Shown here piece after piece: positions 1 to 49,462 of a DNA stretch of 49,462 bases. The notes under the pieces were generated by a model, which saw only the letters and a list, made by a program, of their open reading frames with translations, searched no databases and was not told where the DNA came from. Position 1 is the first letter of the stretch, and each line of letters opens with the position of its first letter. Source of the stretch: Candidatus Sulfotelmatobacter sp. (lineage in GTDB: Bacteria; Acidobacteriota; Terriglobia; Terriglobales; Acidobacteriaceae); NCBI GenBank assembly GCA_030039195.1, contig JASHQK010000457.1:1-49462 (forward strand), given 5' to 3'. The position numbers and the translations under genes are program-made.

Positions 1-170
1 CGAGCGATCACGATGACCTCACAGGAAAGCCTCTAACAGCGGAGAAGAGATGAGGGTAATGCAGGGTGATATGGAGAGTCAAAAAGGATGCGATCCAAAC
101 GCGCGATATTGCGAAGCTCCCATGTCTCGCAAAAACGGCGGGAAATGGGACACCCCCATGCGCCACAGAT

Positions 171-881
171 TTACACGCCCGAGGCTCTAGTGGTCGGACG
201 GGAGGAATCTTGGTCCTCGGTCTCGGGATGCACGTTATGTCGGACATCGGAGCCCTGCACCCAGAAGATGACGTCTTCGGCGATGTTGGTGGCGTGATCC
301 GCAACGCGTTCGAGGTTGCGCGCGACCAGCAGCGCATCGAGCGCCTGGCGCACGGCTTCGGGACGCTCGTTCATCGTTTTGACGAGTTGGATGAAGGCGT
401 CGTCACGCATGCGATCGATGACGTTGTCCATTTCGAGCACGGCCTGGGCCAGTTCGACTTTGCCCTCGATGAACGACTCCAGAGCGCGCCGCACCATGGC
501 GCTGACAGCAGTTCCCATGCGCGCGATGTCGACCGGCAGATCGGCCGCGGGAAGCTCGACCATATCCATGACGCGCTCGGCGATGTTCACGGCCTGATCG
601 CCCACGCGTTCAAGATCGGCATTGATCTTGGTGACGGCCAGAATAAAGCGCAGGTCGACGGCCATGGGCTGCTGCATGGCCAGCATGTCGAAAGCGGCTT
701 CGTCGATTTCGCGCTCCGCCTGATTGATCAGGCCCTCGCCTTCCAGCACCATCTGGCAGCGCGTAAGATCGCGGTCAACATAAGCCTGGCGGGCGCGGTC
801 CACGGCCTGCTCCGCCAGTCCTCCCATGCGAAGCAACCGCTGCCGCAAATCGTCAAGCCCGAGCTGAAAGCGGGTACGCAT
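171..881 (-). CDS. phoU: Phosphate transport system regulatory protein PhoU
   Basis: Translation MRTRFQLGLDDLRQRLLRMGGLAEQAVDRA... with the two-repeat helical PhoU pattern (ERVGDQAVNIAERV, ERVADHATNIAEDVIFWVQG). Start trimmed to the internal ATG at 881. Lies directly downstream of pstB. Confidence 0.97.
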   Translation of the reverse strand: MRTRFQLGLDDLRQRLLRMGGLAEQAVDRARQAYVDRDLTRCQMVLEGEGLINQAEREIDEAAFDMLAMQQPMAVDLRFILAVTKINADLERVGDQAVNIAERVMDMVELPAADLPVDIARMGTAVSAMVRRALESFIEGKVELAQAVLEMDNVIDRMRDDAFIQLVKTMNERPEAVRQALDALLVARNLERVADHATNIAEDVIFWVQGSDVRHNVHPETEDQDSSRPTTRASGV

Positions 882-915
882 TGATGCCTTTCTATAACCT
901 AACCAGAATTCTTCC

Positions 916-1053
916 CCGCGGAGACACGGAGGCACGCAGTAGTACATTCAGCACGTCTGTTCCGAGCGGCCATCCTGTTTCGTGGCAACCGGCGGCCCGC
1001 GTCTCCAACGCTAAACCTTGCAAAGTCTTCTCCGCGTCTCAGTGCCTCCGTGG
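916..1053. repeat. Paired inverted GGAGRCACGGAGGCAC-type intergenic repeat
   Basis: ccgcggagacacggaggcac at 916-935 and tccgcgtctcagtgcctccgtgg at 1031-1053 are imperfect inverted copies flanking the phoU-pstB intergenic gap. Confidence 0.6.
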
Positions 1054-1064
1054 TGAGAATCGCC

Positions 1065-1823
1065 TTATCCGAACCTTCCGGTGATGTAATCTTCCGTCTT
1101 CTTGTCGGAAGGTTTGGTGAAAATCTTTTCTGTCTTGTCGAATTCGATCAGCTTGCCCAACAGGAAGAAGCCGGTAAATTCGGCCACGCGCGCAGCCTGC
1201 TGCATGTTGTGCGTGACAATTACGATGGTATACCGCTCCTTGAGCTGAAAAATCAATTCTTCGATTTTGCCGGTAGAGATCGGGTCGAGTGCCGAGCAGG
1301 GTTCGTCCATCAAAAGGACTTCGGGTTCCACAGCCAGAGCGCGCGCGATGCACAAACGCTGCTGCTGGCCTCCGGAAAGGCTCGCGCCCGATTTCTTGTG
1401 CAGGTGATCTTTGACTTCCTCCCACAGCGCCGAGACGGCTAACGACCGCTCGACGACTTCGTTCAGCTTGTGCCGGTTGCGAAAGCCATTCAGCTTCAGC
1501 CCGGACGCCACGTTGTCGTAAATCGACATGGTGGGAAACGGATTGGGCTTCTGAAACACCATGCCGATGCGGCGGCGCAGCTGCGTAGCCGAGGTTCCGT
1601 TGTAGGCGTCGATTTCGCCGATGTGAACTTTACCCTCGACCCGCGCCTCGGGAATTGTTTCATGCATGCGGTTGAGGCAGCGGATGAACGTCGACTTGCC
1701 GCATCCGGAGGGTCCGATCAGCGCGGTGGCGTGATTGGCCGCCACTTTCAGGCTGATATCGTAGAGAGCCTGTCCCTTGCCGTACCAGGCATTCAAATTT
1801 TCGACCTGGATTCCAACACCCAT
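1065..1823 (-). CDS. pstB: Phosphate ABC transporter ATP-binding protein PstB
   Basis: [27 protein letters not shown]..., Walker [10 protein letters not shown], signature [16 protein letters not shown], Walker [13 protein letters not shown]. Start trimmed to ATG at 1823. Confidence 0.98.
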
Positions 1824-1825
1824 AA

Positions 1826-2698
1826 TTATGCCGTCCCAAAGGTACCACGCCGCACGGCGTAGCGAACCGCAGAAACCGCACCTACGATAAGAATGATAAG
1901 AACGAGAGATCCCGCCCACGCCTGGCGATGCCAATCGTCGTACGGAGAATTTGCGTAGACGTATATTTGCAGCGGGAGCGCAGCCGTGGGCTGATTCGGC
2001 TGCAGATTCCAGAATTGATTGCCGAGCGTAGTAAAAAGCAGCGGCGCGGTCTCGCCGGCCACGCGTGCGAAAGCCAGCATGACCCCGGTGATTACACCCG
2101 AGGTCGCCGTGCGCAGGGTGATCGAAAGCGTGGTGCGCCAGCGGGGAACGCCCAATCCATAGGCTGCTTCGCGCAAAGATTGCGGCACCAGCAGCAGCAT
2201 CTCTTCGGTCGTGCGGCTAATGGTGGGAACCATCATGATGGCGAGCGCCGCGCCTCCAGCCAGCGCGGAAAAATGCTTCTGATAGAGCACCACGATGGCG
2301 AAAGCCACGATTCCCATCACGATCGAGGGCACGCCGTTCAAGACATCGGCAGTGAAACGAATGAAGCTGCCCAGACGATTGCGACCGAACTCGGCGAGAT
2401 AGATGCCGGCGCCGATTCCGAACGGCACTCCAATCACGCTGGCAATCCCCAGAATGAGCACCGATCCAACGATGGCGTTGGCCATGCCGCCGCCAGTTTC
2501 GCCCACAGGCCTTGGAGTCTGCGTGAAGAATGCCCAATTCAGCGAAGTCGCGCCCTTATAAACGAGGTCACCGAAAATGGCGATGAGAGGCGCCAACACG
2601 ATCACGACCGTTAGAATCGCGAGGCCGGTCATGAGGTGATCGGTCAGACGGCGGCGCAGGCTGATTTTCGGGACGTGGATTGAACTCATTGTGGCCAT
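1826..2698 (-). CDS. pstA: Phosphate ABC transporter permease PstA
   Basis: [25 protein letters not shown]... multi-TM permease with [16 protein letters not shown] and [11 protein letters not shown]-like EAA region; in the pst operon between pstC and pstB. Start could also be 2689. Confidence 0.95.
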
Positions 2699-2699
2699 C

Positions 2700-3734
2700 T
2701 CAGGCAGTGCCTCGAACCGGCTGGCCGCGGGTAACAGACCAAACCAGGAGTCGCGCCAACGCATTCACCACGATCGTAACCAGAAACAGGGCCAGTCCGA
2801 TCTCGATCAGAGCTGACAGATACACATCGCCGGTAGCCTCGCTGAATTCATTGGCCAGCACGCTGGCCATGGTGTAGCCGGGAGCCAGCAGCGATTGGAC
2901 GATGTGCGGGCTGTTCCCGATTACCATGGTGACCGCCATGGTTTCGCCCAGCGCGCGGCCGAGTCCTAGAATGATCGCGCCCACGATTCCGGCGCGGGCA
3001 TTTCTCAGCACGCCGATGCGAATCATCTCCCAGCGCGTCGCGCCCAAAGCCAGCACGGCCTCGCGCTGATGCTGCGGCACCACCGCCAGGACTTCCCGGG
3101 TGATCGAAGAGATGATGGGGATGATCATGATGGCGAGAATGATGCCTGCGGCGAGCATGGAGTATCCGAAGAAGGGGCCGGTAAACAATCCCGTCCAGCC
3201 TAGCGTCTTCGAGAGAAGCGGCGCGACGTATTGAATCAGGATCGGCACCAGCACGAACATCGCCCATAACCCGTAAATCACGCTGGGGATGGCGGCCAGC
3301 AATTCCACGAAGAACGACAGCGGCCCGCGGAACTTCTTGGGGCACATCTCGGTGGTGAATACGGCTACGCCGACGGAAAGCGGGACGGCGATGATCAGTG
3401 CCACCAGCGATGAAACCAGAGTGCCGTAGATGAAGGGCAACGCGCCGAACTGCTCGCTGACCGGATCCCAATCGCTGGCGGCAAAGAACTTCCAGCCGAA
3501 AGCGTGCCAGGAGAGCCCGGAACGCAGCACCAATTCGTAGACGATGAGAGCGAGTACACCGAGAACGGCGAATCCGCTGGCGGTGATGATGATGGCAAAA
3601 ATGCGATCGGGAACTTCGCCCGCCGAAACCCGCATCAGGCGGAGTGGAACTACTGCCGGTACGGACTTAAGCTTCGCTCCCTCCACAGGTTGTGCGCCGG
3701 GCATATCGGGCCGTGGGAATGCGGGGTTGGCCAT
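2700..3734 (-). CDS. pstC: Phosphate ABC transporter permease PstC
   Basis: MANPAFPRPDMPGAQP... permease; LALGATRWEMIRIGVLRNARAGIVGAIILGLGRALGETMAVTMVIGN is typical of PstC. GGAGG SD upstream. Confidence 0.96.
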   Translation of the reverse strand: MANPAFPRPDMPGAQPVEGAKLKSVPAVVPLRLMRVSAGEVPDRIFAIIITASGFAVLGVLALIVYELVLRSGLSWHAFGWKFFAASDWDPVSEQFGALPFIYGTLVSSLVALIIAVPLSVGVAVFTTEMCPKKFRGPLSFFVELLAAIPSVIYGLWAMFVLVPILIQYVAPLLSKTLGWTGLFTGPFFGYSMLAAGIILAIMIIPIISSITREVLAVVPQHQREAVLALGATRWEMIRIGVLRNARAGIVGAIILGLGRALGETMAVTMVIGNSPHIVQSLLAPGYTMASVLANEFSEATGDVYLSALIEIGLALFLVTIVVNALARLLVWSVTRGQPVRGTA

Positions 3735-3745
3735 TCGCCTCCAAG

Positions 3746-3776
3746 TTAACAGAGGCGTGTTACAAAATTGTTAAAA
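3746..3776 (-). promoter_or_regulatory. Candidate Pho box plus -10 for pstC
   Basis: On the minus strand TTTTAAC-AATT-TTGTAAC (3776-3759) is a 7-4-7 direct repeat with 11-bp period, then 7 nt, then TGTTAA (3751-3746). Same layout as the site upstream of pstS. Confidence 0.6.
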
Positions 3777-3785
3777 GACATGCCC

Positions 3786-3812
3786 GGTACTGTCCTAGTT
3801 TAGGACAGTACC
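3786..3812. repeat. 27-bp perfect palindrome with 3-nt centre, flanked by 8-bp direct repeats
   Basis: ggtactgtccta-gtt-taggacagtacc; flanks acatgccc at 3778-3785 and acatgccc at 3813-3820. Confidence 0.9.
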
Positions 3813-3921
3813 ACATGCCCACGCAATTCGCTTCGCGAAGGGCTGCGCAAGCCCCCACGCAAACGCGGTGACGAGTGGGTAGATCGCATGTACACTGTGA
3901 GGCTCATCCTCGTTCTGCTCC

Positions 3922-5451
3922 ATGCCCACCTTCGCTGCCGTCGACATCGGTTCGAATTCGGTTCGCTTGAAGATTGCGCGGCTGCAAGCGGGTCGCCTGC
4001 ACCCTCTGCATGAAGATCGCGAGGTCACACGTCTCGGCGAGGGCGTGTTTCGCTCGGGATTTCTGACGCCGGAGTCGATGGCAGAGACGATCAAGGTGCT
4101 GCGCCGTTTCCATCGCAGTGCGCAACAGATCGGCATCGACAGCGTCCGGGCTGTGGCGACCAGCGCGTTGCGTGACGCGCGCAATTCCCAAGCCTTTCAG
4201 GAATGGGTGCGCTCGGCCACGGGATGGAGGGTTGAGATCATTTCAGGCATGGAAGAAGCGCGGCTGATTCATCTCGGCCTGGTTTCGATAGCTCGAGTGG
4301 ATCGCGCGACGACGCTGATGATCGACTTAGGCGGCGGCAGCTGCGAGCTGACCGTAACGCGGGACGGACACATTCGCGACGCGGTGAGTTTACCGCTGGG
4401 CGCGGTTCGGCTTACGGATGAATTTTTGCGCCATGATCCGTCGCGCAAAGGGGAACTCAAGCGTCTCGGCGGCTTCGTCGCGCGCGAGGTGAACCGGATT
4501 GCGAACCGCATTGGAGCAGCCCGGGTGAAAAACGTGATTGCAACCTCCGGCACGGCGGCGGCTCTGGCCACGGCGGCCGCGCACCTCCGTCGCAGAAAAA
4601 CGCGCAACCGCCATCTCGTAACACGCGTGGAAATGGCTCGCCTGACGAAGCGGCTGGCTCGGCTGCCGGTTGCGGAACGGCGCGAGATCCAAGGCATCGG
4701 GCCGCGGCGCGCCGAGATTATTGTGGCTGGCGCTACCGTCTATCGCGAATTGCTGGAACGTCTCCACCTGACGGGCTTCCGCTATTCCCCGCTGGGGTTG
4801 AGAGACGGAATTCTCGCCCAGATGGCGGCGGATTACGATCGCAGCACCCGCTCCGGGCGCCAGATCGAATCCGAACGCTGGGAATCGATTCTGAACGCCG
4901 TTGATCACTACCATGTGGAACGCAAGCATGCGCTCGATGTGCGCGAGTCCGCCATGCTGCTGTTTGCCCGCCTGCGCTCCCTGCACCGCCTGCCACCGGA
5001 ATACCGCGAGTGGCTCTCGGCGGCGGCGATGCTGTATGAAGTCGGCGACTACGTGAATCGCAACGGCCATCATCGCCACACGCACTACATCATTTCCAAT
5101 TCTGAAATTCTCGGCTACACCCCGCAGCAGCGCCGGCTCATCGCCGCCATCGCGCGCTATCTGGGAAAATCACGGCCCACGGTGGAAGACGGCCCCATCA
5201 AATTGATCGATCCTGCCGACCGGGTACCGGTGCAGAAAGCGATTCTGCTGCTGCGTTTGGCCCGTGCCTTGAATCTCGGGCGGAGCCGCGCCGTGCGCCA
5301 GGTGCGCATTGGAATGCGCTCAGCGGAAGTCATGTTGACCCTGATTCCGCGGCGCAACCTGGGAGTGGATCTGGAATTGTGGGCGATCGAAAAAGAGCGG
5401 GACTATTTCCTGGAAGTCTTCGGGCGCGAACTTTCCACCGCAGTCTCGTGA
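3922..5451 (+). CDS. ppx: Exopolyphosphatase / Ppx-GppA family phosphatase with C-terminal HD-like domain
   Basis: MPTFAAVDIGSNSVRLKIARL..., DLGGGSCELTV, TSGTAAAL motifs of Ppx/GppA; C-terminal HHRHTHYIISNSEILGYTPQQRRLIAAIARYLGKSRP. Confidence 0.93.
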   Translation: MPTFAAVDIGSNSVRLKIARLQAGRLHPLHEDREVTRLGEGVFRSGFLTPESMAETIKVLRRFHRSAQQIGIDSVRAVATSALRDARNSQAFQEWVRSATGWRVEIISGMEEARLIHLGLVSIARVDRATTLMIDLGGGSCELTVTRDGHIRDAVSLPLGAVRLTDEFLRHDPSRKGELKRLGGFVAREVNRIANRIGAARVKNVIATSGTAAALATAAAHLRRRKTRNRHLVTRVEMARLTKRLARLPVAERREIQGIGPRRAEIIVAGATVYRELLERLHLTGFRYSPLGLRDGILAQMAADYDRSTRSGRQIESERWESILNAVDHYHVERKHALDVRESAMLLFARLRSLHRLPPEYREWLSAAAMLYEVGDYVNRNGHHRHTHYIISNSEILGYTPQQRRLIAAIARYLGKSRPTVEDGPIKLIDPADRVPVQKAILLLRLARALNLGRSRAVRQVRIGMRSAEVMLTLIPRRNLGVDLELWAIEKERDYFLEVFGRELSTAVS

Positions 5452-5933
5452 AGCGTGCGCAATACTTTCGGAGTGAGGCACCACTGCAGCGTGCCGGAAG
5501 TGCGCCGCATTTCGACTTTTGCCACCGCGCCTTTTTTCAGCTCCAGAGACGCTTCGCAGCCGGAGTCGCAGATCACCGCTCCCAGGAATTGGCTCAGGTT
5601 GGGATTGTGTCCGACGACCATGATCGCTTCCTGGCGGGAGTATTTTTCGAGCAGCTTGCGGAAATCGGCGAGTCCGGCTTCGGGGCGCAGTCCGTTTTCG
5701 AGTTGTATTTTGCCTTCGTAGCCCAGTTCATTGCCCACCAGCGATGCGGTTTGAGTGGAGCGCTTCAGCGGGCTCGAAACAATCATCTCCACCTGCACGT
5801 CGAGCGCGGTGAGGGCGCGGCCGATGTAGCCGCACTGGTCGATTCCTTCCTTGTCGAGCGCGCGCTTCTCGTCTTTTTTCGGATTGGCGAAGTGTTCGCC
5901 GGCGCTGGCGTGACGCAAGAAGTAGAGAATCAT
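5403..5933 (-). CDS. sixA: Phosphohistidine phosphatase SixA-like
   Basis: MILYFLRHASAGEHF... (RHG motif LRHASAG), VSSPLKRSTQTASLV, MVVGHNPNLSQFL; 6 nt downstream of the ppk1 stop. Confidence 0.92.
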   Translation of the reverse strand: MILYFLRHASAGEHFANPKKDEKRALDKEGIDQCGYIGRALTALDVQVEMIVSSPLKRSTQTASLVGNELGYEGKIQLENGLRPEAGLADFRKLLEKYSRQEAIMVVGHNPNLSQFLGAVICDSGCEASLELKKGAVAKVEMRRTSGTLQWCLTPKVLRTLHETAVESSRPKTSRK

Positions 5934-5939
5934 TCGGGC

Positions 5940-8105
5940 TTACCGTTCCCTTCCCGCCAAGACTCGCGGCCGGCGGCGGCGCGCTGGAACAGGCGCGGGC
6001 GGCAGTGCCGGGGCCTTCCCTTCCGCCACGGCGATGAGGAAATCCTGGGAGTTGAAAGCGGCCGCGCCGATCGGAGGACGCCGATTGCGTTTCCCGCGCA
6101 AAGGCTGCCAGGCGCGGATGTAGGTCGCGTCGGGCAACAGGATTCGCGCCTTGCGGTTATCGGCGAGATAGGCATCGAGGATCTCGCGGTGCACGCGCTC
6201 GCGCAGCACTTCATCGCGCAAGGGCAGCAGGACCTCCACGCGTTCGTATAAATTCCGGGGCATCCAGTCGGCGCTGCCCATGTAGATCTCTTCCTCGCCG
6301 CCGTTGGCAAAATAATAGATGCGGCTGTGCTCGAGAAAGCGGCCGACGATGCTGCGCACGCGGATGTTGTCGCTCACCCCGCGCACGCCCGGCCGCAACG
6401 CGCAGATGCCGCGCACGATCAGGTCGATCTGCACTCCCGCCTGCGAGGCGCGGTAAAGGGCCTGCACGATTTTCTTATCGAGCAGCGCATTCATCTTGGC
6501 AATGATGTGCGCCTCTCTTCCCTCGCGGGCATGCTCGATTTCGCGGTCGATCAGCGCAGCGGTCTTCTCCGCCAAATCGAGCGGCGCTACCAGCAACGGC
6601 TCGTAGCTGGGATTTTCCGCGTAGGCGGTGAGAAAACTGAACACGTCGTGCACTGCGCGCGTGGTTTCCGGATTGGCGGTGAACAGACTCAGGTCGGTAT
6701 AAATGCGGGCCGTACTGGCGTTGTAATTGCCCGTGCCGATGTGGGCGTAGCTGCGCGTCACCCCATCGGGATCGCGCCGCACCAGCAGCGACAGCTTGCA
6801 ATGCGTCTTCAGGCCGACGAGCCCATGGAAGACCTGCACGCCGGCATCTTCGAGATCGCGCGCCCAACGGATGTTGGAAGCCTCGTCGAAGCGGGCTTTC
6901 AATTCCACGACTGCGGTCACTTCCTTGCGCGATGCGGCATCGATCAAGGACGGCACGATCAGCGAATGCTCGCTGGTGCGATACAGCGTCTGCTTCATGG
7001 AAAGGACGCGATCGTCCTCGGCCGCCGATTCGATGAACGAGACCACCGCGTCGTAAGAATCGTAAGGATGATGCAGCAGAATGTCGTGGGTGCGAAGCTC
7101 TTCGAACAGGTCTTTCGATTTTGAAGTCAGGCGCAATTCGCGGGCGGAAAATGGCTTGTATTTCAGGTCGGGCCGCTCCACCTGCTCGTAGACGTTGAAC
7201 AGACGCAGCAAGTTGACCGGTCCTTTGACCGGAAACACCTGCCAGGGATCGAGCTCAAAGACGCTGCGCAGGCGCTCGATAATTTCCGGATCGGCGTCGA
7301 CTTCAATCTCCAGGCGCACCGCGTCGCCCTTGCGTCGGTTGTGCAGTTCCGTGCGGACCGATTCCAACAGGCTGCGCGCTTCTTCTTCGGCAAGATAAAG
7401 ATTGCTGTTGCGCGTCACGCGAAATGGCGTAGAAGAAACGATGTCATAGCCGTGATACATGTGTTGGGCGTGGTGCGCGACGAGATCAGCGAGGAAAATA
7501 AAATCGGCTGTGCCTTGCGAGGGCAGGCGCACCAACCGCGGCAAGACGCGGGGAACGGAAACGACTCCCGTATAGGTCAAGGCCGAACGACGGCGCCGGC
7601 GTAGAAGGAACCCCATACACAGCGCCTTGTTGATGACGCGGGGAAAGGGATGCGCCGGATCCACCGTCACGGGCGTCAGCAGCGGATCGAGTTCGCGTTC
7701 GCAATATTCGTCGACGAAGCGCAGGCCCGCGGCATCGAGTTCGTTCAGGCTCAAGACGCGAATTCCATTGGACGCCAGCGCCGGACGGAGCCGCTCATTC
7801 CAGCAGTCGTACTGGTCGTCGACGAACTCATGCGTCAGCTTGTTCAGTACATCGCGCTTTTCCGTCAGAGTCAGGCCATCGGGACTGGCGTCGTTTACGC
7901 CGTCTTCGATCTGCTGCATCATGCCGGCCACGCGGATTTCAAAGAACTCGTCGAGATTGCTGGCGGAAATCGACAGGAACTTCAGCCGTTCCAGAAGCGG
8001 GTTGCCCTCGTCCTCGGCTTCCTCGAGCACACGGCGGTTGAAAGCCATCCAGGAAGTGTCGCGGTTGAGGAAATATTTGGGATTATCCAGCGAAATACGT
8101 GCCAT
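5940..8105 (-). CDS. ppk1: Polyphosphate kinase 1
   Basis: YFLNRDTSWMAFNRRVLEEAEDEGNPLLERLKFLSISASNLDEFFEIRVAG; YAHIGTGNYNASTARIYTDLSLFTAN; GSADWMPRNLYERVEVLLPL. Confidence 0.98.
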   Translation of the reverse strand: MARISLDNPKYFLNRDTSWMAFNRRVLEEAEDEGNPLLERLKFLSISASNLDEFFEIRVAGMMQQIEDGVNDASPDGLTLTEKRDVLNKLTHEFVDDQYDCWNERLRPALASNGIRVLSLNELDAAGLRFVDEYCERELDPLLTPVTVDPAHPFPRVINKALCMGFLLRRRRRSALTYTGVVSVPRVLPRLVRLPSQGTADFIFLADLVAHHAQHMYHGYDIVSSTPFRVTRNSNLYLAEEEARSLLESVRTELHNRRKGDAVRLEIEVDADPEIIERLRSVFELDPWQVFPVKGPVNLLRLFNVYEQVERPDLKYKPFSARELRLTSKSKDLFEELRTHDILLHHPYDSYDAVVSFIESAAEDDRVLSMKQTLYRTSEHSLIVPSLIDAASRKEVTAVVELKARFDEASNIRWARDLEDAGVQVFHGLVGLKTHCKLSLLVRRDPDGVTRSYAHIGTGNYNASTARIYTDLSLFTANPETTRAVHDVFSFLTAYAENPSYEPLLVAPLDLAEKTAALIDREIEHAREGREAHIIAKMNALLDKKIVQALYRASQAGVQIDLIVRGICALRPGVRGVSDNIRVRSIVGRFLEHSRIYYFANGGEEEIYMGSADWMPRNLYERVEVLLPLRDEVLRERVHREILDAYLADNRKARILLPDATYIRAWQPLRGKRNRRPPIGAAAFNSQDFLIAVAEGKAPALPPAPVPARRRRPRVLAGRER

Positions 8106-8339
8106 AGCCGCCGCGTGCTAACAGCTTTTTGTAGCGATTGAGTTTGAACCGTGGGGTGACCGTTCCCGCACAGATACTGGAGCCCAGTATAGACCATTCC
8201 AGCCCCGCACGCGCGGAGCGGGGGGATCACCATGCTCACGAACAGCGAGCAGCAAAATCGGCATCTGGATCGTGAGTGCGATCCAGATGCCGCGACACTT
8301 GCGAAGTACTGCTTCCTACCCTTCGGCTTCCGCCCGCTC

Positions 8340-10484
8340 TTACGGCAGATAATAACGGAACGAAGTGAAGACCATGGCATCGAGGCCGTGCGGTTGCAGA
8401 CCGCCGCCCGACCAAGTCTCACGCTCGACATAGGAGAACTGCGGACCAAACTGGATGCGTCCGCGGTTCACTTTCTCCAGCGAGCCATCGTAGATGCGAA
8501 ACCAGAAACCTGCCGTGCCTTCAATCAGAGCGCGCGTATCTGCCGTGCAGCTGGAAAGCGAGCCCGGCAAAAATCCGGTGCCGTTGGCAGGAAGCGTCTC
8601 GCTGTAGCAGCCGGAATTGTTGAAGCTCGGCGCACCGTAACCGACGACCTTGCCGGAAATGGGATCGAAACTCGCCGTCCGCGCCGCATATTCGGAGCCC
8701 GCGTTGAAGTAAATGTCTGTCCTGGGGGCGTGAATTTCTATCGTGGCAAGGCCTTGCAGCTCTTTCACCAGATGGAAGGTTCCATTTCCATTGATGGAAG
8801 CATCGGGCAGACCGCCAGAAGCGTAGCGGCCGATTCCGCTGCCGCCGAAGCCGTGCAGGCCGAAATCAAAATGCTTGTTGGCGAAGGACCAACGCGCGTT
8901 CGCGCCAACGCCGCCGCCGCTGGTCGAAGCGTTATAGGCCGTGGCCGTGGTCGGCGCGGTTGCACCGTTGGCGCAGGGAAACGCCGCCGAAGCTTCCGCG
9001 CAAGGAAACACGCGATCGCGGAACTCGTCAAAGAGTCCGAACACTTCGTAGTGTCCAAAGCCGGGCTCGAAGACTAATTTTGCAATGATATCGGGCGAAG
9101 GATTGAACGAGTAGGTAGAGATCGGTGAGCAAGTCGTGCTCGTGCTGACTGCACCGGTGGTGGAATTGACGGTGGAAGTCGAGCTGCAAGTCGAGACTCC
9201 AGCGTTGTAAAGACCGCCGCTTGTGCCCGCGGATCCGACCAGGAAATTCGCCGCGTTGTTATGCGTCGTTACCGTGGCCTGCGAATTCTCCAATGAAACT
9301 CCAAACCAGGCCTTATTGTTGAAATTCTTTACCAGGCGCACTCCGTACTGACGCGCCCAAGTGAAGCCGACAGAATAGTTCGCGTCAATCGTGAGCGGCG
9401 TAGCCTCCGTCCGGTTGTCCATGCCATGGCGTGTTTCCGTGAGCAAGCTCCACATTTGACCACCGGTGAAGCTCCAGCCGTTATCGAACGCCGCCTGTCC
9501 CCAGACCTGCCGCTGACGGAGCGAGTAGCTGTTGCTCTCGTTGTTGTTGGAAGTGATTGCCGACGACAGAAAGTCAGCTTCGTAATAGCCGGAGAGCAGA
9601 GCGCTCTTCAGTCGGCCGGTTGCGAGGAGGGAAATTCGCGACTGGCGTCCGGAGCCGAAGAATTCTGAAGTGTTGCTCTGCGAAGCTCCGGGCATGGTGA
9701 TCGAGTTGAAAGGAGTATTAACATCCGAAGCGAGCGCCCGTGACCGCCACACCGATTCAGCCGCAAGGAAGCCGCCCGGCAACAGGGTGACTCCGCGGTA
9801 GTGAAGCGCGGTGGGTGCCTCGGAGCCGGAGTTCGGCGTTTCCTGCATGCTTTGGGCGTTCGACACGTTAGCCGCGACTGGCGCCGCGCCGCCCGCGTTG
9901 GCGGAACTGTCACGACTCGAAGAAACTCCCGCTTCAATCGTCGGAACAGGCGCAGCAGCAACGGGAGGAGCAGCAACAGGAGCTGCGCTGGCGGAGGATG
10001 GCACGGCCGCCGCGGGCGTCGATGCCTTGGCGCCAGTTACGCCGGAAGCCTTCAGCTGATCCTCGAGAGCCTGCATTCTCTGCTGTTGTTGTTTCAATTG
10101 TTCGCGAGTGGCTTCCAGTTCTTTCGACTGGGAAAGGACGAGGTCGCGAAGCTGCTGAACCTGATCTTCGACCGGGACGGGCGCAGCAGGAGCCGGCGGG
10201 TTCGCCGCTGGAGCTGCAGCCGAAGAAGATGTTGTCCCGCTTGCGTTGTTTTCGGTTTTGCTGGTGGAGTTCGTGGAGCTGCTGGAAGCAGACGTCGTGT
10301 TTGCTCCGCCTCCTTCGCCCTCGAGCCGCGCTATTTCTATTGCGCCGCGTGTCGCTGGTGCGGTAGCTGCGGCCTTTGCCGTTTCCGCAGCCTGCGCTTT
10401 GCCAGGTGCAGGCCCAGCACTGGTTTGGCCAGCCAGCGCAGTTGCCAGAACGAGAATTGCACATAACGTCCATGCAAACTTCAT
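8340..10484 (-). CDS. Outer-membrane porin-like protein with N-terminal coiled coil and Ala/Pro linkers
   Basis: Signal peptide MKFAWTLCAILVLATALAGQTSA; coiled coil VEDQVQQLRDLVLSQSKELEATREQLKQQQQRMQALEDQL; C-terminal alternating beta-strand-like sequence. SD aggagagg upstream of the ATG at 10484; downstream of pstS. Confidence 0.75.
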   Translation of the reverse strand: MKFAWTLCAILVLATALAGQTSAGPAPGKAQAAETAKAAATAPATRGAIEIARLEGEGGGANTTSASSSSTNSTSKTENNASGTTSSSAAAPAANPPAPAAPVPVEDQVQQLRDLVLSQSKELEATREQLKQQQQRMQALEDQLKASGVTGAKASTPAAAVPSSASAAPVAAPPVAAAPVPTIEAGVSSSRDSSANAGGAAPVAANVSNAQSMQETPNSGSEAPTALHYRGVTLLPGGFLAAESVWRSRALASDVNTPFNSITMPGASQSNTSEFFGSGRQSRISLLATGRLKSALLSGYYEADFLSSAITSNNNESNSYSLRQRQVWGQAAFDNGWSFTGGQMWSLLTETRHGMDNRTEATPLTIDANYSVGFTWARQYGVRLVKNFNNKAWFGVSLENSQATVTTHNNAANFLVGSAGTSGGLYNAGVSTCSSTSTVNSTTGAVSTSTTCSPISTYSFNPSPDIIAKLVFEPGFGHYEVFGLFDEFRDRVFPCAEASAAFPCANGATAPTTATAYNASTSGGGVGANARWSFANKHFDFGLHGFGGSGIGRYASGGLPDASINGNGTFHLVKELQGLATIEIHAPRTDIYFNAGSEYAARTASFDPISGKVVGYGAPSFNNSGCYSETLPANGTGFLPGSLSSCTADTRALIEGTAGFWFRIYDGSLEKVNRGRIQFGPQFSYVERETWSGGGLQPHGLDAMVFTSFRYYLP

Positions 10485-10539
10485 TTGGTCCTCTCCTTGT
10501 ATGGTGTGGCAGAACGAGACAGCCAATGTTTGTGGAGCT

Positions 10540-11556
10540 TTACTCGACCTGTTTGATTGCTTGTTTGACCTTGGCCGCGACATTGGCCGGAAGCGGCGCA
10601 TAATCCAAGGCGCTTGTCATGCTCTGGCCGTCGCTGACCATCCAATTCAGGAAATCGGCCAGAATCTTGCCTTTCGCCGGATCTTTGGAATGAAGCGGAA
10701 TCAGCATCCAGGTGAAGCTGGAAATCGGATACGCATCCTGGCCGGGCGCGTTCGTGATGGATGCCCGGAAGTCGGCCGGCATCTTGGGCGCGGAAGCCGC
10801 CGCGGCGGTTACACCCTCAAGAGAGGCCTTCACAAAAGTCCCGGCAGAATTGCGCACCTTTCCGTAAGGGATCTTGTTCTGGATGGCGTAGATCAATTCC
10901 ACATATCCGATCGAGCCGGGCAACAGACGGACGGAGCCGGCCACTCCTTCGTTGCCTTTTCCGCCCATGCCCTTCGGCCACTTCACCGACGTGTTGCTGC
11001 CGACCTGGCTCTTCCAATCAGGGCTGATCTTGGAGAGATAGTCGGTCCAGATGAAGGTCGTTCCGCTGCCGTCGGAGCGATGCACCACCACGATCTCCTG
11101 ATTAGGAAAGTTCACACCGGGATTCACCGCCGCGATCGCCTTGTCATTCCAGTTTGAGATACGGCCCAGGTAAATTCCCGCCAGGACATCAGGAGTGAAG
11201 TTCAGTTCTCCGCTCACTCCCGGAATGTTGTAGACGGGAACCACCGCGCCCAGCACCGTAGGAATGTTCAGCACCTTGGTATGCAGGTTGTTTTCGGCTT
11301 CCTTGAGTTGGTCATCGGTCATGGGCATGTCGCTGGCACCGAAGTCCACGGTGCCTTCGGTAAGCTGGCGAATTCCGCCACCGCTGCCAATGGATTGGTA
11401 GTTGATCTGAACCTCGGGATGGATTTTGAGGTATTCGCTGAACCACTTGGAGTAAATGGGATACGGAAACGTGGCACCTGCTCCGTTCAGCGTGGTCTGC
11501 CCAAATCCGGGCAGGGCCAGAAACACACACACCAACAGAAGCACAAGTTTGCGCAC
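10540..11556 (-). CDS. pstS: Phosphate ABC transporter substrate-binding protein PstS
   Basis: MRKLVLLLVCVFLALPGFGQTTLNGAGATFPYPIYSKWFSEYLKIHPEVQINYQSIGSGGGIRQLTEGTVDFGASDMPM; GTG start with AGGAGG SD. Confidence 0.98.
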   Translation of the reverse strand: MRKLVLLLVCVFLALPGFGQTTLNGAGATFPYPIYSKWFSEYLKIHPEVQINYQSIGSGGGIRQLTEGTVDFGASDMPMTDDQLKEAENNLHTKVLNIPTVLGAVVPVYNIPGVSGELNFTPDVLAGIYLGRISNWNDKAIAAVNPGVNFPNQEIVVVHRSDGSGTTFIWTDYLSKISPDWKSQVGSNTSVKWPKGMGGKGNEGVAGSVRLLPGSIGYVELIYAIQNKIPYGKVRNSAGTFVKASLEGVTAAAASAPKMPADFRASITNAPGQDAYPISSFTWMLIPLHSKDPAKGKILADFLNWMVSDGQSMTSALDYAPLPANVAAKVKQAIKQVE

Positions 11557-11596
11557 CTGATGATTCCTCCTGTATCAAAGGGTGGAGCTTTCCCGT

Positions 11597-11628
11597 TTTA
11601 TGCGTGCACTGTTACAGGATGGTTACAA
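11597..11628 (-). promoter_or_regulatory. Candidate Pho box plus -10 for pstS
   Basis: Minus strand TTGTAAC-CATC-CTGTAAC (11628-11611), 7-4-7 direct repeat with 11-bp period, then 8 nt, then CATAAA (11602-11597). Confidence 0.65.
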
Positions 11629-11668
11629 ACGAGTGAATTTCTGGTGAATGCGGCGCGGAGACGAATGG

Positions 11669-12541
11669 TCATTGTTCTTTTTGCAGACGGAGAATTTCGT
11701 GCGCAAACAAAGGGTTGGCGGGAAACTCGGCGCGCAATCCGCTGAGAATCTCTACAGCGCGCGGCTTGTCCTTCTCGCGGACGTAGGCGATCGCCAGCAG
11801 GATGCGCGCAAAGGGAGCGAGATAGTGTCCATGCTGGCCGGTCAGCTCTAAGTCTTCGATGCCGGCCTGCTTGTCGGCCTGCAAACCGCCCAATCGCAGC
11901 AGCCAGCGAACCGGCGCGGCCAAGCTGCCGACGATGTACTTGCTGAATCCGGTGGCCAGAAGCGCGTCGTAACAATCGTGGCAGATCGAAAGCAAGCGCT
12001 GTGCGAAAGTGGTTGCCTGCCTGGTGAAATGCAGAGATGCCAGATTCTGCTTCTCGATCAAGGCCGCATAATCCGCCTGCAGGCCGGAGGACAAGGTAAG
12101 GGCGAACAGCGCATCGCGGTCGTTCGGATTTTTCGCCAGCCGCTTCTGCGCCAAATCTTCTGACTTGTCGATGGCTTGCTGAAACTCCGCGCGCACAGCG
12201 GGATCGGCCTTCATTTTCGAGCGCGCCTCGAAAGCTGAGTTTTTTTCGTAAAACTGCGCTTCCAGCACGCCCAGACGATTGAACTCGGAAAACAACAGTC
12301 CCGCCGCTTCACTGACGGGTCCAACCGGATTGTCAGGATGTTGCCCCTGCCAGCGCGCGAAATCTTTCTGGGCTCCGGCAAAGTCGAGGTTGTAGAGTCC
12401 GGAAAAGCCTTGATCGAGCAGCGATGTTGGATTGCCCCGCGGGATGTCATCGGCGGCGGCAAGGCAGCTGATGCCCAGGCATATGCACCCACACGCCACC
12501 CGAAGCAGTCTGCGTGCATCTGGTTTCTTCAGTCTCAACAT
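11669..12541 (-). CDS. Exported TPR-like protein of unknown function
   Basis: MLRLKKPDARRLLRVACGCICLGISCLAAADDIPRG... (signal-like) followed by helical TPR-like repeats (LLDQGFSGLYNLDFAGAQKDFARWQGQHPDNP; RILLAIAYVREKDKPRAVEILSGLRAEFPANPLF). The upstream part of the supplied ORF lies antisense to GH15 and is excluded. Confidence 0.7.
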   Translation of the reverse strand: MLRLKKPDARRLLRVACGCICLGISCLAAADDIPRGNPTSLLDQGFSGLYNLDFAGAQKDFARWQGQHPDNPVGPVSEAAGLLFSEFNRLGVLEAQFYEKNSAFEARSKMKADPAVRAEFQQAIDKSEDLAQKRLAKNPNDRDALFALTLSSGLQADYAALIEKQNLASLHFTRQATTFAQRLLSICHDCYDALLATGFSKYIVGSLAAPVRWLLRLGGLQADKQAGIEDLELTGQHGHYLAPFARILLAIAYVREKDKPRAVEILSGLRAEFPANPLFAHEILRLQKEQ

Positions 12542-12681
12542 TTGCCGGCTATGGGTGTGAGCTATGATCAGAGACCTGCATTCACGCACGAGCGGAGCTG
12601 AAATGCGCCCATTACACGGCTTGGATGCAGTCATATCACGGAAGGGCATCTCTGGGGCCGTCAAATTTCTGTAAAACACTT

Positions 12682-12702
12682 CACGCGGCACTTGGCCGCG
12701 TG
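12682..12702. promoter_or_regulatory. Stem-loop in 5' leader immediately upstream of the GH15 SD
   Basis: cacgcggc-acttg-gccgcgtg, 8-bp perfect stem; followed by aaggtgg and ATG at 12719. Confidence 0.6.
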
Positions 12703-12718
12703 CCACACAAGGTGGTAC

Positions 12719-15127
12719 ATGAGCGATCCCTCGATTCGCTATGCTCCCGGCTGGCCGGGAATTGCGCCGCGCTGGACTTCCAGTGCGAAAACTGGCGTGG
12801 GCACAGCACTCAACCAGCACAGCAAGGTCTGGTTCACCGTCAGCCACGGCATTCTCAACGAGGTGTATTTCCCGCGCGTCGACCAGGCCTGCACCCGCGA
12901 CATGGGCTTCCTCGTGACCAGCGGCCAGGATTTCTTTTCCGAGGAAAAACGCCACTGCCGCTTTGAGAACCGTCCCTTTGAACCGGGCATTCCTGCTTAC
13001 CAGCTGACGAATACATGCCTGAGCGGGCGCTACCGTATTCACAAAGAAGTCATCACCGATCCTTATCGCAATGTGGTTCTGCAGAAAGTGCGCTTCGAGC
13101 CGCTGGTCGGCCAGCTCTCGGATTACCGACTCTACACTCTGCTCTCGCCTCACCTGGGCAATTGCGGCCGCGGCAACACCGGCTGGACCGGAGACTACAA
13201 AGGTGTGCCCATGCTGTTTGCCAAACGCGACGCGGTCGCGGTGGCGCTGGCCTCGTCGGCTCCATGGAAGAAGCGTTCGGTTGGATTCGTCGGCGTTTCG
13301 GATGGCTGGCAGGATCTGTCGCAGCACTTCGCAATGGACTGGGAGTACGATTGCGCGGAAAACGGCAACATTGCTCTGACCGGTGAAATCGACCTTGCGG
13401 CCTCGAATGGCGAGTTTGTGTTCGCCCTCGGCTTCGGCGCGATTTGGACGGAAGCGGGCCAGCAGGCGCGCTCCAGTCTTTTCGAAGATTATGGCGAAAT
13501 CCGCCAGCACTTCACGGCGCAGTGGAAAAACTGGCAGACGGGACTTTTCAAACTCGACGAACCGCCGCGTCAACTCGATCTCTATCGGGCCTCGACGGCG
13601 GTCTTGCGCACGCACGAGTCCAAAGATTTTCTTGGCGGAATCATTGCCAGCCTATCCATTCCGTGGGGATTCGACAAAGGGGACGAAGATCTCGGCGGCT
13701 ATCACCTGGTCTGGCCGCGGGATCTGGTCGAAAACGCCGGAGCGCTGCTGGCCGCCGGCGCCGTGACCGACGCGATCCGCGTGCTTCGTTATCTGCAGGC
13801 CACGCAGGAATCCGACGGCAACTGGGCGCAGAATTTGTGGCTGGATGGCCGGCCGTACTGGGGTGGGATCCAGATGGATGAAACTTCGTTTCCCATCCTG
13901 CTGCTGGATCTGCTCCGGCGCGAAGCACCGGAGACGCTGGGAAAATTGGATCGTTGGTGGCCGATGACGCGAAGAGCCGCGAGCTTCATTGTGCGCAACG
14001 GTCCGGTCACGCAGCAGGATCGCTGGGAAGAAGACGCGGGTTATTCGCCATTCACGCTGGCGGCGGAAATCTCCGCGCTGCTCGCCGCCGCCGACATCGC
14101 CGATCTGACCGGCCACTCCGAGCAGGCGCAAACTATGCGCGACACCGCCGACGCCTGGAATGACAACATCGAGCGCTGGGTTTACGCCGCAGGCACGGAT
14201 CTGGCCAGGCAACTGGGCGTTGCGGGATATTACGTGCGCATCGCTCCGCCCGACACGGATGGCGCAGCGTCGCCCACGCAGGGCTTCGTGCCGATCAAAA
14301 ACAAGCCTCCGGGGCAGGATCGCGACCGCGCCTATCACATCATCAGTCCGGATGCGCTGGCGCTGGTTAGGTTCGGATTGCGCGCCGCGGACGATCCGCG
14401 AATTTTGAATACTCTCCGCGTCATTGATGCGCTGCTCGCGGTCGAACTTCCGCAAGGTCCATGCTGGTATCGCTACAACGGCGATGGATACGGCGAGCAC
14501 AAAGACGGATCGCCCTTTGATGGCACGGGCATCGGACGTCCCTGGCCGCTGCTGGCCGGCGAGCGAGCGCACTATGCACTGGCCGGAGGTCATCACGATG
14601 AGGCCGAAGCCTTGCTGACCGTGATCGAGAATTCCACGTCAGGACAAAGCCGGCTGCTTCCCGAGCAGGTGTGGGATTCCGCCGACATACCCGCGCTCGG
14701 ACTTTTTCGTGGCAAACCTTCGGGATCGGCATGTCCGCTGGTGTGGGCTCACTCCGAGTACGTGAAGCTGCGGCGATCGATTCACGACGGCAAGATCTTC
14801 GACCAGCCACCGCAGCCGTATAAGCGCTATGTCATCGACAAGCACGGGCGACAGCACTGGGGCTGGCGATTGAACAACAAGACACGCACAGTTCCACGCC
14901 ATCAGACCCTCCGTCTGAACCTTCTTTCGCCAGCGCTGGTCCACTGGAGCCTCGACGGCTGGAAAACTACGCACGACAGCGAAACCCAAGATACCGGGGT
15001 GGGCATTCACATCCTCAATCTGCCGACAGCGTCGCTCGCTGCGGGCAGCCAAGTTGTATTCACTTTTTTCTGGACGGAAGAAAAGCGCTGGGAGGGAAGG
15101 GATTACACGGTGACGGTTGACATGTGA
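12719..15127 (+). CDS. Glycoside hydrolase family 15 glucoamylase-like enzyme
   Basis: MSDPSIRYAPGWPGIAPRWTSSAKTGVGTAL...VWFTVSHGILNEVYFPRVDQACTRDMGFLV; GGYHLVWPRDLVENAGALLAAG; TRRAASFIVRNGPVTQQDRWEEDAGYSPFTLAAEIS; CPLVWAHSEYVKL. These match bacterial glucoamylase patterns. Confidence 0.93.
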   Translation: MSDPSIRYAPGWPGIAPRWTSSAKTGVGTALNQHSKVWFTVSHGILNEVYFPRVDQACTRDMGFLVTSGQDFFSEEKRHCRFENRPFEPGIPAYQLTNTCLSGRYRIHKEVITDPYRNVVLQKVRFEPLVGQLSDYRLYTLLSPHLGNCGRGNTGWTGDYKGVPMLFAKRDAVAVALASSAPWKKRSVGFVGVSDGWQDLSQHFAMDWEYDCAENGNIALTGEIDLAASNGEFVFALGFGAIWTEAGQQARSSLFEDYGEIRQHFTAQWKNWQTGLFKLDEPPRQLDLYRASTAVLRTHESKDFLGGIIASLSIPWGFDKGDEDLGGYHLVWPRDLVENAGALLAAGAVTDAIRVLRYLQATQESDGNWAQNLWLDGRPYWGGIQMDETSFPILLLDLLRREAPETLGKLDRWWPMTRRAASFIVRNGPVTQQDRWEEDAGYSPFTLAAEISALLAAADIADLTGHSEQAQTMRDTADAWNDNIERWVYAAGTDLARQLGVAGYYVRIAPPDTDGAASPTQGFVPIKNKPPGQDRDRAYHIISPDALALVRFGLRAADDPRILNTLRVIDALLAVELPQGPCWYRYNGDGYGEHKDGSPFDGTGIGRPWPLLAGERAHYALAGGHHDEAEALLTVIENSTSGQSRLLPEQVWDSADIPALGLFRGKPSGSACPLVWAHSEYVKLRRSIHDGKIFDQPPQPYKRYVIDKHGRQHWGWRLNNKTRTVPRHQTLRLNLLSPALVHWSLDGWKTTHDSETQDTGVGIHILNLPTASLAAGSQVVFTFFWTEEKRWEGRDYTVTVDM

Positions 15128-15158
15128 TAAACATGAAAGTATGCTCAAAGCATGTCAA
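15117..15158 (+). promoter_or_regulatory. Candidate sigma70 promoter and operator of the vapBC-type pair
   Basis: TTGACA (15117-15122), 17-nt spacer, TATGCT (15140-15145); inverted repeats TTGACATG (15117-15124)/CATGTCAA (15151-15158) and ATGCT-CAA-AGCAT (15141-15153). Confidence 0.6.
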
Positions 15159-15382
15159 AAATGATTCAGCTTCGTAACGTGCCGGACTCCCTGCACCGTA
15201 GGCTAAAAGCCCGGGCGGCCATGGCAGGAATGTCTTTGTCCGACTATCTGCTTTCGGAAATCAAGGAAATCGCGGACCGGCCCACGTTGGCGGAGATGCG
15301 AGAGCGCTTGCATCAAAGGGAACCCGTTACCGTTCCAATCGATACAGCGCGGCTAGTGCGCGAAGAGCGAGACGCACGTTGA
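15152..15382 (+). CDS. vapB: RHH-type antitoxin (FitA/VapB-like)
   Basis: MSKMIQLRNVPDSLHRRLKARAAMAGMSLSDYLLSEIKEIADRPT...; followed by an overlapping PIN-domain ORF. The ATG at 15161 is an alternative start. Confidence 0.88.
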   Translation: MSKMIQLRNVPDSLHRRLKARAAMAGMSLSDYLLSEIKEIADRPTLAEMRERLHQREPVTVPIDTARLVREERDAR

Positions 15383-15771
15383 TCGTTCTGGATGCGTCGG
15401 CAGTGATCGATTGGCTGATCCGGAGTCCTGCCGGACGCCTCATTGAGCAGAGAATCTATTCTCGCAAGGAAACCCTCCACGCTCCCCATCTTTTAGATAT
15501 CGAGGTAACGCAGGTCTTGAGGCGTTTGGCGTGGCAAGGTGCAATTACTGATCAACGCGCCGCTACTGCTGTTCAGGATCTGCTCGACCTTCGAATCGTC
15601 AGATATCCACATTTCCTTCTTCTGCCGCGTGTGTGGCAACTCCGCCACAATTTGTCCGCTTATGACGCTGCTTACGTCGCTCTGGCGGAAGATCTCGGCG
15701 CCTCCTTACTGACAAGGGATAGCCGACTAGCCGCAGCGTCTGGGCATAGGGCTGTCATCGAGGTATTCTGA
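15379..15771 (+). CDS. vapC: PIN-domain ribonuclease toxin (VapC-like)
   Basis: MIVLDASAVIDWLIRSPAG..., HLLDIEVTQVLRRL, LSAYDAAYVALAEDLGASLLTRDSRL: PIN acidic residues conserved. TTG start overlaps the antitoxin stop (TTGA). Confidence 0.9.
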   Translation: MIVLDASAVIDWLIRSPAGRLIEQRIYSRKETLHAPHLLDIEVTQVLRRLAWQGAITDQRAATAVQDLLDLRIVRYPHFLLLPRVWQLRHNLSAYDAAYVALAEDLGASLLTRDSRLAAASGHRAVIEVF

Positions 15772-15811
15772 TTCGAAGTTCAAAGAAAGTGGCCGAGTGC
15801 TCGGGGGCTGG

Positions 15812-17482
15812 CTAGGCTTCCGTGCTGGTGTAGCAGAGTTCGACGACGGTGCAGTCATCGCTCAGGGGAGTGCCGGCACAGAATTCCGTTACCGCTCCGA
15901 AGATTCCTTCCAATGTCGGAGATTTGGCTGCGGCCGCTTCCAGACGCGAGTCTTCAAAGAAATCTCCTCGGCTGTTTTCCGCCTCGGTTACGCCGTCGGT
16001 CACCAGAATGAAGCGGTCTCCGGATTTCATCTGGCAGCTGGCGCTCTCGAAGGTCGCGTCGGCCAGCAGTCCAACGGGAACATTGCCGTGCGGAGGACGC
16101 AGGACCTCGCCGCGGCAGACGAGCAGCGGGGGCACATGGCCGCAATTCACATATTCGAGTTCGCCATCTTTGCGCAGCCGCGCCAGCAGCACGGTTGCGT
16201 ATTTTTCGCCGCCCATTTTTTCCGCGAAGAACCGATTGACCGCGCCTACGACCTCCAGTAGCGACATGCCCGCAATCAAGTGCGAATAGATCATGCCTTG
16301 CAGCGTTGAGGCCAGCAGCGCCGCGGAAACGCCCTTGCCACTGACATCGGCCAGCACAACGGCGAGGCCGTCATGCGTGTTCACCGCGTCAAAAAAATCG
16401 CCCCCGATTTCTTTACAAGAGAGATTGCGGCCGCGCAGGCGGGCAAAGGGAACCTCGGGGATTTTTACCTGCATCAGGCGCTGCTGAATGCTCGCCGCGA
16501 TGCTCAACTCCTGCTGATAGCGGCGGGCTTCTTCTTCGGCCTGCACCAGCCGGGCGTTTTCGATCAGGGATGCACCTTCGGTCGCGATCACGTGCAGAAT
16601 TTTCTGATCGACTCCGCTGATGTCGCGCGAGGCGAAACGCGAATCCACGTACAGAACGCCCATGGCCTCCGCCGTATTGAACGAGGGCGCCGGGGTTTGC
16701 GCATCACGCGAGGCCTGCACCTGCATCTTACGCAGCGGAATGCAGACGACGGTTCGCAGATCGTAGGCAACAATGCTCTGCCGGCCGGCAAGATCGAGCG
16801 ACTGGCTGGTGTCGGTCAGAAGAAACTCGGAATTGGAGCGGATCGACTCCTCCAGAATCGAGTGCGAAATGGTTTTGTCGTCGAGCAGCGGCTCTTTTTT
16901 TGAGTTGCGTCCGGCCATCAGACGCAGTTTTCCCTCATCATCCTTCAGGAAAATGTAACCCCGCTCGGCGCGCGTCAATTGCAGCGTGACATCGAGCATG
17001 GTGATCAGAATTTCGTCGAGCACTCCCGCAGTGTTTAGCTTTCTGGCCGCGTCGAGAAAAAGCGTCAGCTTCTCCAGTTCGGTGGCTTCGGGCTTGATGC
17101 CGATCGCAGAAATCTGGCTGAGAAATTCGCGGGCGGTGTTGGAAGTCGCGTGCGCCGGATTGAAAAGAATGTAAGCCGAATCGCGAGCGCCGAATTCCAG
17201 CCGGTCGCCGCGTTCCAGTTTCTGCCGCTGGATGCGTTCGCCGTTGACGAAAGTTCCGTGCTTGCTGCCCAGGTCGACAATGAAGAAATCCTGGCCCTCC
17301 TGCATGATCTGGGCATGATCGCGGGACACGCGTGGATCGGCGATGACCAGATCCTTGTCGACCTTTCGGCCAACGCTGAAGGGAGTGCGGTTCAGAACGA
17401 TGTTCTTCTGCTCGCTGCCCTGCACGAAAACGAGGGCGGGAAAAACTCCGGAGCCCGAGCTGTGAATACCTGACAGGGACAT
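15812..17482 (-). CDS. FHA-GAF-SpoIIE (PP2C-type) phosphatase, RsbU-like
   Basis: FHA: GRKVDKDLVIADPRVSRDHAQI...GSKHGTFVNGERI; GAF middle region; PP2C: IGGDFFDAVNTHDGLAVVLADVSGKGVSAALLAS...VTDGVTEAEN. Confidence 0.92.
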   Translation of the reverse strand: MSLSGIHSSGSGVFPALVFVQGSEQKNIVLNRTPFSVGRKVDKDLVIADPRVSRDHAQIMQEGQDFFIVDLGSKHGTFVNGERIQRQKLERGDRLEFGARDSAYILFNPAHATSNTAREFLSQISAIGIKPEATELEKLTLFLDAARKLNTAGVLDEILITMLDVTLQLTRAERGYIFLKDDEGKLRLMAGRNSKKEPLLDDKTISHSILEESIRSNSEFLLTDTSQSLDLAGRQSIVAYDLRTVVCIPLRKMQVQASRDAQTPAPSFNTAEAMGVLYVDSRFASRDISGVDQKILHVIATEGASLIENARLVQAEEEARRYQQELSIAASIQQRLMQVKIPEVPFARLRGRNLSCKEIGGDFFDAVNTHDGLAVVLADVSGKGVSAALLASTLQGMIYSHLIAGMSLLEVVGAVNRFFAEKMGGEKYATVLLARLRKDGELEYVNCGHVPPLLVCRGEVLRPPHGNVPVGLLADATFESASCQMKSGDRFILVTDGVTEAENSRGDFFEDSRLEAAAAKSPTLEGIFGAVTEFCAGTPLSDDCTVVELCYTSTEA

Positions 17483-17569
17483 GCTGCTCTGATTGGTGAC
17501 GGTTGCCCTCAGCTTTTTCGCCGGTTCAACTTGTTGAAAGGCAAGCGCATCTTCCGTTGCTGGAACAGA

Positions 17570-18916
17570 CTACTCTGCCGCGAAGGCCTCTCGCAAGCCG
17601 GATGCGGCGTGACTCCACTGATCCAGCGCCGCGAGTCCAAAGACAAAAATCGGGAGCATAAAGTTCGAATAAAACGGCATGGGCCAGACATGTGAGCGTA
17701 GCGCCGGTGTGAGCCACGGATACGCTGCGGTCAGCCCGAACGTGGCAATCCAGGGCCAGACGAGCAGCAGCAATCCAACCGCTCCGGCCAGCCGGAACGC
17801 GGGCAAGAGCGGTTCCGGTGAACTGGCACTCTTGAGAAGAACCAGGATTGCGGGCATCAGCAGGACTTGGTTGTAGGGCGCAAACATGGGCACGATCACG
17901 ACGGTCAGCGCCAGGACCAGAGCCGTGGCGCGGCCAAACTCAGGGCTCGTGAAAGGCTCTCGCCGGGAGTGCCAGACCAGCGCGGCGCAGGCGAGTGTGC
18001 AGAGGATTTCAAAGATCCGGCCTGCGATCGGACCAAACATCCAGACGAGAACCGACTGATTTTGCGTGTAGTGGTGGTACTGCCGGATCGCTGCCGTGAA
18101 CATTCCAATCCATCCCGGCAAAACCCATTCCGCGCCTGCGAACAAGAGCGCCATCACGAGCGCAAATCCGAAAACGAACCGCCGACGCCCGCGCCAGTCG
18201 CTCGCGGCCCACACCAGCAGCCACAAGACGAGCGGCCACGTCAGTTGCGGTTTGATCGTGGCCAGCGCGAGAAGCCCTCCCGCAATGAAAAGCCAGCCGC
18301 CGGCTAAGCACGCTCCGCAGGCCGCAAACGACGCGGCCACGAGCAAGCTGAGTTGTTGCAGCTTGATTCCCTGCACCATAGGCAGCCAGCCCAACGCGAG
18401 GACAGAGAAAAACGCAATGCAAGTGAAGTGCACTTTCCATCGCACCATGCGCAGCCAGAGCACAACGGTTGCGGCCGCCAGTGCGATCAGCAACCATCGA
18501 AATCCCGCCTCGACCGGCGTGAATGGAAAATCGATGGTGGGCACCAGTAGAAATACAACGTAGACCGGATATGCGAATCCCTGCTGATCTTTCGGATCAT
18601 TGGGCCGCGACGGATCGAGCGGCCGTCCATAATATCCCAGCTGAATTTCGCGGGTGATCTCCGCGCCATACGGATTGCGGCCGTGCCGCAGCAACTCGCG
18701 CGCGCCCAGCCAGCGCGGATACAAATCAGAGAGATTTCCACGTGGGCGATCGTGGGCTCGCGCGTCGGCAATCTGCTGGGCCCTCAGAATGTAATCCACG
18801 TAGAACCACGTGCTCGCCGAAACCAGAACGGCGACGGCGAGCGCAATGGCAAGGACCAGCGGCCGGTCCCGCAAGCTAGCGTGGTTCGATCGAGTCGCTA
18901 CGGCTGAGGGATCCAT
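17570..18916 (-). CDS. GT87/DUF2029-like polytopic membrane protein
   Basis: Many TM segments; GNLSDLYPRWLGARELLRHGRNPYGAEITREIQLGYYG and QGFAYPVYVVFLLVP are characteristic of GT87-like mannosyltransferases. Confidence 0.7.
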   Translation of the reverse strand: MDPSAVATRSNHASLRDRPLVLAIALAVAVLVSASTWFYVDYILRAQQIADARAHDRPRGNLSDLYPRWLGARELLRHGRNPYGAEITREIQLGYYGRPLDPSRPNDPKDQQGFAYPVYVVFLLVPTIDFPFTPVEAGFRWLLIALAAATVVLWLRMVRWKVHFTCIAFFSVLALGWLPMVQGIKLQQLSLLVAASFAACGACLAGGWLFIAGGLLALATIKPQLTWPLVLWLLVWAASDWRGRRRFVFGFALVMALLFAGAEWVLPGWIGMFTAAIRQYHHYTQNQSVLVWMFGPIAGRIFEILCTLACAALVWHSRREPFTSPEFGRATALVLALTVVIVPMFAPYNQVLLMPAILVLLKSASSPEPLLPAFRLAGAVGLLLLVWPWIATFGLTAAYPWLTPALRSHVWPMPFYSNFMLPIFVFGLAALDQWSHAASGLREAFAAE

Positions 18917-18928
18917 GGGAGCGGCTTC

Positions 18929-19849
18929 ATGTTACAACTGTGGGGCGAAATCGAGCGCATGCGGTGGCGGATCACCATCTCCGGACTGATTGGGCTGTTA
19001 GCTGGCTTCGTCTGTTTTTTTCTGATGAGGAAATTTCATCAGGGCGCGGCCGATTTCGGTTGGGCCATCCATCTGGCACAGCGATTCCTGACCGGACAAA
19101 ATCCCTACGACACGCCGTACGAACAGTATCCATTTACTGCGGCGTTGTTTGCCATGCCGTTTATCCATTTGCGTCCGGAGATGGCCGCGAGTGTTTTTTC
19201 CGGTCTCAGTTCATTTTTGCTGGCGCTGGGACTGACGCGTGAGGGCTATCACCGGCTTCTCGTCTTCTTGGCGTATCCGTACTGGGTGGGATTGCTCACC
19301 GCGCAATGGTCAACGGTCATCATGGCCAGCGCACTTTTCCCATTGCTGTTGCCGCTCACGATGGCCAAACCGCAGGTCGGACTGCCCGTATTCCTCACCC
19401 GCTTGAGCCGCTGCGGAGTGCTGGCCTGCGTGGCCATCGCGCTTCTCAGTCTCGCACTGTTGCCGCGCTGGCCGTGGCTGTGGCTGGGGCAGACGGGCTA
19501 CTATCAGCATTTTTTCGCGATTCTGATCATTCCGGGCCCGCTGGTTCTGCTTGCCCTGCTGCGTTATCGCGACCGCGACGCCTGGCTGTTAGTTCTCACG
19601 TCGTTCATGCCGCAGCGCTGGTTTTTTGACAGCTTCATTCTTTGGCTGATTCCTAAATCGCGGCGCGCGATTCTCGTGACCGTGGCCCTCAGCTGGTGCG
19701 CGGGCACGTGGCGGGCTTATCATCCACCAACCAGCTTTAGTCAGGTCGGCCGCTGGATCGTGCTTTCCACATATCTGCCCATGCTGGCGATTGTCCTGTT
19801 TCGGAAGCGCGAAAAGGCTTTTGAGCCGGAACCGGCGCCTTCTGCCTGA
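18929..19849 (+). CDS. Polytopic membrane protein, possibly GT87-like
   Basis: ADFGWAIHLAQRFLTGQNPYDTPYEQYPFTAALFAMPF resembles the N-terminal GT87 motif; multiple TM segments. Start may be the internal ATG at 18959 (MRWRITISG). Confidence 0.55.
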   Translation: MLQLWGEIERMRWRITISGLIGLLAGFVCFFLMRKFHQGAADFGWAIHLAQRFLTGQNPYDTPYEQYPFTAALFAMPFIHLRPEMAASVFSGLSSFLLALGLTREGYHRLLVFLAYPYWVGLLTAQWSTVIMASALFPLLLPLTMAKPQVGLPVFLTRLSRCGVLACVAIALLSLALLPRWPWLWLGQTGYYQHFFAILIIPGPLVLLALLRYRDRDAWLLVLTSFMPQRWFFDSFILWLIPKSRRAILVTVALSWCAGTWRAYHPPTSFSQVGRWIVLSTYLPMLAIVLFRKREKAFEPEPAPSA

Positions 19850-20055
19850 GGATGGCACGGTGGTAACTATCTTTGGTTCGAGTATGCAGAAAATTACCAC
19901 CTTTTTCCCTATCTAACGGGGTATCATTAGCCGGAATGGGGTTAAGGGCGGATCGGACTGGGCAGGCTGCGGACCAGCACGCGGATCTGCCTAGAGTCAT
20001 AAGTCTATCCGCCGCAAGGCCATTCGGTACTCAACGCACAATTCAGGGGGAGTCT

Positions 20056-20217
20056 ATGGAGTTCGTACGCAGATTATGGTCGGAGCAGGAGGGGCAAGAC
20101 ATCGCCGAATATGCGGTGATGTTGGCCGTGATCCTGGTCATCGTCGTTGGTACGGTCCGGTTGATTGGCTCCAACGCCAACAACGTTTTCTCTAATGTGG
20201 CCAGCTCAATCCAGTAA
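20056..20217 (+). CDS. flp: Flp/Fap-type pilin
   Basis: MEFVRRLWSEQEGQDIAEYAVMLAVILVIVVGTVRLIGSNANNVFSNVASSIQ; class III leader G|QDIAEY with Glu at +5; immediately upstream of cpaB. Start trimmed to ATG at 20056. Confidence 0.95.
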   Translation: MEFVRRLWSEQEGQDIAEYAVMLAVILVIVVGTVRLIGSNANNVFSNVASSIQ

Positions 20218-20289
20218 GGGCCACGGTCCTGGCCAAACCGTCAGGGTCGGCGAATTCTTGGTAAGTGTGTTCGTTCTTAAGGGAGTCTG

Positions 20290-21156
20290 ATGAACCGCAC
20301 GCGTCTGTTAATGATAGGAGCCTTGGCGCTCGCCCTGGGCTTTTTTGCCAGCGTGACCGTTTACAAGAAGCTGCAATTGAGCGCAGGCGGATCCTCCGAA
20401 CCCCAGACGGAGGTGATCGTCGCCGCGAACGATCTGCAAGTAGGTTCCAAAATCGACGAACACGATATCAAGATCATCAAAATCCCCCAAAGCGCGCTCC
20501 CCGAAGGGGCGCCGCGCCGCCGTTCCGACGTAATCGGCCACGGCGTCATCATCCCCATCAGCAAGGGAGAATTTATTCTTTCAACGAAGCTGGCCGGCGA
20601 AAACGCAGGAGCGGGCCTGCCGGCGCTGATCCCAAACGGAATGCGCGCCGTGTCGGTGCGGGTGAATGAAGTCGTTTCGGTCGCTGGTTTCGTCACGCCG
20701 GGAACGCGCGTGGACGTCCTGCTCACGGGAACGCCGACGGGAGCAAATGAGTCGGAAACTACTACAGTTCTGCAGGACGTGCTCGTGCTGGCCTCGGGCC
20801 ATACGCTGGAAAGAACCTCGACGGGCGAGGCTCAGAACACCGCAGTCATTACCTTGCTGGTCACTCCCGACGATGCCGAAAAACTCACGCTGGCCGCATC
20901 TCAGGGGCACATTCAGCTCGCCCTGCGCAATCCGCTCGACACTCGCAACTCAGATGTGCCGGCGACTGCCGAACGTATTCTCTACAAGGGAGGGGTGGCC
21001 GCCCCGGCTCCGGTGACGCACGCTCCGGTCCATCATGTGGTCGAGAAGCCAGCGCCTCTGCCTGCGAATACAGGAGTGAGCGTGGAGGTGTACGAGGGCG
21101 ATAAGACAACCCCCAAGGTGGTCAAATTTCCAGACGAGGGTCCCGGGGTCAAGTGA
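20290..21156 (+). CDS. cpaB: Flp pilus assembly protein CpaB/RcpC
   Basis: MNRTRLLMIGALALALGFFASVTVYKKL...; SAF-like region EVIVAANDLQVGSKIDEHDIKIIKIP; NGMRAVSVRVNEVVSVAGFVTPGTRVDVLLTG. Confidence 0.96.
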   Translation: MNRTRLLMIGALALALGFFASVTVYKKLQLSAGGSSEPQTEVIVAANDLQVGSKIDEHDIKIIKIPQSALPEGAPRRRSDVIGHGVIIPISKGEFILSTKLAGENAGAGLPALIPNGMRAVSVRVNEVVSVAGFVTPGTRVDVLLTGTPTGANESETTTVLQDVLVLASGHTLERTSTGEAQNTAVITLLVTPDDAEKLTLAASQGHIQLALRNPLDTRNSDVPATAERILYKGGVAAPAPVTHAPVHHVVEKPAPLPANTGVSVEVYEGDKTTPKVVKFPDEGPGVK

Positions 21157-21230
21157 TCAGAAATTCTTCAATCTGCCAAGAGATTTGCTTGTCCCCCCGC
21201 AGGCAGTCCAATAGGGAGATAAATCGGAAA

Positions 21231-22658
21231 ATGAAAGCGAGAACATGGGCAGGGACTTGTCTGCTCGTATTGCTGGCCGTCCCGGTATTTTCCGAGCGCA
21301 TCCAACCATACGACGCTGCCCCGCAGTCGCAGGCTCCGAGCAATACCCAGACCACGACGCTTCCAGCGCAATCGCAAGGGGTGCAGGGCTCTGCGCCTTT
21401 GCGCGTAATGGTCGACAAATCGCTGCTCATTAATACAACCGAGCCCATCAAGCGCATTTCGGTGACCGACCCGGCCATCGCGACGGCCATGCCCATCACG
21501 CCCACGCAAATTCTGGTTCACGGAAAAACGCCGGGGGAAGTTTCTCTGCTCATCTGGGATGAACTGGAACGGTCGCGCAGCTTCGATCTGCGCGTGGATG
21601 TTGACGTGAGCGCCTGCGCGGAGGAAGAACACCGCGTGTTTCCCGACGAGCAGATCACGGTGACCCCCTCGCGCTCGGCCATCGTTCTTTCCGGCCACGT
21701 TTCCACCGAAGATTTGGCTAAGCGCGCCGGCGAACTGGCCAGCGCCTACTCGCCGAAGGTCGTGAATGTGCTCACGTTCGGTCCGGTGGGGGCGCAGGAA
21801 GTGCTGCTGCAGGTGAAGTTCGCAGAGGTCGACCGCACCGTCATGAATCAAATGGGCTTCAATTTCGTTTCTACCGGCGCGGCCAACACGCAAGGCACCG
21901 TCACCACCGGCCAGTTTGGCGGCTTTGAGCCACCTACGGTGGGTCCGGCGGGTTCGGGCACGTCCACCACGACGCTTAATAATGTTCTGAATCTTTTCGT
22001 TTTCCGTCCCGACATTAACTTAGGTGCAGTCATCGAGGCGCTGGAGACTAAGAATCTGCTGCAGATTCTCTCCGAACCCAACTTGATCGCAGTCAATGGG
22101 AAGAAAGCCAGTTTCCTCGCTGGCGGGCAATTTCCCTTCCCCATCGTGCAGCCGGGACAAGGGTTTACTGCGGTGACCATCTCATTCAAGGACTTCGGCG
22201 TTCGACTGGAGTTCACGCCCGTAATCATGCCGAATGGCAATATTCATTTGCAGGTTTCGCCCGAAGTCAGCACTTTGGACTTCTCCAATGCTCTAACGAT
22301 CTCGGGTTTCACGGTTCCGGCGCTGAGCACGCGCCGGGCCGATACCGAATTTGAGCTGCAGGATGGTCAGAGCTTTGTGATCGCCGGATTACTGGATAAT
22401 CGGGTTACCGACATTTACAACAAGATTCCCGGCCTAGGCGACATTCCGATCCTGGGAAATTTCTTCAAGAGCAAGAGCATCCAGAAGAGCAACTCGGAGT
22501 TGATGGTTCTTTGTACCGTGCACCGGGTCTCGCCGACGACCGAGCCGCCCACACCGCCAAAGAATCCGCAGCCATTTATGGATGAGGGCAAGTTTGATAA
22601 GTCGGTGAAGGAGCGGGGAAGCAATCCGTCAAATTCCACGCCTCCGGATCAGCATTAG
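21231..22658 (+). CDS. cpaC: Tad secretin CpaC/RcpA
   Basis: Signal peptide MKARTWAGTCLLVLLAVPVFS; pilus assembly N-terminal domain DKSLLINTTEPIKRISVTDPAIATA; secretin core VLLQVKFAEVDRTVMNQMGFN...ILSEPNLIAVNGKKASFLAGGQFPFPI...FIVAGLL-like end. Start trimmed to ATG at 21231. Confidence 0.96.
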   Translation: MKARTWAGTCLLVLLAVPVFSERIQPYDAAPQSQAPSNTQTTTLPAQSQGVQGSAPLRVMVDKSLLINTTEPIKRISVTDPAIATAMPITPTQILVHGKTPGEVSLLIWDELERSRSFDLRVDVDVSACAEEEHRVFPDEQITVTPSRSAIVLSGHVSTEDLAKRAGELASAYSPKVVNVLTFGPVGAQEVLLQVKFAEVDRTVMNQMGFNFVSTGAANTQGTVTTGQFGGFEPPTVGPAGSGTSTTTLNNVLNLFVFRPDINLGAVIEALETKNLLQILSEPNLIAVNGKKASFLAGGQFPFPIVQPGQGFTAVTISFKDFGVRLEFTPVIMPNGNIHLQVSPEVSTLDFSNALTISGFTVPALSTRRADTEFELQDGQSFVIAGLLDNRVTDIYNKIPGLGDIPILGNFFKSKSIQKSNSELMVLCTVHRVSPTTEPPTPPKNPQPFMDEGKFDKSVKERGSNPSNSTPPDQH

Positions 22659-22687
22659 TTCTGGGGTAAAGCGAACGCGGTTTGGTT

Positions 22688-23860
22688 ATGGCAGAGCTTT
22701 CAGTCGTGATCGTGGCGCCCGACAACGAACAACGGGCCGTGCTGCAGGTGCTGGTAGACGGCACCACTGTGGCGCGGACGGTGCACACCTGCGCCAGCTT
22801 TCCGGTAGCGGCATCCGATCCGATTGCGCGCCGTGTCCGTGCCGCGAATCCTGATGTCACTTTGATCGATATCCCGTCGGACAATCCCGCTCCCGCTCTG
22901 CGCGCCATTGAAATTCTGCATCAGGAGATGCCCGATGGCGGCATCTTCGCGGTAGGAACGCTCGATCAGCCGCAGGTGATTGTCAACGCCATGCGCGCCG
23001 GAGCCCGCGAGTTCCTGGAACGCCCGCCCACGACCTCCGACGTGCTGGAAGCCTTCGTGCGCGTCTCGACCGCACAGCGGCGAGGCCGTTCGGAAGGAGT
23101 TCGCGGCAAAGTCTTCTCGGTGATCAATGCCAAAGGCGGGAATGGAGCGACCACGGTTGCGGTCAATCTGGCGCTCGCACTGCAATCCGCTCACGGACAA
23201 ACTGCGCTGATTGATGTCGCTCCGCTCGGCCACGCGGCGCTGCACATGAATCTCAAACCGGTCTTCTACGTGTCTGACGCAATTCGCAACGTCGACCGGC
23301 TGGATAGTTCGTTGCTCGACAGCTTCATGACGCAGCACAGCGGGGGCCTGAAGTTACTGGCCGGGACGAATGTCCCGGCGGCGATCGATCCTGCGACCGC
23401 AGAATTTGTGAAACTTTTCGATATGCTGGTCACGCAGTACCGCTACGTGGTGGTCGATGCGTCGTCGCGTTTCGATTCCGCCAGCCGGTTGATTGCGAAC
23501 CTTTCGGAAGCGGTGCTGCTGGTGGCCTGCACTGATGTAGCCTCGCTTTGGAGCGCGGCCCGGGTGCAGCAGTATCTGGGAGAAACGGGTAGCCGCGAGC
23601 GCGTCCGCCTCGTGCTGAACCGCTTTCGCAAAGTGGCCGGCTTTAGCGAATCCGATGCGGAAGCGGCGGTGGGAGCAAAACTGCTGTGGCGCGTTCCCAA
23701 CCAGTACTTTGCGATATCCACGGCCATCGACCGGGGTACGCCGGTCATGGAACAGCGTTCCAGCGAAATTGCCCGCTGCTTTGCCGGGCTGGCGCAGGAG
23801 TTGACGAGCAACGACCTGAACGTGAAACGCGAAGCGTGGTCGATGTTTAAGTCGGTGTAG
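22688..23860 (+). CDS. cpaE: Tad ATPase CpaE/TadZ (MinD/ParA-like)
   Basis: MAELSVVIVAPDNEQRAVLQVL...; receiver-like N-terminus, deviant Walker A AKGGNGATTVAVNLALAL. Confidence 0.93.
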   Translation: MAELSVVIVAPDNEQRAVLQVLVDGTTVARTVHTCASFPVAASDPIARRVRAANPDVTLIDIPSDNPAPALRAIEILHQEMPDGGIFAVGTLDQPQVIVNAMRAGAREFLERPPTTSDVLEAFVRVSTAQRRGRSEGVRGKVFSVINAKGGNGATTVAVNLALALQSAHGQTALIDVAPLGHAALHMNLKPVFYVSDAIRNVDRLDSSLLDSFMTQHSGGLKLLAGTNVPAAIDPATAEFVKLFDMLVTQYRYVVVDASSRFDSASRLIANLSEAVLLVACTDVASLWSAARVQQYLGETGSRERVRLVLNRFRKVAGFSESDAEAAVGAKLLWRVPNQYFAISTAIDRGTPVMEQRSSEIARCFAGLAQELTSNDLNVKREAWSMFKSV

Positions 23861-23863
23861 AGA

Positions 23864-23955
23864 ATTATGCATGGTTGTCCTTTGTGATACTTCCTGTTCT
23901 TGGTGGTTAGAAAAAACCGGATCACCACCAAGGGCACGGAAGGAACACGAAGGGA
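23864..23955. repeat. Imperfect long inverted repeat between cpaE and cpaF
   Basis: Perfect core cttggtggt (23899-23907)/accaccaag (23924-23932). The reverse complement of the left arm, ACCACCAAGAACAGGAAGTATCACAAAGGACA, aligns imperfectly to the right arm ACCACCAAGGGCACGGAAGGAACACGAAGGGA. Confidence 0.65.
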
Positions 23956-23971
23956 ATCTGAATCGAGTCTT

Positions 23972-25267
23972 ATGCCCAATCTGCAATCGTTCGAGCGAGC
24001 CGATTATCAGCAGGTAAAGTCCGACCTGCATCGCAAGATCCTCGATCGCCTCGACCTGGAAAAACTGGGCAAGACCTCGGGTGATTCCGCCCGGGACGAA
24101 GTCCTGGTCATCATCCGGACTGCGGTGAACAGTGAAGTCGTTCCCCTCAGCTTTGCCGAGCGCGAGCGGCTCTCGCGCGAAATTCTCGATGAAATTTTCG
24201 GCCTGGGTCCGCTGGAGCCTCTGCTCAAAGACCCCACCGTTTCCGATATTCTGGTGAACCGCTACGATCGCGTTTACATTGAGCGCGCCGGGAAGCTGGA
24301 ACTGACATCGTTCGCCTTCAAAGATAATTCGCATCTGATGCAGATCATCGAGCGAATCGTTTCCCGTGTAGGCCGGCGCGTGGACGAGTCTTCGCCCATG
24401 GTCGATGCCCGACTCGCCGACGGGTCGCGCGTGAACGCGATCATTCCCCCTCTGGCCATTGACGGTCCGTGCCTCTCGATTCGGCGGTTTGGGCGCGATC
24501 CCGTCACAGCGCGTCAGATGATCGAGAATCAGACGCTCACCGAGCCCATGCTCGAGCTACTTTCGGCCATGGTCAAAGGCCGTCTGAACATTCTGGTTTC
24601 TGGCGGCACGGGCGCCGGCAAAACCACTCTGCTCAACGTTCTTTCCGGATACATTCCAAACTCGGACCGCATTGTCACGATCGAAGACGCAGCTGAACTT
24701 CAGCTGAAGCAGGAACATGTGGTGCGGCTGGAGACGCGTCCGCCGAATATTGAAGGCAAGGGCGCGGTGCGGCAGCGGCAATTGGTCATCAACAGCTTGC
24801 GTATGCGGCCCGATCGCATCGTGGTGGGCGAGGTGCGCGGCGAGGAAGCTTTCGACATGCTGCAAGCCATGAACACCGGCCACGAAGGCTCGTTGACCAC
24901 GGTGCACGCCAACTCTCCCCGGGATGCTCTGGCGCGTATCGAGAACATGGTCTCCATGGCCAATCTCAACATTCCCGAACGCGCCGTCCGCAGCCAGATC
25001 GCCTCCGCGGTGCACGCCGTCGTGCAAATCGCGCGCCTCTCTGACGGCACGCGCAAGGTCATTACCATCTCTGAAATCACCGGCATGGACGACGACAGCG
25101 TCGGAATGCAGGATATTTTCTCTTTCGACCGCAGTGGCATCGATGCCAACGGAAAAGTACGCGGACTATTCCACGCGACTGGGGTGCGGCCGAAATATAC
25201 CGAGCGGCTGGCTACAGCCGGGGCTCGTCTACGCGCCAGCATTTTCGAGTCGAAAACCGAGGTTTGA
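23972..25267 (+). CDS. cpaF: Tad secretion ATPase CpaF/TadA
   Basis: [27 protein letters not shown]...; Walker [58 protein letters not shown]. Start trimmed to ATG at 23972. Confidence 0.98.
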
Positions 25268-25271
25268 GTCT

Positions 25272-26243
25272 ATGCCCGCGCTTCTCATCGCTGTTCTGGT
25301 TTTCGCCGTAGTTGGCATCGCGGCGTTCGCGGTTTTCTCGATTTTCGACCAGCGCAGCGCCCGCGCCCGCCTGATCCGTGAGCGTCTCGCCGAAGAACGC
25401 AAAGGCCCGGAACGCACCGCCGAAGAAGAACTGGCTCTGATGCGGGATGAGCAACTCAGCAAGATTCCCGCGCTCGACAGCCTGCTGCGGCGCTCCGCCC
25501 GCGTGGAGGCCATTCAGAAGACTCTCTCGCAGGCTGGCATGAGCATCCGCGCCGGCAACTTTCTCGGCGTTTGCGTGCTTACCGCTGTGCTTGCCGCCGT
25601 GGTCGTCCTTTTTCTCAGCAAGAGAGTCGAGTTCGCCTGGGCGGCGATGATTGTAGGTTTCTTTCTCCCCTACTCTTACGCTTCCATGAAGCGGCAAAAA
25701 CGGTTCGCCAAATTCGATGAGCTGTTTCCCGAGGCCATTGACACGCTCGCCCGCGCGGTTCGCGCCGGCCACGCCTTCACCACCGCTCTGGAAATGATTA
25801 CTAACGAAGTCAATGAGCCGATCGCCGGCGAATTTCGCCAGCTTTATGAGGAACAGAAATTCGGCATGCCGGTGCGCGATGCCTTGCTCAACCTCACCGA
25901 GCGCGTGCCGTCGGTGGACGTCAAGTTCTTCGTTACGGCGGTGATGCTGCAGCGCGAGACGGGAGGCAATCTCGCCGAAATTCTCGACAATCTGTCGTAT
26001 GTCATCCGCGAGCGCTTCAAGATTCAGCGCCAGGTACGCGTTTATACTGCGCAAGGACGTTTGACCATGGCCCTGCTGATGGGCATGCCGCCGATCATCG
26101 TCGTCGTGATGATGGCGCTCAACCCAGGATTCATCCGTCCGCTGTTCGTCGATCCCATCGGCCATGCGCTGCTGGTAGGCGGGATTACGCTGCAGACCGT
26201 CGGATATTTCGTAATTCGCAAGATTATTCGCATTCAGGTTTAA
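25272..26243 (+). CDS. tadB: Tad inner-membrane protein TadB
   Basis: MPALLIAVLVFAVVGIAAFAVF...; T2SF domain LFPEAIDTLARAVRAGHAFTTALEMITNEVNEPIAGEF. The supplied ORF start at 24924 overlaps cpaF and is rejected. Confidence 0.95.
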   Translation: MPALLIAVLVFAVVGIAAFAVFSIFDQRSARARLIRERLAEERKGPERTAEEELALMRDEQLSKIPALDSLLRRSARVEAIQKTLSQAGMSIRAGNFLGVCVLTAVLAAVVVLFLSKRVEFAWAAMIVGFFLPYSYASMKRQKRFAKFDELFPEAIDTLARAVRAGHAFTTALEMITNEVNEPIAGEFRQLYEEQKFGMPVRDALLNLTERVPSVDVKFFVTAVMLQRETGGNLAEILDNLSYVIRERFKIQRQVRVYTAQGRLTMALLMGMPPIIVVVMMALNPGFIRPLFVDPIGHALLVGGITLQTVGYFVIRKIIRIQV

Positions 26244-26312
26244 CAGGGTTCTGGGAGATGAAATCGCCGCTTCCGATTTGCGCAAACTGGGGAATCCGGC
26301 GAGATTGAGTTT

Positions 26313-27221
26313 ATGTTGCCTCTGATTCTCACCGTCGTCGTATTCATCACCATCGTGCTGGTAGTGTTCGTGCTCGGCGCGGCGCTGGTCACGCCCACTT
26401 CCGTGCTCGGAGCCCGCCTGCGGGCACTCGGTGGACAGGCGCAGAGAGTCGAGGTCAAGCCCGCCCTCAGGGAACGCATCGAGCAGGCGATCGATCCCAT
26501 CAGTAAAGCCATTCCGCTTTCTCCCTCCGACGTTTCCCGCACCCGCGCTTGGCTGATTCAGGCCGGACTGCGCGATCCCATTCACGTCAATTACTACTTC
26601 GGCGCCCGCATTCTGGCTGCCGGCATCGGTTTCCTGGCGGTCGCCTTAATCTCCGGTTTTGACAATCTTCCCTTGTTGATTGGCGTCAGCGGGTTTGGCT
26701 TCATCCTGCCTCGTTTCATTCTGAAGCGAATGATCAGCCAGCGCCAGCAGCGCATACGCCTGGCCTTGCCCGATGCACTCGATTTAACCGTCATCTGCGT
26801 GGAAGCCGGTCTTGCCCTCGATCAGGCCATGATGCGGGTGGGGCAGGATCTGCATCATGCCCACCCCGACCTCAGCGACGAATTCCATCTGGTGAATCTG
26901 GAAATGCGCGCCGGCAAGCCGCGCGCCGAAGCCTTGCGCAATCTGGTCGATCGCACCGGTGTTGACGACATCCGCTCGCTGGTTGGTACACTTATCCAAA
27001 CTGACCGCTTCGGCACCAGCGTGGCCCAGGCGCTCCGCGTGCATTCCGATTCTCTCCGCACGGAGCGCCGGCAACGCGCCGAAGAACAGGCTGCCAAAAC
27101 CACCATCAAGATGGTTCCCCCCCTGGTGATCTTTGTTCTGCCTTCAATCATTTTCGTCACCATCGGCCCGGCCGTGATTTCGCTGATCCGACAGCTGGGG
27201 CCGACGACTGGCGGCCATTAG
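26313..27221 (+). CDS. tadC: Tad inner-membrane protein TadC
   Basis: T2SF domain ALPDALDLTVICVEAGLALDQAMMRVGQDL...LVGTLIQTDRFGTSVAQALRVHSDSLRTERRQRAEEQAAK. Confidence 0.95.
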   Translation: MLPLILTVVVFITIVLVVFVLGAALVTPTSVLGARLRALGGQAQRVEVKPALRERIEQAIDPISKAIPLSPSDVSRTRAWLIQAGLRDPIHVNYYFGARILAAGIGFLAVALISGFDNLPLLIGVSGFGFILPRFILKRMISQRQQRIRLALPDALDLTVICVEAGLALDQAMMRVGQDLHHAHPDLSDEFHLVNLEMRAGKPRAEALRNLVDRTGVDDIRSLVGTLIQTDRFGTSVAQALRVHSDSLRTERRQRAEEQAAKTTIKMVPPLVIFVLPSIIFVTIGPAVISLIRQLGPTTGGH

Positions 27222-27254
27222 GCTCGGGCGCTAGACAGAGGAGCATCGATTTTC

Positions 27255-27641
27255 ATGGCAGTTTTTTCCTCACGCGGGCGGGCTTTGAATCGGACGCGCG
27301 ATACGTGTCTGGCCACATCGCTCGCCGTCGCCGATACCCACTGGACCCGCCTGCGCGGCCTGCTCGGTCTCGCCGCCGGTGACTTCGGTAATGGCCGGGG
27401 GCTCTGGATCGTTCCCTGCCACGGCGTTCATACTTTGGGCATGGGGTTTGCGATCGACGTCGTTTACCTCGATCGATCTTCGCGCGTAATTCATGTGAAG
27501 AGTGAACTGCGCCCGTGGCGATTCGCTCCAGTGCGTCCGAATGCCGCGTCAGTTCTTGAACTGCCGTGTCGCACAGCGATCGAGACCGGAACCACGGTCG
27601 GCGATAAAATTGAGATCACTTTGGAAACGGAAGGCCAGTAG
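27255..27641 (+). CDS. DUF192 family protein
   Basis: LRGLLGLAAGDFGNGRGLWIVPCHGVHTLGMGFAIDVVYLDRSSRVIHVKSELRPWRFAPVRPNAASVLELP matches the DUF192 pattern. Confidence 0.88.
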   Translation: MAVFSSRGRALNRTRDTCLATSLAVADTHWTRLRGLLGLAAGDFGNGRGLWIVPCHGVHTLGMGFAIDVVYLDRSSRVIHVKSELRPWRFAPVRPNAASVLELPCRTAIETGTTVGDKIEITLETEGQ

Positions 27642-27644
27642 CAC

Positions 27645-30161
27645 GTGGTAACACAAACGCTCCAATCCGAGCTTAAAGTCGAAGCTCCCAGCCAGCTTCA
27701 CGAGACACCGAAGCTGCTGGTGGAGTGGTCTTCGCCGTGGAGCGAGTTTGTTACTTCGATCCGGCCCGCCCTGGCGCGCTCGCATTCGCGCCTTGCGGGA
27801 GAGGCACCATATGGAATTTTTCCCTACCGCGGCATGGTTCCCTGCCTGCTGCTCGAAGCCCTTCTGATCTTTGCCGCAATCGTGATCCGCGTCAAAATCC
27901 AGGAACTGCGTCCCTACCTCGCCCCGCGCTTTTCCAGTCGCGATGTCATCTATTACAGCGGCGACGAACTTCCCCGCACCGAAGATCTTGGCGGCTCGCA
28001 GGCGGGAACAAGCGGCCGCGCCGGAGGGAATGAAGCTCACCATCGGACACAGACCATCAAAATCGCCCGCGGATCGCTGACGCGCGAGGTAATGGACGCG
28101 CCCAACATCAAGCTGCCGTCGTCGCGGGATGCGGTTGCCAATTTGCTTGCGATTACTCCGAATGTCGGCCCGCCGCCCGCAGAAGGACTCCGCTCGGCGC
28201 GCACGCCGATCACATTTACTCCGGTAGTGGCGCCTGCACCGGCAGTCGCTCAGGACTATACCCGCAACGGCATCAAGCTCGACGCTGTCATCGCGCCGGC
28301 TCCCTCGGCTCCGCGGGATCCGTTTCGCTCCGCGCCGAATCTGAGCGCCAGCGTCGTTCCACCCGCACCGAGCGTCGCCGATGAGCATCGGCTTGTAGCT
28401 CCGGCTCTGGGATCGCAAGTGATTCCGCCCGCGCCGGCGGTTGCGCACGATCAGTTGCGGGACGCGCCCGATCTGCAGACTCAGGTGGTCGCTCCCGCGC
28501 CAAATGTTGCCGCAAGCAGCACCCGCTCTGCGCCCGCCCTCGCCACGAGCGTGATTCCACCGGCTCCGAATGTGGCCAGCGCAGAAAGCTCACGCGCGCC
28601 GGTACAGGCAGCGAATGTCGCGGTCGTACCTCCGCCCGCGTCCGCGCCGGAGCGGATAAGCTCACGCACGGCAAAAATGAGTCTTCCCGCGCCCGTGATC
28701 GCGCCTCCACCCTCGGGGAATGTTCCCGACGACACTCGCCGACTCGCCGGCGAAACCATGCCTGATCCTTCGAGGACCGTTGTGCCTCCGCCGCCCTCGG
28801 CGAGTGAATCTCTAGTCGGCAGCCTGATCGGCAAAATCTTCGGCACGAGTCAAGTTGTTCCGCCTCCGCCATCGGTAAATTCCAGCGACAGCAAGCCGGC
28901 TCGTACGCTCGCTCCGCAAGTGGTCCCGCCTCCGCCCAGCGTGAACACGGCCGGTGGCACTCCACGAGGAAACCGGAATGGCATGGGGACGTCGCTGGGC
29001 TCGAATGTGATTGCTCCTCCGCCTACGGCCGGAGTTTCCGGAGGCACGGGCACGCTTTCGGCCTCGGAATCTAAGGCACCGGCGCTGGGGATTCCGAGCG
29101 TCGTTCCTCCGCCGCCCTCACTGCCGGGAGCGGGCGGAGGCACAGGGACGATCGGCGGCGGCAAAGGCGCCCCCGGCGGCACATTGCTGGCGAACAATGT
29201 GGTACCGCCTCCACCTAGCGTCGGTGCCAGCTCCATTTCGTCAGGCCCAGGATCAGGACATAGAGGCGAGGGCCTCGGGCACGCTATGGATGCGGGCGGT
29301 GTGGTCGCTCCTCCCAGCGGTGGAGGCAGCGGCGCGGACGCGGGGGTAGTCGTCTCCCCTCAGCCCGGCCCGAAACTGGGATTGCCCGCCAATGGCAGCA
29401 AAGGTTCCATCGCGCTTTCGCCGTCCGGCGGAGAAAAACCCGGCCTTGGCGGAACTGGCGGAGGATCGAGCATTGGGACCGGAAACGGCACTGGCAGCGG
29501 ACTGAATGGCGAAGGCGTGGGAGCAGGCAAGAGCGGAGTGGGACGCGGCTCCGATCCCTCTGCCCACGGCGGAATCTCTCCCACTCCAGGCGCTGGCGGC
29601 GCAGGCAATGCAACCAGTGGCAAGCCCGCTGTCGCCGGGGTTTCGGTCAGCGGAGGAAGCACAATTGTCACCTTGCCCAGCTTTGGATCCGACTCGACTC
29701 CAGACTCGCCGGTCGGCCGATCAAATTCGCAGAAGCAGCAAGAGCTCAATGTGACCATTGTGGCAACGGCAACATCGGGAGGAGCATTCGAGCCTTACAA
29801 GAATCTGCTGCACGGCGACACTTACACCACTTATCTCGACACTTCCGCAGGAACGGTCGTGATGGAATTCGCCGATGCGTCGGGCGCACGCCCCGGAATT
29901 GTCAGCGTAACGGCGCCACAAGCCATCCGCACGAATCTTCCGGCCGGACTGCCCCACGCGCGGATGGTGATCTCATGCACGCTCGATGCTTCCGGCAATC
30001 TGCGAGTCTTGCGCGTGCTCGAACCCGGCCCGGCGACGATGACATCCGAGGTCACCGCCGCGCTTCGTGGATGGAAATTCCAGCCCGCGATGCGCGCTGA
30101 TCAGGCGATCTCGGTTAATGCCATTCTCGGATTCGGTATTGACACGAACGACCGCTTCTAG
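27645..30161 (+). CDS. 838-aa TonB-C-like protein with N-terminal TM and long periodic Pro-rich spacer
   Basis: GTG start 3 nt after the DUF192 stop; TM YRGMVPCLLLEALLIFAAIVIRVKI; about 15 [VI][VI]xPxPxV units; C-terminus ARMVISCTLDASGNLRVLRVLEPGPATMTSEVTAALRGWKFQPAMR resembles the TonB C-terminal fold. Confidence 0.75.
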   Translation: MVTQTLQSELKVEAPSQLHETPKLLVEWSSPWSEFVTSIRPALARSHSRLAGEAPYGIFPYRGMVPCLLLEALLIFAAIVIRVKIQELRPYLAPRFSSRDVIYYSGDELPRTEDLGGSQAGTSGRAGGNEAHHRTQTIKIARGSLTREVMDAPNIKLPSSRDAVANLLAITPNVGPPPAEGLRSARTPITFTPVVAPAPAVAQDYTRNGIKLDAVIAPAPSAPRDPFRSAPNLSASVVPPAPSVADEHRLVAPALGSQVIPPAPAVAHDQLRDAPDLQTQVVAPAPNVAASSTRSAPALATSVIPPAPNVASAESSRAPVQAANVAVVPPPASAPERISSRTAKMSLPAPVIAPPPSGNVPDDTRRLAGETMPDPSRTVVPPPPSASESLVGSLIGKIFGTSQVVPPPPSVNSSDSKPARTLAPQVVPPPPSVNTAGGTPRGNRNGMGTSLGSNVIAPPPTAGVSGGTGTLSASESKAPALGIPSVVPPPPSLPGAGGGTGTIGGGKGAPGGTLLANNVVPPPPSVGASSISSGPGSGHRGEGLGHAMDAGGVVAPPSGGGSGADAGVVVSPQPGPKLGLPANGSKGSIALSPSGGEKPGLGGTGGGSSIGTGNGTGSGLNGEGVGAGKSGVGRGSDPSAHGGISPTPGAGGAGNATSGKPAVAGVSVSGGSTIVTLPSFGSDSTPDSPVGRSNSQKQQELNVTIVATATSGGAFEPYKNLLHGDTYTTYLDTSAGTVVMEFADASGARPGIVSVTAPQAIRTNLPAGLPHARMVISCTLDASGNLRVLRVLEPGPATMTSEVTAALRGWKFQPAMRADQAISVNAILGFGIDTNDRF
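28224..29350 (+). repeat. In-frame degenerate repeat array encoding [VI][VI]xPxPxV units
   Basis: First units close to a fixed 22-aa (66-bp) period: VIAPAPSAPRDPFRSAPNLSAS / VVPPAPSVADEHRLVAPALGSQ / VIPPAPAVAHDQLRDAPDLQTQ / VVAPAPNVAASSTRSAPALATS; later units longer and Gly-rich. Confidence 0.85.
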
Positions 30162-30313
30162 AGCATCCTTCGCTTTGGCGTAGGGACCGTGGGTGGCGCA
30201 GCTTTCGGCGCCCCGATTTTTCGCCGCCCCTGCAAATATTATGTAGCGCCCCGACGCATTCGTCCGGGGTGGCGCGCCAAGTGCGCCATGATGAGAACTG
30301 CGGGCATTTTTTG

Positions 30314-31873
30314 TTAGTGCAGTGACGGCACGAACATTACCGCAACATCATCTTCATATACCGACTTCCAAGACGGACTTTCCAGCAATATATTCGTGAT
30401 CGCCGCATCGCGGGGAAGCAATAGGCAACCGGCTTTGTGCTCGTTCAGAAGCTCCTGCCAGCCGCTCTCGCCGCGAATCATCTTCAAGTAAGACTTTAAG
30501 AATGCTTCGCCGTACATGTCATGGCGATCGTCGACGACGACTTGCTCGCGCGGATAAAGGCGATAAATCAGATATCCACCCCAGAAGTCGGGGTCGAGCA
30601 CAGGGCCGTGCAGGTTATGCAGTTCGAGGTAATCCACCGCCGCGACCGGCATTCGCTTGGGATCAAAATGCGCGTCCATCAGCTTCGCAGATCCGATGCG
30701 ACCGGCATTAGCCGTCACTGCGAATGTGAAAACGATGGCGATCAACGGCCAGATGTGACTGTGCAGCGAGGACTGGAGCGCGGTTATCCGCCCGAAGAAA
30801 CCAACCGAGGGTTCAGAACAAAGCAGCGGGCCGACAATCATCACCAGCAGCAGAGACGAAATCGGAATATTGCGCGCGGCATAGAGGCCGCCATAAACCG
30901 AGAACAGCACGACCAGCAATTCGCTCATACGCAACCTGCGGGCGCGCACGGCGAGCGCAACGACGGTAATGAGCAATAAGACAAGAAAAAGTCTTTGCGG
31001 CCACGCGTGAAAATCAGGGGATTGAAATTCCTGAATGTGATTCATCAGGAATCGGTTGGAAAGATAGGCAATGACGTGCCCGTGCAGATTCCATCCATAG
31101 GGATTGATCAGGCTCGCGGCCGCACAAGCGACTCCCACCCAGAGCACTTCCCACGCACGTTTGCCCGCCGCGAGTTTGGCGAACGCCTCTTCGATCGTCC
31201 CCTCCTTCGCTCGCCACCATGTCCAACATGCACTTAGCCAGAAAATTCCGAGGAACACGAAGCCAATGACGAACCCTCCGTGCAGGTTGACCCAGACCAC
31301 CATCAGCAGCGGAAGCAACCAAAGCCAACGATTGCGGCCAGAGCGACCGCCAAAGCAATCGCGTTCGGAAGCGTCCAGAATCCCGAACCATGTAAGAGCA
31401 AACAGCCAGCTCACCACGTGTGGCCGCGCCAGGAAATGAACCATGGACGCCGAAATTGCGAGCAACACGAGCACAACGCCGACGAGCGCATTTACTCCGC
31501 GCCGCATCATCCATTGCAATGCACACGCAAACGCCAGAGCGATTACGAGGGCGTTGAACCATACCACCCCATTCAGTCCCAGGCTTGAGTCAAGCTTGCC
31601 GACGATCAGATCGTAAAGCCATTCCCAGGCAAACCAGGGTTTCCCAGCCATGGTTGACGAGAACGGATCCACTCGCGGGACCCGGTCCGTAGTCAGGATG
31701 AGCTGGCCGGTCCGGATATGCCAGCCAATGCCTGCGTCGCCCAGCAACCTGACAGAAAGCGATGTGAAAACGAGCGTGCACAGGAGCGCCAGAAAAATCG
31801 CGTCCGCCACAGAAGGCATAGCCACGCGCAACCACGACGGAATCGCTTGCGAAGTTCTGGAACCGTTCGCCAT
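30314..31873 (-). CDS. Polytopic membrane protein of unknown function (glycosyltransferase-like topology)
   Basis: 519 aa, many TM segments, N-terminal GDAGIGWHIRTGQLILTTDRVPRVDPFSSTMAGKPWFAWEWLYDLI and soluble C-terminal LHGPVLDPDFWGGYLIYRLYPREQVVVDDRHDMYG. Confidence 0.65.
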   Translation of the reverse strand: MANGSRTSQAIPSWLRVAMPSVADAIFLALLCTLVFTSLSVRLLGDAGIGWHIRTGQLILTTDRVPRVDPFSSTMAGKPWFAWEWLYDLIVGKLDSSLGLNGVVWFNALVIALAFACALQWMMRRGVNALVGVVLVLLAISASMVHFLARPHVVSWLFALTWFGILDASERDCFGGRSGRNRWLWLLPLLMVVWVNLHGGFVIGFVFLGIFWLSACWTWWRAKEGTIEEAFAKLAAGKRAWEVLWVGVACAAASLINPYGWNLHGHVIAYLSNRFLMNHIQEFQSPDFHAWPQRLFLVLLLITVVALAVRARRLRMSELLVVLFSVYGGLYAARNIPISSLLLVMIVGPLLCSEPSVGFFGRITALQSSLHSHIWPLIAIVFTFAVTANAGRIGSAKLMDAHFDPKRMPVAAVDYLELHNLHGPVLDPDFWGGYLIYRLYPREQVVVDDRHDMYGEAFLKSYLKMIRGESGWQELLNEHKAGCLLLPRDAAITNILLESPSWKSVYEDDVAVMFVPSLH

Positions 31874-31911
31874 CCGAGGGAATCTTATAGAGGAGGAACC
31901 GCGGCAGCAAG

Positions 31912-33243
31912 ATGACTTCCAGCAGACCAGTTCGAGTCGTCGTGGTGGGCGCTGGATTTGGCGGGCTCAGCGCCGCCGGCACGCTCGCAAAAGGACCGCT
32001 GCAGGTTACGGTGATCGATCGACGAAATTACCACACCTTCCAGCCGCTTCTTTACCAGGTTGCGACCGCGGGGCTGTCCCCCGGAGACATCGCATCTCCG
32101 ATTCGTTCGATTCTTCGCCGTCACCAGAATGTCGAAGTTCTCATGAGCGACGTCAGCAGCTTCGACCTGGATCGCCGCGTGGCGAAGATAGCTGACTCGG
32201 AAGTGCCCTACGACTACCTGGTCATCGCAGCCGGCGCGGGACACTCCTACTTCGGCCATCAGGATTGGGAAGCATTCGCGCCCAGCCTCAAAACGATTGA
32301 AGATGCGCTCGAGATTCGCCGGCGCATTCTCCTCGCCTTCGAACTGGCCGAGCGCCGCGCCGCCGCGGGACAGCCACCGCTGCCGCTGAATTTCGTTATC
32401 GTGGGCGCGGGACCGACGGGAGTGGAATTGGCCGGTACGCTGGCCGAAATCTGCCGTCACGCTCTGACCCACGAATTTCGCACGATCGATCCGGCGCGCG
32501 CACACATTCTTTTGGTCGAAGGTGGGCCGAAGGTTCTCGCGTCTTACCCCGACGATCTTTCCCGGAGCGCGCTCCGGCAACTGCAGCGGTTAGGCGTCGA
32601 CGTCCACACCTCGACCATGGTCGAGAAAATCGAGCCGGGTGCCGTCTATTTCGGCGACACGCGCATTGAAGCGGCGGTGATTTTGTGGGCGGCAGGCGTT
32701 GCTGCATCGCCATTAGGAAAAAAGTTGGGCGTGCCGCTCGATCGCGACGGCCGCGTGATCGTGCATTCGGACATGAGCATCCCGAATCATCCGGAAGTTT
32801 TTGTCATCGGCGACATGGCGGCGCTGAAAGATGAGCGCGGCAAACTGCTTTCCGGCGTGGCGCAGGTCGCAATGCAGGAAGGCAGATTCGTGGCCAAACT
32901 GATTCGACGGGAAGTGGTATCGGGTCCCGCGGAGCAGCGTCCCGCGTTCCATTACCACGACAAAGGCAGTCTCGCCACCATTGGCCGCGCGGCTGCTGTC
33001 GCGGAAATCGGAAAGCTGCACATGTCCGGGTACCCGGCGTGGCTGACGTGGCTTTTCGTGCACATTGCGTTTCTTATCGGATTCCGCAATCGTATTTTGG
33101 TATTGATCCAGTGGGCGTGGGCCTATGTCGTGTATGAACGTGGCGCGCGTCTGATTACCGGCAGCACTTCCCTTCCCGGATGGACTGGCGAAGCACCAGC
33201 CACGGTGCAGCCACAAGAAAACCGCTCCAAAGCTGCCGATTAG
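31912..33243 (+). CDS. ndh: Type II NADH dehydrogenase-like FAD-dependent oxidoreductase
   Basis: VVVVGAGFGGLSAAGTL; NFVIVGAGPTGVELAGTLAEI; PEVFVIGDMAALKDERGKLLSGVAQVAMQEGRFVAKLI. Confidence 0.92.
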   Translation: MTSSRPVRVVVVGAGFGGLSAAGTLAKGPLQVTVIDRRNYHTFQPLLYQVATAGLSPGDIASPIRSILRRHQNVEVLMSDVSSFDLDRRVAKIADSEVPYDYLVIAAGAGHSYFGHQDWEAFAPSLKTIEDALEIRRRILLAFELAERRAAAGQPPLPLNFVIVGAGPTGVELAGTLAEICRHALTHEFRTIDPARAHILLVEGGPKVLASYPDDLSRSALRQLQRLGVDVHTSTMVEKIEPGAVYFGDTRIEAAVILWAAGVAASPLGKKLGVPLDRDGRVIVHSDMSIPNHPEVFVIGDMAALKDERGKLLSGVAQVAMQEGRFVAKLIRREVVSGPAEQRPAFHYHDKGSLATIGRAAAVAEIGKLHMSGYPAWLTWLFVHIAFLIGFRNRILVLIQWAWAYVVYERGARLITGSTSLPGWTGEAPATVQPQENRSKAAD

Positions 33244-33310
33244 AGCGAAAATAATCCTGGTAAGGGTTATTGCGAAGGCGGGCTGGATGCTTTCCGTCCG
33301 CGCATTGCAA

Positions 33311-33340
33311 GTCATCCTGAGGAAAGCGAAGGACCTATGC
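33311..33340 (+). repeat. GTCATCCTGAGG...CGAAGGA-type intergenic repeat
   Basis: gtcatcctgaggaaagcgaaggacctatgc; related copy at 46868-46910. Confidence 0.6.
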
Positions 33341-34689
33341 AAGTTTCCTGGCTGAGCAGACCTCTCAATGCAGTCGCTGTATCGATCCTATTTATTCTTG
33401 CCTTCACAATTCCAACGCCCGCCTCCGCCCAGGTCCTTAAAATCGTTGTCGATGACACGATCCAGCCCATTACCGCTGAGTACATTTCCCGCGCGGCTGA
33501 GCAGGCCGGGAACAATAACAACCAGGCCCTGCTGATCGAACTCAATACGCCCGGTGGTCTGGTGAGTTCCACACGCGAGATTATTCAGAGCATCACGTCT
33601 TCGCGCGTGCCGGTCATCGTTTTTGTCACCCCCACCGGCGGTCACGCTGGTTCAGCAGGAATTTTCATTCTCGAATGCGCCGACATCGCCGCCATGGCTC
33701 CGGGAACCGCGGCGGGGGCGGCGCATCCCGTCGCTCTGATCGGTCCCATGCAGCTCAAAACCGATGATGAGATGAAGCAGAAAATCGAGAACGATGCCGC
33801 GGCGCTGATGCGCTCGGTCACCTCGAAGCGCGGACGCAACATCGAAGCCGCCGAGAGTGCCGTGCGCCAATCGAAGTCGTTCACCGAACAGGAAGCGCTC
33901 ACCGCTCACCTCATTGACTACGTAGCATCTAGCCCCGAGGATCTCTTCCGCCAGATGCAAGGCAGGCCGTTCAAACGCTTCAATGGTGAAGGTGACACGC
34001 TCAATCTCGTCGGTCAGACCATCCTCGATTACCACATGACGGTCAAGGAACGTGTGCTCGACGTTCTCATGGACCCGAACATCGCTTTTCTTCTGCTCGC
34101 GATCGGCGCGCTGGCACTCTATATCGAATTCAACCATCCGGGCGCGGTGATTCCGGGAACTGTCGGGGTGGTCTTTATCCTGCTCGCGATTTTTGCCCTG
34201 AATCTGCTGCCGACGCGTTTCGCCGCCCTCGGATTGATCCTGGGTGCCTTTGCCCTTTTCGCGGCGGAAGCCAAGTTTGCCAGCCATGGCATTCTCACCA
34301 TCGGCGGAATTATTTTGCTCACGCTGGGCGGCCTGTTGCTGGTCGATGCGCCCATCCCGCAGATGCGGGTTCACTTGGTGACGGCCTTGGCCGTTAGTGT
34401 TCCGTTCGGCATTATTACGGCGTTTCTCATGACCATCGCGGTGCGAGCCCGGCGCAACAAAGTCGTCACCGGAGCACAGGGACTGGTCGGCGAAACCGGC
34501 GTCGCGCAGACCGCGCTTTCTCCGCACGGCAAAGTTTTCGTTCACGGCGAACTGTGGGATGCGATCGCTTCCACACCTCTCGCTGTCGGCGAACTGGTTC
34601 GCGTGAAAAATGTCGATGGGTTGATGCTCCAAGTTGTGCCGCTCGGTGCGGCCGCTCCGGAACCCTCGGCGAAAACGACCTTGGCGTGA
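33337..34689 (+). CDS. NfeD-family membrane-bound ClpP-class serine protease
   Basis: Signal MQVSWLSRPLNAVAVSILFILAFTIPTPASAQ; LLIELNTPGGLVSSTREIIQSI; TPTGGHAGSAGIFILECADIAAMAPGTAAGAAHPV; C-terminal TM block and NfeD OB-like domain. Confidence 0.95.
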   Translation: MQVSWLSRPLNAVAVSILFILAFTIPTPASAQVLKIVVDDTIQPITAEYISRAAEQAGNNNNQALLIELNTPGGLVSSTREIIQSITSSRVPVIVFVTPTGGHAGSAGIFILECADIAAMAPGTAAGAAHPVALIGPMQLKTDDEMKQKIENDAAALMRSVTSKRGRNIEAAESAVRQSKSFTEQEALTAHLIDYVASSPEDLFRQMQGRPFKRFNGEGDTLNLVGQTILDYHMTVKERVLDVLMDPNIAFLLLAIGALALYIEFNHPGAVIPGTVGVVFILLAIFALNLLPTRFAALGLILGAFALFAAEAKFASHGILTIGGIILLTLGGLLLVDAPIPQMRVHLVTALAVSVPFGIITAFLMTIAVRARRNKVVTGAQGLVGETGVAQTALSPHGKVFVHGELWDAIASTPLAVGELVRVKNVDGLMLQVVPLGAAAPEPSAKTTLA

Positions 34690-34812
34690 AAACGGCAAAC
34701 CCCCGCTGCATTTCTTGTAAGTTCTCGTTCTGAGTGGAACAAGCGGAGTTACACTGAGCGACGTCATCCGCCTGGATTTTGAGACGTGTCCCCCCAAAGT
34801 TCCGGAGGCTGT

Positions 34813-35493
34813 ATGAGCCCACATGGTGCGGGAGTGGTCAGCTGCGCCGGATTCTTCTTCGCTCCGGTTAATGTTGTCGGAGAGATCGTAGGCGCAGTGG
34901 TGGTTTTGTCTGTCCTCTTCGTGTTCGGCGCGTTTGTCTGGCAGGTCTTCAGCTTTTCAGCCAAGCGCAAACGCTCAGGTCTCTCGCCGCAGGAGTTTGT
35001 CGCGGCCGGACAGCAGAAGGTCGCTGAGCAAATCCATCAAGCCGTCGACGAATGGAGCCTTCCGCCCGAACTGAGTCTTCCCGCGCCCCGGCCGCTTCGA
35101 AGCGGGAATCTGCTTCTTGCCTGGATGCCCGGCGCCTCGCTGCTCATCCTCATGGCTATTCTGGCCCTGATCACTTGGAATACGAAGCTCTATGTGTGGC
35201 CTTCGGTAAGTCTATTGGCCATCGGATGTGTGATGCGCTTCTTCCGCCACCGCAATGAAAGAAGATTATTGATGTACGGCGAACCTGCGCGGGCCGTGAT
35301 CACATATTCCGACAAGAGTCTCCATCACCTCAAGTATCACGATGGCGCGGGGACCTTGATTAGGGGACAGCTGGCACGAAACAGAGTCCACAATAAGGTT
35401 GTTGTGACTGTACTTTATGATCCCCAGCGACCGAGGCAGTTCATCAGTTATCCGGTGACGCGATACGCGATTGCTGTTCCGGGGAGCCTGTAG
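34813..35493 (+). CDS. DUF3592-like membrane protein
   Basis: MSPHGAGVVSCAGFFFAPVNVVGEIVGAVVVLSVLFVFGAF...; YGEPARAVITYSDKSLHHLKYHD...VVTVLYDPQRPRQF. Start could be the GTG at 34786. Confidence 0.6.
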   Translation: MSPHGAGVVSCAGFFFAPVNVVGEIVGAVVVLSVLFVFGAFVWQVFSFSAKRKRSGLSPQEFVAAGQQKVAEQIHQAVDEWSLPPELSLPAPRPLRSGNLLLAWMPGASLLILMAILALITWNTKLYVWPSVSLLAIGCVMRFFRHRNERRLLMYGEPARAVITYSDKSLHHLKYHDGAGTLIRGQLARNRVHNKVVVTVLYDPQRPRQFISYPVTRYAIAVPGSL

Positions 35494-35504
35494 GGCCCGG
35501 CAGC

Positions 35505-36221
35505 TTACTTCAAATTGAACAACGCATTCACGTGTGCCGTGACCGTCACAGTTTGCGGCGTGAACTCTTCATTCGGTGCGGGTGTTGCGGCAGTGGCCAT
35601 CGCTTTCATCACCATGGGACGAGGCAAAATCGGCCGTGACTCATACGTGTCGATCGATGCATAGGACAACTCCCCCAGCACACGCCCACTGGCCCGCGCC
35701 AGCGTCTCGGCCGAGGCGCGCGCCCGCCGATAAGCATCCTCAACGGCCTTGTCCTTCGCCTCGTCCACATTCTCCAGGATGTAGCTCAGCGTCTGGCTTC
35801 CGCTTACGTTCGCATCGGCCAGCTGTCGCGTGACCGGCGCAACCTTCGCGAAGTCATTCAACTTGAGCGTTACGTCGGTCGTGACGCGGTATCCGACAAG
35901 CTTCTGCACATTGTTTTTCCAGTCGTACACCGGCTGCACCGACATGTAGCCGATCGTCGCTTGCTTCGGTTCGATTCCGTTCGCGCGCATGACTTCGCGC
36001 ACCGCGTCCACGTCTTTCGAGGCACGTGCGAACGCCGCTTGCGAAGTGTCTTCCTGCACCGAGATCTGGAACTGGATCTGCGCCGTATCCGGCGAAGCTT
36101 CGAATTTTCCATCCGCACCAACGTAAATTGCGTTGGCTTGCGGGCTGAGCGCAGAGTGCTCCTGCGCGGCCACAATAACGGGGAGAAACACAACGAGGAG
36201 AAAAACGCAGGGAGCTTTCAT
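35505..36221 (-). CDS. SIMPL (DUF541) domain exported protein
   Basis: Signal MKAPCVFLLVVFLPVIVAAQ; GKFEASPDTAQIQFQISVQEDTSQAAFARASKDVDAVREVMRANGIEPKQATIGYMSVQPVYDW. Confidence 0.9.
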   Translation of the reverse strand: MKAPCVFLLVVFLPVIVAAQEHSALSPQANAIYVGADGKFEASPDTAQIQFQISVQEDTSQAAFARASKDVDAVREVMRANGIEPKQATIGYMSVQPVYDWKNNVQKLVGYRVTTDVTLKLNDFAKVAPVTRQLADANVSGSQTLSYILENVDEAKDKAVEDAYRRARASAETLARASGRVLGELSYASIDTYESRPILPRPMVMKAMATAATPAPNEEFTPQTVTVTAHVNALFNLK

Positions 36222-36296
36222 GGGAGACCTCCAAGGAAATTATGGACGAAAACCTCTTCCTCGGCAGAACGCAGGCTTGGATAAGAAATGTCCGAT

Positions 36297-37382
36297 TTAA
36301 TTTTTGCTGGTGGCGTAGGTGGCGCGGTCGACTTGGGCGGCAATATCGCGGCGCAAGTCCTCCCAGATCGAGTCCGGCATCTCCAGAAAGACCTGCACCA
36401 CTTCCGGATCGAACTGCGATCCTGAGCAGCGCTTGATTTCCGCACGCGCCGCCGAGAGCGGTTGCGCCGGCCGGTAGACGCGATCGGAAGTGATCGCATC
36501 CAGCGTGTCGGCGACGGAAAAGATACGGGACCCAAGGGGAATTTCCACACCCTTCAACCGCCGCGGGTATCCCGTCCCGTCGAAGCGCTCCTGGTGCGAA
36601 TAAACGATCTCTGCCGCTTCCCGCAGAACCGGAATCTTCAGCACCAGCTTGTAGCCCAGGTAGCAGTGCTCCCGCATGACCGCGATTTCCTCGGGGGTAA
36701 GTTTGCTGGGCTTGTTCAGAATGTTGTCGGGAATCGCGATCTTGCCGACATCGTGCAGCAGCGCCCCGCGCGCAATAATCTCAATCTCTTCCTTGGGAAC
36801 GCCCATGCGACTCGCGATCGCCATCGTGTAAGCGGTCACACGCTGCGAGTGTCCTTGCGTCTCATGGTCTTTATAGTCCAGCGCTTCCACCAGCACTTCC
36901 AGCGTGATATTGTGCGAGCGCTTCAATTCCTCAACCGCGGTCTGCAGCTGATCGGTTCTGGCCGCGACCAGCGATTCCAGGTTCATCTGATAGGTGCGGT
37001 TTTCGACTTTCAGCCGCCGATTCTCCAGTGCCCGGCTGACCGCGTTCAGCAACTGTTCCCGCTCAAACGGCTTCAACAGATAGTCGTAGGCCCCGTTGCG
37101 AATCGCGTCCAGGGCCACGGAGATATCGTGCACCGCGGTCACCATCACCACCGGCATGTCCGGATATTTCTCTTTGGCCCGCTCCAGCAGCCCAATGCCG
37201 TCCAGATCGGCCATCATCAGGTCCGAGAGCATCAGCTCAAATTCGCTCCCGGAGGTGAGCAAGGCCAGCGCTTCCATGCCGGAACCGGCCTGCGTGCAGG
37301 CGTAGCCGGCGGTGGTCAGCATCTGGGCCACGATGTCACGTATCGATTCTTCGTCGTCAACGACCAGGATGCGGTCCGCCAT
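36297..37382 (-). CDS. HD-GYP response regulator (c-di-GMP phosphodiesterase-like)
   Basis: REC ILVVDDEESIRDIVAQML...LMLSDLMMADLDG...YLLKPFE; HD ALLHDVGKIAIPD; GYP HQERFDGTGYPRRLKG. Confidence 0.96.
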   Translation of the reverse strand: MADRILVVDDEESIRDIVAQMLTTAGYACTQAGSGMEALALLTSGSEFELMLSDLMMADLDGIGLLERAKEKYPDMPVVMVTAVHDISVALDAIRNGAYDYLLKPFEREQLLNAVSRALENRRLKVENRTYQMNLESLVAARTDQLQTAVEELKRSHNITLEVLVEALDYKDHETQGHSQRVTAYTMAIASRMGVPKEEIEIIARGALLHDVGKIAIPDNILNKPSKLTPEEIAVMREHCYLGYKLVLKIPVLREAAEIVYSHQERFDGTGYPRRLKGVEIPLGSRIFSVADTLDAITSDRVYRPAQPLSAARAEIKRCSGSQFDPEVVQVFLEMPDSIWEDLRRDIAAQVDRATYATSKN

Positions 37383-37519
37383 GCGAATACACGGAAGTCT
37401 ATCGGCGATTGTAACCCCGGAACGAGATTCCGAAAGTAATCAATCAGGTCCTGTTTCCTCATCGAGAAAAACCCATCCCGTGGTATTCAGGAGTCAGGAA
37501 TCCGTACGTCCGAAACTCG

Positions 37520-40500
37520 ATGACCGTTTCTCTGAGCCCACTTTGGAGCATCGCCGACCAGCTTGGAATCACCAGGCCTTCCGTCCCCGACCTGGCGCTG
37601 ATTGTGCTGCTGGCGGCTTCCCTGCTCGTTCTACTGGCTTTTCGGGAGACGTACCTCAAGGTCTGGACCTTGGGCTGGGCTGCGCTGGTTGTGTCTCGCG
37701 TGATCGAGCATTCGCTGATCGCCAGATTTCCCGCACCTTTCGGGGAGGTTGCGGTGCAGGCGAGTTTCGTGCTGGCGACAGGATTACTTGCCGGCGCAGT
37801 CCTGCTTTATTCCCGCAGCAGCAACCTGCTGGTTCCGCTGGCAGCCATTACGCCAATCCTTGTAGGATGCGCTGGCGCGCGCGTCCTGCTCGCGCCGGAA
37901 TCTTTGCCGCTGCGCATGGCGGTGGAAGTCAGCTATCGCATCGTTTTGCTGACTGCGGCCATTGCGCTCTTGCGCGCTCGTCGCGGCCGCTTCCAGCCTG
38001 CCGCGTGGCTGCTTGCTTTATGCCTGCCGTTCCTGCACCTCGCGTGGGCACCGTTCACCGACCGGATTCCGGAAGTCGCATGGCTTGCGGTCGAAATCGC
38101 CCTCGCCACGAGTGTGCTGCTCATCGTCTTTTCAGAATCGCGCCGCCGCAGCCAGCGCTTGCTGGCCATGCAGGCGCTGACCCAGTCGATCGCCGGAGCG
38201 CAGCAATACGGCAACGTCGTTGAGCCCGCTCTTGAACACCTGCAGCGGGCAGCCGGCGTTCGCGCCGCCTGGTTCCGCTTGCTCGAAAGCGGACAACTCG
38301 TCGCCACCCACGCGGTCGGCCTTTCCGGCGACTTTCTGCGCGATGCCGGCATGGCCGAGTTGACCGACGATCTGGCGAAGCTGCTGAGTCAATCCCAAGC
38401 TCGCGTCTCATCGCGCGAAGCGGCCGCTCCCGAAATCCCCGAACTGCTGAAGACCGAACACATTGCGCAGGTGGTGACCCTGCCCGTCGTCGGCAGCAAA
38501 GCACCCGTCGGCTTGCTGATGCTCGGAACCTCCAGCCGCCGCGAGTGGACGAAAGAAGAACTGGCTTTCCTCGAAGCCTACGCCCGTCAATTAGCCGTCG
38601 CCGTGGAAAACTTCCGGCTGCTCGAGCAGGTCTTGCGCTCGCAGCGCCAGTGGATGAATACCTTCGATTCCATCCACGACATCATCCTTGCTCACGACGC
38701 CGATTACCGCATCATCAAGGCCAACCAGGTCCTGCTCGAACATTTAGGCAAGGCCGCCGCCGACGTTCTGGGCAGCACCTGCGATGCCGCTCTGCCCCAC
38801 GTCTACGGCGAGTGGACCGGCTGCCCTTACTGCGCCACGGTGGCGGATGAGGAATTTGTCGAGGGCGCCGACCCCTGCTTTGGCGGCTTCTCCGTCGTCT
38901 CCACTTCTTCGTACTCCGAACAGGGCAGCCCGCAAAAAGGCATTATTCACGTCGTCCGCGACATCACCGACCGCCGCACCGCGGAAGAGAAGTACCGGCT
39001 TCTGTTTGAGCAGGTGCAGGAGGGCGTCTACGTGGCCAGCCGCGATGGACGCCTGATCGATTGCAACGACGCCTTCGTTCACATGCTGGGTTACTCAAAG
39101 CCCGAAGAACTGATGGTGCTCAACGTCGACTCGGAAATCTGCGTCGACTCGCGCCAGCGCGAGGCCTTCCTGCGCGAGATCGAAGCGCATAATTACGTTC
39201 GCAATTTCGAAATCACGATGCGCCGCAAAGATGGTTCCCTTCTGCTTGCGGCCGAAAGCAGCTTTGCTACCCGCGACGCCACGGGCAACATTGAGCGCTA
39301 CCAGAGTTTCGTTCTTGACGTAACGGAAAAGCGCCGCGCGGAAGAGGAAATGCGGCGCCGTAATCGCGAGCTCAACGCGCTCAATGCCATGGCCGTCGTG
39401 GCGGCGCAATCGTTCGATCTCGACGAGATTCTGAACCTCACGCTGCGTCAGGTCGTCACCCTGTTCGGAGCCGAAAGCGGATCGGTCTACCTGTCAGACG
39501 TCGATTCGCCGACGTTCCGCCGCCGCGCCGCCTGGGGTCCGCGGAGCCGCGAGAAAGTGCGCGCAGCCGAGGTCACCTTCGATGAGGGCTTGGGCGACCT
39601 CATCGTCCGCTCGCGCACCGAAGTCATCACCGCCGAATATTTGCCGCACCTGCCGCCGCAGGTCGCCGAATTCCTGAAATCCGACCCCGACCGCTCCTGG
39701 ATCTGGGTTCTGTTCTGGGGCAAAGACGCTCCCGTCGGCATCATGGGCCTGTGCAGCCATCTCGGCTACGAATATTCCTCCAACGACGAAAATCTGCTGG
39801 TCGCCATCAGTCGCCAGCTGGCCACCACTATCGAGAAAGTCCGGCTCTACGAAGAAACCTGCCGCGCCTACGAAGACTTGCGCAAGACGCAGGAACAGCT
39901 CTTGCAGAGCGAGAAAATGTCGGCCGTCGGCCAGTTGATTGCCGGCGTCGCCCACGAACTCAACAATCCGCTCACTGCAATTCTGGGCTATGCCGAGTTG
40001 CTCGAAACCGAAGGCCTGAACGAGCGCGCCAAAGATTACGTCAGCAAGCTGTTCAAACAAGCGCAGCGCACACATCGCGTGGTGCAGAATCTTCTCTCGT
40101 TTGCCCGTCAGCGCAAGCCGGAACGCGAAGAAGTCGACATTCGCAAAGTGCTTGACGAGACTCTTGCCCTGCGCGATTACGATCTCAAAAGCAATAACAT
40201 CGCCGTCGAGCGCGAAGCTCCGTCCGATCCCGTGATGGTCGTCGCCGACCCGCACCAGATCGAACAGGTCTTTCTCAATATCATCAACAATGCGGTCGAC
40301 GCGATTCTCGAAACCGGACGCACCGGCAGGATTAAAATCCGGGTCTTCTCAGAAAACGGACACATTTGCACCCAATTCGCCGACGATGGCCCCGGGCTCA
40401 AAGATCCCAAGCGCATCTTCGATCCTTTCTATACCACCAAGAGCGTGGGCAAAGGCACCGGCCTGGGACTGAGCATCTGTTACGGGATTGTCAAGGAACA

Positions 40501-41041
40501 CGGCGGCGACATCACCGCCTTTAATGGCCCCGAAGGCGGCGCGGTCATTGAAGTCAAGTTGCCCGTCGTGGCCGTCACCTCCGCCCCGGAAGTGCCGACA
40601 CGGGCTGCGAAGCCACGCGAAGGCGCGATCAGTGGACGCGTTCTGCTCGTCGAAGAGGAAGAAGCCGTTCTCGAATTCGAGCGCGATGTGCTGGCGGGCG
40701 CGGGAGCCGCTGTCGTTGCGTCCAAGTCCACCGAGGAAGTCAAGACTCGCTTGCTCTCTGAGCCCTTCGACGCCTTGATCCTCAACGGCAAAATGCCCGG
40801 TGAATGGAATGCCCGCGAATCCTATGCCTGGATCAAGTCGAACTGCCCAGCCATCGACGGCCACGTCCTGTTCACATTCTCCAACGGCATCGACGCCGAC
40901 AACGTCCAGAGCGATGCCCGTCGATTCCTGCAGGAAAACAACGTCCCCTACTTGGTTAAGCCCTTCGAAGTCGCCGAACTGATCGCCCAGACCCGCAAGC
41001 TACTGCCGAAGGCGCAAGCAGCAGGCGCGGGCGCGGACTAA
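37520..41041 (+). CDS. Membrane-anchored hybrid sensor histidine kinase (GAF-PAS-PAS-GAF-HisKA-HATPase-pseudoREC)
   Basis: N-terminal TM block; GAF/PAS regions; HisKA SAVGQLIAGVAHELNNPLTAILGYAELLE; HATPase VFLNIINNAVDAIL, GTGLGLSICYGIVKEHGG; C-terminal receiver-like VLLVEEEEAVLEFERDVL...FDALILNGKMPG...YLVKPFE. Confidence 0.95.
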   Translation: MTVSLSPLWSIADQLGITRPSVPDLALIVLLAASLLVLLAFRETYLKVWTLGWAALVVSRVIEHSLIARFPAPFGEVAVQASFVLATGLLAGAVLLYSRSSNLLVPLAAITPILVGCAGARVLLAPESLPLRMAVEVSYRIVLLTAAIALLRARRGRFQPAAWLLALCLPFLHLAWAPFTDRIPEVAWLAVEIALATSVLLIVFSESRRRSQRLLAMQALTQSIAGAQQYGNVVEPALEHLQRAAGVRAAWFRLLESGQLVATHAVGLSGDFLRDAGMAELTDDLAKLLSQSQARVSSREAAAPEIPELLKTEHIAQVVTLPVVGSKAPVGLLMLGTSSRREWTKEELAFLEAYARQLAVAVENFRLLEQVLRSQRQWMNTFDSIHDIILAHDADYRIIKANQVLLEHLGKAAADVLGSTCDAALPHVYGEWTGCPYCATVADEEFVEGADPCFGGFSVVSTSSYSEQGSPQKGIIHVVRDITDRRTAEEKYRLLFEQVQEGVYVASRDGRLIDCNDAFVHMLGYSKPEELMVLNVDSEICVDSRQREAFLREIEAHNYVRNFEITMRRKDGSLLLAAESSFATRDATGNIERYQSFVLDVTEKRRAEEEMRRRNRELNALNAMAVVAAQSFDLDEILNLTLRQVVTLFGAESGSVYLSDVDSPTFRRRAAWGPRSREKVRAAEVTFDEGLGDLIVRSRTEVITAEYLPHLPPQVAEFLKSDPDRSWIWVLFWGKDAPVGIMGLCSHLGYEYSSNDENLLVAISRQLATTIEKVRLYEETCRAYEDLRKTQEQLLQSEKMSAVGQLIAGVAHELNNPLTAILGYAELLETEGLNERAKDYVSKLFKQAQRTHRVVQNLLSFARQRKPEREEVDIRKVLDETLALRDYDLKSNNIAVEREAPSDPVMVVADPHQIEQVFLNIINNAVDAILETGRTGRIKIRVFSENGHICTQFADDGPGLKDPKRIFDPFYTTKSVGKGTGLGLSICYGIVKEHGGDITAFNGPEGGAVIEVKLPVVAVTSAPEVPTRAAKPREGAISGRVLLVEEEEAVLEFERDVLAGAGAAVVASKSTEEVKTRLLSEPFDALILNGKMPGEWNARESYAWIKSNCPAIDGHVLFTFSNGIDADNVQSDARRFLQENNVPYLVKPFEVAELIAQTRKLLPKAQAAGAGAD

Positions 41042-41113
41042 TCCGCTCGGAAGCGAGATTAGTCACCCTGGGCTGTGCAGCCTTGGCGACGGAAATTCTG
41101 TGTTAAGCTACCT

Positions 41114-41127
41114 ACGTTCGCGAACGT
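41114..41127. promoter_or_regulatory. 14-bp perfect palindrome, candidate operator
   Basis: acgttcgcgaacgt in the intergenic region 52 bp upstream of the PL5-like gene. Confidence 0.55.
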
Positions 41128-41178
41128 CTAAAGCCTTGGCTTGGTCATGCCCAATATTCAAGGCTGCGTGGGGTAGAC

Positions 41179-42237
41179 ATGAGGCACGCTTCGCGTTCGG
41201 TCTGGATCGTTGCTCTCGTTAGTTTCCTTCTAACTCTTAGGGCTTTTGCAAGCGACGCCCCTTTGCGGTCGCCGTGGGATAACCCGATCACGGCAAACGA
41301 ATCCGCTTTTTCCTGTCCCGCAACTTCTCCGCTCCCCCGTGACTTCGCCACGAATTCTTACCTCCTCGACCCTCAACATTCGATCCCTGATCCCCTTTTG
41401 CTCCAGGCGCACAAAGAATCTGTCGCCCTCATCCAGGACTTCTCGCGGGCCGTCGTCAAAGCGGCAGATGCGTTCCAAACGAAGGGCAGCCGGGCTGCGG
41501 CCGAGTGTGCGGTTTCGCTCCTCGAAGCAGCAGCCAATCAGGGAGCCCTCGCGGGAAGAATGGACGGCCATCAGGCGGTCTACGAACAGGGATCGAATCT
41601 GGGAGCATGGGCAATCGCGTTTCTGAAGGTGCGCTCCAGCGGCGTCGTGTCTGACGAGCAAAGCAGGACGATCACGGGCTGGCTGAGGCAATTGGCGAAT
41701 GCGAACCGTGCCTACTACGACGCCAGACGCCTGCGCCCCGGACCAAACGATGGCTACAGCCATCATCTGTATTGGGCGGGATTCGCCGTGGCTGCCGCCG
41801 CCGTCGCCAACGACGACCGCGCGTTGTTTCAATGGGCGATGGATACGTACGGCCAGGGGTTGAGCGACATTCGCGAGGACGGGACACTGCCGATCGAAAT
41901 GAACCGGGGCCAATTGGCGTTGCATTCCCACTTATATGCGCTCGCTCCACTTGTGATGCTCGCAGAGTTTGGGGAAGTCAACGGAATGGGCCTCTATGCC
42001 GAGCACGACTCCGCTATTGGACGCTTGATCGCACGGTGCGTCGACGGCCTGGAAGATCCGGGCTTTTTCCAGCAGCAGACCGGGGTCGAGCAGGCCATGC
42101 CTGCAGAGATTGAGCCATGGGAGATCAGCTGGGCGAAACCCTACACGCGCCGCTTCCCCAATCCAAAGATTTCAGCTTTGCTTGCCAAGGCGCCGCGGTT
42201 GAACTACACCATGCTCGGAGGCTTGCCGCCAGCCTAG
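41179..42237 (+). CDS. Alginate-lyase (PL5)-like exported protein
   Basis: Signal MRHASRSVWIVALVSFLLTLRAFA; GYSHHLYWAGFAVAAAAVANDDRALFQWAMDTYGQGLSDIREDGTLPIEMNRGQLALHSHLYALAPLVMLAEFG resembles the PL5 core. Confidence 0.75.
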   Translation: MRHASRSVWIVALVSFLLTLRAFASDAPLRSPWDNPITANESAFSCPATSPLPRDFATNSYLLDPQHSIPDPLLLQAHKESVALIQDFSRAVVKAADAFQTKGSRAAAECAVSLLEAAANQGALAGRMDGHQAVYEQGSNLGAWAIAFLKVRSSGVVSDEQSRTITGWLRQLANANRAYYDARRLRPGPNDGYSHHLYWAGFAVAAAAVANDDRALFQWAMDTYGQGLSDIREDGTLPIEMNRGQLALHSHLYALAPLVMLAEFGEVNGMGLYAEHDSAIGRLIARCVDGLEDPGFFQQQTGVEQAMPAEIEPWEISWAKPYTRRFPNPKISALLAKAPRLNYTMLGGLPPA

Positions 42238-42323
42238 CTCCGGCGATGACGCAACGTCCCCGAAACGCACAGCCCTCCACACCCTTCCTCTATTCCCTCG
42301 TGCGCTAAACTAGCCACAGCCCC

Positions 42324-45300
42324 ATGTCCCAATTCGTCCACCTGCACCTGCACACCGACTATTCCCTGCTCGACGGCGCCTGTGACGTAGAAAAACTCTG
42401 CCAACGCGTGGCCCAGCTTGGCATGCCCGCCGTCGCCATGACCGATCACGGCAACATTTTCGGCGCGGTGCACTTTGTCAATGCCGCGCACAAGCACGGC
42501 GTCAAGCCGATCGTCGGATGCGAGCTCTACATCTGCAAAAAAGAAGACCACAACATTGAGCGCACGCCGCCCGAGGGCGACACTTACAATCATCTGCTCG
42601 TGCTCGCCGAAAACGAAGAAGGCTACCGCAATCTGATCAAGATCACGTCCGAAGCCTCACTGCACGGGTTCTATTACAAGCCACGCATCAGCAAGAAATT
42701 TCTTGCCGAGCACGCACGCGGCCTGATCGGCCTCTCCGGATGCCTGAAGGGCGAAGTCGCCGAACGCTTGATGGAGAATAACTATGACGCCGCGCGCGAC
42801 GCCGCGGGCCAGTTCGCCGAAATCTTCGGCAAACAGAACTTCTATCTCGAAATTCAGGATCAGGGCCTCGCCATGGAACACCGCATCCATCCTGGTCTGT
42901 TCCAACTCGAACAAGATCTCGGCCTTCCGCTCGTCGCGACCAACGACAGCCACTATCTCTGCGAAGATGACGCCCACGCGCAGGACGTAATGGTTTGCAT
43001 TCAAACCGGCAAATCGATCCGCGACACGGAGCGCATGAAGTTCGAGGGCACACAATTTTTCGTCAAGAACCACGACGAAATGTATCGCGTGTTCAAAGAC
43101 TCGCCGGAAGTCGTCTCGCGCACGCTTTCGATCGCGGAACGCTGCAACCTGCGTCTCGAAAAAGTCGCGTCGCCGTTCCCACAATTCGATGTCCCGCCCG
43201 GATACTCCATCGACAGCTACTTCCTTCACGTTACGCGCGAAGGATTTGCCCGCCGTCTTGAAACCCTCCGCACACTCGCCGATCAGGGCAGGCTCAAGCA
43301 CTCTCTCGTCGACTACGAGCAGCGCCTGGAGCGCGAACTTGGCATCATCCAGCAGATGAAGTTTTCCGGATACTTCCTCATCGTCTGGGACTTCATCCGC
43401 TACGCCAAAGAACGTGACATTCCCGTCGGCCCCGGCCGCGGATCCGCCGCCGGTTCGCTGGTCTCCTACGCGCTCGGCATCACCGACCTCGATCCGCTCC
43501 AGCACGAACTGCTCTTCGAACGTTTCCTCAATCCCGAGCGCGTGTCCATGCCCGACATCGACATTGATTTCTGCATGAATCGCCGCGGCGAGGTCATTCA
43601 ATACGTCACGCAGAAATACGGCCGCGACAACGTCGCCCAGATCATCACCTTCGGCACCATGGCCGCCAAAGCCGCAATCAAAGACGTTGGCCGCGCCATG
43701 GACATTCCTTACTCCGATGTCGATCGCATCGCGAAGATGGTCCCGCAGACGCTCAACATCACCCTCGACGAAGCCATTGAAGAATCTCCGCCCCTGCGCG
43801 AAGCCTACGAAAAAGATTCTCAAATGCAGGAACTGCTCGACACGGCGAGGAAGCTGGAGGGCTTAGTCCGCAACTCCGGAGTGCACGCGGCCGGTGTCGT
43901 CATCTCCCCGCGACCGCTCACAGAACTCGTTCCACTCCACAAGACGAAAAACGACGAAATCGTCACCGCCTTCGACATGGTCGCCATCGAAAAAATGGGC
44001 CTGTTGAAGATGGATTTCCTCGGTCTGACCACTCTGACGATTCTTACCGACACGCTGAAGCTGATCGCGCAGACACGCGGCACGCCCATGACGCTGGAGC
44101 AGATTCCGCTGGAAGATCAGGAAACCTACGAAAAAGTCTTTCACAAGGGGCTGACCTCCGGCGTGTTCCAGTTTGAATCTCGCGGCATGCGCGATGTGCT
44201 ACGCCGCTATCAGCCGAATTCGATTGAAGACCTCACGGCTCTCAACGCGCTCTATCGTCCCGGCCCCATCCAGGGCGGCATGATCGATGATTTCATCGAC
44301 CGCAAGCACGGCCGCAAGAAAATCGAATACGAATTGCCCGAGTTGCAGAAAATTCTTGAAGAAACGCTGGGCGTAATCGTCTATCAGGAACAGGTCATGC
44401 AGATCGCCAACCGGCTCGCCGGATACTCCCTCGGCGAAGCCGACCTGCTCCGCCGCGCCATGGGCAAAAAAAAGCCGGAAGAGATGGCGCAGCAGCGCGA
44501 GCGTTTCATTGAAGGCGCTACGCAACGAAAATATCCGCCAAAGAAGATCGAGAAGATTTTTGATCTCATGGCGCAATTCGCCGGATACGGCTTCAACAAG
44601 TCCCACTCGGCTGCCTATGCGCTGCTTGCGTATCACACTGCGTATTTGAAGACTCACTATCCCGTGGAGTTCATGGCCGCGCTACTTACCTCGGTGACCG
44701 GCTCGACCGACGATGTCGTGAAGTACATCAACGAATGCCGCGAGATGGGAATCGCCGTCGAAGCTCCGGACATCAACGTTTCCGACGCGAACTTCACTCC
44801 GCACGGCGAATCGATCCGCTTTGGCTTGGCCGCTGTCAAAAACGTCGGCGGCAACGCCATCGAATCGATCGTCGCCGCGCGCAAGAGACTCGGCTGCTTC
44901 AAATCGATCTTCGAATTCTGCGAGCACGTCGATTTGCGCCTCTTGAATAAGCGCGTGCTCGAATCGCTGATCAAGAGCGGCGCCATGGATTCCTTCGGCC
45001 GCCGCGCACAACTGATGGCTGTCCTTGACAAAGCAATGGACCAAGGGCAAAAAGCCCAGCGCGACGCCGAATTCGGCCAGCATGGCTTGTTCGGAGTTTT
45101 TCAGCAAGAGGAAATGGCGGAGCAGAATGGCAAACTTCCCAATGTTCCCGACTGGGACGAGCACACGCGCCTCGCTGCCGAGAAAGAAATACTAGGCTTC
45201 TTCATCAGCGGCCATCCCCTGGAAAAGTACCGTGACAAACTTCTCGATCTGCAGGCGCTCCGCACGGAAGAAATCGCCGCCATGGATCGCTCGACGGGCA

Positions 45301-45806
45301 AGGACGAAACCATCACCACTGCCGGCATGATCGGCAATGTTCGCGTGCTCAAATCCAAGCGCGGCGACTTCTACGCGCAGGCCACGCTCGAAGATATGTC
45401 GGGATCCATCGACATGATCGTCTTTCCTGAGGCCTACAAGCGCATCGGCGACAAAGTCAAACTTGAAGTTCCTGTACTCGTGAAGGCCGGGGTCCGCATC
45501 GAAGAGGGCGCAAATCCCAAGATCACCGCCGCGGAAATCATTCCGCTCGAAGACGCTAAGATCCCGCTCCCGCGCGCCATCCGCATCCGCATTCCGCTCG
45601 AAACCTCGGCCGAGACAACCGTCGACGACCTGCACGCACTTTTTCTCGAGCGCAAAGGAGAAGCCAAGGTATTGTTCGACGTGGAACGCCAGGGCGATTT
45701 CATGGTCGTGATGGAAGCGGACGGATATAATGTCCTTCCAGATCGCAATTTCATCGCTCGTGTCGAGCAATTGTGCGGGCGCGGCAGCGTTCGCGTGATC
45801 AGCTGA
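42324..45806 (+). CDS. dnaE: DNA polymerase III alpha subunit
   Basis: PHP [25 protein letters not shown]; palm [25 protein letters not shown]...[52 protein letters not shown]; OB-fold C-terminus. Confidence 0.99.
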   Translation: [1160 protein letters not shown]

Positions 45807-45847
45807 CGCGTTGTAGTTGTCGATTCAGAACTCTCACGCTTTGAAAG

Positions 45848-45898
45848 GGCGCGGCTTCGCGCCGAAAGCCGAACATTAAGAGAGCGCCTTTAGGCGCT
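45848..45898. repeat. Double stem-loop element immediately upstream of accA
   Basis: ggcgcg-gctt-cgcgcc (45848-45863) and agcgcc-ttta-ggcgct (45883-45898), separated by gaaagccgaacattaagag; the accA ATG is at 45905. Confidence 0.75.
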
Positions 45899-45904
45899 GA
45901 TTGC

Positions 45905-46858
45905 ATGGCAGCTTCCGAAAAAGCGCAGCAGGAACTCGAAGAAATCGAACGTCAGGTCGCTCATCTGAAATTGAATGGCGACGGCGCCGAAACGCGCCGC
46001 CAGATCGAGCAGCTTCAGGATCGCCTTGAGACGTTGCGCCGTGACATCAACGCGCCTCCCACCGCCTGGCAGAGAACCGAACTGGCGCGCCATCCGCAGC
46101 GCCCGCAAACTCTCGACTACATCGAGCGCATCTTCACCGATTTCAGCGAAATTCACGGGGATCGCGGCTTCGGCGACGACGCCGCCATCGTCTGCGGCAT
46201 GGCACGCTTTCACGGCGAAGAAGTCCTGGTCGTCGGCACGCAAAAAGGGCGCGACATGAAGCAACGCGTCTTTCGCAATTTCGGCACGCCTCATCCCGAG
46301 GGCTACCGAAAGGCGATTCGTGTGATGCAGATCGCGGAAAAATTCCGCCGCCCTATTTTCACTCTCGTCGATACCGACGGCGCTTACCCCGGCATTCATG
46401 CTGAAGAGCGCGGACAGGCCGAGGCCATCGCCTACAATCTGCGTGAAATGGCGCGTCTCGAGGTTCCGATCATCGCTACCGTGATCGGCGTCGGCGGAAG
46501 TGGTGGCGCACTGGCGATTGCCGTCGCCGATCGCGTGTTGATGATGGAAAATTCCATCTACTCTGTAATCTCGCCCGAAGGCTGTGCCGCGATCATGTGG
46601 CGCGACGCCACTAAGAAAGAACTCGCCGCCGAAGCCATGCGCATTACCGCGACCGATCTCAAGGAACTGGGCTGCGTTGACGACATTATTCCTGAGCCCG
46701 AAGGCGGGGCTCATCGCGATCACGAAGCCGCCGCCAATCTGCTCGATGTCAGCCTGCAGAAGCATCTCGCCGAGCTGAAAAAAATCCCTCCCGCCGAATT
46801 AGTCGTGTCACGATATAATAAATTCCGAAGCATCGCCCAGTTCTTCAAAACGGAATAG
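45905..46858 (+). CDS. accA: Acetyl-CoA carboxylase carboxyltransferase subunit alpha
   Basis: RPQTLDYIERIFTDFSEIHGDRGFGDDAAIVCGMARFHGEEVLVVGTQKGRDMKQRVFRNFGTPHPEGYRKA; PGIHAEERGQAEAIAYNL; VIGVGGSGGALAIAVADRVLMMENSIYSVISPEGCAAIMW. Confidence 0.99.
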   Translation: MAASEKAQQELEEIERQVAHLKLNGDGAETRRQIEQLQDRLETLRRDINAPPTAWQRTELARHPQRPQTLDYIERIFTDFSEIHGDRGFGDDAAIVCGMARFHGEEVLVVGTQKGRDMKQRVFRNFGTPHPEGYRKAIRVMQIAEKFRRPIFTLVDTDGAYPGIHAEERGQAEAIAYNLREMARLEVPIIATVIGVGGSGGALAIAVADRVLMMENSIYSVISPEGCAAIMWRDATKKELAAEAMRITATDLKELGCVDDIIPEPEGGAHRDHEAAANLLDVSLQKHLAELKKIPPAELVVSRYNKFRSIAQFFKTE

Positions 46859-46867
46859 GCAAAGGGT

Positions 46868-46910
46868 TGTCATCCTGAGGAGGCTTTCCCTGCCGACGAA
46901 GGATCTGCGC
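46868..46910 (+). repeat. GTCATCCTGAGG...CGAAGGATCTGCG-type intergenic repeat
   Basis: tgtcatcctgaggaggctttccctgccgacgaaggatctgcgc; shares both ends with the copy at 33311-33340. Confidence 0.6.
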
Positions 46911-47074
46911 TCGCTTCCTTGTGGGAGCCGTTTCCAACGCGGATTCCTCTCCGCTTCAGACGGGCGATTCGCCGCGACAGGCCAGTCATGCCGCCGTATA
47001 ATTGAAATGTTTTCCTCTCGCACTCTTAAATACGGGCGATTGGGTTCCGCCCTTGACTGAAGGAAGGTGTTGGG

Positions 47075-48913
47075 ATGGCCACTACGGATGTCGTGCCGCA
47101 GCAGTCCGCCGGCGGCACGGGTCGAAAGCGCATCGTCAACGACATGAGCATTCAGGTCGCGACGGTAAACGGCTCCGGTTCGCAGAGTTCAAACACAGTT
47201 CTTCTCCGCAGCATTTTTCAGATGGGAGTTCCGGTCTCGGGCAAGAACATGTTCCCGTCGAACATCGCGGGACTGCCCACCTGGTATACGATCCGCGCCA
47301 ATAAGAACGGGTACATCGGGCGCAAAAAGGAAATCGATTTCCTCGTCGCCATGAATCCCGAGACGGCGACGGAAGACGTCATGTCGCTTGCGCCCGGGGC
47401 TTCGGTTCTCTACGACGATCCACTACAGCTGCACAAGCTGCGCAACGATCTCGTCTTCTATTCCGTCCCTTACGACAAGATCGTCGCGCAGGTCTGTCCT
47501 GAGGCCAAGCTGCGCAAACTCGTCAAGAACATGGTCTACGTTGGCGTCGTCGCCAACCTGCTCACCATCGAGATGCCGGAAGTTGAGAAGGCCATCCGCA
47601 AGCAGTTCGCGAAAAAAGTGAAAGCGGCCAACCTCAACCTCGCTGCGGCCCAGGCCGGATTCGAATACGCCAAAGCTAATCTTGAAAAACGCGGCGCCTT
47701 CTACATCGAGCGTATGGACAAGACCGCGGGCAAAATCATCATCGACGGCAACTCCGCCGCCGCACTCGGTTGCATGTTCGCGGGATGCACGGTCGTCACC
47801 TGGTATCCCATCACGCCCTCGTCGTCGCTGGTTGAAACGATGATCGAGTATATGAAGGAACACCGCATCGGCCCCGACGGCAAAGCCACGTTTGCCATCG
47901 TGCAAGCGGAGGATGAACTCGCCGCCATCGGCATGGTCATTGGCGCGGGGTGGGCCGGCGCGCGCTCCATGACTGCGACGGCCGGGCCCGGCATTTCGCT
48001 CATGTCGGAATTTGCGGGCCTGGCTTATTACGTCGAAGTTCCCGGCGTGATCTGGGATATCCAGCGCGTCGGACCCTCCACCGGCCTGCCCACGCGCACT
48101 TCGCAGGGCGACATCCTTTCCACGGCATTTCTCTCGCACGGCGACACCAAGCACATCATGCTGATTCCCTGCTCGGTTGAAGAATGCTTCAATATGGCGA
48201 CCGAGGCTTTCAATCTCGCCGAGCAATTTCAGACGCTGGTGTTCGTCATGTCCGATCTCGATCTGGGCATGAATAACTGGATGTCAGATCCCTTTCAGCA
48301 TCCGACCACGCCAATCAAACGCGGTAAAGTTCTGAGCAAGGAAGATCTCGACCGCCTCGGCAGTTTCTCCCGCTACAAAGATGTCGACGGCGACGGCATC
48401 GGCTATCGCACACTACCCGGCACATCGCATCCTGCGTCCGCTTATTTCGCACGCGGCAGCGGCCACAACGAGCGCGCGCAATACAGCGAGCGCGCCGACG
48501 ATTTTGAAAACAACATGGAGCGCCTGAACCGCAAATTCGAAACCGCGCGCTCATTCGTTCCGCGGCCGGAAATCACGAAGGGTCGCGACGCGAAAATCGG
48601 AATCATAGGCTACGGAACTTCACATTGGGGAATCACTGAAAGCCGGGATCAACTCCGTGAGGAATACAAAATCGAAACGGATTATCTCCGGCTTCGCGCC
48701 TATCCCTTCACGCGTGAGGTGCACGAATTCATCGAGCAGCATGAACGCGTATATATAGTCGAACAGAACCGCGACGCGCAGATGCTTTGCCTGCTCAAGC
48801 TCGATCTGAAGCCAGAACTGATCGGACGCCTGCGCAGCATCTCGCACATCACCGGACTGCCTCTCGACGCGCGCTCGATCACCGACGAACTGACGAGCAT
48901 TGAAGGCAGATAG
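47075..48913 (+). CDS. korA: 2-oxoacid:ferredoxin oxidoreductase, fused gamma-alpha subunit (KorA-like)
   Basis: N-terminal gamma-like NDMSIQVATVNGSGSQSSNTVLLRSIFQMGVPVSGKNMFPSNIAGLPTWYTIRAN; alpha part GCTVVTWYPITPSSSLVETMIEYM...AIVQAEDELAAIGMVIGAGWAGARSMTATAGPGISLMSEFAGLAYYVEVP. Confidence 0.94.
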   Translation: MATTDVVPQQSAGGTGRKRIVNDMSIQVATVNGSGSQSSNTVLLRSIFQMGVPVSGKNMFPSNIAGLPTWYTIRANKNGYIGRKKEIDFLVAMNPETATEDVMSLAPGASVLYDDPLQLHKLRNDLVFYSVPYDKIVAQVCPEAKLRKLVKNMVYVGVVANLLTIEMPEVEKAIRKQFAKKVKAANLNLAAAQAGFEYAKANLEKRGAFYIERMDKTAGKIIIDGNSAAALGCMFAGCTVVTWYPITPSSSLVETMIEYMKEHRIGPDGKATFAIVQAEDELAAIGMVIGAGWAGARSMTATAGPGISLMSEFAGLAYYVEVPGVIWDIQRVGPSTGLPTRTSQGDILSTAFLSHGDTKHIMLIPCSVEECFNMATEAFNLAEQFQTLVFVMSDLDLGMNNWMSDPFQHPTTPIKRGKVLSKEDLDRLGSFSRYKDVDGDGIGYRTLPGTSHPASAYFARGSGHNERAQYSERADDFENNMERLNRKFETARSFVPRPEITKGRDAKIGIIGYGTSHWGITESRDQLREEYKIETDYLRLRAYPFTREVHEFIEQHERVYIVEQNRDAQMLCLLKLDLKPELIGRLRSISHITGLPLDARSITDELTSIEGR

Positions 48914-48957
48914 GTTGGACTTGAAAGCGCCAGAAACGCATCGCACCGTGGAAGAGT

Positions 48958-49007
48958 GGCCCTTCAGGGCCGCGTTAAAGAGCTCTTAATAGAGGGGCTT
49001 TGGCCCC
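48958..49007. repeat. Double stem-loop element immediately upstream of korB
   Basis: ggccc-ttca-gggcc (48958-48971) and ggggc-tttg-gcccc (48994-49007), spacer contains aagagctctt; the korB ATG is at 49022. Confidence 0.75.
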
Positions 49008-49021
49008 TGAGGAAAACATAA

Positions 49022-49462
49022 ATGTCCACCACCACTGTTGAACCCGGCACATCCGCCCCCGGCCCAAAGACCAATCGCATCGGCCTCACCGTCATCGACT
49101 ACAAGGGCGGCAAAACCACGCTCTGCGCGGGATGCGGCCACAACGCCATCTCCGAACGCATCATCGAAGCCATGTTCGAGATGGGCGTCGAACCCGAGTT
49201 CGTCATCAAGCCGAGCGGCATCGGCTGCTCCTCAAAAACACCAGCGTATTTTCTCAGCCGCTCGCACAGCTTCAACGCCGTCCATGGACGCATGCCCTCC
49301 GTCGCTACGGGCGCACTGCTCGCCAACCGCAAGCTGATCTGCATCGGCGTCTCGGGCGATGGCGACACCGCATCCATCGGCATCGGACAATTCATTCACC
49401 TCATGCGCCGCAATCTGCCGATCATTTACATCATCGAAGACAACGGCGTCTACGGCCTCACC
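49022..49462 (+). CDS. korB: 2-oxoacid:ferredoxin oxidoreductase beta subunit (KorB-like), 3' truncated by window end
   Basis: Read directly from sequence (not in ORF track because no stop): MSTTTVEPGTSAPGPKTNRIGLTVIDYKGGKTTLCAGCGHNAISERIIEAMFEMGVEPEFVIKPSGIGCSSKTPAYF...GVSGDGDTASIGIGQFIHLMRRNLPIIYIIEDNGVYGLT (TPP-binding GDGD). Confidence 0.95.
   Translation, partial: MSTTTVEPGTSAPGPKTNRIGLTVIDYKGGKTTLCAGCGHNAISERIIEAMFEMGVEPEFVIKPSGIGCSSKTPAYFLSRSHSFNAVHGRMPSVATGALLANRKLICIGVSGDGDTASIGIGQFIHLMRRNLPIIYIIEDNGVYGLT

Follow-up and report, generated by a model that had tools for sequence, protein, structure and literature searches.

Background

The closest described counterpart of the structure reported here is the nearly precise excision of Tn10, reportedly described by Ross, Swan and Kleckner in 1979, in which the body of the transposon is lost and both outer tips are kept together with the target duplication, leaving a short palindromic remnant. 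The Tn10 remnants are about 50 bp long and arise through a single pair of internal direct repeats, each 23-24 bp long, and the inverted repeats are thought to bring the two ends together. Copy-choice work by d'Alencon et al. is summarised in PMC12524634. A second described process depends on the IS-excision enhancer (IEE), which excises members of the IS1, IS3 and IS30 families and may delete them only in part (PMC9330008, PMC9397093), its usual outcome being simple excision or flanking deletions. REP/REPIN sequences and MITEs are also short palindromic DNA of mobile origin, and they are multi-copy within a genome.

Here we analyse a 27-bp palindrome located in a 49,462-bp stretch of DNA (the window) from Candidatus Sulfotelmatobacter sp. 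Taken as a whole, the palindrome is very probably a stump, itself probably inert, left by an IS1-like insertion that suffered an internal deletion. It resembles the Tn10 remnants in its overall structure, but the parent in this case is IS1-like, the remnants of the same class measure 22-47 bp and their junctions show only 0-4 nt of microhomology. In contrast to REP/REPIN sequences and MITEs, these relics occur about once per genome and have individual centres and intact duplications.

A palindrome with duplicated flanks between pstC and ppx

The preliminary description of this DNA had reported a perfect 12+12 bp palindrome flanked by exact 8-bp direct repeats in the pstC-ppx intergenic region. 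The arrangement, ACATGCCC-GGTACTGTCCTA-GTT-TAGGACAGTACC-ACATGCCC at 3778-3820, was confirmed letter by letter, and the domains of the neighbouring genes agree with the stated position. The relevant features of the window are the following:

2700-3734, minus strand: pstC-like phosphate permease gene (PF00528, BPD_transp_1, 6e-16), member of a pst-like cluster
3757-3777, minus strand: Pho-box-like sequence GTGTTACAAAATTGTTAAAAG of the pst promoter, conserved in congeners; context outside the relic, directly abutting the left duplication copy
3778-3785, no strand: left copy of the 8-bp target-site duplication, ACATGCCC, an exact match to 3813-3820 with the same spacing in sister relics
3786-3797, plus strand: left tip of an IS1-like element, 12 nt, GGTACTGTCCTA, a perfect match to the outermost 12 nt of the two terminal inverted repeats (TIRs) of the L164 element
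3798-3812, plus strand: right tip of an IS1-like element, 15 nt, GTTTAGGACAGTACC, including the GTT spacer, a perfect match to the 15 nt that close the L164 right end
3813-3820, no strand: right copy of the duplication, ACATGCCC, an exact match to the left copy
3922-5451, plus strand: ppx, Ppx/GppA phosphatase gene (PF02541, 5e-64)

The inverted repeat consists of 12+12 nt with 100% complementarity, separated by a 3-nt spacer (GTT, 3798-3800) and with TAGGACAGTACC at 3801-3812. By chance, a palindrome of 12+12 nt whose spacer measures 0-10 nt and whose borders carry an exact 8-bp direct repeat is expected about 5e-7 times per window, and one was observed; no such arrangement appeared in 20 shuffles of the window.

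IS1-like parent elements in the same genus

Full-length elements of 1.7-3 kb, bounded by TIRs GGTAGTGTCCTAA or GGTACTGTCCTAA, with exact 8-bp duplications and encoding an IS1-type transposase, were found in the same genus:

L129 (2552 bp), L130 (2312 bp) and L131 (2046 bp): full-length congener elements, exact 8-bp duplications
L141 (2266 bp), L142 (1741 bp), L147 (2918 bp) and L149 (2294 bp): full-length congener elements, exact 8-bp duplications
L164 (1655 bp, 553-2207): element with duplication CAAAAAAC, whose ends are of the rarer type GGTACTGTCCTAA also seen in the window

The L164 element shares the C5 TIR variant with the window, and its plus-strand end reads ...CAACGCAAGTTTAGGACAGTACC. 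Its right end also supplies the centre GTT of the window palindrome. This comparison of ends shows that the palindrome corresponds, at the level of sequence, to the outer tips of an IS1-like element, 12 nt from the left end and 15 nt from the right end, with the target duplication flanking them; thus, the GTT spacer is part of the right end.

A parent transposase matched PF03400 (DDE_Tnp_IS1) with 36.5 bits, above the cut-off of 24.1, and parent transposases scored 66.9 and 85 bits against the NCBIfam IS1 equivalog NF033558, below its cut-off of 100, and therefore we use the label IS1-like. The transposase domain, the TIR start GGT, the target duplication of 8-9 bp and the IS1/IS1595 zinc domain found in one parent are shared with the IS1 family. 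In contrast, the best-preserved parent contains a single long ORF, and the elements are larger than the approximately 0.77 kb of IS1, at least some of them carrying passenger genes. The full-length L131 element carries a gene for a P63C-domain protein, L129 has an extra ORF of 376 aa with no Pfam match, and in both L129 and L130 the transposase is followed by a comparable short ORF of roughly 114-127 aa.

Relatives of the transposase are present in 37 of the 45 congener genomes. The host genome contains transposase debris on contig C655, and no complete GGTACTGTCC element was found in its 724-contig assembly. A 112-bp element with GGTAGTGTCCTAAATT ends and the exact duplication GCCTCCCG was also observed in the host genome (G000:C671:232-343; L265), being either MITE-like or a partly deleted IS.

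A class of tip-only relics

The relaxed motif GGTNNTGTCCTANNNTAGGACANNACC, searched with the centre fixed at 3 nt, was found as one copy each in 9 of the 45 congeners, at unrelated places. Exact 8-bp flanking repeats were observed in the window (ACATGCCC), L004 (GGCCCGAC), L005 (AATCTCCG) and L006 (CGTTCTCT), and L002 showed a 7/8 match. The copies of the relaxed motif mostly have the duplicated flanks that the preliminary description had proposed to look for. When the arms GGTAGTGTCC/GGACACTACC were searched with a free centre of 0-30 nt, 13 places were detected in 11 congeners, and a control with the reversed pattern gave no match.

A similar pattern occurs in 75 stretches of the genome_contigs collection, belonging to Acidobacteriota, Verrucomicrobia, 'Deltaproteobacteria', Planctomycetes, Chloroflexi, Alphaproteobacteria and others. 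Once duplicates were removed, there were 76 distinct relics, which measure 22-47 bp and have exact arms of 10 bp. An 8- or 9-bp direct repeat with at most one mismatch flanks 53 of them (36 exact 8-bp, 3 exact 9-bp and 14 with one mismatch); one further relic shows a 6/8 match, and 22 have no repeat. Swapping flanks between relics gave 0.13 near-matches per 76. There are 62 distinct sequences among the 76; the centres vary from relic to relic and read on into the TIR. Many soil and water bacteria carry comparable stumps with this kind of landing scar. A literature search, mainly of open-access sources, yielded no description of such a natural series of near-precise-excision remnants.

In about 1.2 Mb scanned de novo, drawn mostly from three congeners and including the window, a single short relic was recovered, that of the window itself, indicating a density well under one per Mb. 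The left and right flanks of four relics share no Pfam domain, and no sign of interrupted genes was seen there.

That such palindromes are insertions is shown by a 34-bp relic of the congener G216 (L018), flanked by the 9-bp repeat GGTTGGGTG, for which the uninterrupted site exists in the sister species G361. When the joined G216 flanks, with one copy of the repeat, were compared with this empty site, there were 0 mismatches in 49 positions on the left and 2 in 40 on the right, within loci that are about 83-85% identical. An empty site, which the preliminary description had proposed to look for in orthologous pstC-ppx gaps, was found for a sister relic and not at the window's own locus. At L018:1666-1697, about 30 bp (CTCTGTGTTCCCCTGTGCCCTCTGTGGTGAGTT) recur at many places across the genus as a dispersed repeat.

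Two other observations concern the insertion sites. In L005:1501-1557, L080:3986-4060, L167:22-818 and L168:968-3310, two different IS1-like elements or relics lie in tandem with one 8-bp duplication in common, in the order element-TSD-element-TSD (3 short cases against 0.1 expected), which suggests that the edge of a copy already in place is a preferred target of these elements. Moreover, in 6 of 106 relic flanks GTCAA precedes the duplication at a distance of exactly 12 nt, against 0.1 expected, and no flank has TTGAC in that orientation; this bias would fit insertion immediately upstream of a -35 box reading away from the element, or a target preference.

Proposed loss of the element body

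The earlier claim of an insertion with target duplication gains support from the existence of parent-type ISs, from the empty site of the sister relic and from the lack of conservation of the palindrome at orthologous loci (see below). Two forms of insertion were originally considered, the collapsed ends of an IS and a tiny palindrome that had transposed. The first is favoured over the second, since the centres vary between copies and have the appearance of truncated TIRs. We strongly infer that the body was deleted from an element that was formerly full length at the window site. According to this proposal, an IS1-like element of the GGTACTGTCCTAA subfamily landed in the gap that separates ppx from the Pho box of the pst operon and duplicated ACATGCCC; a near-complete internal deletion would later have taken its body, so that 12 nt from the left end came to adjoin 15 nt from the right. 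The deletion would most likely have proceeded via replication slippage or microhomology-mediated joining across the TIR hairpin in single-stranded DNA, and the end product would be an inert 27-bp palindromic stump with its target duplication intact.

Slippage as the mechanism of body loss is what we infer from the sizes and junctions of the relics. In the same 45 genomes, and with equally stringent arms, there are 13 places of 20-50 bp versus 2 of 52-112 bp, whereas random internal deletion would predict the longer class to be about twice as common. With lengths fixed, two TIR types show modestly more microhomology than uniform junctions would (P about 0.001-0.004), and a third type does not. 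Much of this signal is due to the 26-mer GGTAGTGTCCTAATTAGGACACTACC, with seven independent cases joined at AATT, a sequence that both element ends contain as a direct repeat. Both the concentration of sizes and the modest microhomology are predicted by slippage or short-homology joining across the TIR hairpin. The junction of the window relic has at most 1 nt of microhomology, and those of the relics in general are variable (0-4 nt), which does not fit a deletion between defined internal direct repeats; thus, the relics can be said to work like the Tn10 process and are not classed as an instance of it.

The sharp size peak at the tips is also compatible with a relic that was never full length at this site, if the transposase inserted a tiny unit of 22-47 bp, or if an abortive transposition joined the two ends at the target and the body was lost on insertion. 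The comparison of the G216 relic with the clean G361 site, in which no full-length stage was caught, points in the same direction, as do four 27-bp relics with a common GTT centre at different sites, although these recurrent 27-mers came from the search in which the centre was fixed at 3 nt. This origin appears rather unlikely for the window relic, since the 62 distinct sequences among 76 relics are unlike a multiplying unit, and intermediates of 111-760 bp with intact TSDs exist. In addition, two transposase subunits would need to bind ends of about 12 bp that nearly overlap. In its general form, i.e., that the tip-only units of 22-47 bp arise at transposition through an abortive or tips-only pathway of the IS1-like family and not by later decay, we regard the idea as improbable; if it were true, these units would be among the smallest transposase-inserted DNA units with a normal target duplication.

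As another alternative, the collapse might have been driven by an IEE-like primase-polymerase that cuts IS1-like elements back to their tips through end joining. AEP-TOTE-type primases, which we take as a tentative proxy for IEE, are encoded in 14 of the 45 congeners (proteins with this primase-polymerase domain in G228:C96, G302:C317, G274:C733 and others). Their presence is not associated with that of relics (5 of 17 versus 9 of 28 genomes by relic presence; Fisher p = 1), and no AEP-TOTE protein was found in the host assembly. Therefore, although the IEE-mediated excision reported for IS3, IS1 and IS30 family members includes partial IS deletions (PMC9330008), an enzyme-driven collapse is very unlikely.

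Orthologous loci and regulatory readings

The host genome (6.35 Mb, 724 contigs) contains the 27-mer as a single copy, and no exact copy was found elsewhere in the genome_contigs collection. Regarding the earlier suggestion that an inserted element should have other copies, the exact 27-mer has none, and it is the relaxed motif that recurs at unrelated positions.

In the majority of the 45 congener genomes, orthologous DNA is present near pstC or ppx. The palindrome was absent from all 29 congener loci read, the best match having at least 11 mismatches in 27 positions, and the palindrome and its flanks were thus not seen as one conserved unit. A Pho-box-like sequence within 5 mismatches of 21 positions was detected in 16 of these 29 loci, two of them with 1 mismatch. 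In the nearest relative, G274, identity extends up to 3777 and ends at the duplication; this locus is alignable only up to that position, and neither a full-length-IS allele nor a clean empty site was found for the window locus.

The preliminary description had also considered an operator or a terminator, and neither was borne out, given the lack of conservation at orthologous loci and of a T tract. A long perfect dyad in a divergent intergenic region, adjoining a Pho box, could well suggest the operator of a transcription factor for pstC and/or ppx. However, the congener loci read lack the palindrome even where they keep the adjacent Pho box, so a conserved operator is excluded, and the host genome has only one copy of the 27-mer. 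This explanation, which leaves the 8-bp flanking repeat and the sister relics at unrelated sites unaccounted for, is highly improbable. An intrinsic terminator or RNA hairpin has a practically negligible probability, since a perfect inverted repeat can form a stem but the T tract is missing on both strands, there is no Rfam match and the position is upstream of both divergent genes. From its non-conservation, the window relic is probably without function.

A MITE or REP family was considered as well and rejected, because it would require many near-identical copies and the host genome holds one.

Contrast with IS1 in E. coli

Short intergenic palindromes are easily mistaken for operators or terminators, and one class of them consists of transposon stumps, recognisable by their 8-bp direct repeat. 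As a class, these stumps record past insertions and provide a natural data set on IS loss in bacteria.

When joined tips of canonical IS1 were searched in 5,426 E. coli genomes with three queries, a single 38-bp case was found, on three related plasmids, and since it has no target duplication it is uninformative for empty sites. The concentration of sizes at the tips versus essentially one E. coli IS1 remnant lineage (near the queried lengths) constitutes a testable contrast, which should be taken as a lead and not as a measured rate, because BLAST with short queries would overlook joins that differ greatly in length, and E. coli genomes cover only recent time. In NZ_AP024522.1, the 38-bp joined IS1 tips (45363-45400; L267:1501-1538) lie beside the 3' part of a tRNA-Ser of chromosomal origin, and the plasmids are phage-like.
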